This document shows, piece by piece, positions 1-46,330 of a stretch of DNA of 46,330 nt. The stretch's first letter is position 1, and every line of letters starts with the position of its first letter. The DNA is from Actinobacteria bacterium 21-64-8 (GTDB lineage Bacteria; Pseudomonadota; Alphaproteobacteria; Sphingomonadales; Sphingomonadaceae), in contig CAJCHR010000057.1 in the NCBI GenBank assembly GCA_903970225.1, positions 1-46,330 of the forward strand. The letters run 5' to 3'. The notes under the pieces are model-generated. The model saw only the letters and a program-made list of their open reading frames with translations, was not told the origin of the DNA and did no database searches. The position numbers were made by a program, and so were the translations under genes.

Positions 1-496
1 GCGGGGTGAGGCCGACGTGCGCCATCACCGGAATTCCGCGCGCCGTGAGGAACGCGATCGCCACCGCCATCGCGCTGCCACCTTCGAGCTTGACTCCCGC
101 CGCACCGGTCTCGGCCATCACCCGGCTGGCGGAGGCGAACGCTTGCTGCGGCGAGGCCTCGTAGCTGCCGAACGGCATGTCGACGATGACCACCGAGTGA
201 TAGCTCCCGCGCACCACCGCCGCGCCGTGCGCGATCATCATGTCGAGCGTGACCGCCAGCGTCGAGGGCAGGCCATAGATCACCTGTCCCAGCGAATCCC
301 CGACCAGCAGCAGGTCGCAATGCGGATCGAGCAGCTGCGCCTGCCGCGCGGTGTAGGCGGTGAGCATGACCAGCGGCTGCTCGGTCTTGCCGCCCACCTT
401 GCGCCGCTGGATCGCGGGCACGGTCAGGCGCTTCATCGGCGCGGGCGTGGGATTGGCGCGGCTGGTCGCGGTATCGAGCTGGAAGGTGGTCGACAT
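1..496 (-). CDS. panB: 3-methyl-2-oxobutanoate hydroxymethyltransferase (5' part)
   Basis: PanB transfers a hydroxymethyl group from 5,10-methylene-tetrahydrofolate to 2-oxoisovalerate to make ketopantoate, the first committed step of pantothenate and CoA synthesis in the cytosol. About 165 N-terminal residues are present. They read [10 protein letters not shown], then the family core: [15 protein letters not shown], the Mg-binding stretch [36 protein letters not shown] and GVKLEGG. The usual length is about 270-290 residues, so the C-terminal part lies beyond the left edge. The ATG at 496 is followed by a short polar leader before the conserved core, as in other alphaproteobacterial PanB proteins. 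No neighbouring pantothenate gene (panC) is visible on this side. Identification is firm. Confidence 0.95.
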
Positions 497-931
497 GGTG
501 AGGGTTCTAGCGGGTGCGGGGGGAGGGGGGAAGGATGGACCCTGAGACACGCTCAGGGCGGCGAAGAAATTTGTGCGAGCGGCAGGCAGGTTGATGAAAC
601 CCATGCTCGTGCGGGCGAAATTTCAGTATCATCGCCCATAGGAGGCACGGAAGCTCCTGTAAGCTGATCGACGATGGAAAGAGCATGGAGATGAGATGAA
701 GATTGAACGTATCGCTCAAGCGGCTTAAGATCGACAAGGGCCAGGCCTATTGCGTCCGCTAAGACTTATAGAGAATGGGCCTATTGATCAGCCTGTTATA
801 GTACATGGCGACGGCGAACTTGACACCGTTCAAGAGGCTTTTTGTAGAACTTGCAAGCGGAGCTTGTCACCGTAGCGCTTTAGTTGGCATATTTTTTGGA
901 TTACCGGCCTGCGTCGCGAATTCTCGTGTCG
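497..931. other. Intergenic stretch with a REP-like palindrome
   Basis: I see no supportable gene in this 435-base stretch. At 540-558 there is a perfect inverted repeat (CCCTGAG, 5-base loop, CTCAGGG). It resembles the small dispersed palindromes common between sphingomonad genes and has no T-run. It lies upstream of panB, so it is not a panB terminator. Short open frames here lack family features and convincing ribosome sites. Confidence 0.5.
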
Positions 932-1414
932 CTATGGCACCCCCCAAACATCCCCCGCCGGCGTCAACCCGCGCAAATGCCCCGTATTCTCCTTCCCCGC
1001 GATCAGCGCCGGCTGCGGACAATCCGTCTCGATCCGTAAATACGAGAGCGCCATGGACTTGATGTACCACCGGCCCTCGCGCTTGACGTAGGTCTCCAGG
1101 TAGTGACCCCAGCCGTGGTTCTGCTTGCCGTCCTCCCAGATGTTGTAGTCCTCCAGCACCCACACGCCGGTGGCGGTGTCGGGGCCGGTCAGGTCGATCT
1201 CGGGCATGTGGCCGTGGTGGACGCTCTGCACGATCGTCAGCGTGGTGGCGTAAGCGGCGAATGCGGCGCGGCCTTCATAGCGCTCGCCGTGCGCGCGGGT
1301 AAGGTCGACGACGCAGTCTTCCGCGAAGACGCCGACGTAGGTGTCCCAGTCCTTGCTGTCGAGCGAGCGGAAATAGCGGGCCTTGAGCTTCTTGATCTCT
1401 TCGACGTCGTCCAT
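932..1414 (-). CDS. SnoaL-like / NTF2-fold protein
   Basis: A 160-residue protein of the SnoaL-like (nuclear transport factor 2 fold) family. Such small alpha+beta barrels act as hydratases, isomerases or ring-hydroxylation beta-like subunits, and most have unknown substrates. The N-terminus has the typical helix IKKLKARYFRSLDSKDWDTY, followed by VFAEDCVVDLT, GRAAFAAY, a VHHGHMPEIDL strand with paired His, TGVWVLEDYN and a C-terminal GRWYIKSMALSYLRIE. The ATG at 1414 has a good GGGAGGA ribosome site about five bases upstream. A much longer open frame in the same phase runs on antisense to the permease, but its upstream part is low-complexity antisense translation. It is a single gene, divergent from the permease. 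The family call is safe; the substrate is unknown. Confidence 0.85.
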   Translation of the reverse strand: MDDVEEIKKLKARYFRSLDSKDWDTYVGVFAEDCVVDLTRAHGERYEGRAAFAAYATTLTIVQSVHHGHMPEIDLTGPDTATGVWVLEDYNIWEDGKQNHGWGHYLETYVKREGRWYIKSMALSYLRIETDCPQPALIAGKENTGHLRGLTPAGDVWGVP

Positions 1415-1630
1415 GGAATCCTCCCGATCGTGTTTAGGTTTTGGCGAGCATCGCTGTCTTCCCGAAGCCGCGCAAGACCGCGCGCCCCACTCCGTTGTCG
1501 ACCCGGCGGGACGCCGCGTCCCGTGCATCGCGCTGGATGAGACACACGCCCGCAAGTTCGCTTGCCAACCCGCTGCATTGCGGTAGCTTTCCCGGTTAAG
1601 CCGCCAGTCACGAACGGGAACCCTCAACGC

Positions 1631-3133
1631 ATGTTCGCTCGCATCAAGTCCCTCGACGCCATCCTGGCGACGGCGGAGAAGAAGTCGCTTCATCGCTCGC
1701 TCGGTGCGTTTCAGCTGACCATGCTGGGGGTGGGTGCGGTGATCGGCACCGGTATCTTCGTCCTTACCGCCGAAGCCGCGCAGAAGGCGGGGCCGGGAAT
1801 GATCCTGAGCTTCGTGATCGCGGGGTTCGTCTGTGCGGTGGCGGCGCTGTGCTACGCCGAGATGTCCGCGATGGTGCCGGTCTCGGGCTCTGCCTATACG
1901 TATAGCTATGCGGTGATGGGTGAGCTCGTCGCGTGGATGGTCGGCTGGGCGCTGATCCTCGAATATGCGATCGCCGCAGGCGCGGTCTCGGTCGGGTGGT
2001 CGGGTTATATGGTCGGCTTCATCCAGAGCAGTTTCCACATTCATGTGCCGCTCGCGTTCGTGCGCGGGCCGTTCGACGGCGGGCTGATCAACACCCCCGC
2101 GATGATCATCGCCGCGGTCATCACCTGGCTGCTGGTGATCGGCACCAAGGAGAGCGCGACGGTCAACGCGGTGCTTGTCGCGATCAAGATCGCGGCGCTG
2201 ACGATGTTCGTGGTGCTGACGATCCCCTTGATCAGGGGCACGCAGTTCACCCCGTTCGCGCCGCTCGGCTTCGGCGGCATCTCGGGCGCGGCCGCCTCGA
2301 TCTTTTTCGCATATGTGGGCTTCGATGCGGTCTCGACCGCGGCCGAGGAGACCAAGAACCCGCAGCGCAACATGCCGATCGGCCTGATCGGCAGCCTCGC
2401 GATCTGCACCGTGTTCTACATGCTGGTCGCCGCCGGCGTCATCGGCACGGTCGGTGCGCAGCCGGTGTTCGGGCCCAATCACGAAGTGCTCTCGCCCGGC
2501 ACCACCGCGCTGTCGCAGGCGTGCATGGCGATCCAGGAGAATGCAGTCGTCTGCTCGAAGGAGGCGCTGGCCTGGACTCTGCGCCAGGTCGGTCATCCTT
2601 TCCTCGGCTACCTCGTCGGCGCGGCGGCGATCATCGCGCTGCCCTCGGTGATCCTGATGATGATGTTCGGCCAGACGCGCATCTTCTTCGTGATGAGCCG
2701 CGACGGCCTGCTCCCGGCGTTCTTCGCCAAAGTGCACCCCCGCTTCCACACGCCGCACGTGGTGACGATCATCACCGGCGTGTTCGTGATGGCGTTCTCG
2801 GCGTTCTTCCCGGTCGGGCTGCTGGCGGACGTCTCCAATGCGGGGACGCTGTTCGCCTTTGGTGCGGTCTCGATCGCGGTGATGGTGCTGCGCCGGACCG
2901 ACGCGAGCCGCCACCGCCCGTTTCGTACGCCCGTGGTCAACGTGGTGGCGCCGGTTTCGATCCTGGGCTGTATCTACCTGTTCTTCAACCTGTCGGCGGT
3001 GACGATCGAACTGTTCGTGCTGTGGGCCGCGATCGGGATTGCCGTCTATTACGGTTATAGCCGCAGCCGCAGCTATGTCGGCCGGGGTGTAGACGGCGAT
3101 GGCGATGCGGTGGCGCCGCCGGTCGGGGGTTAG
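1631..3133 (+). CDS. APC-family amino acid permease
   Basis: A 500-residue inner-membrane amino acid/cation symporter of the APC superfamily, closest in character to the cationic amino acid transporter branch (YfnA/CAT-like). About 12 hydrophobic segments can be seen. The diagnostic first helix GVGAVIGTGIFVLTAEAAQ is followed by GPGMILSFVIAGFVCAVAAL, CYAEMSAMVPVSGSAYTYSY and, in helix 6, FFAYVGFDAVSTAAEETKNP. The ATG at 1631 gives the usual cytosolic leader MFARIKSLDAILATAEKKSLHRSLG; an upstream in-frame start at 1562 would add residues not seen in the family. It stands alone between a divergent SnoaL-like gene and the SOS-controlled imuA. The exact substrate cannot be read from sequence. Confidence 0.9.
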   Translation: MFARIKSLDAILATAEKKSLHRSLGAFQLTMLGVGAVIGTGIFVLTAEAAQKAGPGMILSFVIAGFVCAVAALCYAEMSAMVPVSGSAYTYSYAVMGELVAWMVGWALILEYAIAAGAVSVGWSGYMVGFIQSSFHIHVPLAFVRGPFDGGLINTPAMIIAAVITWLLVIGTKESATVNAVLVAIKIAALTMFVVLTIPLIRGTQFTPFAPLGFGGISGAAASIFFAYVGFDAVSTAAEETKNPQRNMPIGLIGSLAICTVFYMLVAAGVIGTVGAQPVFGPNHEVLSPGTTALSQACMAIQENAVVCSKEALAWTLRQVGHPFLGYLVGAAAIIALPSVILMMMFGQTRIFFVMSRDGLLPAFFAKVHPRFHTPHVVTIITGVFVMAFSAFFPVGLLADVSNAGTLFAFGAVSIAVMVLRRTDASRHRPFRTPVVNVVAPVSILGCIYLFFNLSAVTIELFVLWAAIGIAVYYGYSRSRSYVGRGVDGDGDAVAPPVGG

Positions 3134-3236
3134 ACCGGCAGGTTCACGCGAAGGCGCGGACACATCCGGCCTTCGCTCTCGAGCGTCTTCGCGATTTCAG
3201 GTGAGATCAAGACGTCTGGCGAATCACGCGAAATAA

Positions 3237-3251
3237 GAACATAGTGCGAAC
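3237..3251 (+). promoter_or_regulatory. LexA (SOS) box upstream of imuA
   Basis: GAAC, seven bases, GAAC (GAACATAGTGCGAAC) matches the known alphaproteobacterial LexA operator (direct repeat GTTC-N7-GTTC, read here on the other strand). It ends 14 bases before the imuA start. This position and the gene it precedes make SOS control very likely. Confidence 0.85.
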
Positions 3252-3265
3252 ATGGAGTCGATACC

Positions 3266-3964
3266 ATGAGCGCAGAGCCCAGCGTCCCGTCCGCGTTTCA
3301 CGCCGCGCGTGCTGCCGAGTGGCGGCCCGGGCTGGCGGGAGAGGGGGCATCCCACAGCGAGATATTTGCGTCCTCGGGTGAGGCGACGGGGGCGGCGCTC
3401 GCGCTTGCGCTGGCGATGGACCGGCTGTGTGTTTCCGAAACCGCAGCGGGCGACTCAGCCGACTTGCGGCCGTGGCTGTGGGTGCAGGATGCGCAGGCGC
3501 TGCGGCGCGATGGGCGGCCTTACCGCCCCGGCCTGTCGCAGTCGCTGCGCCACCGGCTGATCCATGTCGCAGCCAAAAGCCCCGAGGACGCACTGTTCGC
3601 GATCGAGGAGGGGCTGCGCTGCCGCGAACTCACGTTCGTGATCGGGGAGATCGCGGGCAATCCGCGGTCGCTCGATTTCACCGCCTCGCGGCGCCTCACG
3701 CTTGCGGTCGAGAAGCATGGCGTTCCGCTGTGGCTGGTGCGGCTCGATGCGAAGCGCGATCTCGGCTCGGCGCGGCTGCGCTGGGAGGCGCGTTCAGCGG
3801 TTTCGCCCGGCTCGCGATGGAACGCGCAGGCGCCGGGGGTGCCCAGCTGGCACGCCGAACTGTTCCGCGCGCGCAGTCACCCGCCCGGGGCCTGGGTGCT
3901 GCGAAATGAGCACGGGTTGCTGGCCGAGCGGGTTGGCGAGGGCGCTCCTGCTCTCCTCCCCTGA
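3266..3964 (+). CDS. imuA: ImuA, SOS mutagenesis accessory protein
   Basis: A 232-residue protein of the ImuA (RecA/SulA-like) family. With ImuB and the error-prone polymerase DnaE2 it forms the damage-induced mutasome of many alphaproteobacteria. Visible traits are a degenerate RecA-like core: HSEIFASSGEATGAALALALA, then LRPWLWVQDAQALRRDG, GLSQSLRHRLIHVAAKSPEDALFAIEEGLR and FVIGEIAGNPRSLDFTASRRL. A true Walker A motif is not evident, as is normal for ImuA. The ATG at 3266 has GGAG about eight bases upstream and follows a LexA box directly. imuB starts 50 bases downstream on the same strand. The family is confident from its order and its partner as well as its sequence. Confidence 0.9.
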   Translation: MSAEPSVPSAFHAARAAEWRPGLAGEGASHSEIFASSGEATGAALALALAMDRLCVSETAAGDSADLRPWLWVQDAQALRRDGRPYRPGLSQSLRHRLIHVAAKSPEDALFAIEEGLRCRELTFVIGEIAGNPRSLDFTASRRLTLAVEKHGVPLWLVRLDAKRDLGSARLRWEARSAVSPGSRWNAQAPGVPSWHAELFRARSHPPGAWVLRNEHGLLAERVGEGAPALLP

Positions 3965-4014
3965 GCCGCAGGCGAGCGCAGCTCAACGGGAGCGGCCTGC
4001 AGGTCGCGGGTTGA

Positions 4015-5559
4015 GTGCTCCCCCGCCGCATCCTATCGATCTGGTGCCGCGATCTCGCGATCGATCACTGGCGTCTGGGTGATGGCAATGAACAAGCCGA
4101 CGCCACCCCGCTCGCGCTGATCACCGAGACCGCGCACGGGCCGCGCATCGCCGCGCTCAACCGCGCGGGGCTCGAGACGGGGGCGCAGCCGGGCACGATG
4201 CTGGCGGATGCGCGCGCGCTGTGCCCGGGGATCGCGACCGCGCCCTCGGACCACGCTGGCGACCTCGCTCTGATCGAGAACCTGGCGGTCTGGGCGCAGC
4301 GCTGGGGCCCGTGGAGCGCGATCGATCCCCCCGATGGCGTGATCGTCGATGTCACCGGCGCGGCGCATCTGTTCGGCGGCGAGCGGGCGCTGATTGGCGA
4401 TGCGGCGATGCGTTTTGCCCGGCGCGGTTTCGCGACGCGGCTCGCGATCGCGTCCACCGCGGGTGCGGCCTGGGCGCTCGCTCACCACGGCCCCGAGGCC
4501 GCGATCCTCGAGCCCGACGATGATCCGGCCGAGCGGCTCGCGGTGTTGCCCGTGGCGGCGTTGCGGCTCGACGCGGCTACCGTGCTGCTGCTGAGGCGCC
4601 TCGGGCTCAAGCGGCTGGGCGATCTTCACGGTGTCGCGCGCAAAAACCTCACGCGCCGCTTCCGCCACCACAGCACACCCGCCGCCAATCCGCTGATCCG
4701 CATGGACCAGCTCATCGGCCGGGTGCCCGAGCCGCTGCTGCCGGTGATCGCTCACGATGCCCCGATGGTCGAGCGCCGGCTGATGGAGCCGATCCGCCAC
4801 CGCGAACTGCTCGACCGGGTGATCGCCGATCTGTGCGCGGACATGGCGCGCCTGCTTGAAGGCCGGGCGCAAGGCGCGCGCAGGCTGGAACTCGGGTTCT
4901 GGCGGGTCGATGGCGAGGTCGTGGTGCGCAGCCTCGAGCTTGCCGCCGCGAGCCGCGATCCGGCGCACATCGCGGGGCTGCTGGGCCGCAAGCTCGACGA
5001 TATCGACGCTGGCCTCGGCATCGAACTCGCGCGGTTGCGCAGCGCCTGGATCGAGCCGCTGGCGCTCTCGCAGCGCGATTTCGAGGAGGGCGCCGAAGCA
5101 CGCGGCACCAGCCTTGCCACCTGTATCGACCGCCTGACCGCACGGCTTGGCGCGCAAGCGGTGCGTCGCCCGGTGCCGCAAGCGAGTCATCTGCCCGAAC
5201 GTGCACAGCGCTGGCAGCTGCCGTTGGAGCCAGTCAGGGGCCAGCAGGACGAGTTCGAATTCCACGCCCGGCCGGTGAAACTGCTCGACCGCGCCGAGCC
5301 GATCGGAGTGGTCTACCTCAGCCCCGACGGCCTGCCGCGGCGCTTCCGCTGGCGCGGCGAGGTCCACGAGATCGCCCGCGTCGAAGGCCCCGAACGCATC
5401 GCGCCCGAATGGTGGCGCGAACGCTCGACCACGCGCCTGCGCGACTATTACCGGATCGAGGACGAGCAAGGCCGTCGCTACTGGATCTACCGCAGCGGGC
5501 TACCGGATGATGGGCGCGGAGGGGTGCCCGCCTGGTTCCTGCAAGGGCTGTGCGGGTAA
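4015..5559 (+). CDS. imuB: ImuB, Y-family polymerase-like mutagenesis protein
   Basis: A 514-residue ImuB protein: a Y-family DNA polymerase homologue without polymerase activity that bridges the beta clamp and DnaE2 during SOS mutagenesis. The polymerase-like N-terminus (ILSIWCRDLAIDHWR, PLALITE, GTMLADARALCPG) is followed by a palm-like segment in which the paired acidic residues of active Y-family enzymes are not recognisable. The DVTGAAHLFGGE block and the little-finger-like region follow, with a C-terminal tail rich in aromatic residues (EWWRERSTTRLRDYYRIE, YWIYRSG). The start is GTG at 4015; an in-frame stop lies immediately upstream, so no earlier start is possible. The odd point is what follows: tRNA-Ser, not dnaE2. 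Confidence 0.93.
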   Translation: MLPRRILSIWCRDLAIDHWRLGDGNEQADATPLALITETAHGPRIAALNRAGLETGAQPGTMLADARALCPGIATAPSDHAGDLALIENLAVWAQRWGPWSAIDPPDGVIVDVTGAAHLFGGERALIGDAAMRFARRGFATRLAIASTAGAAWALAHHGPEAAILEPDDDPAERLAVLPVAALRLDAATVLLLRRLGLKRLGDLHGVARKNLTRRFRHHSTPAANPLIRMDQLIGRVPEPLLPVIAHDAPMVERRLMEPIRHRELLDRVIADLCADMARLLEGRAQGARRLELGFWRVDGEVVVRSLELAAASRDPAHIAGLLGRKLDDIDAGLGIELARLRSAWIEPLALSQRDFEEGAEARGTSLATCIDRLTARLGAQAVRRPVPQASHLPERAQRWQLPLEPVRGQQDEFEFHARPVKLLDRAEPIGVVYLSPDGLPRRFRWRGEVHEIARVEGPERIAPEWWRERSTTRLRDYYRIEDEQGRRYWIYRSGLPDDGRGGVPAWFLQGLCG

Positions 5560-5665
5560 AGCCTTTCCCGTTTTCCCGCCTTTAAGATCGCGCCTGCCGA
5601 ATGCACCAAGCCGCCCTTGCGGAACCGCCGCCGCGCGGCTAGTGCGCACGCCTTCCAGGACATGC

Positions 5666-5756
5666 GGAGCGGTGGCCGAGTGGTCGAAGGCGCTCGCCTG
5701 GAAAGTGAGTATACGCCAAAAGCGTATCGAGGGTTCGAATCCCTCCCGCTCCGCCA
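5666..5756 (+). tRNA. tRNA-Ser(GGA)
   Basis: A 91-base class II tRNA with an encoded CCA. The acceptor GGAGCGG pairs with CCGCTCC, the anticodon arm CTCGC-loop-GTGAG carries GGA at 5700-5702, and a long variable arm (TACGC/GCGTA) is present. The T arm is AGGGTTCGAATCCCT. A P4-type integrase remnant starts 174 bases downstream, so this tRNA is the likely attachment site of an integrated element. Confidence 0.97.
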
Positions 5757-5782
5757 CGGACCATTCCATAGCGGTCCGTAAA

Positions 5783-5806
5783 GGACCACTGGTCTCGACT
5801 TTTTTC
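5783..5806 (+). terminator. Probable intrinsic terminator after tRNA-Ser
   Basis: A short stem (GGACC, ACT, GGTCT) is followed a few bases later by a run of six T (CTTTTTTCC). It lies about 27 bases after the tRNA 3' end, which suits tRNA termination. The stem is short, so confidence is moderate. Confidence 0.5.
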
Positions 5807-5929
5807 CTCCTGAAAACCGACACTTAGCAGACCGGTTCGGCCTCGGCCGTCCGTGCCAATCCGGTGAGCTGGAAGGGCGAAAACGGGGTACGCGTGGTCG
5901 AAAAACGAGGTATTTTTGGAGACCGAACC

Positions 5930-6280
5930 ATGCTTGCCGATTCCAAGGTGCGGACGGCCAAGGCGCGCCCGAAAACCTACAAACTTGCCGACTCCAATCG
6001 CCTCTTCCTGATGGTCACCCCGAGCGGCGGCAAACACTGGCGCTGGAATTACGAGTACGACGGCAAATACAAGACAATGGCCTTAGGCGCCTATCCCCTC
6101 GTCTCGCTCGCTGATGCGCGCACGAAGCGAGATGAGGCCTACGCGCTTCTTTGCGAAGGACAGGATCCCAATGTCGCGAAGCGGCTGAAGATCGAAGCGA
6201 ACATTAAAGCTGCTCGTCAAACGTTCGGGCGTGTGGCTCGCGAGTGGCACGCAAATGCCAAGGCCCAGTGGGCAACGATC
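5930..6280 (+). pseudogene. P4-type tyrosine integrase, N-terminal remnant
   Basis: About 117 residues of the N-terminal DNA-binding region of a P4-like phage/island integrase (DUF4102 type). The sequence has MLADSKVRTAKARPKTYKLA, the tract LFLMVTPSGGKHWRWNYEYD, MALGAYPLVSLADARTKRDEA and QTFGRVAREWHANAKAQW. Intact proteins have about 400 residues; the core-binding and catalytic domains with the R..HxxR..Y residues are entirely missing. Identity is lost near 6275 at a junction with a peptidase scrap. It sits in the usual place for such integrases, directly after a tRNA 3' end, which marks an old island boundary. Confidence 0.85.
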
Positions 6281-6402
6281 CATGGCCACACCGCTGGTCG
6301 CGGGCTGCGCTGCGGGCGTGTGCGAATACCTGGTCGCTTCGGGCGTGGTGTCGCCGAGCGCTGCGCTGATCAAGGCGATGCTGATCAACGGCGCTCACCC
6401 GC
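6270..6402 (+). pseudogene. Subtilisin-family (S8) peptidase fragment
   Basis: In a different frame from the integrase remnant the sequence reads RSMATPLVAGCAAGVCEYL, VASGVVSPSAALIKAMLING and AHPL. This is the block around the catalytic Ser of subtilases (normally GTSMATPxVAG) and the helix after it. Nothing of the Asp or His regions is present. The join lies around ATCCATGGCCA, where both families could share a few bases, so it looks like a short-homology deletion joining two genes. The first Gly-Thr of GTSMATP is already altered (GQR). A further frame-shifted stretch (TAAEAVAFLKDRERNRPDD, about 6418-6474) is unassigned. Confidence 0.7.
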
Positions 6403-6526
6403 TGCAGGGCCGCCGTCGAGACTGCCGCCGAGGCGGTGGCTTTCCTCAAGGATCGTGAGCGCAACCGGCCAGACGATAAGGCCAAAGCTCACCGAGCCGA
6501 TGATGTTCATCATTGGCCGCGTACCT

Positions 6527-7384
6527 CTAGATCTCATTGCGGACCTGCCCGTGTGCCAGAACGGCGAAGAGTCCCGTACCGCCTAGGATGTTCCCGATCA
6601 GAGCGGGGAGTATGAAGCCAGCGGTTGCCCAGCCAAACGAGGCGCGCCCCACGATCCAGAGCAGCCATGCTTCGGCTGAACCGGCCACGACGTGGCTGAA
6701 CCCCCCGATCGCAATAACGTAGGTGATCACGACGACGATCCAAAACTCGCTGCCCCGCGCGCTGGGTAAGATCCAGGCTATTGCGCCGACCAGAAAGCCG
6801 GCCGGGATCCCAAGTAGCAGGGTGCTAAGGAAATCATGATCCAGCAGCCGCGACGACAGATCGACGGCCGACGAAAGTTGCTCGGGAGAAAGGATCACTC
6901 GCCACCCCATTAGAGCCGCAACCACTATGGTGCCCAGCATGTTGCCAGCGAACACAAGTGCCCAGAGCCTCGCCAGCCGCCGAATGTTGCGCAGCGTTGG
7001 ATGGGTGGCTATCGGAAGGACAGCGGTGACTGTGTTCTCGGTGAAGAGCTGAAGGTTGCCAAGGATCACTATCACGAACCCGACGGAGTAGCCGAGCCCG
7101 GCAATAAGCTCGGATGCAGGCGAATTGGGGAGCCGGAGCTTGAGGAATGTCTCTGCCAGCACTGATACGCTGATGGCCAACCCTGCGGCAAATGCAGAGA
7201 ACAGGAGAGACATGACCGGGCGCCCCAGTTCGTCCTGACCCTGCAGGCGGATGATCTCGTGCACGACACGCGCTGAGCCGGACTTCTTCTCGGCAACGGC
7301 CTGCACTTCCTCGTCGGACAAGCTGTCGGATGGGGTTTCCTCTTCCTCCGACTCCGGCTCGATTTCCGCCAAAATTATTCCCAT
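6527..7384 (-). CDS. Formate/nitrite transporter (FNT) family channel, YfdC-like
   Basis: A 285-residue FNT-family inner-membrane pore. FNT pentamers carry small monovalent anions; this branch (YfdC-like, with a long acidic N-terminus) has no settled substrate. Visible: an acidic leader (EIEPESEEEETPSDSLSDEE), VVHEIIRLQGQDELGRPV before helix 1, six hydrophobic segments, the FNT block GFVIVILGNLQLFTENTVTAVLP, and later FAGNMLGTIVVAAL and FILPALIGNILGGTGLFAVLAHGQV. The ATG at 7384 fits the acidic leader of relatives; the frame stays open to a TTG at 7531, but the added residues look like untranslated sequence. It points back toward the integrase remnant and stands alone. Confidence 0.88.
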   Translation of the reverse strand: MGIILAEIEPESEEEETPSDSLSDEEVQAVAEKKSGSARVVHEIIRLQGQDELGRPVMSLLFSAFAAGLAISVSVLAETFLKLRLPNSPASELIAGLGYSVGFVIVILGNLQLFTENTVTAVLPIATHPTLRNIRRLARLWALVFAGNMLGTIVVAALMGWRVILSPEQLSSAVDLSSRLLDHDFLSTLLLGIPAGFLVGAIAWILPSARGSEFWIVVVITYVIAIGGFSHVVAGSAEAWLLWIVGRASFGWATAGFILPALIGNILGGTGLFAVLAHGQVRNEI

Positions 7385-7822
7385 CGCCAGCGTACTCGCC
7401 CCATCGGCACTTAACGCCCCCCGCTGGTGAGGCGGCGTCCTGCTGACAACCGACTCTCCAGCCGAATGTTTCGCGGTGTACGTGCGACAAATCCGCATCG
7501 CGTTGCGGCTGAGCGTTCGTGCTGCAATCAATCCCGCTCTCGTCGCGGCTTTCCCGGACCTAGAGCTTGCCGACTCGGTGGACTCGTCGGTCTATAAGTC
7601 TCCCCTGAAAGCTGCGCGGCTAAAGGACTGAGAGGTCGGCTCACGAGAAGGGCCGTAACTGTCCAGTGCTTCCAGCGTCCACCAATGACGCCGAACGGGC
7701 GATAAAACCACGTCAGGTCGCGCCTGCTGCGACGCTGTTGCGGAGGTGCATCTTTCTCGCAAGCCCATCGTATCTCCTAGGGTCGAGCCTGCGTTGCGCG
7801 ATGACCAACCTTGGAGAGAGCC
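7385..7822. other. Intergenic region between divergent genes
   Basis: This 438-base stretch separates the FNT channel gene from the exported-protein gene. I see no RNA gene, repeat or convincing coding frame. Promoters for both divergent genes are presumably here, but I cannot place them firmly. Confidence 0.4.
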
Positions 7823-8356
7823 GTGAAATCAGCCAGATCGGCATTGCTGCCCCTATTCATCGGTGCGCTCATGGCAGCGGCCCCGGCTTCCGCTGCACCA
7901 CTGCTTTTCGTGTTCACGGGCCAGTCGCTTACCGGACCAGTGACCGCAACATTCCAGCTCGATAGCAACCCGGCACCTGATCGGATAAACGATCAGTCGG
8001 CATTCGGCTTTGGACAGGTCTTCTTCGACAATGTGGCCGGAGTTTATGACGGCGTGGCGGCAACGGCTTCGACGATCTCGTTTGGGACGGGGCTGGCGTC
8101 TCAGTTCCAGATTTCAGGCAGTCCGGCCGGCTTTGCCCAGTTCGGCGGTCAGGACGTTTTCACGGGGTCATTCGCAAGCCCCGTTTTTAGCCCTGGCACA
8201 TATAAGTTCACCGGATTCAGCAGCGGAACGCTAACCGTTTCCAACGCTGCTGTGCCCGAGGCAGCAACATGGGCAACAATGGTTATCGGGTTTGGCGCAA
8301 TCGGGTTCGCGATGCGCCGCCGGTCCAGTGCTCGGGCGACTATCTCCTTCGCCTGA
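7823..8356 (+). CDS. PEPxxWA-type C-terminal sorted exported protein
   Basis: A 177-residue secreted protein of the PEP-CTERM class in its sphingomonad PEPxxWA form. The N-terminus has a clear signal peptide (KSARSALLPLFIGALMAAAPASAAP, cleavage near ASA|AP). The mature part is Ser/Gly/Thr/Phe rich and probably beta-sandwich (LLFVFTGQSLTGPVTATFQL). The C-terminus has the sorting tag VPEAATWATMVIGFGAIGF followed by an arginine cluster MRRR. Such tags are processed by an exosortase at the inner membrane, and these proteins usually end in the extracellular matrix. The GTG at 7823 has GGAGAG about five bases upstream, which favours it over the TTG at 7811. No exosortase gene is in the window. The function of the mature domain is unknown. 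Confidence 0.85.
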   Translation: MKSARSALLPLFIGALMAAAPASAAPLLFVFTGQSLTGPVTATFQLDSNPAPDRINDQSAFGFGQVFFDNVAGVYDGVAATASTISFGTGLASQFQISGSPAGFAQFGGQDVFTGSFASPVFSPGTYKFTGFSSGTLTVSNAAVPEAATWATMVIGFGAIGFAMRRRSSARATISFA

Positions 8357-8406
8357 TCCTTGGGCTCACAGCTCCAGACAAGGTGGCTACCAGCCGGCAA
8401 AATGGT

Positions 8407-8438
8407 GTCGGTCCGGCTGGGGAAGGTGCCGGACCGAC
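8407..8438. other. Strong hairpin after the exported-protein gene
   Basis: A perfect 11-bp inverted repeat (GTCGGTCCGGC / GCCGGACCGAC) with a 10-base loop lies 50 bases after the stop of the PEPxxWA protein. There is no T-run on either side. It may stop transcription or stabilise the mRNA end. Confidence 0.55.
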
Positions 8439-8495
8439 GGCCTAGACAATCCGGAACGTGAATTGATCGATGACGATAGCGCGCAGGAGCCAGTA

Positions 8496-8753
8496 ATGCC
8501 TGGGACGATCGAGAGAGCATTTGGACTGGCGAAAAGCGGCGACTTTACGGACATTGGCGAGATCGGGCGACAGCTTGCGCGCGAAGGCTTTGATGACGTC
8601 CAGGCTCATCTGGCCGGTGCGGGCATCAAGAGGCAACTCGCTGCCATGATGAAAACCGCTTCAAACCAGCGGCAGAACAGGCCTGGCGTGCCTGCGCTGT
8701 TCGCGGGTGATGCCGATCGCACGCCAATCACTCGCAAACACCCGAGCGGCTAG
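8496..8753 (+). CDS. Small conserved-looking hypothetical protein (85 aa)
   Basis: An 85-residue soluble protein that I do not assign to a function. The ATG at 8496 has an excellent GCAGGAG ribosome site seven bases upstream. The N-terminal 50 residues (MPGTIERAFGLAKSGDFTDI, then GEIGRQLAREGFDDVQAHL and AGAGIKRQLAAMM) form two amphipathic helices of a type common in short sphingomonad proteins. The remaining tail is basic and disordered. It carries no signal peptide or membrane segment. It is transcribed with the small membrane protein at 8966 if read-through occurs; the 212-base gap holds nothing I can name. Confidence 0.6.
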   Translation: MPGTIERAFGLAKSGDFTDIGEIGRQLAREGFDDVQAHLAGAGIKRQLAAMMKTASNQRQNRPGVPALFAGDADRTPITRKHPSG

Positions 8754-8965
8754 AGTCGAAGTCGCCGCAAACGCGCTCTGCCGTTTGGCAGGGCGCAAGG
8801 GGACGCGGCGCCTTCGGATCAACCCCAACCCGCTCCGACGGTGCCGCGCTCGCGATATTTCGCGATGGTCCCGATCGCAATCCGAGGAACCGAATATTGA
8901 CCTGGCAGGAACGATACGTCGATTCAGGATTTGGGATGCAGGATAACAGCTAATGGGGACACGCC

Positions 8966-9112
8966 ATGCTCTGGACAATTGCAGTCATTCTCTTCGTGCT
9001 CTGGTTGCTTGGGGCGTTCGCGTTCCATGTCGGTGGCGGGCTGATCCATTTGCTGCTGGTCATCGCAGTCGTCGTCATCATTTTTCAGCTTATCACCGGG
9101 CGCAGGGTTTAG
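8966..9112 (+). CDS. lmo0937-family small membrane protein (48 aa)
   Basis: A 48-residue protein MLWTIAVILFVLWLLGAFAF, HVGGGLIHLLLVIAVVVIIF, QLITGRRV. Two hydrophobic helices are separated by the HVGGGLIHLLLV hinge and end in a basic tail, which is exactly the pattern of the lmo0937 family of stress-associated small membrane proteins. The biochemical role of the family is not established. The gene is complete, from ATG 8966 to TAG 9112. Confidence 0.85.
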   Translation: MLWTIAVILFVLWLLGAFAFHVGGGLIHLLLVIAVVVIIFQLITGRRV

Positions 9113-9220
9113 AGGCGCAAGCTCCCCACTGACGTTCAGTCTGTTGTAGGCGGGTACCTTAGCGGTCCCGCCAGCCACCGATCGTTGCGCGTGCTCTAAG
9201 TCCCGTGACGATCGGCGAGC

Positions 9221-9610
9221 TCAGGAGTCGCTGCGAGGACGCGCCTCCTCGATCTCATGCTCTTCGCGATACTCTAGCCCGATAAGCGCATTCCGTGCGT
9301 CGCTATTGGCCTTGATCAGCTCGTCCAGCTTCGCATGAAGCGCAGCGCCGTCTCGGTTTTGCGTTGCCTGCAAGATCGGCAGGAGCAGAAGCGTCAGGCA
9401 GCTGATCGCGAGGCTTGTGCCATTCATCAGATGCTCGTTGCCCGACAGATAGGCCAGCACCGCCAGCAGGGTCATCACGATGCAGAGCAACAGCATTACG
9501 GGCCGGCCAGCGAACCGGGCGCTACCGGTTGTGAACCGGTGGAACAGATTGCTCGTGATAGGATCGCGCATTTGCCGGTCGTAACGCGCGGGATTGGCGT
9601 TGGGCTTCAT
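9221..9610 (-). CDS. Low-affinity iron permease-family small membrane protein
   Basis: A 129-residue protein of the family named after yeast low-affinity iron permease; in bacteria its role in iron transport is unproven. The order is typical: FHRFTTGSARFAGRPVMLLL before the first membrane helix, a second helix TSLAISCLTLLLLPILQATQ, then the signature TQNRDGAALHAKLDELIKAN and SDARNALIGLE with an acidic tail. The ATG at 9610 begins a short hydrophilic leader. It runs opposite to the lmo0937-type gene, and the two stops are about 110 bases apart. Family assignment is good. Confidence 0.85.
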   Translation of the reverse strand: MKPNANPARYDRQMRDPITSNLFHRFTTGSARFAGRPVMLLLCIVMTLLAVLAYLSGNEHLMNGTSLAISCLTLLLLPILQATQNRDGAALHAKLDELIKANSDARNALIGLEYREEHEIEEARPRSDS

Positions 9611-9745
9611 ATCGGCGGCGGTGTCATCGCGAATGACGGAAATTTGCCGTTTTTCGCCTCGTCTCCGAGACCGATCCGCCTAAGAGTTCCAGATAGTACC
9701 GTTAGGGCTCCGTCAGACCAACGTGGCAGCACACCCGAGCCGATG

Positions 9746-9907
9746 TCAGCAAGTCCCGCCTGACTTCGCGGTGGTGCCCCCGAACAGGTCGGTCTTCTCG
9801 AGCACCAGCACCGTAAGGCCCTGCGTCTTCGCCACCAGCGCCGCGGCGAACGCGCCGCCGCCGTTGCCGATCACGACAAATCGAACGCCTCTTGCACTTG
9901 CTCCATC
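9746..9907 (-). pseudogene. FAD-dependent dehydrogenase (3-ketosteroid dehydrogenase-like), 5' remnant
   Basis: About 50 residues of the FAD-binding N-terminus of a fumarate reductase/3-ketosteroid delta-1-dehydrogenase family enzyme: FVVIGNGGGAFAAALVAKTQ, GLTVLVLEKTDLFGGTTAKS, GG. The dinucleotide-binding glycines and the LVLEK-TD-FGGTTAxSGG block are diagnostic. The frame then ends in TGA at 9746 and nothing of the remaining 450 or more residues follows. It starts directly after the EthD gene stop on the same strand, as a second gene of that operon would, and no good start codon remains. It is the broken end of a catabolic operon. Confidence 0.75.
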
Positions 9908-9910
9908 CGC

Positions 9911-10390
9911 TCAGCCCATCTTCTGACGGTCGAGCGGCTTCCAGTCTTCCCAGCCCTCCCACGAGGGCTCGCCCGTGGCCGTATCGAACACGGTGTTCTT
10001 CGGATCGAAGGCCGTCCCACTGGTATAGCTGGCCTCGACAGGGACCATCATGATCGTCTGGCGATGGATGAAGCGCTCTTCATCCTCGTAGAAGTATTTG
10101 TGCAGCTTGGGCTCGACCATCTCGTGCTGGATCAAGTCGAAATCTTCCTTGGTCGCGGTGGTCCATTCAGAGATCAGGTCCCACTCGGACTCGTGCTCGC
10201 GGAACGTACCGTCGTTCAGGCGCGGGTCGCCCCCCGACATGGCCGTGGTGATGTAGTGCCGCCGATAGTCGGTGAACACGTGCCCGAAGAACTTGAGCGC
10301 CATCGCTGCATGCGAACGCTCGAAATGCTCACGAAACTGCTCATGCGTCAAATGCGGCTTGCGCGCGATGAAATGGAACACCTTGTACAA
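9911..10390 (-). CDS. EthD-domain protein
   Basis: A 159-residue dimeric alpha+beta barrel protein of the EthD family. EthD proteins accompany cytochrome P450 and other catabolic operons; their catalytic role is usually unknown. Visible: the start YKVFHFIARKPHLTHEQFRE, the EHFERSHAAMALKF helix, YRRHYITT, SEWDLISEWTT and ERFIHRQTIMMVPVE. I take the TTG at 10390 as start because GGGAGAG lies five bases upstream and the product then begins MYKVFHF like its relatives; the open frame extends further up without support. It faces P450 no. 1 across a 671-base region that contains a copy of the island's palindrome. It was probably followed by the dehydrogenase now truncated at 9746-9907. Confidence 0.82.
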   Translation of the reverse strand: MYKVFHFIARKPHLTHEQFREHFERSHAAMALKFFGHVFTDYRRHYITTAMSGGDPRLNDGTFREHESEWDLISEWTTATKEDFDLIQHEMVEPKLHKYFYEDEERFIHRQTIMMVPVEASYTSGTAFDPKNTVFDTATGEPSWEGWEDWKPLDRQKMG

Positions 10391-11061
10391 CTGGACTCTC
10401 CCAATTCTGATTAGTGAAATGGCTTTATCGTCATGCGTTTCCACGCTTTGCAGCGACGGTAGACACCGCAACCGATCTCATCATGCTTATGAGGTCAGAC
10501 CCGTTATCGAATCGGCTTCCAGCCGCCCCGCCCTCGAGCCCTCGACAATGACTCCGCTGCCAGTGGTGATCACTTCGTTTGGGTGCCTGCCGATCTTGCA
10601 GCATCGCCATTCCCCTGAGCCTGACACGTGTTGCGCCCTGAGATCGGACGGCGTCTCCGGACCCTGATGCATCCTCTTCGTCCTGCGAACCAGTGCACCG
10701 ACCGGGGGAGGCATGTCAACATTTGCTGAGCACGCGCATAGCGAGCTCGCGCGCGTAAGTAGCCGTCTATGGGTGAAGCAAGCCGCTCGCGGATGCCCTC
10801 GATGAGAGCCCCTCATCCTGCGCCGAACGCCTTTTGTAACGTAGCGTCGTTCGCCGCCATTGCCCGGAGTTTGGCAGAGCATGGAAGTGAGGCCGCTAGA
10901 AGCGCTCTGCGCCGTTGACGCTTTGCCTCTATTTCACTAAGCGACTGCTTGGTAATTGAGAACTATTGACCTCTGGATCACCTGTTCCGACCTGCCGCCG
11001 ACCCTGCCAACGCTGGGGTGACCAAGATCAGATCAACTTTTAGCAGCTTCGAGAGGCGAGA
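10391..11061. other. Long divergent promoter region (EthD gene / P450 no. 1)
   Basis: No supportable gene is seen in these 671 bases. The right end holds palindrome A at 10936-10953. A half-site matching the same element (TTTCACTAA on the minus strand, near 10409-10417) sits just upstream of the EthD ribosome site. Open frames in the middle have no recognisable family features. Confidence 0.45.
10936..10953. promoter_or_regulatory. Island palindrome, site A (P450 no. 1 promoter region)
   Basis: ACTAAGCGACTGCTTGGT is an imperfect palindrome 108 bases before the P450 start. With its flank (TTTCACTAAGCGA) it matches the reverse of site B (TTTCACTAACCGATCGCTTA). The centre is CGACTG, not CGATCG as in the other four copies. 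Confidence 0.6.
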
Positions 11062-12363
11062 ATGAAACAGAACCGGATCGATCAATCCGGCCGGCCCGAT
11101 CTCTTTACCGACGTCGAGCTATGCTCCGATCCCTATCCGTTCTTCGAACAGCTTCGCGCGGAAGGCCCAGTGTTCGTGGAGCCGTTTCATGACGTGGCGA
11201 TCATGACGACCTTTGACACCGCGATGGCTGTATTTAACGACGCCAGCAAATTCTCCGCGTGTGTCGGGGCCTCGGGACCCTTGCCGCCGCTCACCTTCGT
11301 GCCCGAAGGCGACGATATCACCGCCCAGATCGCCGAACATCGCCCACAGATGCACTGTTCCGATCTCATCAATACCTATGATCAACCCGAGCATCCGAAA
11401 GCGCGCAGCCTGATGCTGCGCCTGTTCACGCCCAGCCGGCTGCGGCAGAATGAAACCTATCTCCGAGAACTGGCGGAACGCCTGATCGACGAAGCGCTGG
11501 CTTCGGACACCGTCGAGATCGTGGCGGAGCTCGGCAATCCGTTTGCCACGCTGGTCATCGCCGATCTCCTGGGCATACCAGAAGACGATCGCGCGCTTTA
11601 TCGCGACAGATTGACTGGCGTTCCAGCCCCGATCGGGGAGACGTCCGAGGAGGCGTACGAACAGCGGCCACTCGAGTTCCTCCACGAAAGCTTTACCCAC
11701 TTCATTGAGAGCCGCCGCGCCGCGCCGACGGATGACGTGCTAAGTGACCTGGCGACGTCTGCCTACCACGACGGAACGATGCCGACGGTGATCGAGGTCG
11801 TGCGCATCACGGTCAATCTGTTTGCCGCAGGTCAGGAGACAACCGCGCGGCTACTCGCAACTGCGCTGCGGATCCTGGTTGAACAGCAGAATTTGCAGAC
11901 CCAGCTGCGCAGCGAGCCAGAGCTGATCGGAAACTTCGTGGAGGAAGTCCTGCGACTGGACGGGCCGATCAAGGGGACCTTCCGATTGACGAGCCAAACG
12001 ACACAGATTGCGGACGCTGAGCTCAAGGCGGGTACGATCGTGATGATGGCGATCCCGACCATCAATCGGGATCCAGGCCGCTATGATCGACCGGATGAGA
12101 TCGTGCTCGACCGACCGAAGATCCGCGAGCATCTCGCGTTTGGTCGCGGCGTTCATACCTGCCCGGGCGCGCCGCTCGCCCGGGTCGAAGTGCGGGTCAT
12201 GATCGAGCGTCTGCTGGCGCGGACATCGGCTATCACGTTATCAGCCGCTCACCATGGCCCCGAAGGTAACCGTCGTTTCGAGTATGCACCGACTTATCTG
12301 ATCCGCGGGCTCAATGCGCTCCACCTGAAGCTTGTCCCCCGCGATGATCTGAAAGCAGGCTGA
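11062..12363 (+). CDS. Cytochrome P450 (no. 1)
   Basis: A 433-residue soluble bacterial P450 monooxygenase. It has the oxygen-activating I-helix motif AAGQETT (residues 255-261), the ExxR pair E295/R298 in EEVLRLDGP, and the heme loop FGRGVHTCPGAPLAR with the proximal thiolate Cys367. ATG 11062 is preceded by GAGAGGCGAG. No ferredoxin or ferredoxin reductase gene is next to it, so electrons must come from proteins encoded elsewhere. It opens the rightward half of the catabolic island and has palindrome A in its promoter region, so it belongs to the same regulon as the TonB receptor and the ALDH operon. The substrate is not deducible; a hydrophobic terpenoid, steroid or alkyl-aromatic would suit the company. 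Confidence 0.93.
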   Translation: MKQNRIDQSGRPDLFTDVELCSDPYPFFEQLRAEGPVFVEPFHDVAIMTTFDTAMAVFNDASKFSACVGASGPLPPLTFVPEGDDITAQIAEHRPQMHCSDLINTYDQPEHPKARSLMLRLFTPSRLRQNETYLRELAERLIDEALASDTVEIVAELGNPFATLVIADLLGIPEDDRALYRDRLTGVPAPIGETSEEAYEQRPLEFLHESFTHFIESRRAAPTDDVLSDLATSAYHDGTMPTVIEVVRITVNLFAAGQETTARLLATALRILVEQQNLQTQLRSEPELIGNFVEEVLRLDGPIKGTFRLTSQTTQIADAELKAGTIVMMAIPTINRDPGRYDRPDEIVLDRPKIREHLAFGRGVHTCPGAPLARVEVRVMIERLLARTSAITLSAAHHGPEGNRRFEYAPTYLIRGLNALHLKLVPRDDLKAG

Positions 12364-12506
12364 GTGACTGAACGGCGTTGACGGCGATCACCCGCGCCGC
12401 GGCGACGCTGCCCATCAGCGATTGCCATTGAGCGGGGGCACAGGCATCAAGATCGCTTGGAGAACCCTCTGCAGTATATGCGGCCAGGCCTAACGGAATC
12501 GAAGAA

Positions 12507-13250
12507 ATGGACAAACGCGAGCAGGATCGACTTCGTACACGAAAGGCCATCCTGGACGCGGCCGAGGATTTGATGAGGGAAGAGGGCTATGCGGCGGTCA
12601 CGTCGCGCCGGGTTGCCGAGCGCGCAGGTCTGAAGTCGCAGTTAGTGCATTACCACTTCGGAACAATGGATGAACTTTTTCAAGCGGCATACCGCAGGAA
12701 CGACAAGCGGTACTTCGAAAATGCCTTAAAAATAGTGTCCTCGGAAAATCCCCTTCATGAAATCTGGGCCGACGCCCGTTCCATTGCCGGAGGGGAGGTC
12801 GTTGCCGAATATGTCGCGGCGGCCAATCACCGGAAAGTTCTCCAGGATGAGCTGGTTCAATCGTGGTCGCGCTATCGCTCCTTGTTCACCACCATCATCT
12901 CCAAGCAACTTGAGGGCAGAGATGTCAGCCTTGGTGTTGTTACGCCACAAGTTCTGAACTTCATCATCTCGGCCATCAGCAAATCGATTATCGAAGAGGC
13001 CAGTCTCGGGTTCACGGAAGACCATAAAGAAATTGTCGACTTCATGGACAAGCTGGTCGTGCGGCTCACCGACGCGCCTTCCGTTTCGAAGTTGAGCAGG
13101 ACCAGAAAAAGCACCCCAAAGCTCGAAGTAGGGCGGGCGGAACTGGATAACCCGTCCGCAGCCTCGCCAGGACCGCCGCCGGAAGAGCAGGATCGGCCTG
13201 CGGCATCGAGGCCGCGGGTACCCGGGCCAGGGCGCAACGAGAACAAATAA
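12507..13250 (+). CDS. TetR-family transcriptional regulator
   Basis: A 247-residue TetR/AcrR-type regulator. The N-terminal helix-turn-helix reads RKAILDAAEDLMREEGYAAV, TSRRVAERAGLKSQLVHYHF, GTMDELFQAAYRR, which is a canonical TetR DNA-binding domain. The rest is an all-helical ligand-binding and dimerisation domain. The C-terminal 45 residues are Pro/Arg/Ser rich and probably disordered, longer than usual. The gene lies 143 bases after P450 no. 1 on the same strand and just upstream of palindrome B. It is the only TetR protein in the catabolic island, so it is my first candidate for the protein that binds the shared CGATCG palindromes; a pathway intermediate would be the natural inducer. 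Confidence 0.88.
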   Translation: MDKREQDRLRTRKAILDAAEDLMREEGYAAVTSRRVAERAGLKSQLVHYHFGTMDELFQAAYRRNDKRYFENALKIVSSENPLHEIWADARSIAGGEVVAEYVAAANHRKVLQDELVQSWSRYRSLFTTIISKQLEGRDVSLGVVTPQVLNFIISAISKSIIEEASLGFTEDHKEIVDFMDKLVVRLTDAPSVSKLSRTRKSTPKLEVGRAELDNPSAASPGPPPEEQDRPAASRPRVPGPGRNENK

Positions 13251-13371
13251 GGCCGCGCACGGGACCCATCGCGCGTTTCCATTCGCCGGGCCCGCCAAGC
13301 CACTCATGGCATTTCGCACAGTTCGGACAGGCGCCGTTGCGCTCCGCTGTTTGACGCGCATCACCCGTTAC

Positions 13372-13389
13372 GTTAAGCGATCGGTTAGT
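13372..13389. promoter_or_regulatory. Island palindrome, site B (sulfotransferase-SDR operon promoter)
   Basis: GTTAAGCGATCGGTTAGT is an imperfect palindrome centred on CGATCG, 95 bases before the sulfotransferase-like gene. The extended half TTAGTGAAA is shared with site A. Confidence 0.65.
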
Positions 13390-13483
13390 GAAAGCATCCG
13401 CTTTGCGACTCGATCGATCAAAGCCGGATGTTCGGCAAGAAGGAGCGTCGCGCAATGATGCTGGCGCCGGGGAGCTACGGACC

Positions 13484-14635
13484 ATGGATTTGGCAACGGC
13501 GCTGAAGGATCGTGCGATTGAGCGCACCGGACTCGAGGAATTTGGCGATCCCTCGTACCAGGACGGCCTCGAACGACTTGTCTGGTCCTTGGATCGTGAG
13601 GCATTCCTCTCGGATTCGGGCCGGATTGCGCATGAGTCTCAGATCGTCGAGACATTGTCTCAGCGCCTGCAGATCGAGGACTGGTACAGGCGGCATCCCG
13701 AGATTGAGCATGAGGAGATCGTGGCGCCCCTGATCGGGCTGGGGCTGCCCAGAACCGGATCGACCGCTTTTTCCTGCCTTTTGGGTGAAGATCCAAACGC
13801 GCGATCGCTTCGCACATGGGAAGTGATCTCCCCCTTGCCGCCGCCCGAAAAAGCCACCGAGAACAGCGATCCTCGTATCGAGCAGGCGCGCCAGGCGATA
13901 GCGCACCTCGATGGGTTCGCGCCGCGCCTGAGAACCATGTTGCCGACCTCAGCCACGTCTCCCCAAGAATGCCACACGATCATGGCGTACGATTTTAAAT
14001 CGCACGCCTACGTGTCACAGGCGCGGATACCGACCTACCTCGATTGGCTGGTGCACGAGGCCGATCTGGTGCCCACGTATCGATACGTCAAGCGAACGCT
14101 TAAGCTGTTGCAATGGCGCTGCCCGAGCGGGCGATGGCGGCTGAAAAACCCTTCGCACATTCTGTTCATAGACGCTCTCGACAAAGTATTTCCCGACGCC
14201 GTCTTTTGGATGACGCATCGCAATATTGCCAGCGTCATCCCCTCCTGCGCCGATCTCCATTATGAACTGACCCAAGGATACGCCGAGGATACCGACAAGG
14301 CCTATATCGCGCGAAGCAATCAGGAAGTCTGGGAGATCGGCATGCGCCGGCTGCTGGCTTTCCGCGACGCTGGAAACGAAGCGCGTTTCATCGACATCCT
14401 TTTCGAGGAGTTCCAGCGCGATCCTTTCCCGAGCATCGAGCGTCTTTACGCGTTCCTCGGCGAAGATCTTACCGACGAGACACGCGCTCGCATGGCCGCG
14501 TGGCGAGCCAGCACTCCACGTGGACAGCATGGCGGCCACACATACGATCCCGCGGAATTCTCGATTGATCTCAAGGATCTCTCCGAGACCTTCGCATTCT
14601 ATCACGAGCGCTTTGGCGATCTCGCAGCTCATTGA
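13484..14635 (+). CDS. Sulfotransferase-family protein
   Basis: A 383-residue protein of the sulfotransferase family (PAPS-dependent type fold). The PAPS 5'-phosphosulfate loop is clear: LIGLGLPRTGSTAFSCLL (near residues 78-95), and the 3'-phosphate region is probably WRLKNPSHILFIDALDKVFP followed by DAVFWMTHRN. The C-terminal FIDILFEEFQRDPF and a GQHGGHTYDPAEF tail resemble large bacterial homologues, many of which stand in steroid- or lipid-related clusters without a proven reaction. ATG 13484 has GGGGAG nine bases upstream. It heads a rightward run with SDR, cupin and GST and has palindrome B in front. Whether it truly transfers sulfate is open. Confidence 0.8.
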   Translation: MDLATALKDRAIERTGLEEFGDPSYQDGLERLVWSLDREAFLSDSGRIAHESQIVETLSQRLQIEDWYRRHPEIEHEEIVAPLIGLGLPRTGSTAFSCLLGEDPNARSLRTWEVISPLPPPEKATENSDPRIEQARQAIAHLDGFAPRLRTMLPTSATSPQECHTIMAYDFKSHAYVSQARIPTYLDWLVHEADLVPTYRYVKRTLKLLQWRCPSGRWRLKNPSHILFIDALDKVFPDAVFWMTHRNIASVIPSCADLHYELTQGYAEDTDKAYIARSNQEVWEIGMRRLLAFRDAGNEARFIDILFEEFQRDPFPSIERLYAFLGEDLTDETRARMAAWRASTPRGQHGGHTYDPAEFSIDLKDLSETFAFYHERFGDLAAH

Positions 14636-14714
14636 ACCTCGAGAGCGCTCGCGCTGACGTCGATTTTGACAAGGAATTTGTCGCAGCCACTCTAGCGCTG
14701 CGGAGGAGCACACT

Positions 14715-15536
14715 ATGACCGATGACGTCTTGGGATATCACGGCAAGCGGGTGATCGTAAGCGGTTGCTTTTCAGGGATGGGCGAAGCTGTGGCCCGCGC
14801 ACTTCTGGGGCTTGGCGCCGAGGTCCACGGCCTCGACTACAAGCAGAGCGCACTGCCGCTTTCCTCGTTCAAACTGACCGACCTTCGTGACCCAACCTCG
14901 ATCGAAAGTGCCGTGGCTGCGATCGATGGCCCTATCGACGCCTTGTTCAACTGCGCGGGGCTCGCGGGCGGCGGCGCCTTTTCGCCCATGGACACCCTGA
15001 AGGTCAACTTCATCGGCACCCGCCATCTTACCGAATGCATCATTCCTCGCATGCCGGCGGGCTCGGCCATCGTCAGCATCGCCTCGACCGGCGGCCTCGG
15101 ATGGAGCCAGCGCGTGCCACTCCACATGGAACTCCTGCAGACCACTGGCTTCCAGGAGGCAACGGCCTGGGCAGAGGCTCACCTGACTGATGTGGCGGAA
15201 GGGTACGGATTTTCCAAAGAGGCGGTCATCGTCTGGACGCAGTATCGCGGCGCCCAGACTATCAAGCGGGGCATTCGCATCAACTGCACGTTGCCCTCGC
15301 CTACGCAAACGCCGATGATGGCTGCCTTCCACCAGACCGCGGGTAAGGCGGTCGTTGACGCGGCCGCCGAGCCGCTGGGCCGCTATACCACCCCTGAAGA
15401 GCAGGCCGGCGGATGCATTCTGCTCAACAGCAAGCTCGCAAGCGTCGTCAACGGATCGGTCCTGCCGGTCGATGGCGGTTTCATGGGAGCGCTCGCCATG
15501 GGTCAGATCGATCTGTCGAGACTGATGCCCCAGTGA
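14715..15536 (+). CDS. SDR-family alcohol dehydrogenase (HsdA / coniferyl-alcohol dehydrogenase-like)
   Basis: A 273-residue short-chain dehydrogenase/reductase. The cofactor loop is G17-CFS-G21-M-G23, the structural motif is N79-C-A-G, the catalytic Ser is in SIASTGG (about 124) and the catalytic pair is Y164-GFS-K168. The long insert between the Ser and the Tyr (LHMELLQTTGFQEATAWAEA) and the end LPVDGGFMGALAMGQ are typical of the 3-alpha-hydroxysteroid dehydrogenase/coniferyl-alcohol dehydrogenase branch. It would oxidise a P450-made alcohol with NAD(P)+. The start has GGAGGAG upstream. It is 79 bases after the sulfotransferase-like gene, and a cupin gene follows 42 bases later. Confidence 0.88.
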   Translation: MTDDVLGYHGKRVIVSGCFSGMGEAVARALLGLGAEVHGLDYKQSALPLSSFKLTDLRDPTSIESAVAAIDGPIDALFNCAGLAGGGAFSPMDTLKVNFIGTRHLTECIIPRMPAGSAIVSIASTGGLGWSQRVPLHMELLQTTGFQEATAWAEAHLTDVAEGYGFSKEAVIVWTQYRGAQTIKRGIRINCTLPSPTQTPMMAAFHQTAGKAVVDAAAEPLGRYTTPEEQAGGCILLNSKLASVVNGSVLPVDGGFMGALAMGQIDLSRLMPQ

Positions 15537-15578
15537 GCAAATCCCCGGGGTCAGTTCGCAAAGCAACGGAGAGGAAAT

Positions 15579-16040
15579 ATGGGTAGAAAGGCGAAATGGC
15601 ACCCGGATACCGCGCAGGTCGGCGCCAGCTATCCACCCCCATTCGACAAGCCGGTGGAAGGCCGCAAGTCATGGCCGCTGACGAAGCAGTTCGGGATTCA
15701 TCAGTTTGGGGTCAATCGCGTCGAGCTGGCCCCAGGTGCATGGGGGACCCAGCGCCACTGGCACAAGCTTAACGATGAAGTTGTCGTGGTCATCTCCGGA
15801 GAACTCGTCGTTGTCGATGATCAAGGCGAAGAAGTCCTTCAGGCCGGAGACTGCATTTCGTTCCCAGCCGGAATACCGAACGCGCATCACCTGCAGAACA
15901 GAGGCAGTGTCCCAGCGGTTTATTATGACATCGGAGGCCGTGATCTCGATGATGTCTCCAGCTTTCCCGACATGGGGGTCGAGGCGAAGATATGGGTGGA
16001 TGTGAAGTTCAAGCCCATCAAAGGGATACAAAAGGCGTGA
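15579..16040 (+). CDS. Cupin-domain protein
   Basis: A 153-residue single-domain cupin. Motif 1 is visible as GTQRHWHKLNDEVVVVISGE (the two His plus Glu that hold a metal), and motif 2 as AGDCISFPAGIPNAHHLQN (final His). It therefore keeps the metal ligands and could be a small isomerase, lyase, dioxygenase or sensor; nothing in the sequence picks one. GGAGAGGA precedes the ATG. Its stop overlaps the GTG of the next gene by four bases, so the cupin and the glutathione transferase are translationally coupled. Confidence 0.85.
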   Translation: MGRKAKWHPDTAQVGASYPPPFDKPVEGRKSWPLTKQFGIHQFGVNRVELAPGAWGTQRHWHKLNDEVVVVISGELVVVDDQGEEVLQAGDCISFPAGIPNAHHLQNRGSVPAVYYDIGGRDLDDVSSFPDMGVEAKIWVDVKFKPIKGIQKA

Positions 16041-16717
16041 TAACGTTATATTATCTTGCGTCGCCGAACGGTCGGAAGATCAGTATCGCGCTCGAGGAGA
16101 TGGGCCTCTCCTACGAGCTGAGGCCGGTCAACATTTTTGAGAACGAAACTTTACGCCCGGAATACCTCGAAATCTGTCCCAATGGTCGGGTTCCGGCACT
16201 CGTGGATGCTCTGCCTTCGGGAGAGGTCGTCAAGATTTTTGAATCCGGGGCGATACTTCAGTACCTCGGCCGCCGGACGGGCCTGTTTTACCCCACCCAG
16301 AGCGAGTCCGCGCGGGCCTGGGTGGATGCATGGGTGATCTGGCAAATGGCGGGCCTCGGCCCGATGGCGGGGCAAAAAACCTGGTTTCTGCGAGCAGCGG
16401 ACAAGCCGGGACGCGATCCGGGCGAAACATCGCTGGCAATCCACCGGTACAACAAGGAGGTCACACGGCTCTACGGCGTGCTTGAGCGCCAGCTCGCCGG
16501 CAGGGACTTCATTTGCGACGAGTATTCCATCGCCGACATGGCGTGTTGGCCCTGGGTGGAACAGTATGGCAGCAGGGACATGGCCGATTCCGATGCGTTC
16601 CCGCTCATTCGCGCCTGGCATGCGCGCATAGCGGAGCGCCCCGCAGTAGAGCGCGCCATGCAGTTGGGCGTTGACGCAATCGAGGTGCCTCAAGGCTTTC
16701 CCGGCGCGCGCGCCTGA
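16037..16717 (+). CDS. Glutathione S-transferase family protein
   Basis: A 226-residue cytosolic GST-fold protein. The thioredoxin-like N-terminus is ITLYYLASPNGRKISIALEE with a Ser-Pro-Asn-Gly motif, then CPNGRVPALVD (cis-Pro) and IFESGAILQYLGRRTG (glutathione gamma-Glu site). The helical C-domain ends with IADMACWPWVEQY and LIRAWHARIAERPAVERAM. This pattern is close to the Nu/YghU and beta-etherase-like groups. The start is GTG 16037, overlapping the cupin stop (GTGA). In sphingomonads such enzymes remove aryl ethers or isomerise ring-cleavage products, but the reaction here is unknown. Confidence 0.88.
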   Translation: MITLYYLASPNGRKISIALEEMGLSYELRPVNIFENETLRPEYLEICPNGRVPALVDALPSGEVVKIFESGAILQYLGRRTGLFYPTQSESARAWVDAWVIWQMAGLGPMAGQKTWFLRAADKPGRDPGETSLAIHRYNKEVTRLYGVLERQLAGRDFICDEYSIADMACWPWVEQYGSRDMADSDAFPLIRAWHARIAERPAVERAMQLGVDAIEVPQGFPGARA

Positions 16718-16874
16718 ACGGCGTATCGCTGCTCTGAATCCCTCCAGAAATATCCATTCGCCGGTGCAAAAACCGGGCCGGCGCACCGATCGAGCCACCA
16801 TTGGAAAGCGCGCCAACCCCCGCCGCCACCGGGCTCAGCTTAGCACGATCGACGTTGACAACTCTTGCCATTTA

Positions 16875-16892
16875 GTTATGCGATCGCCTAAC
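16875..16892. promoter_or_regulatory. Island palindrome, site C (MFS-CoA-transferase promoter)
   Basis: GTTATGCGATCGCCTAAC is the best copy: the half-sites GTTATGCGA and GTTAGGCGA differ at one position. A TTGACA lies just upstream (about 16856-16861), so the palindrome would cover the -10 region, as expected for a repressor site. The MFS gene starts 100 bases later. Confidence 0.72.
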
Positions 16893-16992
16893 AAAAATGC
16901 AGATCGGCCGGCTGTCGCGATCCGTTGGGATGTCATCGCCCCATTGCTGCAGGAGCCCTTCCCGGATGGAAGGCGCGGAGGGATTTGCGTCG

Positions 16993-18246
16993 ATGACTGA
17001 GCTCAAAGCCGCTTCCGCCACACCACTGCGCGCGTGGCTCGTTGTCGTTGCTTGCCTTCTTGCGCAGATCGCCGCTTCGGGTCTCGCGACCCGTACTTTT
17101 CCTTTGTTCCTCACGACGTGGTCGAAAGATCTTCAGGTTCCGGTAAGCACCCTGCAACTCGGTCTAGCCGGTGACGGGATCATGTGTGCCCTGCTCGCCC
17201 CATTAATCGGTCTTTTGGTGGATCGCTCTTCGCCGCACCGGCTTCTCATCATCGGCGTGGTCGGGCTGGCTATTTTTCACTTTGGCATAAGCATAATGAG
17301 CGCCCCGTGGCACTACATCGTGCTGTACGGGGCCTGGCTCCCGGTCTCCGTCCTCCTGGCAACGTCGATCCCTGCCAACGCGATCGTATCGCGGTGGTTC
17401 GTCAAACATCGAGGGCTCGCCCTCGGCGTGACGGCGACTGGATTGAGCGCGTCCGGTGTTTTTCTGCCATCGATTATCACGGCCGCAATGGCAGGCATCG
17501 GTTGGCGGTCCATCTGGCTCGCTGCAGCCGCGCTCATCGCCATTGTTGTACTCCCCCTAGTCGTCTTCATCGTGCGGGATCGCCCTCCCGGTGTGCGGGA
17601 GGATCTATCGCCCGAACGGGAGCTGGGGCTGAAGACCCCGAGCGCCGAATTGGGTTGGCTCGATATCTTGCGCAATCGAAACTTCGCCCTTCTGGTCATC
17701 GGCTTTCTTTCGATGATGCTGGTCCATGGTGGCTACGGAGCGAACCTGACGCCAATCGTCGAAAGTCGTGGGATCGACCCCGCTGGGGCTGCCATCATCC
17801 TCGCGTCGCTCAGTCTCTCGCAACTGTTATGGACGTTGCTGGCAGGATGGCTGTCTGACCGCTTTGGCAACCGCCTGCCAATCGCATCCTATGCGTTCCT
17901 CGCGGCCGTGGGCGGCTTCACGGTCGCTTACGGCGCCGATTTCAAGACATTGCTTTGCGGTACGGTCCTCCTGGGCTTTGCGCAAAGCTTCTGGCCGTTG
18001 CTTGCTTCCGCTTTGGCAAACGAGTTTGGCGCGGGAGGACTGGGACGAGCCTTCGGTCTCACAACTGCGTTCTTGCCGTTATCGTCGTTCGCTCCGTTCT
18101 CGATTGCAAAGTTCCACGAAACATTTGGAAGTTACGTGGTCCCGCTCGACGGGATGGCGTTTCTCTGCCTGCTCGGCGCGGTTGCATTGTTCTTTCTGCG
18201 TGAACGAAACACGATGTCTGGCGGTGATCGCCTTGCGCTCGCGTAA
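16993..18246 (+). CDS. MFS transporter
   Basis: A 417-residue major facilitator protein with about 12 membrane helices. The A-motif between helices 2 and 3 is degenerate (GLLVDRSSPHRLL) and its second copy reads GWLSDRFGNRLPI. The topology and GLALGVTATGLSASGVFLP resemble oxalate/formate-antiporter-like and monocarboxylate MFS proteins, so an organic acid may be carried. I take ATG 16993, with GGAGGG ten bases upstream; ATG 16966 would add nine residues. Palindrome C precedes it. The CoA-transferase gene follows on the same strand 96 bases later, which fits uptake followed by CoA activation. Confidence 0.85.
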   Translation: MTELKAASATPLRAWLVVVACLLAQIAASGLATRTFPLFLTTWSKDLQVPVSTLQLGLAGDGIMCALLAPLIGLLVDRSSPHRLLIIGVVGLAIFHFGISIMSAPWHYIVLYGAWLPVSVLLATSIPANAIVSRWFVKHRGLALGVTATGLSASGVFLPSIITAAMAGIGWRSIWLAAAALIAIVVLPLVVFIVRDRPPGVREDLSPERELGLKTPSAELGWLDILRNRNFALLVIGFLSMMLVHGGYGANLTPIVESRGIDPAGAAIILASLSLSQLLWTLLAGWLSDRFGNRLPIASYAFLAAVGGFTVAYGADFKTLLCGTVLLGFAQSFWPLLASALANEFGAGGLGRAFGLTTAFLPLSSFAPFSIAKFHETFGSYVVPLDGMAFLCLLGAVALFFLRERNTMSGGDRLALA

Positions 18247-18342
18247 GCGCAAGAGATCCGCTGATGCCGCCATCGCTGTCGGTCGACGAGAGCGAACAAC
18301 AGTGAAGCCGTCCACAAAATCGGAAATCCGGAGAACATTCTC

Positions 18343-19569
18343 ATGACGCAGGTGATGCGAGGGGTGCGCGTGCTGGAGGTCGCACAATTCACGTTCGTTC
18401 CAGCCGCAGGCGGGATCCTCGCCGACTGGGGCGCAGATGTGATCAAGGTCGAACATCCGGTTCGGGGTGACACGCAAAGAGGCATGCTCAACGCGGGCGG
18501 TGTGAAGCTCGATCCCGATCGACACACGCTGATCGAACACCCCAATCGCGGCAAACGAAGCGTGGGCATCGATATCTCGAGCGCTGCTGGTCAGGAGGTG
18601 CTCTATGAATTGGCCAAGACCGCCGATGTTTTTCTGACCAATTACCTCCCGCACCAGCGGCAAAAACTCAAGTTCGACCTCGAACACATTCGCGCGGTCA
18701 ATCCCAATATTATTTATGTCCGCGGCAGCGCGCTTGGAAACAAGGGGCCGGAGCGTGAGAGCGGAGGCTTCGACAGTACATGCTTCTGGGCGCGAAGCGG
18801 GATTGCCTACACGATGACGCCGCCCGAGCTGGAAGGACCACTGGGGCAAGGCATGCCGGCATTCGGCGATTCGATCGGGGCCATGTTCATCGCCGGAGGT
18901 ATCTCCGCCGCCTTGTTTCACCGCGCGCAGACCGGCGAAGCAACCGAAGTTGACGTATCGCTGCTCTCTTCCGCCTGGTGGGCTTGCGGCGCCAACCTGG
19001 CGCAAGGAATGGACACAGGGATATATGCCCGCAATCCGATGCCGCACTACGGGGGCGTCGCCGTCAATCCATTCATAGGTAACTTCAAGACCTCGGATGA
19101 TCGCTGCATCAATTTGTGTATGGTCAGCCCTACAGGTCTGATCCGCGACACGTTCGAACATGTCGGACTGCCTGACGCCGCGGATGATCCGCGCTTTGCC
19201 GACGTGATGTCGTTGCTTGCCAACGCTTCTGCAGCCAGCGGCATGCTCGAGGCCGCATTCGCGAAAGAACCGTTCGCCTATTGGCTGGATCGCCTGAAGA
19301 CGATGAAGGGGCAGTGGGCTCCGGTGCAGAGCCTGGACGATCTTAGCAACGATGCGCAAGCGCTGGCCAACGACATGACGTTCGAGATCGAGGCGGCAAA
19401 TGGCGGGGCACCCCTCAGGCTGGTACGCGGACCCGTGCAGTTCGACGGGGCTGCGGTAGAGACCACGCGGGCGCCTTTCGCATCGGAGCACACGGAGATG
19501 GTCCTGCTCGACATGGGATTCGAGTGGGATAGAATTGCGGCGCTTAAGGATCAGGGCGCCATCGCCTGA
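18343..19569 (+). CDS. CaiB/BaiF family III CoA-transferase
   Basis: A 408-residue class III CoA-transferase. It moves CoA between carboxylic acids through an aspartyl-CoA mixed anhydride. Family marks: VMRGVRVLEVAQFTFVPAAG, LADWGADVIKVEHP (CoA site), RGKRSVGIDI, and the catalytic block GMPAFGDSIGAMFIAGG with Asp176 in the position of the active Asp of formyl-CoA transferase. The C-terminal half has the expected WAPVQSLDDL and a final MGFEWDRIAALKDQGAIA. GGAGAA lies upstream of the ATG. In this island it would give the CoA thioester of an acid made by P450, SDR and ALDH, so the pathway probably ends in beta-oxidation-like steps encoded elsewhere. Confidence 0.9.
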   Translation: MTQVMRGVRVLEVAQFTFVPAAGGILADWGADVIKVEHPVRGDTQRGMLNAGGVKLDPDRHTLIEHPNRGKRSVGIDISSAAGQEVLYELAKTADVFLTNYLPHQRQKLKFDLEHIRAVNPNIIYVRGSALGNKGPERESGGFDSTCFWARSGIAYTMTPPELEGPLGQGMPAFGDSIGAMFIAGGISAALFHRAQTGEATEVDVSLLSSAWWACGANLAQGMDTGIYARNPMPHYGGVAVNPFIGNFKTSDDRCINLCMVSPTGLIRDTFEHVGLPDAADDPRFADVMSLLANASAASGMLEAAFAKEPFAYWLDRLKTMKGQWAPVQSLDDLSNDAQALANDMTFEIEAANGGAPLRLVRGPVQFDGAAVETTRAPFASEHTEMVLLDMGFEWDRIAALKDQGAIA

Positions 19570-19678
19570 TCACGCCGGGCTATTGTCCTGGTATCGATCG
19601 TCGCTGACTGCTGATGGCATGATGCCCCTATGCGATCGGGCAGGTAGCCGCCTTCTGGCCGACAATATGACGTTCAAG

Positions 19679-21010
19679 TCATGCGACCTGCCATTGCAGA
19701 GGCAGGTTTCTGACCGACATCAAACCAGGATATACCGTGATATCCGCACCCGCCCGGATACCGAATTCCGGGATACGATCGAACCACTCCTCAAGAAGGA
19801 CGCGCAGCTCCCGGCGTGCCAGGTGCGCTCCCAGGCAGGTATGTACGCCGCCGACGAACGTGAAATGCCGGTTGCCCTTGCGGGTGGGATCGAACGTCCG
19901 CGGATCGGCGAACCGTGCAGGATCGAAGTTGCCCGACGGATTGAGGCAGGTCACCATGTCGCCCTGCCTGATCGCCAGGCCATGCCACTCGAAATCTTGC
20001 GTGGCGCGGCGAGCCGACCCGAGGATCGGCTGGGTGCGCAGGAACTCCTCGACCGCGCCGTTGATGAGTGTCCGATCCTTGCGGATCCGGTGCTGGATAT
20101 CCGGTTGCAGCGCCATGCGCCGGAACATCTGCGAAATGGTCGCAGCGACCGTATCGAGTCCGCCGAGCCAGAGAAACCAGACCATCCCGATGATCTCGTC
20201 TTCCGTCAGCGCTCGACCTTCAATCCGGCCGTGAACGATGGCGGATACGAGATGCTCGTCCGGGCTCGCCTTCTTTTCCGCGATGAAACCGCGGAGGAAA
20301 TCAAGGACATTGCGCAAGGCGGCCTGGATCGTTTCGAGGTCTGCCGTATGCAGGATGTCCCATTCCCAGGCGAGGAACGTCTCGAACATCTTGGGCGGGA
20401 ACCCCATCAGGCCCATGAACACACGCACCGGGAACACGCGTCCAAAGTCCCACGCCATGTCGACCTCGCCCTTGTCGGCGATGGCATCGATCATCTCCAC
20501 GACGATCGCCCGGATGCGGGGCTCCAGATCTCTGCTGATCCGGGCAGGCGAGAAATAGGGCATGAGAAACATGCGATATTTCGAATGGTCGGGCGGATCG
20601 ATCCCTAGCGGGATGGACTCGAAAGTCTCGCCGATCAGCGCCTGGAACTGCGCTGCCCCTCGATTGGAGAAGAAGTCATTGTCCGAGTATACCCGGTCGA
20701 TGTCCTCATAATGGGTGACCACCCAGCTCCCATCCGTCGGCAAACCGCCGAGCCCGGGCTGTGAAGGATTGAACAGGAGGCGCGGGATCGCCGGGTGGTT
20801 GAGCCACCCGGCCGGCGCGTATGGATCAACCAGGTCATTCGGCACGCCGCCCATCGCGAATGCCAGATCTACCACCCGATCGCGCGGCACGTGATCGGGC
20901 GCAGGTTTATCAACCCTGATCGCATCGAGCGCCGCGAGGGCAGAATGGGCCTCGGTCAAGTCGTCATCCTTGAAGTCATTGCTGCGGGCGAGTGGAGCGA
21001 TCGCTCCCAC
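19679..21010 (-). CDS. Cytochrome P450 (no. 2)
   Basis: A 443-residue bacterial P450. The I-helix motif is GGLDTVAA (G283-T287), ExxR is E322-FL-R325 and the heme loop is FVGGVHTCLGAHLARRE with Cys392. The first Gly of the usual FGxGxHxC is Val, a tolerated change. The sequence is clearly different from P450 no. 1 (acid-alcohol pair Asp-Thr, not Glu-Thr). The start is GTG 21010, three bases after the stop of the upstream gene, so it is coupled to it. It is the last gene of a leftward ALDH-unknown-P450 operon. No redox partner gene is nearby. Confidence 0.92.
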   Translation of the reverse strand: MGAIAPLARSNDFKDDDLTEAHSALAALDAIRVDKPAPDHVPRDRVVDLAFAMGGVPNDLVDPYAPAGWLNHPAIPRLLFNPSQPGLGGLPTDGSWVVTHYEDIDRVYSDNDFFSNRGAAQFQALIGETFESIPLGIDPPDHSKYRMFLMPYFSPARISRDLEPRIRAIVVEMIDAIADKGEVDMAWDFGRVFPVRVFMGLMGFPPKMFETFLAWEWDILHTADLETIQAALRNVLDFLRGFIAEKKASPDEHLVSAIVHGRIEGRALTEDEIIGMVWFLWLGGLDTVAATISQMFRRMALQPDIQHRIRKDRTLINGAVEEFLRTQPILGSARRATQDFEWHGLAIRQGDMVTCLNPSGNFDPARFADPRTFDPTRKGNRHFTFVGGVHTCLGAHLARRELRVLLEEWFDRIPEFGIRAGADITVYPGLMSVRNLPLQWQVA

Positions 21011-21013
21011 CGG

Positions 21014-22087
21014 TCAGGCGATGATGGTGCACTGGTCGGCTGGGGAGGATCTTTCGATCATCCCGTAGGTCTTGACCCCGTCCCACGTGTATTCGACGTG
21101 TCCCTGTTCGAGGTGCATGCCGTTCACGCCCGGCTTGTTGAGGTGATAGCTCGACAGGAGCGTCCGCCCTCTGATGCTGGCGACGCCAAGCTCGTACTCG
21201 AGCTCGATCGAGACGTCGTCTTCGCCTTCGCTGATCGTGCGAAGGAAAGCCGGATTGCGGACGGTGGCCGGATACATCTTGCCGTCCAAGTAGACATACC
21301 CCGTGTTGTACTGAGGATCCTCGGCGCGAAGTGGGTAGGCATTGCAGCCGAACCCGCGACCATCAGGGAACAGCGCTGCCTGCCAGCAATGTCCGCGGAA
21401 CGCACCCATGGGCCGGACGCTCTGGCGGTGGATGCGGTTGCCGGTCGCTTCGAATTTCGTGGTCACACCATCGAGCGTGTACTCGCCCGACGCGGTGAAC
21501 AGTTGCTCGACGCGCCAACCGAGCCCCATCAAGCCTGCATCGGTGAGCTGGTGCTCGGTCATGCCGACCAGCTTGTCGGGTCGCAGATCCTGAGCCCAGC
21601 AAGGCGCCCCCATCGTGAGGTCCGCTTCGAACCGGAACGGGACGCGTTCCAGAGCAGGGGTCTCTTGCTCGGCATCGATCAGCATCCGGCCCTTGAGCTG
21701 GTCGTTCACGCTGCCATCGAATACATTGTCTTCGAATGTCACGCGCCAGCGGCGGTTTGGCTCGATGCAGGTAAAGTTGAGGCCCTCGCCGCCGATGATC
21801 GGACCGCGGCTCGCCGGCAAGGCGGGCACGTCGGCGCTGAGGCCGAGACTCCGCCCGCCCTGGAAGACGAAGTTGCCGTCGTGACGGCGGCGGTCCCAGG
21901 TCTCGGCGAGCGCTTCGACGCCGATCCGATTGAACGCGAACCTGCCATCGTTATCGTACATCCAGATCGAAGCGCTTTCGCGAAGTTCGGGGTTTTCCGG
22001 CCGGTCGACCAGGATGGATCCATCGAGATCAGGCTCCAGGCCGCCCGCCCAGTCCTGCGGCATCGTGCGATGCTGAACCTGTACCAT
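21014..22087 (-). CDS. Uncharacterised protein in P450 operon (possible hydroxyneurosporene-hydratase-like fold)
   Basis: A 357-residue protein with no catalytic motif that I recognise. It is soluble, has no signal peptide, and is rich in beta-strand patterns with many Trp, Arg and Asp (ESASIWMYDNDGRFAFNRIG, ETWDRRRHDGNFVFQGGR, NRRWRVTFEDNVFDGSVND, FRGHCWQAALFPDGRGFGC). The ends of the chain look like two lipocalin-like halves, as in the DUF7064/DUF7065 or CrtC-like proteins found beside P450 and steroid genes; this likeness is from memory and is only suggestive. The ATG at 22087 has GAGGAGA six bases upstream. It lies between ALDH (55-base gap) and P450 no. 2 (3-base gap), so it should act on a P450 substrate or product. 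Confidence 0.6.
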   Translation of the reverse strand: MVQVQHRTMPQDWAGGLEPDLDGSILVDRPENPELRESASIWMYDNDGRFAFNRIGVEALAETWDRRRHDGNFVFQGGRSLGLSADVPALPASRGPIIGGEGLNFTCIEPNRRWRVTFEDNVFDGSVNDQLKGRMLIDAEQETPALERVPFRFEADLTMGAPCWAQDLRPDKLVGMTEHQLTDAGLMGLGWRVEQLFTASGEYTLDGVTTKFEATGNRIHRQSVRPMGAFRGHCWQAALFPDGRGFGCNAYPLRAEDPQYNTGYVYLDGKMYPATVRNPAFLRTISEGEDDVSIELEYELGVASIRGRTLLSSYHLNKPGVNGMHLEQGHVEYTWDGVKTYGMIERSSPADQCTIIA

Positions 22088-22142
22088 TTCAGTTTCTCCT
22101 CAACGTTTCTTATGGAAGAGCTCCGGCACCGGCCGCGTGCGT

Positions 22143-23615
22143 TCAGGCCGGAACGGAAATGCCGATAAGTTTCATTTCGCAAAAGCCTTCGATACCTTCA
22201 CGTCCCCATTCGCGGCCGATACCGCTCGATTTGTAACCGCCAAACGGAATATCGGGCGCGATCGGAGAGCCGCCGTTGATGCTGATCGTGCCGGACCTAA
22301 CGCGCTCGGCCACGGCGAGGGCTCGTGCCGGATCCGCGGAGAATACGGCACCGCACAGACCATATTCACTCTCGTTGGCAATCCGGACCGCGTCTTCGTC
22401 GTCCTCGAACGGTATGACCACCAGGACCGGACCGAAGATCTCCTCCTGCGCGATCCTCATGGAGTTCTCGACATCGACGAAGCACGTTGGCTCGATGAAG
22501 AACCCGGTTCCGCGGTCGGGCCGGGCCCTGCCGCCGGCGAGCAGCGTCGCGCCTTCCTGCTTGCCCAGCTCTATGTAGCCCATCACCCGATCGAACTGAC
22601 GTTGCGAGACGACCGGCCCCATGAGCTGCATGGGCCCGTCGATGTCGCCCCACTGGTTCTCGAAGTCGCCGTAGGCCTCGGAAAGCGCCGTCACCGCTTC
22701 GTCATAGCGGCTGCGGGGCACCAGCAAGCGCGTGATGTTCGCGCAGCCCTGGCCGGCATGGAACACGTTGATCATGCCCTTTACGGTCTGCGCGAAGCCC
22801 GGCGCGTCGTCGAGCAGGATACCCGCGGACTTGCCGCCGAGCTCCAGGAAGAGCCGCTTCAGGGTCGGCGCGCCGCGCTCCATGATCCGGCGACCTACGG
22901 CGGCCGAGCCGGTGAACGAGATCAGATCGACCCTGGGGTCCGCGACCAGCAACTCGCCCGCCATGCTCGGGTCGCTCGAGGTGATGACATTCACCACACC
23001 GTTGGGGATGCCGGCTTGTTCCGCAAGCTCGCCAAAGATCGCGCCTGCTAGCGGCGTGTCGGGAGCCGCCTTGATGACAACCGTGCACCCGGCCAGCAGC
23101 GCCGCGATGAGTTTGCCGACCGTGATGTAGATCGGCACATTCCAGGGAATGATCGCGGCCACGACGCCGATCGGCTCGCGCGTCAGAAGTCGATCCGTGG
23201 CGTGGCCATGCTCGGTGCGAACCCCACGTTCGTCGCGCCATTGCACGTCTTTGAAGCAGTCGATCAGAACGTCTGCACCATCGAGGGCGCCGTCCACGTG
23301 CGCCAGATGCGCCGCACCGATCGCGGCGCCAGCTTCGTGCCGAGCGATGTCGAGCAGTCGCTGCCGGTTCTCGCGAAGTACGTCGCGCAGCCGCTTGACC
23401 GTTGCCAGGCGATTGTCACGATCCCACGCCCAGTCGGTCTTGTCGAAGGCGCGGCGTGCCGCGGCGATCGCTGCCCTCACATCTTCTGCCGTCGCATCCG
23501 CCGCCTGGGCAATCACCTCGGCCGTCCAGGGGCTGATATCGTCGTAAACTGCCCCGGTGCTGGCGGCTCGCAGCTGGCCGTCGATATAGAGTTGGCCGGT
23601 AGAGAACAAAGTCAT
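22143..23615 (-). CDS. NAD(P)-dependent aldehyde dehydrogenase
   Basis: A 490-residue aldehyde dehydrogenase superfamily enzyme. The active-site set is complete: Asn159 (PWNVP), Glu258 (LELGGKS), nucleophile Cys291 (AGQGCANITR) and the cofactor loop SFTGSAAVGRRIM. The C-terminal oligomerisation part is GGYKSSGIGREWGREGIEGF. The start ATG 23615 has AAGGAAG upstream. It is the first gene of the leftward operon ALDH-unknown-P450 no. 2 and has palindrome D 150 bases upstream. It would oxidise an aldehyde made from a P450 hydroxylation product to an acid that the CoA-transferase could activate. Confidence 0.93.
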   Translation of the reverse strand: MTLFSTGQLYIDGQLRAASTGAVYDDISPWTAEVIAQAADATAEDVRAAIAAARRAFDKTDWAWDRDNRLATVKRLRDVLRENRQRLLDIARHEAGAAIGAAHLAHVDGALDGADVLIDCFKDVQWRDERGVRTEHGHATDRLLTREPIGVVAAIIPWNVPIYITVGKLIAALLAGCTVVIKAAPDTPLAGAIFGELAEQAGIPNGVVNVITSSDPSMAGELLVADPRVDLISFTGSAAVGRRIMERGAPTLKRLFLELGGKSAGILLDDAPGFAQTVKGMINVFHAGQGCANITRLLVPRSRYDEAVTALSEAYGDFENQWGDIDGPMQLMGPVVSQRQFDRVMGYIELGKQEGATLLAGGRARPDRGTGFFIEPTCFVDVENSMRIAQEEIFGPVLVVIPFEDDEDAVRIANESEYGLCGAVFSADPARALAVAERVRSGTISINGGSPIAPDIPFGGYKSSGIGREWGREGIEGFCEMKLIGISVPA

Positions 23616-23764
23616 TGCACTTCCTTACGCAAGGGACCGCGATCTTGAGTGAGGGACCGCGACTGACCTCGGTTTCCCGTCGGGCATCATCGTGCCGAAG
23701 GCGTCAGCACGCCCGACGCATCGACATTGAGCACCGGAAATCTCGTTAAGGTCACCAGCTATTT

Positions 23765-23782
23765 GTTAGTCGATCGCTCTAT
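23765..23782. promoter_or_regulatory. Island palindrome, site D (ALDH operon promoter)
   Basis: GTTAGTCGATCGCTCTAT shares TTTGTTAG-CGATCGC with the reverse of site C, including flanking Ts. The left half fits well, the right half is weaker. It lies 150 bases upstream of the ALDH start. Confidence 0.65.
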
Positions 23783-24232
23783 GAGATACCCTGCTTCCGC
23801 GAATTCTCAAGCTTAAAGATGAGGGCGGCAATCTGCCCCGCCGTGAGCCTCGAAGGAACCCGCATTTTGACGGCACCGGAGCATTTGCGAAGGAAAATGG
23901 GGGTTATGAGCCATCGCTATCAGGGCTCCCCCGCGCTTTCAGGTGCCGATGATCAAGGGTCAAACAATCTTGTTGAGAGATCTTCGTTACTCGGTCGCAT
24001 AAATATGTTCTCGCTCGCCTTTGCCGAATGGCGATTGCGATTGCGGCACCGGCGCCATCGAGAGCGATCATCGTTTCGTCAGTCTGTGGATCAGTGTCGA
24101 CGATCGCATCGCGGGAGCCCGGCAATGTCATCGCAAGCCAGCTATGCGAAGTTCTGTCGGCGAGCGCCCAATTTCTTTACGCGCAGGCGGGCCTCTGCGG
24201 TCCGGACGCAGACACCGGAGACCCACATGAAT

Positions 24233-24265
24233 ATTCGGGGCAGGCTGCTTCAGCCTGCCCCGAAT
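24233..24265 (-). terminator. Hairpin terminator after the TonB receptor gene
   Basis: A perfect 15-bp stem (ATTCGGGGCAGGCTG / CAGCCTGCCCCGAAT) with a 3-base loop lies 17 bases beyond the receptor stop. There is no long T-run, so it may be a non-canonical terminator or mRNA end stabiliser. Confidence 0.7.
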
Positions 24266-24282
24266 CCTCCAGCTTGGCGGAG

Positions 24283-26688
24283 CTATTCTCCGAAGCGGTA
24301 CTTCAAACTGAATCCGAACATTCTCGGCATGTTCGTCGTCGCACCCTCAAACCCAAAGTACGGATAAATCGCCAGAGGCGCGACGAGGTATTTCCTGTTT
24401 GTGACGTTGGTCATGAAGAACGAGAGATCGATCGGCTTGCCGAAGATGGACCCCCAATTGGCGTTTAGATTTACCAGACCCATTGCGGAGGTCTTGTAAA
24501 GCGGGGAGGCGGCCGGGGAGACCGTGTTGTACGAGCTGGTGTAAGTGTATGTGCCGCCGAAGCTGATCTCGCCGATGTGGTCAGACAGAGGCAGGGTGTA
24601 ATTGGCGCTCAACGACACTCTGTGCTTGGGAGCGTTGTTGAGCGGCATGCCCGCCTCGACCTGTGCGGTGAACGGCTGGTAGATCGGCGGTGTCGGCGGC
24701 AGGTCGATGCTTTGAAGCTTCGTGTTGAGGTAGGTGTAGCCACCATCGATCTTAAGCCCGCTGAAAGGTGTGATCGAGCTGTCGAACTCGATGCCCCAAA
24801 TCCGCGACTTTCCTGCGTTGACGATAGCCTGCGCGCCGCCCAGGCCGATATATTGGGGCAACGGCAGAGCCGCCACGGGAACCTGCTGATGGGCGTATTT
24901 ATCGTAGAACGCGGCCACGTTGGCGTAGCCCCTAACTGGACCGTCGAAGGTCGTCTTCAGACCAACCTCGAAATCGTCCAGTCTTTCCGGACCCCATGCT
25001 TCGACGCCGAAGTTCGCCAAGATGAGGCCTCCGGCGCGGTAACCACGCGACCACTTGCCATAAACCAGGATGTTTTGAGAAGGCTTGTAGTCCAGACCCA
25101 ACAACCAGGTCGGGGCAGAGCCTTTGATTTTCAGGCTCGTCTCGCAGCCGTCGAGGTTTGAGACCATCAGCGGCGCCAGCGTTGCCGGGTTGGTGTTGAA
25201 CTGCAGGACATCAGAGCAGTAAATGGTTGGATTGGAGGGGGTTGGGAATTTGACTTGAGTCTGTGAGTTGGTCCCCGACCTTTTATCCCAGGTGTAGCGG
25301 ATACCGGCATCTACTTTGAGCTTGTCGGTTATGGCATATGTAGCTTGGCCATAAAGGGCTTTGTCATTGTAATTGTCGGTATGGATAACGCTCGAGAGAC
25401 TTCCGGCACCGATGACATCAGTGCATTGAAAGGCTGCCACATTGCTGCATGGCAAAAGGACCTGCGTGAAACTCGTGCTTTTGCCGAGCGGATTGCTTGC
25501 TTCCAGATAAGCGCCGGCCTGCCAGTTCAGCCTGCCTGCAAATGCCTTTCCTTGAAGCTGCAGTTCTTCCGTAACCGTCGCCTCTTGCCCGGTAATGCCA
25601 TTGACGCCCGGATTGAAGGAGACGGTCGGCAGCACCAGTCCCGGCGCGAGCGGGAAATACGTTCCGTTGTTGTCGCCTGTCTGCATCTCGCGGTACTCGC
25701 CGTACGATGCGATGTTCTTGATCGTGAGGTTGTCGCTCGCCCGCCAGGTCGTCGTGTTGATGACCTGCCACTGACGGATCCTGAGTGCTGGGTCCGGCAC
25801 GCTGTTTTGCACGGTCCAGAACCCGTCGCCCTTCTGGCGATTGATCTGGGCGCAAGCCAGATCGCCGAAAGCGACGCCGGGGTTGCACAGTGTGACCTTC
25901 GGGAGGATCCCGGTCGTGCGTGAGTTGCTGTAACTTGCGATGGTGTAGTTTTCGAGATCAGGCGTCAGGTCGGCCACCATGCTGACGCGGGCCGCGATGT
26001 AATTGACATTGCCGAGCCGATCGGGACCGATGTCGGTGATATTGTGGAGGTAGCCGTCGCGCTTCTGCCAATCCACGCCGGCGCGGATCCTGAACGTATC
26101 GTTCAAGGGTACGTTCACGACAGCCTGGATCCGGCGCATGTCGTAGTCACCCAGCGAGCCCTGGATATAACCGCCGAAGTTCTCGGTTGGCTTGCGTGGG
26201 ACGAGCATGACCGCGCCGCCGGTCGTATTGCGTCCCTGCAACGTTCCTTGCGGTCCTTTGAGCACCTGGATGTTCTGCAGGTCGAACAACTGCCCGACAC
26301 CGGCGCCGTTCCCGGAAGTCACCGAACCGTTACCGCGCAGCGCAATCACGTCGGCGAAGTAAACCCCGACCGAAGGCTCGGTGCCGACGTCCTGGCTGAA
26401 CCCTCGGATGATGAAAGTGGCTTTTTCGGGGCCGAAGCGGCTGTTGACCGAAAGAGACGGCGTGTAGGTTCCGAGATCTGCAGGCGAGAAGATGTTCTGC
26501 GCATCCAGCTTCGCCTGACTGAAAACCGTGACCGAGATCGGCACGTCTTCCAGACGCTCTTCGGTGCGCCGGGCGGTAACGATGATGTCGCCGTTGGTGG
26601 TCACCTCCTGCGCGTAGACTGGTGTCAGGTCGGCAAGCGCAAGTGCGGTTGCTGCGAGCAGCATACCCCGGGTTAGCGTGTGATTCAT
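24283..26688 (-). CDS. TonB-dependent outer-membrane receptor
   Basis: An 801-residue TonB-dependent receptor that imports a ligand across the outer membrane using proton-motive force. The signal peptide (LLAATALALADLTPVYA, cleavage near YAQ) is followed by the probable TonB box DIIVTARRTEE, the plug (LEDVPISVTVFSQAKLDAQN, FIIRGFSQDVGTEPSVGVYF, LKGPQGTLQGRNTTGGAV) and a 22-strand-type barrel ending LKYRFGE. The variant with VTARRTEERLEDVPIS is the large sphingomonad group that often takes up hydrophobic or aromatic molecules, not only iron chelates. GGAGG precedes the ATG at 26688. Palindrome E lies just upstream, tying uptake to the catabolic regulon. Confidence 0.93.
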   Translation of the reverse strand: MNHTLTRGMLLAATALALADLTPVYAQEVTTNGDIIVTARRTEERLEDVPISVTVFSQAKLDAQNIFSPADLGTYTPSLSVNSRFGPEKATFIIRGFSQDVGTEPSVGVYFADVIALRGNGSVTSGNGAGVGQLFDLQNIQVLKGPQGTLQGRNTTGGAVMLVPRKPTENFGGYIQGSLGDYDMRRIQAVVNVPLNDTFRIRAGVDWQKRDGYLHNITDIGPDRLGNVNYIAARVSMVADLTPDLENYTIASYSNSRTTGILPKVTLCNPGVAFGDLACAQINRQKGDGFWTVQNSVPDPALRIRQWQVINTTTWRASDNLTIKNIASYGEYREMQTGDNNGTYFPLAPGLVLPTVSFNPGVNGITGQEATVTEELQLQGKAFAGRLNWQAGAYLEASNPLGKSTSFTQVLLPCSNVAAFQCTDVIGAGSLSSVIHTDNYNDKALYGQATYAITDKLKVDAGIRYTWDKRSGTNSQTQVKFPTPSNPTIYCSDVLQFNTNPATLAPLMVSNLDGCETSLKIKGSAPTWLLGLDYKPSQNILVYGKWSRGYRAGGLILANFGVEAWGPERLDDFEVGLKTTFDGPVRGYANVAAFYDKYAHQQVPVAALPLPQYIGLGGAQAIVNAGKSRIWGIEFDSSITPFSGLKIDGGYTYLNTKLQSIDLPPTPPIYQPFTAQVEAGMPLNNAPKHRVSLSANYTLPLSDHIGEISFGGTYTYTSSYNTVSPAASPLYKTSAMGLVNLNANWGSIFGKPIDLSFFMTNVTNRKYLVAPLAIYPYFGFEGATTNMPRMFGFSLKYRFGE

Positions 26689-27117
26689 TCTCGATCCTCC
26701 CCATGTTTAACCGATCGCGTAATCGCGTCTTTTCCGGCTAACAGCTTCTGCTTGACAGAATGCCGTTTATCTTTTGCTCAGCGTCTCAGCTATAAGCCCT
26801 AATGGCTGTGCGATTGCATAATGAAGCATGGGATATGTGTCAACGCGGACGCCCGTCGGACATGCGTTGGTACGACCGCGGTCGTTTGGCGCGTGAACCG
26901 AGCGGACGCCACGAGCGGCCTGGCTCAATTGCGACTGATGCGAGCCAAACAATCCTCAACACCGCTCATCGGCGTGCAAAAAGGGGTCTGACCGACCTTG
27001 CGTGCAGATTTGACAAGATCGGCCGTTAACTGCTGGATCCTTGCTGACGCACAGCAAGGGGAAAGGGCGATGGTCACGAAGACATGGGATGGCAGCCTGT
27101 CGTTACCCGGCTTGGTC
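26689..27117. other. Upstream region of the TonB receptor; unassigned sequence
   Basis: The left end carries the receptor promoter and palindrome E. The rest, about 390 bases up to the amidohydrolase fragment, has open frames without recognisable features and may contain rearranged remains. I see no RNA gene or repeat here. Confidence 0.4.
26706..26723. promoter_or_regulatory. Island palindrome, site E (TonB receptor promoter)
   Basis: TTTAACCGATCGCGTAAT is an imperfect palindrome centred on CGATCG. It lies only 18 bases upstream of the receptor start codon, so bound protein would overlap the transcription start or leader. Confidence 0.65.
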
Positions 27118-27312
27118 TTACCACCGAGCGCTCGTAGACGGCATTGTCCAGATGTCGGGCACACCCGTCGTATGGCGCCGATGCGCTCGAGGTAGAACAG
27201 GATCAACTCGCCCCACCCTGAACCCGACGTCCTGCCACTTCGGATCGAGCCGGCGCCACGCCTCGACCAGATCCGGCGTTTCGATATGCTCCTCGAGCGC
27301 GATCACACGCAT
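27118..27312 (-). pseudogene. Amidohydrolase-family protein, N-terminal fragment
   Basis: The first 34 residues, MRVIALEEHIETPDLVEAWR and RLDPKWQDVGFRVG, match the start of metal-dependent amidohydrolase 2 proteins (the EEH metal-binding beginning of ACMSD-like decarboxylases). After that the reading goes off into Arg/His-rich sequence and stops at 27118; an intact enzyme needs about 300 more residues. The ATG is three bases after the stop of the decarboxylase-like gene, so the two were once coupled. A deletion has removed nearly all of the gene. Confidence 0.65.
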
Positions 27313-27315
27313 GGC

Positions 27316-28314
27316 TCAGCTATCCAGCAGCGCAGGGACGAACACCTCGTCGATCGTCCAGCGCTTGGGCGACAGGCCCTGTTCGTGGTGGTAGCGCATG
27401 AAGGCTTCGATCGCCGGGCGGTTCTTGGCAATCCCGTAGGGCCACCAGTCGTCACCCAGCGTATCGATATTTTCCTGCATCAGGTGGCTGAGCCAAGGCA
27501 CCATAACGATCATGTTGTTGAAGGTCATGCCCTTGCGGAGCTTGTCCGCCATCGCGTTTTTGGCATCGAGGAAGCCCTTGTAGACCGCGCGCATCAACTC
27601 GGCGTCGTCCGCCAGTTCCTTCTTCACCGTGACCATGTGCATGATCGGGAAGATGCCGGTGCGCTTGAAATAGTCGCGTTCGACCGGCTCGTAATCCTCG
27701 AACAGACGGCCGACCTGCGGCTGCTCCTCCAGGACGCATCTGGGCGCGTCAGCCGAGATCAGCGCGTCGATCTCGCCCGCCGCGAGCATCTCGCCAAGAT
27801 CCTCATCGGCTTCGGCGTAGATCACCTCGACGCCGTCCGGCACGGGCTTGGGCACCCAGTCGATCGGCTTCAGCGGAAAGTCGATGCCGCCGACAACCCA
27901 GCGGCAGCTCTCCGGCCGGAAGCCGAACTCATCCGAAAGCATGCCCTTTGGCATCACTCCGGCGTCATGGCCGTAGAGTGCCAGTTCGCCGATCCGCTTG
28001 CCGTTGAGATCTTCGGGCCGTTCGATGCCCTTGGTCTTGTTGATGTAGATCGCGGAATGCCGAAACATGTGGAGCAGCGGCACCGGCAGCAGCCGGAACG
28101 GCGCCTCTTCCGTGTCCATCGTCCGCAAGAAATAGCTCAGGCCGAGGTCGGAAACGTCATAAGCGCGGTGCTTGACCATCCCTTCGAAAATGTCGGTAAC
28201 GATACGACCATTGTGAAAGGTGGCATCGACGCCGTCGATCTTGACCTCGCCGTCGCGCAGCGCCTGCGCGCGGTCGTAATTCCAGAATGCGATGTCGAGT
28301 TTTCGGTTCGTCAT
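27316..28314 (-). CDS. 4,5-dihydroxyphthalate decarboxylase-like protein
   Basis: A 332-residue protein with a type 2 periplasmic-binding fold, as in 4,5-dihydroxyphthalate decarboxylase (Pht5-type) and NMT1-like proteins. It has no signal peptide, so it should be a cytosolic enzyme. Marks are KLDIAFWNYDRAQALRDGEV, FRHSAIYINKTKGIERPEDL, GKRIGELALYGHDAGVMPKG, AAGEIDALISADAPR and the very typical RTGIFPIMHMVTVKKEL. ATG 28314 has GGGAG seven bases upstream. Next to it was an amidohydrolase gene, another family with decarboxylases of hydroxylated aromatics. It is divergent from a MarR gene with a perfect palindrome between them. The aromatic acid acted on is unknown. Confidence 0.78.
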   Translation of the reverse strand: MTNRKLDIAFWNYDRAQALRDGEVKIDGVDATFHNGRIVTDIFEGMVKHRAYDVSDLGLSYFLRTMDTEEAPFRLLPVPLLHMFRHSAIYINKTKGIERPEDLNGKRIGELALYGHDAGVMPKGMLSDEFGFRPESCRWVVGGIDFPLKPIDWVPKPVPDGVEVIYAEADEDLGEMLAAGEIDALISADAPRCVLEEQPQVGRLFEDYEPVERDYFKRTGIFPIMHMVTVKKELADDAELMRAVYKGFLDAKNAMADKLRKGMTFNNMIVMVPWLSHLMQENIDTLGDDWWPYGIAKNRPAIEAFMRYHHEQGLSPKRWTIDEVFVPALLDS

Positions 28315-28344
28315 AGATAACTCCCGTGTCGCCGGAGGGCGCGG

Positions 28345-28363
28345 CGTGCCAAAAATTGGCACG
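28345..28363. promoter_or_regulatory. Perfect palindrome between MarR and decarboxylase-like genes
   Basis: CGTGCCAAAAATTGGCACG has 8-bp arms and a 3-base centre. It lies 31 bases upstream of the decarboxylase-like start and about 100 bases upstream of marR on the other strand. There is no T-run, and it lies between divergent genes, so an operator is far likelier than a terminator. The probable binder is the MarR protein. Confidence 0.75.
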
Positions 28364-28461
28364 TCAGATCATAAATGTATTTACAATCGTTATAGTTCCC
28401 GCTCTTCAATGCTGGCTTGACGAACCGGCCTGTCGGAAGGTTGGATCGAGAGGACGAAACC

Positions 28462-28941
28462 GTGAGAATTGATCCGTCGGCCATCGCCGACTTCTACGCG
28501 CGATCGACGCTCGGCGCCCCAGACCGAGCGATTGGTTTCGTGCTTTGGCGGGTGATGCACCGCTACCAGCGCGCGGTGGACCGGGCGCTGGCGCCTCATC
28601 ACCTAACCCATCTCCAGTTCACGACACTGGCGATGACCGGATGGCTATCCCGGACGGGAGAGCCTGTCGTACAGGCCGAACTTGCCCGGCGCTCCGAAAT
28701 TCATCCGATGCAAATCTCGCTTATGCTCAAAGCGCTGGAAGCGAAGGGATTGGTCGCGCGACCGCGCTCCGCATCGGACACCCGCACGAAACAGGTCGAG
28801 GTCACCTCCGCCGGCCTCGAGTCTTTGCGCAGAACCATGCCAATCGTGATCACGATACAGCAGCGGATATTCGGCGAGACGGGCGCTCCAAACGGCATAT
28901 TACTGACTGAATTAAATAATATTGAGAAAAGGGTCGACTAG
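28462..28941 (+). CDS. MarR-family transcriptional regulator
   Basis: A 159-residue winged-helix regulator of the MarR family. An N-terminal dimerisation helix (IGFVLWRVMHRYQRAVDRAL) is followed by LTHLQFTTLAMTGWL, the recognition region VQAELARRSEIHPMQISLML, KALEAKGLVARPRSASDTRT, KQVEVTSAGLESL (wing) and a C-terminal helix. GTG 28462 has GAGAGGA six bases upstream. MarR proteins commonly repress a divergent catabolic gene and are released by an aromatic acid; here the divergent gene is the decarboxylase-like one. Its stop codon overlaps the region where a truncated SDR begins, a probable deletion end point. Confidence 0.9.
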   Translation: MRIDPSAIADFYARSTLGAPDRAIGFVLWRVMHRYQRAVDRALAPHHLTHLQFTTLAMTGWLSRTGEPVVQAELARRSEIHPMQISLMLKALEAKGLVARPRSASDTRTKQVEVTSAGLESLRRTMPIVITIQQRIFGETGAPNGILLTELNNIEKRVD

Positions 28942-28944
28942 CGA

Positions 28945-29440
28945 GGTCGAGATCCTGGTCAACAACGCTGCGGTCTCGCCCCTCTACAAGTTCGAGGACC
29001 TTACCGAGGAGCTTTGGGACGACCTGCTGGCGATCAACCTCAAGGGGCCCTTCCTGTGCTGCAAGGCGATCATTCCCGACATGCCGGAAGCCGGCTGGGG
29101 CCGGATCATCAACATATCCTCTTCTTCGGCACAGACGGGATCTGCCAGCCAGACACACTATGCCGCGTCCAAAGCCGGCGTGATCGGCTTCACCAAGTCG
29201 CTAGCGCAGGAGTATGCGACCAAGGCCATCACCGGGAACAACGTGCCGCCTGGCTTCGTCCACGCCGAAGGCCTGGACGAAACGCCCGTCGACATCGAAA
29301 AGTTCGCGTCGATGACGCCGATGAAACGCCCAGGTCGACCGGAGAACATCGCTTCGGCGGTCGCGTTCCTGGCCTCGCCCGGCGCAGACTACATCACAGG
29401 CCATACGCTTAGCGTAAACGGCGGACGGTACTCGAATTAA
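28945..29440 (+). pseudogene. SDR dehydrogenase lacking its N-terminus
   Basis: The frame holds the last two thirds of a FabG-like SDR: VEILVNNAAVSPLYKFEDL, then MPEAGWGRIINISSSSAQTG, the catalytic YAASKAG and KRPGRPENIASAVAFLASPG, ending HTLSVNGGRYSN. The Rossmann glycine-rich part (about 80 residues) is absent; homology starts only a few bases after the MarR stop codon. The block that normally reads VNxVxPGF is GNNVPPGF, a sign of drift. A TTG at 28922 could still start translation, but without the cofactor loop the product cannot bind NAD(P). I treat it as a relic. Confidence 0.8.
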
Positions 29441-30032
29441 AGCTTGAGAACGGGCGGCAGGTTTGGGGCGCCGGCTCAGCGGTGCCGAACGGCCGGCCGT
29501 GGGTCAAGCCGTTCGGTGCCCCGACTGCCGCGCATGGGTTCTGGGCGGCCAGAGCGTGCCGAATGCTGAGAGAAATCGTATTCGCAGATTCCCGCATTCA
29601 GCACACCCAGGGAGATGGCTTGACCGATCCTCCCGCCTGTCAGCGGGAGCGGGAAGCCCCGAGACGTGGCACAGCGCCACGAACGCACCAGCGGGAGGTT
29701 ATGTCGCACGGCAGAACGTGTCAGGTCTTGTTGACATAGTCATGGAATCACGACATATTGTCAGCATAACCTTACATAAGGTTAGGTTATGCTGACTGAG
29801 GATTGGGTGATGAGGGTTGTAGGTCACGCGAACAGACCGAACCATAAGGGTGCCATTCGCCAGTCTCGCGTAAATCGAACATGCCGGATCGGCCTTATCT
29901 GCGCGGCCTCATCGAGCCTCGCGGTGGCAGCATTCCACATGTGCACGCCGGAAAGTCCGCAACCTGCTGCAAACAGCGGAAATGCGATGACGATCGTCTT
30001 TGTCAGCTTGCCGCTCGCGTAAGGACTTTGCG
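29441..30032. other. Intergenic region at the right end of the catabolic island
   Basis: No gene is supportable in these 592 bases. The notable element is the nested inverted repeat at 29760-29796. The segment separates the broken SDR from a compact unit of small membrane and XRE genes and may be a rearrangement boundary. Confidence 0.45.
29760..29796. repeat. Nested 13-bp inverted repeat
   Basis: The arms GTCAGCATAACCT and AGGTTATGCTGAC are perfect complements with an 11-base spacer. Inside, AACCTTA-CA-TAAGGTT forms a second palindrome overlapping the first. The two structures are mutually exclusive. It could be a recombinase or resolvase core site, an operator, or a transposon end; sequence alone does not decide. 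Confidence 0.7.
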
Positions 30033-30437
30033 ATGACAACGACCACTTCCCGTGTCGCGTTCTATCTGCGCGTTTCCGAAATCGGCACCATCGCCGCTCT
30101 TATTCTGTGCGTCGCGCTCCCGCTGGGAGCAAGCAGCTTTCTGACATTGCCGCTCGGGTTCTTGCTGATCGGCGCGCTGGCGGTGCTGTTCTTCAGCGGG
30201 CAGCAGGACGAGTTTATCCGCGGCTTGTGGTACCGCGCGGCCTCCGCGGCGTTCCTCATCGTTATCGCGGTGGATGTGTTCGGTGACTTTGCGGTCGGCC
30301 TTGCGGATGGCTTTCACGACGCATCCGGCGTGGCACCGCACTCGCCTGCAAGGACACCGCTTGGCACCTATGCGGGCGATATTGGCATCGTCGCGTTCTA
30401 CCTAAGGTTTCAGATCGCCCGGCTTGGAGCACTCTGA
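30033..30437 (+). CDS. Small integral membrane protein, unknown (134 aa)
   Basis: A 134-residue membrane protein that I cannot name. Four hydrophobic stretches can be seen (EIGTIAALILCVALPLG, FLTLPLGFLLIGALAVLFF, AASAAFLIVIAVDVFGDFAV and GDIGIVAFYLRFQIAR). The ATG at 30033 has AAGGA seven bases upstream. Its stop overlaps the start of the next membrane gene by one base (TGATG), and that gene overlaps an XRE regulator, so these form one tightly packed unit. No signal for a transport or enzyme family was found. Confidence 0.65.
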   Translation: MTTTTSRVAFYLRVSEIGTIAALILCVALPLGASSFLTLPLGFLLIGALAVLFFSGQQDEFIRGLWYRAASAAFLIVIAVDVFGDFAVGLADGFHDASGVAPHSPARTPLGTYAGDIGIVAFYLRFQIARLGAL

Positions 30438-30853
30438 TGGCTTACGATCCTTTCGGCACGACCGAGCGCGATCGCTCGCGCAAGTTCACCCTGATGTGGC
30501 TGGGCATAATCGCGGCGCTGACTCAGCTCGCGCTCTACTTCGCGGATCCGGCACACTCCCTGTCGCTCACCGGCTTGACCGCTGGCGGCCTTGTCGGCGC
30601 GTCGATCACGTATCGGTCCGACGACTATTTTCGCGCGCTGTGCGCCGCCGGGCAGCGCTGGGTCACGATGACGATCGCGCTCTACCTGTTCTCGTACTTC
30701 ATGCTTCAGAACCTGAGCGACCACACGCACAGCCGCGACCATACGCTACCGCCCGGCGTGCCGGCGATGTTCGGCGACGCGTACCTGCTCGGGCTGATTC
30801 TAGCCGCTGCGTTTTGCCTCGGCTACACCTGGGCCTGGTTTCGTGGACGATGA
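30437..30853 (+). CDS. Small integral membrane protein, unknown (138 aa)
   Basis: A 138-residue membrane protein with three or four helices (LMWLGIIAALTQLALYFAD, LTGLTAGGLVGASITYR, WVTMTIALYLFSYFMLQN, LLGLILAAAFCLGYTWAWF). A short loop with the residues HTHSRDHTLPPG lies before the last helix. It starts in the stop codon of the previous gene and overlaps the XRE gene by four bases (ATGA). Its function is unknown. The layout, with a small membrane protein directly ahead of a 65-residue XRE protein, suggests a sensor-regulator pair, which is an inference only. Confidence 0.65.
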   Translation: MAYDPFGTTERDRSRKFTLMWLGIIAALTQLALYFADPAHSLSLTGLTAGGLVGASITYRSDDYFRALCAAGQRWVTMTIALYLFSYFMLQNLSDHTHSRDHTLPPGVPAMFGDAYLLGLILAAAFCLGYTWAWFRGR

Positions 30854-31047
30854 ACAACAAGCTCAAGGTGCTGCGCGCGATGAACGACTGGAGCCAGGCG
30901 GAACTCGCCATGCACCTCGACGTCTCCCGCCAGGCGGTCAACGCGATCGAAACCGGCAAGCACGATCCGTCCTTACCGCTGGCGTTCCGCATCGCACGAT
31001 TGTTCGGGCTTTCAATCGAGGAAATTTTCGATGACGGCGAAAAGTGA
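30850..31047 (+). CDS. Minimal XRE-family DNA-binding regulator (65 aa)
   Basis: A 65-residue protein that is almost only a Cro/CI helix-turn-helix: KLKVLRAMNDWSQAELAMHL, DVSRQAVNAIETGKHDPSLP, LAFRIARLFGLSIEEIF. This matches the YozG/YgzD-like group of short XRE proteins often encoded next to small membrane proteins. It overlaps the upstream membrane gene by ATGA and the downstream one by 17 bases, so it is embedded in a four-gene unit. It probably controls its own unit; no operator could be placed. Confidence 0.88.
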   Translation: MNNKLKVLRAMNDWSQAELAMHLDVSRQAVNAIETGKHDPSLPLAFRIARLFGLSIEEIFDDGEK

Positions 31048-31252
31048 GCCTGCGACCGGCTTCGGCAGCGAAACCTCTTCGCTCTGGCGGATCGTCCGCG
31101 CGATCGCCGCGGGCGTCATCGCGCTCGGGCTGTCCGGCGCCGCCGCGGGTGCGGGCATGGCGATGGCGAGCCCCAGTGGTCCGGACGCCCGAGGGGTAGC
31201 GCTCGTCGCCATCCTGGCGGCATTGGCACGGGCGGGGTTCGTCTACGCCTGA
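31031..31252 (+). CDS. Small hypothetical membrane protein (73 aa), possibly truncated
   Basis: A 73-residue protein with a hydrophilic start (MTAKSEPATGFGSETSSLWR) and two hydrophobic stretches (IVRAIAAGVIALGLSGAAAG and ALVAILAALARAGFVYA). It overlaps the XRE gene by 17 bases. The chain ends abruptly inside its second membrane segment, which suggests a truncated or frame-shifted copy. I do not know a function. Confidence 0.5.
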   Translation: MTAKSEPATGFGSETSSLWRIVRAIAAGVIALGLSGAAAGAGMAMASPSGPDARGVALVAILAALARAGFVYA

Positions 31253-31448
31253 CGGCAGGCGCGCGCGCAGCTGTTTTCGCAGCCGCTGCCCCCAGCATCA
31301 GGCGAACCTCTAGGATGCTGATGTTGTCGGCTCTGGTCGCGGGAGCTGCGCCACTGCGATGACGAGCGCGGGCGTTGATCTTGGTCAGGAGCAATTGCGC
31401 AATCGCTGCTAAGAATTCCCCGGGAAGCTGGAACATAGAGGGCGCGCC

Positions 31449-32288
31449 ATGAAGGAACGCACCCGTCTCGACTATTACCAGCGTATCGCACGGGTGATTG
31501 CGGTCGTGCTCGCCGATCCGGCTGTGGAGCACACGCTCGAGGGGCTGGCGGCGGTGGCTTGCATGTCGCCATTTCACTTTCATCGCGTGTACTGCGCGAT
31601 GACGGGTGAGAGCATAGCGGAAACGGTGCGGCGGGTAAGGCTGGCGAAGGCCGCGCGCAGTCTTGGGCAACGCGATCTCGCGGTAACCGAGGTAGCGATG
31701 GACGCTGGATACAATAGCCCCCAGGCATTTTCGCGTGCGTTCCGTCGGTTCGCCGGGGTCAGTCCCAGCGCATTCCAGGCGCGCAGCTGGGCAATGACGC
31801 AGGATGATAACGAGGAGGCGATGTCCTTGCGGGTGCGCATCATCGACGTGGCGGCCACGTCGATCCTCACGCTGCGTCACGAGGGGCCAGTCGAGACGAT
31901 CGGGCAGACCTGGCGCGAACTCGCCTCCATCCTCAAGCACGAGGTGCCGCACGGCACGGTCTCCGGCTCGATCGGCATGTCGATCGGCGATCCTGAAGGA
32001 GGAGATGGGTTCACCTATCACGCGGGCGTGATCATCGACGCGGACGTGCCCATCCCTGACCGGCTTCTACCTCTGGCGATCAAGGGCGGGTGCTACGCGA
32101 GTTATCGGCTAACGGGCTCTTTTGGCCTGATCACGCCAACCTTCGGCGCGCTATTCGGCGGCTGGCTATCGCGCAGCGGTCGCGAGCTCGATGATCGGCC
32201 CACACTCGAATTCTACCGTTCACCCTGGACACACCGCAACCGCACGGACGGCGTCACCGATGTGATGATCCCGATCAAGCAACCCTGA
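31449..32288 (+). CDS. AraC-family regulator with GyrI-like ligand domain
   Basis: A 279-residue regulator with an N-terminal AraC-type double helix-turn-helix (TLEGLAAVACMSPFHFHRVY, IAETVRRVRLAKAARSLGQ, AVTEVAMDAGYNSPQAFSRA, FRRFAGVSPSAFQ) and a C-terminal GyrI-like small-molecule domain (SLRVRIIDVAATSILTLRHE, YHAGVIIDADVP, YASYRLTGSF, ending DVMIPIKQP). This is the Rob/TipA-like order found in regulators of drug or solvent response. The hydrolase gene begins one base after its stop, so the two are one operon and the hydrolase is the likely effector. Confidence 0.9.
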   Translation: MKERTRLDYYQRIARVIAVVLADPAVEHTLEGLAAVACMSPFHFHRVYCAMTGESIAETVRRVRLAKAARSLGQRDLAVTEVAMDAGYNSPQAFSRAFRRFAGVSPSAFQARSWAMTQDDNEEAMSLRVRIIDVAATSILTLRHEGPVETIGQTWRELASILKHEVPHGTVSGSIGMSIGDPEGGDGFTYHAGVIIDADVPIPDRLLPLAIKGGCYASYRLTGSFGLITPTFGALFGGWLSRSGRELDDRPTLEFYRSPWTHRNRTDGVTDVMIPIKQP

Positions 32289-32289
32289 T

Positions 32290-33390
32290 ATGCGCTTCAG
32301 ACTGCTGATCGCGGCCGCCGTGCTCTGCACGGCGGGCACCTGCGCTCGCGCCGCCGAGACGCTCGCGCCGTTCCACGTTGGCGAGACGACGCGCGTGTTT
32401 CGCCCCGCGGCGGTTCGCAATTGGCGCGGCGCGAAGACGCAGGCGCTCGTCGCTACCGTGTGGTACCCGGTCGACGCGGCGCTGCCCGAGGCCAAGCACA
32501 AGATCGGACCGCCGGGCGTCGCCTACTTCGAAGGCCATACATTGACCGCCGCAGGCGCGCCGCTTGCGCCGCTGCGTGCCCGCTATCCGCTGATCGTGAT
32601 ATCGCACGGCACCGCCGGCAGCGCCGATAGTCTTGATTGGATCGCCTCGGCACTTGCGGCATCAGGGTACATCGTCGTTGGCGTCAATCATCCCGGCAAT
32701 AACGCGCTTGAGCCCCTGACCTGGAGCGGGTTCAGCCTGTTGTGGGAGCGCGCCACTGATCTGTCGGAGGTTATCGACGGGGTGCTGTCCGATCCGCTCC
32801 TCTCGCCCCGCATCGATCCGGCACGGATCGGCGCAGCGGGTTTTTCGCTGGGCGGCTACACCGTGCTCGAACTCGCGGGCGCGCGCACCAATATGAAGAA
32901 ACTGGAAACGTTCTGTCGCGGCCCCTCCGCCGATGGTGTCTGCCACCCGCCCGAGTTCCCGCAGATGGGCGCCCGACCAGAGCCGAAAGTGCCGGTTTCG
33001 TCAGAGGATCGTGCGTCGCTGGCGCGCTCCGGCGCATCCTATCGTGATCCGCGGATCAAGGCGGTGTTCGCGCTTGCGCCTTCGATGATCCAGGCGTTCG
33101 ACGCGGAATCGCTATGGGAGGTGCGCGTTCCGATCGAGGTGATCGCAGGCACTGGCGACATCAACGCGCCCGCAGCCACCAACGCGAGCCAATTGGCCGC
33201 GCTCTATCCTGCGGTGCGATTGACCCTCGTGCCAGGTGCCGGACATTACACGTTTCTGTCGTCTTGCGGCGCAGCGATGGAGCACCTCGATCCGGCACTG
33301 TGCCACGATAACGCAGGCGTCGACCGCGAGGCGGTGCACGCCACTGCGATTGAAAAGGCTTTGGCTTTCTTCGAAGCGACGCTGCGGTAG
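32290..33390 (+). CDS. Exported alpha/beta hydrolase (dienelactone hydrolase / PAF-acetylhydrolase-like)
   Basis: A 366-residue hydrolase with a Sec signal peptide (LLIAAAVLCTAGTCARA). Visible are the oxyanion region VISHGTAGSADSLDW, the nucleophile elbow AGFSLGGYT (Ser186), a probable acid Asp290 (AGTGDINAP) and His319 (PGAGHYTFL). The cap region has several Cys (FCRGPSADGVCHPPEF) that may form a disulfide in the periplasm. Such proteins are annotated as dienelactone hydrolase or PAF-acetylhydrolase-like esterases; natural substrates are mostly unknown. It is coupled to the upstream AraC/GyrI regulator with a one-base gap. Confidence 0.87.
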   Translation: MRFRLLIAAAVLCTAGTCARAAETLAPFHVGETTRVFRPAAVRNWRGAKTQALVATVWYPVDAALPEAKHKIGPPGVAYFEGHTLTAAGAPLAPLRARYPLIVISHGTAGSADSLDWIASALAASGYIVVGVNHPGNNALEPLTWSGFSLLWERATDLSEVIDGVLSDPLLSPRIDPARIGAAGFSLGGYTVLELAGARTNMKKLETFCRGPSADGVCHPPEFPQMGARPEPKVPVSSEDRASLARSGASYRDPRIKAVFALAPSMIQAFDAESLWEVRVPIEVIAGTGDINAPAATNASQLAALYPAVRLTLVPGAGHYTFLSSCGAAMEHLDPALCHDNAGVDREAVHATAIEKALAFFEATLR

Positions 33391-33500
33391 CGGGGAGTGC
33401 TCCCTGTATGAACGGACGACTGGAGTAAGAGCACCGCAGGGCAGCAGCGAATGGCGGCAAGTGGGTCATTTTGAAGCCATCAGAGGACTGTTTCCTCTTA

Positions 33501-34388
33501 CTAGTCTCCCGCACTTCGAACGATTTGATCAACGAACAGTCGTGCATGCCGGCTCAGCGCCGCGAAGGCCGGCGTACAGATGAGCAGTTGACGACTCGCC
33601 CAATCGTCGAGAAGCGGGACGACGGCGAGGCTGCCGACCCCGCAATGAGCGGCGGCGGCCATGGGCAATATACCGAGGCCGACGCCTGCTTCCACCAGCC
33701 GCGCGACCGCATCGAAGCTGCGCAGTCGCACTCGATAGTTGATCCTCCGGCCGAGTCGTGCCGCATGATCAGCGAGGTGGGTATGGAGTGCGCCGGCGCT
33801 CAGGCCCACGAACGGCTCGTCAATCAGCTCGGCGAACGCGACGGCGTCGCGGCTCGCGAGCGGATGGGCTGCTGGCACAATCAGGACCAACCGGTCCATC
33901 GACAGCGGGATCGTCTCGAGCTGGCCGAGGTCGGTGGTGTTCGCGACGATCCCGAACTCCGCGCGTCCTTCCGCCACGGCCAGTGCGATGTCAGCGCTGG
34001 TTCGCTCCTCGATGTCGATGTCGACATCGGGATGTGCGGCGAGGAAGCTGCGCAGCGCCGCCGGCAATAGCTCGACCAGCGCCGCCGTGTTCGAAACCAT
34101 ACGGATTTCTCCCTTCAGGCCGGAGGCAAACCCGCGAAGATCGCCGCGCATATGCTCAACGGCTGCGCCGATTGAGCGCGCATGATGGAGCAGTGCGCGG
34201 CCGGCGGCGGTCGGCACCACACCGCGTCGGCTACGGTCGAGCAGCGACACCCCGAGCGCGGCTTCCATCCCGCTGACCCGCGCACTGGCTGAGGCAAGCG
34301 CAAGGTGCGCCGCCTCCGCGCCTTTGGAGATGCTGCCGGCCTCCACGATCGCCACGAACAGGCGCAGGTCCACCAGATCGAACCGCAT
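33501..34388 (-). CDS. LysR-family transcriptional regulator
   Basis: A 295-residue LysR-type regulator: the winged helix-turn-helix is LRLFVAIVEAGSISKGAEAA, HLALASASARVSGMEAALGV, SLLDRSRRGVVPTAAGRALL, followed by the two-lobed inducer-binding domain (GEIRMVSNTAALVELLPAAL, VEAGVGLGILPMAAA). ATG 34388 has GAAGGA upstream. It is divergent from the TSUP permease and methyltransferase genes with 80 bases between the starts, the usual arrangement for a LysR protein and its target. Confidence 0.92.
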   Translation of the reverse strand: MRFDLVDLRLFVAIVEAGSISKGAEAAHLALASASARVSGMEAALGVSLLDRSRRGVVPTAAGRALLHHARSIGAAVEHMRGDLRGFASGLKGEIRMVSNTAALVELLPAALRSFLAAHPDVDIDIEERTSADIALAVAEGRAEFGIVANTTDLGQLETIPLSMDRLVLIVPAAHPLASRDAVAFAELIDEPFVGLSAGALHTHLADHAARLGRRINYRVRLRSFDAVARLVEAGVGLGILPMAAAAHCGVGSLAVVPLLDDWASRQLLICTPAFAALSRHARLFVDQIVRSAGD

Positions 34389-34468
34389 GTGTATCCTTCG
34401 GTTAAAACGAAAGCTGCCCTCGCATATCCCGCATTGTGGTCGATCGCGAGCGGCAGCATCTCCGATGT

Positions 34469-35218
34469 ATGGACGGATCGCTGCTCCTCGTACTGGCTGG
34501 GCTGCTCGCGGGCGGCATGAACGCGCTTGCTGGCGGTGGCTCCTTCGTGACGCTGCCGGCGCTGATCGCCAGTGGAGTCCCTTCGGTACCGGCGAATGCC
34601 ACGAGCAGCGTCGCCCTTTATCCTGGTGGCGCAGCCAGCGCCTGGGTCTATCGGGATGGGCTCGGACCGATTTGCGGCGTGCCGCTCATTCTTACGCTCG
34701 TGGTCACATTGGTCGGCGGCCTTGGGGGAAGCCTGTTGCTGCTTTGGACGTCGAACAGGCTGTTCGACCGCGTGCTGCCGTGGCTGCTGCTGATGGCCAC
34801 GATCACCCTGATGCTCGGGCCGCGCGCGGCGGCCGTGCTGCGTGCCCGCTTGACCGTCGGCAGACCAACGATCCTCGCCGTCCAGTTCCTACTGGGTGTG
34901 TATGGCGGCTATTTCGGCGGCGCCGTCGGCCTGATGACGACGGCGGCGTGGAGCCTTCTCCAAGGCGCCGACATCAAGGCGCTCAATGCGCCGCGCACGC
35001 TGATGGTGACTGCCGCAAATACGGCGGCGATCCTGTGTTTCGCCGTTGCAGAGGCGGTGCGCTGGCAGGCGGCATTGCTCGTCGGCGCAGGCGCGGCGGC
35101 GGGCGGTTATGCTGGCGCGCACCTCGGCCGACGACTGAACCCCACTCTCGTGCGCAGCGCGACCTTGCTGATCTCGACCGCGATCACCTCCCGTTTCTTC
35201 ATCCGTGCCTATTTTTGA
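34469..35218 (+). CDS. TSUP (TauE/SafE)-family permease
   Basis: A 249-residue membrane protein of the TSUP family, which exports or imports sulfite, sulfonates or related organic anions. Two repeats of the family are seen: LLAGGMNALAGGGSFVTLPA near the N-terminus and LLGVYGGYFGGAVGLMTTAA in the second half, with about eight helices. ATG 34469 begins MDGSLLLVLAG; no strong ribosome site is present. It is the target-side gene opposite LysR. A methyltransferase gene follows after eight bases on the same strand. Confidence 0.88.
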   Translation: MDGSLLLVLAGLLAGGMNALAGGGSFVTLPALIASGVPSVPANATSSVALYPGGAASAWVYRDGLGPICGVPLILTLVVTLVGGLGGSLLLLWTSNRLFDRVLPWLLLMATITLMLGPRAAAVLRARLTVGRPTILAVQFLLGVYGGYFGGAVGLMTTAAWSLLQGADIKALNAPRTLMVTAANTAAILCFAVAEAVRWQAALLVGAGAAAGGYAGAHLGRRLNPTLVRSATLLISTAITSRFFIRAYF

Positions 35219-35226
35219 GGATCCTC

Positions 35227-35991
35227 ATGTCCACCTCCCACCACGATGCCACCGACCGGCAGTTCGGCCCGCAGGCGCAATCCTATGTCACCAGCGCTGT
35301 CCACGCCGCCGGCCCCGATCTCGATCGCATCGAAACTCTCGCCCGGGAGCATGGCGGCTCTCGCGCGCTCGATCTCGGCTGTGGCGGCGGCCACGTCGCC
35401 TATCGAATAGCGCCGCATGTCGAGCAGGTCGTGGCGTGCGATCTGTCGGCGGACATGCTGGCTGCTGTGACGGCGGAGACACAGCGACGCAGGATCGGCA
35501 ATATCGCGACCCGCCAGGCGGCGGCGGAGCGATTGCCATTCGGGAAGGACTCTTTCGATCTGACCGTCTGCCGGATGAGCGCGCACCACTGGCGCGATCT
35601 GGAGGCCGGGCTGCGCGAGGCGCGGCGGGTGACCCGGCGCGGCGGGCAGGCGGTGCTCGTAGACCCGTTCGCTCTGGCGGACCCGCTGCTCGACACCCAC
35701 CTCCAGGCGATCGAACTGCTACGCGATCCCAGCCACGTGCGAAATTATCGTATCAGCGAGTGGTGCGCTGCACTGGGACGATCCGGGTTCACGATCGACG
35801 GCGTGGGTACCCACCGGCTGCGGATGGACTTCGCGACATGGATCGCACGCATGCGGACCGCGCCGGCGCATGTCGCCGCGATCCGATCGCTGCAGGCCGG
35901 TGCGAGCGCCGAGGTGAAGTCGGCGCTCGCCATCGAGGAGGATGGCAGCTTCCTCCTCGACATTGCCACGTATGAGTTGCGCGCTGCGTAG
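35227..35991 (+). CDS. Class I SAM-dependent methyltransferase (no. 1)
   Basis: A 254-residue UbiE/methyltransferase-11-like enzyme. The SAM site is RALDLGCGGGHVAYRIA, followed by VVACDLSADMLAAV (acidic end of strand 2), the ATRQAAAERLPFGKDSFDLT region and RMSAHHWRDLEAGLREARRV. GAGGA lies just ahead of the ATG. It is the second gene of the TSUP unit. A second methyltransferase of similar layout faces it across a ten-base gap on the opposite strand. The substrate is unknown. Confidence 0.87.
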   Translation: MSTSHHDATDRQFGPQAQSYVTSAVHAAGPDLDRIETLAREHGGSRALDLGCGGGHVAYRIAPHVEQVVACDLSADMLAAVTAETQRRRIGNIATRQAAAERLPFGKDSFDLTVCRMSAHHWRDLEAGLREARRVTRRGGQAVLVDPFALADPLLDTHLQAIELLRDPSHVRNYRISEWCAALGRSGFTIDGVGTHRLRMDFATWIARMRTAPAHVAAIRSLQAGASAEVKSALAIEEDGSFLLDIATYELRAA

Positions 35992-36001
35992 GAAGGCGCT
36001 G

Positions 36002-36763
36002 CTACGGTCGATCCCAAGCGACGATCGAGACCGGAAAGACGAAGTGGATGCCGTCGGCGGTGTGGCGGGCAGCGACCCCGATGCGATCCTCACCGCTTGC
36101 GATGTCCGTATCGAAGAGGTCGGTTAGCGCCGTCATATTCTCCGCATCGGCCAGCGTATCGAGCAATACCTCCAACCGGTAGAAGTCGATTTTCTGTTCG
36201 ATCAGTCCCGACATCGGACCGAGCGCGCGCAACTGGTCGAGCGTCAAGGCGCTGGCGTGCGATGGATCGCGCAGTGTTTCCATGCGGTCATAGGCCGCCT
36301 GTGTCTCAGCTGTCGGTGTGGCGTCGATGACGACCACGCGACCGCCCGGCCGGCAGACGCGCGTCATCTCGCGCAGCGCAGCACCCGGATCGGGGATGTG
36401 GTGGAAGCTGTAGCGAGTCAGCACCACGTCGAACCGGCCGTCCTCGAACGGCAAATGCGTGGCATCGCCGACCTGCCATGTGATGTTGTCGAGACCCGCG
36501 TTCCGCTGCCGCTCGTGTGCCTGATCAATCATCGCGGGGGTGAGATCGATGCCCGTGATGTGACGCGCCAACGGTGCGGCAGCGCAGGCAACGATGCCGG
36601 GGCCGCAAGCGACATCGAGCACCGCCATGTCGGGCGTGATCGCGGCAGCGGCGAGCGCGCGCGCCATGCCATCGGCGTCGGAGTGGACTGCCAGGTCGGC
36701 GAAGGGCTGCGCCCACCGGGTAAACTGATCGACGATCTTCGTGTCGTGTGCCGTGCCGGCCAT
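36002..36763 (-). CDS. Class I SAM-dependent methyltransferase (no. 2)
   Basis: A 253-residue methyltransferase-11 family enzyme: MAVLDVACGPGIVACAAAPL, ITGIDLTPAMIDQAHERQ, VGDATHLPFEDGRFDVVLTR and the post-motif YSFHHIPDPGAALREMTRVC. ATG 36763 has AGGAG nine bases upstream; a longer open frame extends back across the promoter of the divergent AraC gene and is not used. It is convergent with methyltransferase no. 1 and divergent from the AraC regulator, which probably controls it. The two methyltransferases share architecture, with about 250 residues each. Confidence 0.88.
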   Translation of the reverse strand: MAGTAHDTKIVDQFTRWAQPFADLAVHSDADGMARALAAAAITPDMAVLDVACGPGIVACAAAPLARHITGIDLTPAMIDQAHERQRNAGLDNITWQVGDATHLPFEDGRFDVVLTRYSFHHIPDPGAALREMTRVCRPGGRVVVIDATPTAETQAAYDRMETLRDPSHASALTLDQLRALGPMSGLIEQKIDFYRLEVLLDTLADAENMTALTDLFDTDIASGEDRIGVAARHTADGIHFVFPVSIVAWDRP

Positions 36764-36850
36764 GTCTCTTGCTCCTGAAAGGAGACCGGAATAGCCGTCG
36801 GCGGCGTGACCGGCTAACGATTGGCGGTCAATATTGAACGCGGACCGGCC

Positions 36851-37657
36851 ATGCGACGCCTGAACGAAGCACAGACGACGGCAACGCTCGGCACCTACGG
36901 GCTCGACCGTCCCCGCGGGCCCGGTTTCGCCTTTCGCGATCGGGCGCAAAGCACCTTCTACGACTGGCATGCCCACGAGTATCACCAACTAATCTACGCG
37001 CTCGCCGGTACGACCCAGATCGAGAGCGAACGCGCGCGGTATCTGTTGCCGACCGGCCGGGCGGCGTGGATCCCGGCAGGCGTGCGGCACCGCACGCTCA
37101 TGTCCGACATCGAGGGTGCCTCGATCTACTTTGCGCCCGACACGGTCGCATACGAGACAAGTCGGGTCCGCATCATCGTCGCTACGCCGGTGATGCGCGA
37201 GATGATCCTCCACGCGCTGCGATGGCCGCTGGGCGCGAGCGAGGCCGATCCGGTAGCGGCGAGCTTCTTCCGAACGCTCGCGCTGATGAGCAAGGAGTGG
37301 TTGGACAGCGAACTGCCACTCTCGCTGCCCGGTGCGATACACCCCGGGATTGTACGGGCGATGGACTATGCGATCGGCGACCCCGGCGCAGCGACGCAGG
37401 CCGGCGCACTGTCCGCGGCCGGCCTTTCCGAACGGACATTCCGCCGGGTGTTCCTTCGCGAAACTGGAATGGGCTGGCAGGTTTGGCTGGGTCAGGCGCG
37501 CATCATGGCGGCGATGGCTCTGCTCACGGAAGGCCGACGGGTCACCGACGTGGCGCTCGAAGTCGGCTACGCGTCGCTGAGCGCCTTCGCAAAGGCTTTC
37601 TCTCAGCTCATCGGCGAGGCTCCGGCCGCGTTCAGGCGCCGCGCGGCGCGACGCTGA
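36851..37657 (+). CDS. AraC-family transcriptional regulator
   Basis: A 268-residue regulator with an N-terminal cupin-like sensing domain (STFYDWHAHEYHQLIYALAG, RAAWIPAGVRHRTLMSD; His residues in metal-ligand-like places) and a C-terminal AraC helix-turn-helix pair (LSAAGLSERTFRRVFLRETG, VTDVALEVGYASLSAFAKAF). This is the NimR/YdeC-like layout. ATG 36851 is chosen; a TTG at 36821 would add ten residues. It is divergent from methyltransferase no. 2 across 87 bases. Confidence 0.88.
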   Translation: MRRLNEAQTTATLGTYGLDRPRGPGFAFRDRAQSTFYDWHAHEYHQLIYALAGTTQIESERARYLLPTGRAAWIPAGVRHRTLMSDIEGASIYFAPDTVAYETSRVRIIVATPVMREMILHALRWPLGASEADPVAASFFRTLALMSKEWLDSELPLSLPGAIHPGIVRAMDYAIGDPGAATQAGALSAAGLSERTFRRVFLRETGMGWQVWLGQARIMAAMALLTEGRRVTDVALEVGYASLSAFAKAFSQLIGEAPAAFRRRAARR

Positions 37658-38268
37658 ACGACCTGTCTCACATAAACCAGCTTGATCAGACGCCGCACGG
37701 CCGGGAGGTTTTGCGTGTGTACGAGCATGAAGAGATCAGCCGCCTTGGCCGCGACATCCGGGTCATGCGCATGGCTGAGCTCGGGCGATGCGCGCGCGAT
37801 CAGCCCAAGCGGCTCGGAAGGCAACTTTCCAAGTGCATCGCAGACCAGCGTCTCGATCTTGCGCGCGGGCAGGCGGGTTGGCTGTGCCAGTAGCCGATTC
37901 TGCGCTCGCGCTGGTGTAGTAACGATAGCGCACCGTGCCCTTCGCTGCATGGCTGGTCCGCAGCGGCCGGCCGTTTTGGTGTTCGTGCTGAACGACGGCG
38001 TTACCGACACGAACGAGACGCCGGCGTGCGGGTCAGCCGGTCTACCTTTTAGACGGCGATGATGTCGACGCGCCTGGCTACGACATCGGCTGGCAGCCGC
38101 TGGAGGACAGGGCGCTCGAGCGTGCCGCCCGAGAATAGTTGGGGGGGTTGCGCTTTCATCGATATCGGCGGGGTCTCTTAGGCCCAACGCTCTATCTCGC
38201 TTCTACCGGTTGCCCCGCATATCGCGCGAAAAGCGGCACAGATTTGATTAACGATACCGCATCAGATT
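37658..38268. other. Degraded region between AraC gene and secretion operon
   Basis: No intact gene is present in 611 bases. It holds scattered pieces of a serine recombinase on the minus strand and, near 38048-38136 on the plus strand, a short coding-like scrap (LDGDDVDAPGYDIGWQPLED) of unknown origin. This looks like the scar of a lost mobile element at the edge of the type I secretion locus. Confidence 0.55.
37760..38030 (-). pseudogene. Large serine recombinase, heavily deleted remnant
   Basis: Three pieces typical of large serine recombinases are seen in two frames. GVSFVSVTPSFSTNT is the end of the catalytic domain (usually GVxFVSVTQSFNTTT). NGRPLRTSHAAKGTVRYRYY is the zinc-ribbon region, in another frame. 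RLPARKIETLVCDAL is the C-terminal segment. In an intact protein the first two are separated by some 300 residues, so an internal deletion and frame shifts have destroyed the gene. Confidence 0.72.
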
Positions 38269-39663
38269 TCACCGTTCCCTGCCGGCCTGCGCGACGGTCG
38301 ACACGATCGGAGAGATCAACCAGGATATTATTCTTCGATTGCCGGTTCGAACATCAACAGTCACGCCAAGTCCGGAGGTCAGCGGCACGGTCTTTCCGTC
38401 GACCAAGATGGTCCCTCGGGCCAGCCGAATACGGGCGATGTAGTTGGCGCCGAGCTTGGGATCCGGCACCGCATCGCGGCTCAGCGAGACAACCGTGCCC
38501 CGCACCGTCCCGTAGCGGGTGAACGGGAAGGCATCCAGCTTCACCGCCGCCGGCTGCCCCTCGCGCACGAATCCTATGTCCTTGTTCAGGACATGGGCTT
38601 CGACCTCTATCTCGCCGCGGGATGGCACGATTACCATCAGCGTCCGCGCCGGCTCGACGACGCCGCCGACGGTATGGATCTGAAGCTGCTGTACCGTACC
38701 ATCGGCCGGAGATAGCAAATGCTCGAGGCCGGCGCGGCGCTGGGCTTTTGTAACTTCCTCCTGCTTGAGGATGGCATCGGTCTGGGCCTTGGCGAGATCG
38801 ACGAGCGCCTGTCGGCGCGCCTGATCGCGGCTCTCGGTCATGGCCTCGGCATATTTATGCGCTTCGGCACCGCCGCGTACACCCTGCGCCACCGCGACGT
38901 CGCGATCGCCAAGATCGGAGCGGCGCTGACGCTGAAGTTCGAGCAGGCGCATGCCCGGCGCGTAACCGTTGGCATCGAGCTTGTTCATAGCGTCGACCTC
39001 ACGGTCCAGGATCGGCAGGGTGGCATCGAGCTTGGCGCGGGTGGCGGCGGCGGCCTGCGCGTCTGCCTGCGCCGACGCGCGCGCAGCCGCATAGCCGGCC
39101 ATCGTGGAGTTTACCTCGGCGATCTGCGCCGCCGCGAGCTGCGTTTGCGCCGCTACCACATCCGCTGGTGTGCCTTCAGGCAGGTTGAGGTGCAGTCCCT
39201 TGCCATCGAGCACGGCGACGACCGCGCGATTGCGCTCCACTTCGAGCTGATCATCGAGCAACGCCTTGCGTGCCTGTTCCAATTCAGCCGACGCCAGCGT
39301 GGTGTCGAGATCGACCAGCACCTGACCCTTCGTGACATGATCGCCGTCGCGGACATGGATCGCGGCGACGACGCCCGCTCCTGCCGACTGGACCAGCTTG
39401 GTGGCGCCGGACGGAAGAATCTTGCCTGGGGCGGAAACCACCTCGTCCACCCGGCCCACGATCAGCCATACCAGGCTCACGAGCATCAGACCGAGCAGAA
39501 CCTTGGCGGTCAGGCGGCCGGTCGGCGAAACTGGCCGCTCGACCACTTCGAGCGCGGCCGGGAGGAAATCGTTTTCATGGCTGGTGAGGTGGCTCGCACG
39601 GCGCTCGGCGTCGGCGCGGAGCGCCTCGCGGATGACATGCCAGTAATGCGATAGCGACGTCAT
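38269..39663 (-). CDS. HlyD-family type I secretion periplasmic adaptor
   Basis: A 464-residue membrane fusion protein linking the inner-membrane ABC exporter to the TolC channel. One membrane helix near residues 52-70 (LTAKVLLGLMLVSLVWLIVG) is followed by the first lipoyl half SAPGKILPSGATKLVQSAGA, DGDHVTKGQVLVDLDTTLAS, a long Ala/Gln-rich coiled coil, and the second half LLSPADGTVQQLQIHTVGGV. The HlyD signature region is LGANYIARIRLARGTILVDG and the protein ends RRIISWLISPIVSTVAQAGRE. Its ATG overlaps the ABC gene stop (ATGA). It is the last gene of the four-gene operon. Confidence 0.93.
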   Translation of the reverse strand: MTSLSHYWHVIREALRADAERRASHLTSHENDFLPAALEVVERPVSPTGRLTAKVLLGLMLVSLVWLIVGRVDEVVSAPGKILPSGATKLVQSAGAGVVAAIHVRDGDHVTKGQVLVDLDTTLASAELEQARKALLDDQLEVERNRAVVAVLDGKGLHLNLPEGTPADVVAAQTQLAAAQIAEVNSTMAGYAAARASAQADAQAAAATRAKLDATLPILDREVDAMNKLDANGYAPGMRLLELQRQRRSDLGDRDVAVAQGVRGGAEAHKYAEAMTESRDQARRQALVDLAKAQTDAILKQEEVTKAQRRAGLEHLLSPADGTVQQLQIHTVGGVVEPARTLMVIVPSRGEIEVEAHVLNKDIGFVREGQPAAVKLDAFPFTRYGTVRGTVVSLSRDAVPDPKLGANYIARIRLARGTILVDGKTVPLTSGLGVTVDVRTGNRRIISWLISPIVSTVAQAGRER

Positions 39664-41849
39664 GACACAACTTCCGCGGCGGCAAATCCGGTCTGGCGTC
39701 GGTGGAGGTCCGCATAGCGGCCGCCCGCGGCGAGCAGCGAGGCATGCGTGCCCTCCTCGACGATCCGGCCACTCTCCAGAGCAACGATCCGGTCGCACTG
39801 GCGCACGGCGGAAAGGCGGTGGGCGATAATCACCACGCTGCGCCCGGCCGACATCGCCGCGAGGTTCGTCTGAATGATCTCTTCGCTCTCCGCATCGAGT
39901 GCGGCGGTGGCTTCGTCGAGGATCAGGATCCGTGGGCGCATCACAAGTGCGCGGGCGATGGCGAGGCGCTGGCGCTGGCCGCCGGAAAGATTGGTGCCCC
40001 GCTCCTCGACTGGCGTATCGTATCCCGACGGCAGCCGGACGATGAATTCGTGCGCCCCGGCGAGCTTGGCTGCCGCGACGACTTGCTCGAGCGGCATGGC
40101 CGGGTTGGCAAGCGCGATGTTGTCGCGGATCGAGCGGTTGAAGAGCAGGTTCTCCTGCAGCACGACGCCGATCTGGCGTCGGAGCCACGCAGGATCGATC
40201 TGCGCTATGTCGACGCCGTCGATGGTTACCCGGCCGCCCTGGGGCACGTAAAGGCGCTGGAGCAGCTTGGTCAGTGTCGATTTACCGGAGCCGGATGAGC
40301 CGACGATCCCGAGCGAGCTACCGGCCGGGATGGCAAGGCTGATATCATCCAGCGTCCATGGGCCTTCCAGGCCGTAGCGAAAACGCACCCCTTCGAAGGC
40401 GATATCCCCATGGATCGCAGGCAAGGCGGTGCGGCTTCCCGCGCCGGGCTCAACCGGCTGGTTGAGCACGTCGCCGAGCCGGTGGATCGCGATGTGGACC
40501 TGCTGATAGTCCTGCCACAGCTGCGCCATGCGGATGACGGGCCCCGAGACACGCTGCGCGAACATGTTGAACGCAACAAGTCCGCCCACCGTCATCTGGT
40601 GGTCGATCACCGCCGCGGCGCCGAAATAGAGGATTGCGGCCAGGTTCAGCTTGGAGATCAGCTGGATCAGCTGGCTACCCATATTGCTGAGGTTGAGCAC
40701 TTTCTGCGTCGAATGGCTGTAGCCGGCGAGCTGACGCTCCCAGCGCTCCTGCCACTGTGGCTCGACCGCGCTGGACTTGACCGTGTTGATGCCGGAGATG
40801 CTTTCGACCAGCAGTGCGTTGTTGGCGGCGGATCGCTCGAAACGCTCCTCGATCCGGGCCTGCAAGGGACGGGTTACGAACAAGGCGACCGCGAAATAGG
40901 CCGGGATCGTCAATATCGAGATCAGAAACAGCTTGACCGAATAGACCCACATCACGGCGAGGAACACGACCGTGAACATGGGGTCGATCAGCACGGTCAG
41001 CGAGGCATTGGTCAGAAACTCGCGGACCGTCTCTAGCTGACGTACCCGCATGGCGATGTCGCCCACTCGCCGGTTCTCGAAATAACCCATCGGCAGGCCG
41101 AGCAGATGACGAAACAGCCGCGCGCCGAGCTCGACATCGATCTTCTGGCTCGTCTCGGAATAGAGCCGCGTGCGCAGCCAACCGAACGCCGTCTCCCACA
41201 CCGACACCGCGACGTAGCCGATCGCAAGCACGGTCAGCGTATCCAGCGTGTCGTGCACAAGAACCTTGTCGACCACGTTCTGGAAGAACAGCGGTGCGGC
41301 AAGTCCCAGAATGTTGATGCCGAGCGTGATCAACAACACTTCGCCGATCAGGCGGCGATACTTGACGATCTGGGGAATGAACCAGGTGAAATCGAAGCGC
41401 TTGGTGTCCGAAAGCAGGCTCTCACGGGTTGTGATGAGCACAAGTCCTCCGTCCCACATCGTTTCGAGCTCGTTGCGCGTCACCTTGCGGATCGGCAGGG
41501 CCGTGGCTCCAGGTTCGGTGGAGGTAAGCTGAATCAGCGCTTCCTCGCCTTCGACCCGCCCGATCAGGAACCAGCCGCCGGGCCCGCTGGCCAGTGCGGG
41601 CAGGGGGGTGCGCCCAAGCCGATCGAAGCGAGTGGTGATCGCGCGCGCGCGCACGTCCTTCTGCTCCTTCGCGAGACGCACCAGGTCGTTCGCGGTGATG
41701 GGATCGTAGTGCCCGAGGCCGTGGCGCAGCTGCGCCGGATCGACCGGGATGCGGTGCATCGCCAGAAGAGAGGCGAAGGCGACAAGCCCGCTATCGCTGG
41801 TTGCCATCGTCGGCTCGGATTCCGGGGACGCGTGCTCGGATGAGGTCAT
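39660..41849 (-). CDS. Type I secretion ABC permease/ATPase (HlyB-like)
   Basis: A 729-residue HlyB-type exporter with three parts. Residues 1-140 are a C39-peptidase-like domain in which the Cys is replaced (TSDSGLVAFASLL, Ser20), so it is a non-cleaving docking domain as in HlyB. Residues 160-440 form a six-helix membrane domain. The rest is a nucleotide-binding domain with Walker A GSSGSGKS (517-524), Q-loop Gln565, LSGGQ (621-625), Walker B ILILDE (641-646) and the switch region IIAHRLSAV. It should export substrates with a C-terminal secretion signal and no leader. It overlaps both neighbours by ATGA. The giant repeat protein divergent at 44471 is the natural substrate. Confidence 0.94.
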   Translation of the reverse strand: MTSSEHASPESEPTMATSDSGLVAFASLLAMHRIPVDPAQLRHGLGHYDPITANDLVRLAKEQKDVRARAITTRFDRLGRTPLPALASGPGGWFLIGRVEGEEALIQLTSTEPGATALPIRKVTRNELETMWDGGLVLITTRESLLSDTKRFDFTWFIPQIVKYRRLIGEVLLITLGINILGLAAPLFFQNVVDKVLVHDTLDTLTVLAIGYVAVSVWETAFGWLRTRLYSETSQKIDVELGARLFRHLLGLPMGYFENRRVGDIAMRVRQLETVREFLTNASLTVLIDPMFTVVFLAVMWVYSVKLFLISILTIPAYFAVALFVTRPLQARIEERFERSAANNALLVESISGINTVKSSAVEPQWQERWERQLAGYSHSTQKVLNLSNMGSQLIQLISKLNLAAILYFGAAAVIDHQMTVGGLVAFNMFAQRVSGPVIRMAQLWQDYQQVHIAIHRLGDVLNQPVEPGAGSRTALPAIHGDIAFEGVRFRYGLEGPWTLDDISLAIPAGSSLGIVGSSGSGKSTLTKLLQRLYVPQGGRVTIDGVDIAQIDPAWLRRQIGVVLQENLLFNRSIRDNIALANPAMPLEQVVAAAKLAGAHEFIVRLPSGYDTPVEERGTNLSGGQRQRLAIARALVMRPRILILDEATAALDAESEEIIQTNLAAMSAGRSVVIIAHRLSAVRQCDRIVALESGRIVEEGTHASLLAAGGRYADLHRRQTGFAAAEVVS

Positions 41850-43522
41850 GGGTGTCTGAGGCTCCGGTCGGGAATAGGTGTGCCGACGGTACCGGGTAGG
41901 GGGACGACGGGTGAAACGGTCGCCGGTTCAGCGGCTGGCGGCGGCGGGCCCGCCAGAGCCACAGCGGGCGTGCCCTCACCGAGCTGCGGCTGCTCGAGCC
42001 CGCGCTGTCGCGGCCGCGCGGCACCGATATGGTCGATGGTGCGCACCACAGCGTCAAGCGGAGTGCCCGCGCGGTGTGCTGCGTGCGCAAAAGTCGGTTG
42101 GGGATCGTAAAGCCCCGTGCCGGTCAGAAGACTTCGGGCCTCGAGCAGACCGACTTCGCGAAGCAGCGTGGCTTGGGCGACGTAAAAGTCGTGCTTTGCG
42201 GTCACCAGCGCCACCTCCGCGCTCAGCAGGGTGGATTGTGCAAAGAGCACATCGAACGTGGAACGGAGCCCCGCGCGGTATTCCTGGAACGTGCCGTCGT
42301 CGAACACCCGCGCGGCCGTGAGCCCCTGTTCGTCCACCGCGATGTTGCGCCCGGTCGCTGAAATTCCGTTCCAGGCGTTGACGATCCCATCCACCATTTG
42401 CCGGCGAGCGAGCTCGATGCCGATCCGGTCGGCGGCGTTCTTGTCCCGTGCCTGCGCGACGAGCGCGCCGACCCGTCCGCCATTGGTGAGTGGGATGGTC
42501 AGCACGGCTTGCCCCGCGAATTGCTGGTCTTCGTTGTGGAGATAAAAAGGATAGGCCTGTCCGTTCAGCGTCGCGCTACCGTTCAATGCCAGGGTCGCGC
42601 GGCCTTCGGCACGTGCCGAGGATATTCGCGCACGCGATTCACGCTCGGTCGCGATCGCCTGATCGAGACCAGGATTGAGATCGTCGGCCAGCGCAAAAGC
42701 CTCGTCCACCGATCGCGGAACATTGGGTAGCGGCGGCGGCGGTGCCAGTACGCCGGGGTCGTGGCCGACCAGCGCGGTGTAGGTCGCCCGATCTTGCTCA
42801 AGTTGCTGGGTATTGGCATTGAGTTCAGCGCGCGCCAGGCTGAGCTGGGTCTCGGCCTGCGCGATGTCGGTGCGGGTGAGTTCGCCCGCCTCGCGGCGTG
42901 CCTTGACCTCCGCAAAAGTGGATTCGAGCTGCGTAACGTGCGCGCCGATCAATCGAATTACAGCAGTATCGCGGCGAACATCCGCGTAAGCGGTGATCAC
43001 CTGCAGCAGCAGATCACCTTCGGTGCCTCGTAATTGGGCGCGGCCCGCACCGGCTTCGGCCAGCGCCGCTTCGCGGTCGGCCGTGGCCCGTCCGCCGGTA
43101 TAAAGCGGCTGGCTCACCGACACCGCGGCTGACAGCGAGTTATTCGTGATGATGGGTGAGCTTGCAAAACGGGTCGCCTGCGTGGTGCGGCCCGGCACGG
43201 TCTTCTCGTAGCCACCGACGACTTGAAGCTGGCTGGTTGGCCGGTACTCCGAAAGAGCCAGCGCGTAATCCTCATCGCTGGCGCGCAGCTGGTATCGCTG
43301 AGCCTGAAGCGCCGGCGCAGTTCGATATGCATCGTCGAGCGCCTGGGCCAGATTTTCGGTCGGTGCGGGCTCGGGCTCTGTCCTGATCGGGGGAAGCGGC
43401 CACGACACTGCGGGTTGTCCAGACGCCGCGGAGGTTGCCCGGCTTGCTTCGCGCGAATACGCGGCGCCGGCCGAGACTAGCACAGCCGTACCGGTCAGGG
43501 TTGCCGCCCACAGCCACTTCAT
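41846..43522 (-). CDS. TolC-family outer-membrane efflux/secretion channel
   Basis: A 558-residue TolC-type outer-membrane protein. The signal sequence MKWLWAATLTGTAVLVSAGA is followed by two copies of the outer-membrane-efflux repeat: NLAQALDDAYRTAPALQAQR / YRPTSQLQVVGGYE, and a second at SVDEAFALADDLNPGLDQAI / GQAVLTIPLTNGGRVGALVA. After the barrel, about 75 C-terminal residues are Pro/Ala rich and probably disordered, longer than in E. coli TolC. The ATG at 43522 overlaps the upstream stop (ATGA); ATG 43552 is possible but would lengthen the overlap. It completes the tripartite type I secretion path. Confidence 0.92.
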   Translation of the reverse strand: MKWLWAATLTGTAVLVSAGAAYSREASRATSAASGQPAVSWPLPPIRTEPEPAPTENLAQALDDAYRTAPALQAQRYQLRASDEDYALALSEYRPTSQLQVVGGYEKTVPGRTTQATRFASSPIITNNSLSAAVSVSQPLYTGGRATADREAALAEAGAGRAQLRGTEGDLLLQVITAYADVRRDTAVIRLIGAHVTQLESTFAEVKARREAGELTRTDIAQAETQLSLARAELNANTQQLEQDRATYTALVGHDPGVLAPPPPLPNVPRSVDEAFALADDLNPGLDQAIATERESRARISSARAEGRATLALNGSATLNGQAYPFYLHNEDQQFAGQAVLTIPLTNGGRVGALVAQARDKNAADRIGIELARRQMVDGIVNAWNGISATGRNIAVDEQGLTAARVFDDGTFQEYRAGLRSTFDVLFAQSTLLSAEVALVTAKHDFYVAQATLLREVGLLEARSLLTGTGLYDPQPTFAHAAHRAGTPLDAVVRTIDHIGAARPRQRGLEQPQLGEGTPAVALAGPPPPAAEPATVSPVVPLPGTVGTPIPDRSLRHP

Positions 43523-44070
43523 TGCTCGACGAATCTGCTCTCTGTTGAGCATCCTTGCGAAACCGCACTCGCACGCAGCCCGGTAAGGCCGTCGAGCGGG
43601 AAGTACCGGATTCGGCTGCCTGGGCGCGGTTCGATCGCAATCGACTTCGCCTCGCCCAGCAGATCGAGCGGCACCCAGACGATGCCGGCGAGCGCGTTGG
43701 ACGGGTCGCCGCGATCCATCGGCACGCCAAGCCGGACCAACGCTGGTAGATCGTCTCGCTGGACGCGAGGCGCGCCGCCGTCGAGCCGGTAGACCGCATT
43801 CCGAACCTCGCGATGTGCACCGAAGCGAAAGCCAACCGCTCCGGCACGATAAAGCGCCCGGCCATTTCTTGCGGTAAGCCGGCATGCGATCTCGCCCGAA
43901 AAACTGTCGTGCGTGATCAATAACTTCCAATCGCCCAAGAGCTTTCTTCGGCTTGTTACTCGCGTATGATGTGTAGAAAAGTGAGCATATGCAGGCGGTG
44001 CCGCGCAAGCTGAGAAAAACGCAGCGAGCATGCAGGCCTGCGTCGCATGACGGTGTCGAACAAGTGTCAC
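43519..44070 (-). CDS. Exported protein of unknown function heading the type I secretion operon
   Basis: A 183-residue protein with a signal peptide (HATQACMLAAFFSACAAPPAYA) and a basic, mixed alpha/beta mature part: LLGDWKLLITHDSFSGEIAC, RLTARNGRALYRAGAVGFRF, VRNAVYRLDGGAPRV, GIVWVPLDLLGEAKSIAIEP and a C-terminal Cys in SQGCSTESRF. I do not recognise a family. The start is probably GTG 44070 (it supplies the positive n-region); ATG 44031 is an alternative. Its stop overlaps the TolC start by ATGA. Being first in the operon, it may be a periplasmic helper for export or for the surface protein; this is inference. Confidence 0.65.
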   Translation of the reverse strand: MTLVRHRHATQACMLAAFFSACAAPPAYAHFSTHHTRVTSRRKLLGDWKLLITHDSFSGEIACRLTARNGRALYRAGAVGFRFGAHREVRNAVYRLDGGAPRVQRDDLPALVRLGVPMDRGDPSNALAGIVWVPLDLLGEAKSIAIEPRPGSRIRYFPLDGLTGLRASAVSQGCSTESRFVEQ

Positions 44071-44470
44071 GAAATCTGCGGCCCCAACAAAAATCTCTGT
44101 AAAATCATGACGCTTTGCCGAAAGCGACCCCTCCGAAAAAATTTATAGGCACCGATTGCCATCGGCATCGCTAATTGGCTAGAGGAAATCTCACGGTAGC
44201 ACAAATTCGAATCATGGTTTTGGTGATGTTGCAAAATGCATCACCGCCATATTCATGATTTCAAATAAAAATATAAATATCTCTGTTATGGAGAATTATA
44301 TTCTGAAATTCGCGATCGATGATTTCCGACTTATGTAATAAATATGAAAATATGGATGCAATATCTGTTTCATAGTCGCTAATGCGAAATTTGTTTAAGT
44401 AAAATTTTAGTCATGGCGCGGCTGCGTCCAAGTTTCAGTGTAATGGAGCGTCGAGCTCGGGGGGCTTAAA
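44071..44470. promoter_or_regulatory. AT-rich divergent promoter region (type I secretion operon / giant protein)
   Basis: A 400-base stretch far richer in A+T than the rest of the window, especially 44240-44410, with runs such as AAATAAAAATATAAATAT. It separates the secretion operon from its likely substrate gene. Both promoters should lie here. Such AT-rich islands in high-GC genomes often bind xenogeneic silencers or global regulators. I see no RNA gene and cannot place -35/-10 boxes with certainty. Confidence 0.6.
44222..44245. promoter_or_regulatory. Inverted repeat in the divergent promoter region
   Basis: GGTGATG and CATCACC form perfect 7-bp arms with a 10-base centre (TTGCAAAATG). 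It lies about midway in the AT-rich region and could be an operator shared by both divergent units. Confidence 0.45.
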
Positions 44471-46330
44471 ATGGCAAACGTTTCTTGGAAACTCACGACG
44501 GGTGGCGACTGGGATACCGGATCCAACTGGTCGACGGGTAACGTTCCCACCTCCTCCGGCGCGGCATCGATCAGCACCGCCGGCGCACTGACGGTCACGC
44601 ATTCGGGTTCCTACGATCAGATCTCGAGCCTGACACTCGGCGCTGCGGACACGCTGGCGTTCAGCGGCGGCACGCTGGTGATCAGCAACGCGTCGGCCCT
44701 TGCAGGAACGGTCAACCAGTCGGGCGGATCGCTCGAGTTCGATAGCGCGAGTTCGATCGCCAAGTCGTTCGTCCAGTCGGGCGGCCAACTGCTTGGTAGC
44801 GGCACACTCACGTTGAGCGCGGGCGCGAAGATCTCGAATGGCACCGAGCAGAGTGGAACGGGCAAGACCGTGCTCAAGGGCAACAGCACGGCCGCGGGTT
44901 ACCTCCAACTCGACGGCGGCCGCGTGCTTGAGAACGATGGCACGTTCACGTTGTCCGACACCACCGACGGGCTGGAAATCGCGCTCTATAGCGGCGCGAG
45001 CCTCACAAATATCGCGGGCGCAACGATGACGGTTGCGAGCGGTACGTCGCTGTCTCTGGACAACTACGGCGGCACGGTAACCAACGGCGGCATATTCGCG
45101 GTCGGCACGGGCAGTGAGTTCGATTTTTACGGTTCGATGACGAACACCTGCGGCAAGCTGACGTTCGCGTCGGGGGCCAATGTGTTTCTTTCGGGCTCCG
45201 GGACGATCACCGGTGGCACGATCGTCGACAACGGCGCGACCCTGAACGACGGCGAGGAGACATTCTCTGGCGTCACATACGACGGCACGTTGAATCAGAC
45301 ATCCCGACTATACATCGCCAACGGGCTGACGCTGAAGAACGCGGCCGGAACCGCCAACGGCGCCGCCAATGTCGGCACGGCGAACTATTACGGCTCACTG
45401 ATTTTCGAGAACACCCAAACGATCGACAACGCGACGATCAACCTCGGATCGGCCAGCGGCTACAGCGGTACGATCACGGATTACGACACTGCTGGTGCTG
45501 GCGGTCAGGTGCTGACCCTGGGCACGGGGCTGACGATCAACTCGGCGAACTCGAACTACCTAGGCTACGACGGCATCTTCGGCGGCTACACGGCTGACAG
45601 CATCGTCAACAAGGGCACGATCAACGTCACCTCGGGCACGCTCTATCTCGAAGCCGCCAGCTTCGCCAATTCGGGGACGATCGCACTTTCGGGTTCGGGC
45701 TCGCTGTATATCTCGAGCTCGATCATCAACACCGGCGGCAAGCTGACGTTCGCGTCGGGGTCCTCAGTGTCACTTGCGGGCTCGGGCACGATCACCGGCG
45801 GAACGATCGTCGACAACGGTGCGACGCTCGAAGCCAACGGCGAGACGTTTTCTGGCGTTACTTACGACGGCACGCTGAACGATCAGGACCGCCTCTATAT
45901 CGCCAATGGGCTGACGCTGAAGAATGCCGCCGGCACGGGCAACGGGACGGTCAATGTCGGCACCGCGAACTATTACGGTTCGCTGATCTTCGAAAATACC
46001 CAGACGATCGACAACGCGACGATCAACCTTGGGAATGCGAGCAGCGGCTATGGCGGCTCGATCACCGACTACGATACCGCCGGGGTCGGCGGCCAGACCC
46101 TGACACTGGGCGCCGGGCTGACGATCAACGCGGCGAACGCCAGCGACTATATCGGCTACGACGGCAACATTGGCGGCTACACGGCTGACAGCATCGTCAA
46201 CAAGGGCACGATCAACGTCACCTCGGGGACGCTGACGATCGATCCCTCCAGCTTCACCAATTCGGGGACGATCGCGCTTTCGGGTTCAGGCACGCTGTAT
46301 GTTCCGGGCTCGATCATCAACACCGGCGGC
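44471..46330 (+). CDS. Very large repetitive secreted protein (5' part), probable type I secretion substrate
   Basis: The first 620 residues of an open frame that continues beyond the right edge with no stop. ATG 44471 lies just after a GGGGGG-rich site. There is no Sec signal; the chain begins MANVSWKLTTGGDWDTGSNW, a start seen in large beta-helical surface proteins with the pattern NWSTGNVPTSSGAASIS. The rest is Gly/Ser/Thr/Asn rich with short strands (SGTLTLSAGAKISNGT, GTFTLSD, SGTIALSGSGTLYV), typical of a parallel beta-helix adhesin. From residue 227 it is built of 195-197-residue repeats. No calcium nonapeptides or C-terminal export signal can be seen because the end is missing. Its place opposite a complete type I secretion operon makes export by that system likely. 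Confidence 0.8.
   Translation, partial: MANVSWKLTTGGDWDTGSNWSTGNVPTSSGAASISTAGALTVTHSGSYDQISSLTLGAADTLAFSGGTLVISNASALAGTVNQSGGSLEFDSASSIAKSFVQSGGQLLGSGTLTLSAGAKISNGTEQSGTGKTVLKGNSTAAGYLQLDGGRVLENDGTFTLSDTTDGLEIALYSGASLTNIAGATMTVASGTSLSLDNYGGTVTNGGIFAVGTGSEFDFYGSMTNTCGKLTFASGANVFLSGSGTITGGTIVDNGATLNDGEETFSGVTYDGTLNQTSRLYIANGLTLKNAAGTANGAANVGTANYYGSLIFENTQTIDNATINLGSASGYSGTITDYDTAGAGGQVLTLGTGLTINSANSNYLGYDGIFGGYTADSIVNKGTINVTSGTLYLEAASFANSGTIALSGSGSLYISSSIINTGGKLTFASGSSVSLAGSGTITGGTIVDNGATLEANGETFSGVTYDGTLNDQDRLYIANGLTLKNAAGTGNGTVNVGTANYYGSLIFENTQTIDNATINLGNASSGYGGSITDYDTAGVGGQTLTLGAGLTINAANASDYIGYDGNIGGYTADSIVNKGTINVTSGTLTIDPSSFTNSGTIALSGSGTLYVPGSIINTGG
45151..46330 (+). repeat. Tandem repeats of 585-591 bp in the giant protein
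   Basis: The unit starting CGGCAAGCTGACGTTCGCGT at 45151 recurs at 45736 (offset 585), and a third begins at 46327 (offset 591), cut by the edge. Within the units the DNA is nearly identical over long stretches, for example the parts encoding SGSGTITGGTIVDNGATL, GTANYYGSLIFENTQTIDN and SIVNKGTINVTSGTL. This points to recent duplication or gene conversion. The copy number may vary between strains. Confidence 0.9.

Follow-up and report, generated by a model that had tools for sequence, protein, structure and literature searches.

imuA-imuB beside tRNA-Ser and dnaE2 beside relA: an SOS mutagenesis cassette very probably split by rearrangement in a member of the Sphingomonadaceae

Almost all configurations of the imuA, imuB and dnaE2 cassette exist in bacteria, including those in which each gene occupies its own locus behind its own SOS box (relevant section of PMC3901139). 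Mycobacterium tuberculosis is named as a split form in that section, and its arrangement is termed a split cassette in a passage of PMC10421592. Its imuA'-imuB and dnaE2 are at two loci, each LexA-controlled (the same parts of PMC3901139 and PMC10421592), a layout shared by the genome described here. The latter differs in having a proteobacterial imuA rather than imuA', in probably deriving from a linked arrangement that persists in relatives, and in possessing a third SOS-boxed unit, which encodes a radical SAM protein (rSAM) and UdgX. Erill 2006 is reportedly the study cited for split cassettes.

Caulobacter crescentus has an imuA-imuB-dnaE2 operon, i.e., the same three genes as here, with a box of the same type, GTTCN7GTTC (GAACN7GAAC on the other strand); dnaE2 is co-transcribed with imuA-imuB in that organism, whereas here it lies at another locus (as outlined in part of PMC9578287). 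The linked cassettes of Novosphingobium and the Erythrobacteraceae share their box types with the source genome (G000), and their imuA, imuB and dnaE2 are orthologous to its genes, but there imuB and dnaE2 are at most 8.1 kb apart, in many cases with a box-rSAM-UdgX unit preceding dnaE2, whereas dnaE2 of the source genome sits between relA and a hemD-like gene. Since split configurations are already known, this genome adds another case to a known kind; its distinctive feature is a break located at the border of a promoter.

The imuA-imuB locus and its tRNA-Ser neighbour

The window, i.e., the whole stretch of DNA analysed (46,330 nucleotides), is the entire contig C57 of a draft assembly of 4,090,219 bases in 525 contigs (96.7% complete, 5.5% contamination). 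The features around imuA-imuB are:

1562..3133, + strand: amino-acid permease (NCBIfam TIGR00909, 434.9 bits, under the cut-off of 556.8)
3237..3251, + strand: LexA (SOS) box GAACATAGTGCGAAC, exact motif, 14 bases 5' of the imuA ATG
3266..3964, + strand: imuA, open frame, 232 aa
4015..5559, + strand: imuB, open frame, 514 aa
5560..5610, no strand: putative rearrangement junction, from the imuB side to the tRNA-Ser side; similarity to relatives' tRNA-Ser upstream region starts at 5611 at the earliest
5611..5665, + strand: conserved region 5' of tRNA-Ser (89-97% identity jointly with the tRNA in 9 relatives)
5666..5756, + strand: tRNA-Ser(GGA) (ARAGORN), intact, 106 bases 3' of imuB
5927..6283, + strand: integrase remnant, arm DNA-binding domain (PF13356, E=1.2e-23)

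The earlier note, made from the window alone, had called the LexA box, imuA and imuB intact, and they are: the box is in place, both frames are open and both genes are matched in relatives. Syntenic imuA genes of 15 relatives are 61-70% identical to imuA of the window (plus a second, short match of 57%) and those of eight additional relatives 59-71% (23 relatives in total, main matches); the NCBIfam ImuA model NF033429 gives it 24.4 bits, under the cut-off of 150. imuB is a single-copy gene, matched across its length in 12 relatives (66-74% identity) and by Pfam IMS_C and DUF6504 above their cut-offs; comparing imuB with solved structures returned nothing useful. The permease is the left (upstream) neighbour of imuA in many relatives too.

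The operon form, with dnaE2 directly 3' of imuB, was not found in the window, and the intact tRNA-Ser that the note had placed after imuB is indeed the next gene. tRNA-Ser(GGA) is single copy in the genome, the next tRNA-Ser-like matches being 78% and 72% identical. The region 5' of it, probably its promoter, is conserved from 5611-5616 in seven relatives and from 5634 or 5638 in two. relA lies 5' of this tRNA on the same strand, 0.4-2.6 kb off, in 8 of the 9 relatives fetched, and was not found near it in the ninth (L142).

Integrases that target tRNA genes act at the tRNA 3' end, and the ATG of the integrase remnant lies 170 bases 3' of tRNA-Ser. ORF 5864-6586 has no Pfam domain besides the arm domain, and a complete tyrosine recombinase was not found beside the tRNA in frames inspected by eye up to position 6900. 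No second copy of the tRNA-Ser 3' end (direct repeat) occurs in the window at ≤3 mismatches; elsewhere in the genome there is one match, with 2 mismatches, inside another tRNA-Ser-like locus. Integrase-like sequence also follows the same tRNA-Ser(GGA) in G033 (L147, 43% identity) and G055 (L142, 34% identity), as compared with window 5666-6586, and this tRNA may be a recurrent integration site. The stretch from 11062 to 44008 looks rich in catabolic genes; a P450 and a sulfotransferase were found there, along with a CoA-transferase, an aldehyde dehydrogenase and a type I secretion set recognised by eye.

dnaE2 in the source genome and its linkage to imuB in relatives

The earlier note supposed that dnaE2 was either elsewhere in the genome or lost, and suggested a genome-wide search for the gene with a GAAC-N7-GAAC box. 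It is elsewhere: model NF004225 recovers dnaE2 on C70:2146-4821 (1123.7 bits vs. a cut-off of 939), with its own LexA box, GAACATATAAGGAAC, at C70:2029-2043, 27 bases 5' of a start codon placed by alignment. The same model matches the 3' part of the gene on C135:44-997, dnaE2 being split by a contig end; apart from this break, the frames of imuA, imuB and dnaE2 are all open. The join between C70 and C135 was drawn from protein alignment only: when aligned to nine relatives, the two DnaE2 parts meet or overlap in three (L073, L180 and L194; on L073 they cover residues 1-864 and 861-1167), and on the other six 4-41 residues between them stay unaligned, at a repeat. The end of C70 has a copy of a palindromic repeat that is present inside dnaE2 too, and the start of C135 appears similar by eye. 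In-frame palindromic repeats inside dnaE2 lie at about C70:2585-2690 and at 4724-4745; N. aquimarinum (L158) and L174 have similar residues near 173-203 of DnaE2.

Lower-scoring matches on C270 were rejected as dnaE2 and presumably represent the replicative dnaE, and a tRNA-Asp reported by ARAGORN inside dnaE2 was judged false. Contamination was rejected as the origin of C70 because relA, single copy in this genome, lies on that contig, followed by dnaE2. Similarity to relatives' dnaE2 upstream regions starts at about C70:2008, and a GACTCGC stretch 5' of the dnaE2 box is common to 4 of the other 13 upstream regions compared (a fifth, L156, carries it 3' of its box). The hemD-like right neighbour of dnaE2 is present in 17/17 relatives searched; as none of the imu and tRNA-Ser regions retrieved for relatives showed it, hemD was rejected as an old neighbour of relA or dnaE2.

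Linkage was surveyed in 80 loci of Novosphingobium, Erythrobacter and kin, a set that overlaps with our G-coded relatives and in which related loci are counted singly. dnaE2 lies 3' of imuB, on the same strand and within 8.1 kb, in 74 of them, and in the remaining six the contig stops 0.8 to 5.2 kb past imuB. The longest of the six (L163, the same locus as L133) continues for 5.2 kb 3' of imuB without dnaE2; the genes after imuB there read by eye as catabolic, among them a Rieske oxygenase (L163:2951-8168, Novosphingobium sp. SH_68_18). Among 16 genus relatives with a close imuB (G012 and G039, which have imuB fragments, were left out), 14 have a same-strand dnaE2 within 6.1 kb. The other two are G018, where the genes extend over two contigs, and G036, where dnaE2 is 66 kb off on the opposite strand. 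G018 was rejected as a separated cassette because its contigs fit imuB-rSAM and UdgX-dnaE2; G036 is split, like the source genome. dnaE2 is downstream in seven of eight further relatives, and L133 is without dnaE2 on its contig.

tRNA-Ser is beside imu genes in 0/80 loci and in none of the imu regions fetched from 24 relatives. The possibility raised in the note, that imuA-imuB next to tRNA-Ser is an ordinary arrangement among relatives, therefore falls away, and the arrangement in the source genome is derived.

In G036 (C1:69525-141111), dnaE2 adjoins dnaK/dnaJ-like genes and imuB a radA-like gene (names by eye); the source genome has a radA-like gene on C516 with a LexA-like box beside it. 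G007, G025, G028, G029 and G036 have two or three imuB genes each, with copies 38-42% identical to imuB of the window (the G036 pair is 74% and 38% identical), and most of these imuB genes directly adjoin a dnaE2.

LexA boxes and the rSAM-UdgX unit

Chance alone yields many copies of the bare motif GAAC-N7-GAAC, which has 134 sites in the source genome vs. 74 for the reversed pattern. GAACATN5GAAC has 10 sites vs. 0 reversed, although not all 10 need be functional, the C151 box falling within an ORF. The 74 loci with both genes were sorted by the gap between imuB and dnaE2, the six loci without dnaE2 being dropped:

Adjacent genes: 15 loci; own dnaE2 box in 0/15
rSAM inside the gap: 47 loci; rSAM box in 47/47, own dnaE2 box in 1/47 (L165)
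Gap without rSAM: 12 loci; own dnaE2 box in 11/12 (exception L167)

An own dnaE2 box thus occurs in 11/12 gaps without rSAM vs. 1/62 of the other loci (Fisher p=3.4e-11, uncorrected for relatedness); the gap of L167 lacks a box altogether, and L165 carries two. One sequence leads both tallies, that of rSAM boxes (22 occurrences) and that of own dnaE2 boxes (5), and it is also the dnaE2 box of the source genome. The commonest imuA box is GAACATAATAAGAAC (20), and imuA-box counts are 1 too high in two gap classes, where the offsets of L159 and L199 are contig-edge artefacts and imuA was not found in L227.

In the dnaE2 tree, the source genome pairs with G036 (support 0.948) inside an eight-member clade whose other members either lack rSAM and have an own dnaE2 box (5) or have an adjacent dnaE2 (L153). 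In the imuB tree both belong to an 11-member clade (0.984) and are not paired. Seven rows repeating another genome were dropped from the trees, as were fragments shorter than 480 (imuB) or 500 (dnaE2) residues. Judging from the boxes, imuA-imuB and dnaE2 appear to be two SOS units already in most relatives, with dnaE2 either ending a box-rSAM-UdgX-dnaE2 unit or having its own box, and we infer that they were separate units in the lineage of the source genome before the break.

The names rSAM and UdgX come from NCBIfam matches in L185 and L154 (TIGR03916; TIGR03915 and TIGR03914), and the genes were traced to the remaining loci with the proteins of the source genome. A LexA-boxed pair of rSAM (TIGR03916) and TIGR03915/UdgX lies between imuB and dnaE2 in 47/74 loci (e.g., L185:12534-15250). 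The distance from the UdgX stop to the dnaE2 start has a median of 1 base (range -58 to 1063, 47 loci), so a single transcription unit is likely. The UdgX motifs, described in part of PMC10359453, are GEQPG (46/47 UdgX) and a K-R/K-R/K-x-H loop (37/47), and UdgX of the source genome has both. Its rSAM-UdgX forms a separate unit on C242 (L242:2220-5456), with a hemerythrin-like gene between rSAM and UdgX and an adjoining topoisomerase IB. rSAM-UdgX lies elsewhere in the genome, with its own box, in G021 and G036 as well. A UdgX search in 11 genomes gave no match in G189 and G114 and sub-cut-off matches only in G004 and G158; UdgX seems to be absent, not merely relocated, in some relatives.

Within the class, 24 of 289 sampled genomes carry UdgX above the cut-off, the source genome included. 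When neighbourhoods were taken at one locus per genome, about 1.5 kb each side (second matches of G399 and G289 left out), imu genes were found near UdgX in 4/23 other genomes: G339 (L265), of the same family as the source genome; G341 (L272) and G208 (L274), of one genus of family f14; and G281 (L276), of family f87. Larger stretches were taken from 17 of the 24 genomes (G289 at its second match). The order is UdgX-imuA-imuB-dnaE2 in G341 and UdgX-imuB-dnaE2 in G208 (imuA not detected), and a box lies between UdgX and dnaE2 in G281, just 5' of rSAM in G339 and G206, and 5' of UdgX in G198. The remaining 11 stretches have no imu genes and no box close to UdgX. Two other families in this class thus have UdgX adjoining imuA-imuB-dnaE2 or dnaE2 (L272, L274, L276; L288-L290). 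In the literature searched, UdgX was not found together with ImuB, with radical SAM, or with SOS and LexA.

We tentatively propose, with slightly less than even confidence, that UdgX and its radical-SAM partner recur as part of the SOS mutagenesis regulon, as a LexA-boxed operon ending in dnaE2 in Novosphingobium and the Erythrobacteraceae and, in two other families, with UdgX next to dnaE2 or to imuA-imuB-dnaE2. UdgX (uracil-DNA cross-linking) and DnaE2 would work together on uracil or abasic sites in damage-induced synthesis, and the regulon of the source genome would have been scattered to three boxed loci.

Origin of the split arrangement

Relative to its relatives, the source genome has exchanged neighbour pairs: imuB-dnaE2 and relA-tRNA-Ser in the relatives correspond to imuB-tRNA-Ser and relA-dnaE2 here. 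Together with the separate locus of dnaE2 and its LexA box, as in split forms, this makes it very likely that imuA-imuB of the window is half of a split, LexA-controlled imuA-imuB/dnaE2 cassette, produced by rearrangement and predicted to be co-induced by the SOS response from separate loci. DNA damage would lift LexA from the boxes before imuA, dnaE2 (C70) and rSAM-UdgX (C242), the parts would be induced together despite their different loci, and ImuB would bring DnaE2 to the clamp, by analogy with other bacteria.

At the start, imuA-imuB and rSAM-UdgX-dnaE2 would have been neighbouring, separate SOS units. rSAM-UdgX would then have moved away, as it would have in G021 and G036, so that an rSAM-type box came to stand 5' of dnaE2, and a later, apparently recent rearrangement would have separated imuB from the dnaE2 promoter and relA from tRNA-Ser, producing the two new junctions. 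We infer this order of events from the arrangements compared. The right flank of dnaE2 (hemD-like) is also new, which implies more than two breaks, at least three. A one-step inversion was rejected by reasoning only, as it fails to give the observed orientations, and a shared repeat at the junctions was rejected as the cause of either a rearrangement or a chimera, the two junctions having no common word >8 bases.

If the imuB-tRNA-Ser junction were an assembly chimera, dnaE2 would still lie 3' of imuB in the living genome. The fragmentation and contamination of the draft (525 contigs, 5.5%) would allow for this, as would the occurrence of the junction in 0/80 loci and in no other match among those listed. 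But there are two complementary junctions, on separate contigs and lacking a shared word, and relA and tRNA-Ser are each single copy, so we regard a chimera as improbable. Integration of an island at tRNA-Ser, which could also have parted imuB from dnaE2, is very unlikely. The earlier note had remarked that the break coincides with a tRNA serving as an island attachment site, and the tRNA does carry integrase sequence, here as a remnant and also in G033 and G055; a causal role for an island does not follow, since the junction precedes the tRNA on its 5' side and the window holds no second copy of the tRNA end. Moreover, the order imuB-tRNA-Ser-dnaE2 occurs in no relative examined, and dnaE2 adjoins relA. 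That dnaE2 was lost and imuA-imuB is a relic has next to no probability: nothing speaks for it beyond the missing neighbour in the window, and dnaE2 was found above the cut-off, with its own box and with all three frames open apart from the contig break.

Under a split by rearrangement, imuA-imuB and dnaE2 would already have been separate SOS units, so that the break fell on the boundary of a promoter, and SOS control would be expected to persist; with dnaE2 bringing a promoter of its own, regulation need not have been lost in the break. A mutagenesis operon could in this way be dismantled without loss of damage control when it breaks where a second LexA-boxed promoter stood. The SOS-boxed rSAM-UdgX beside dnaE2 is the less expected part of the finding, and the comparison links UdgX to SOS mutagenesis genes.
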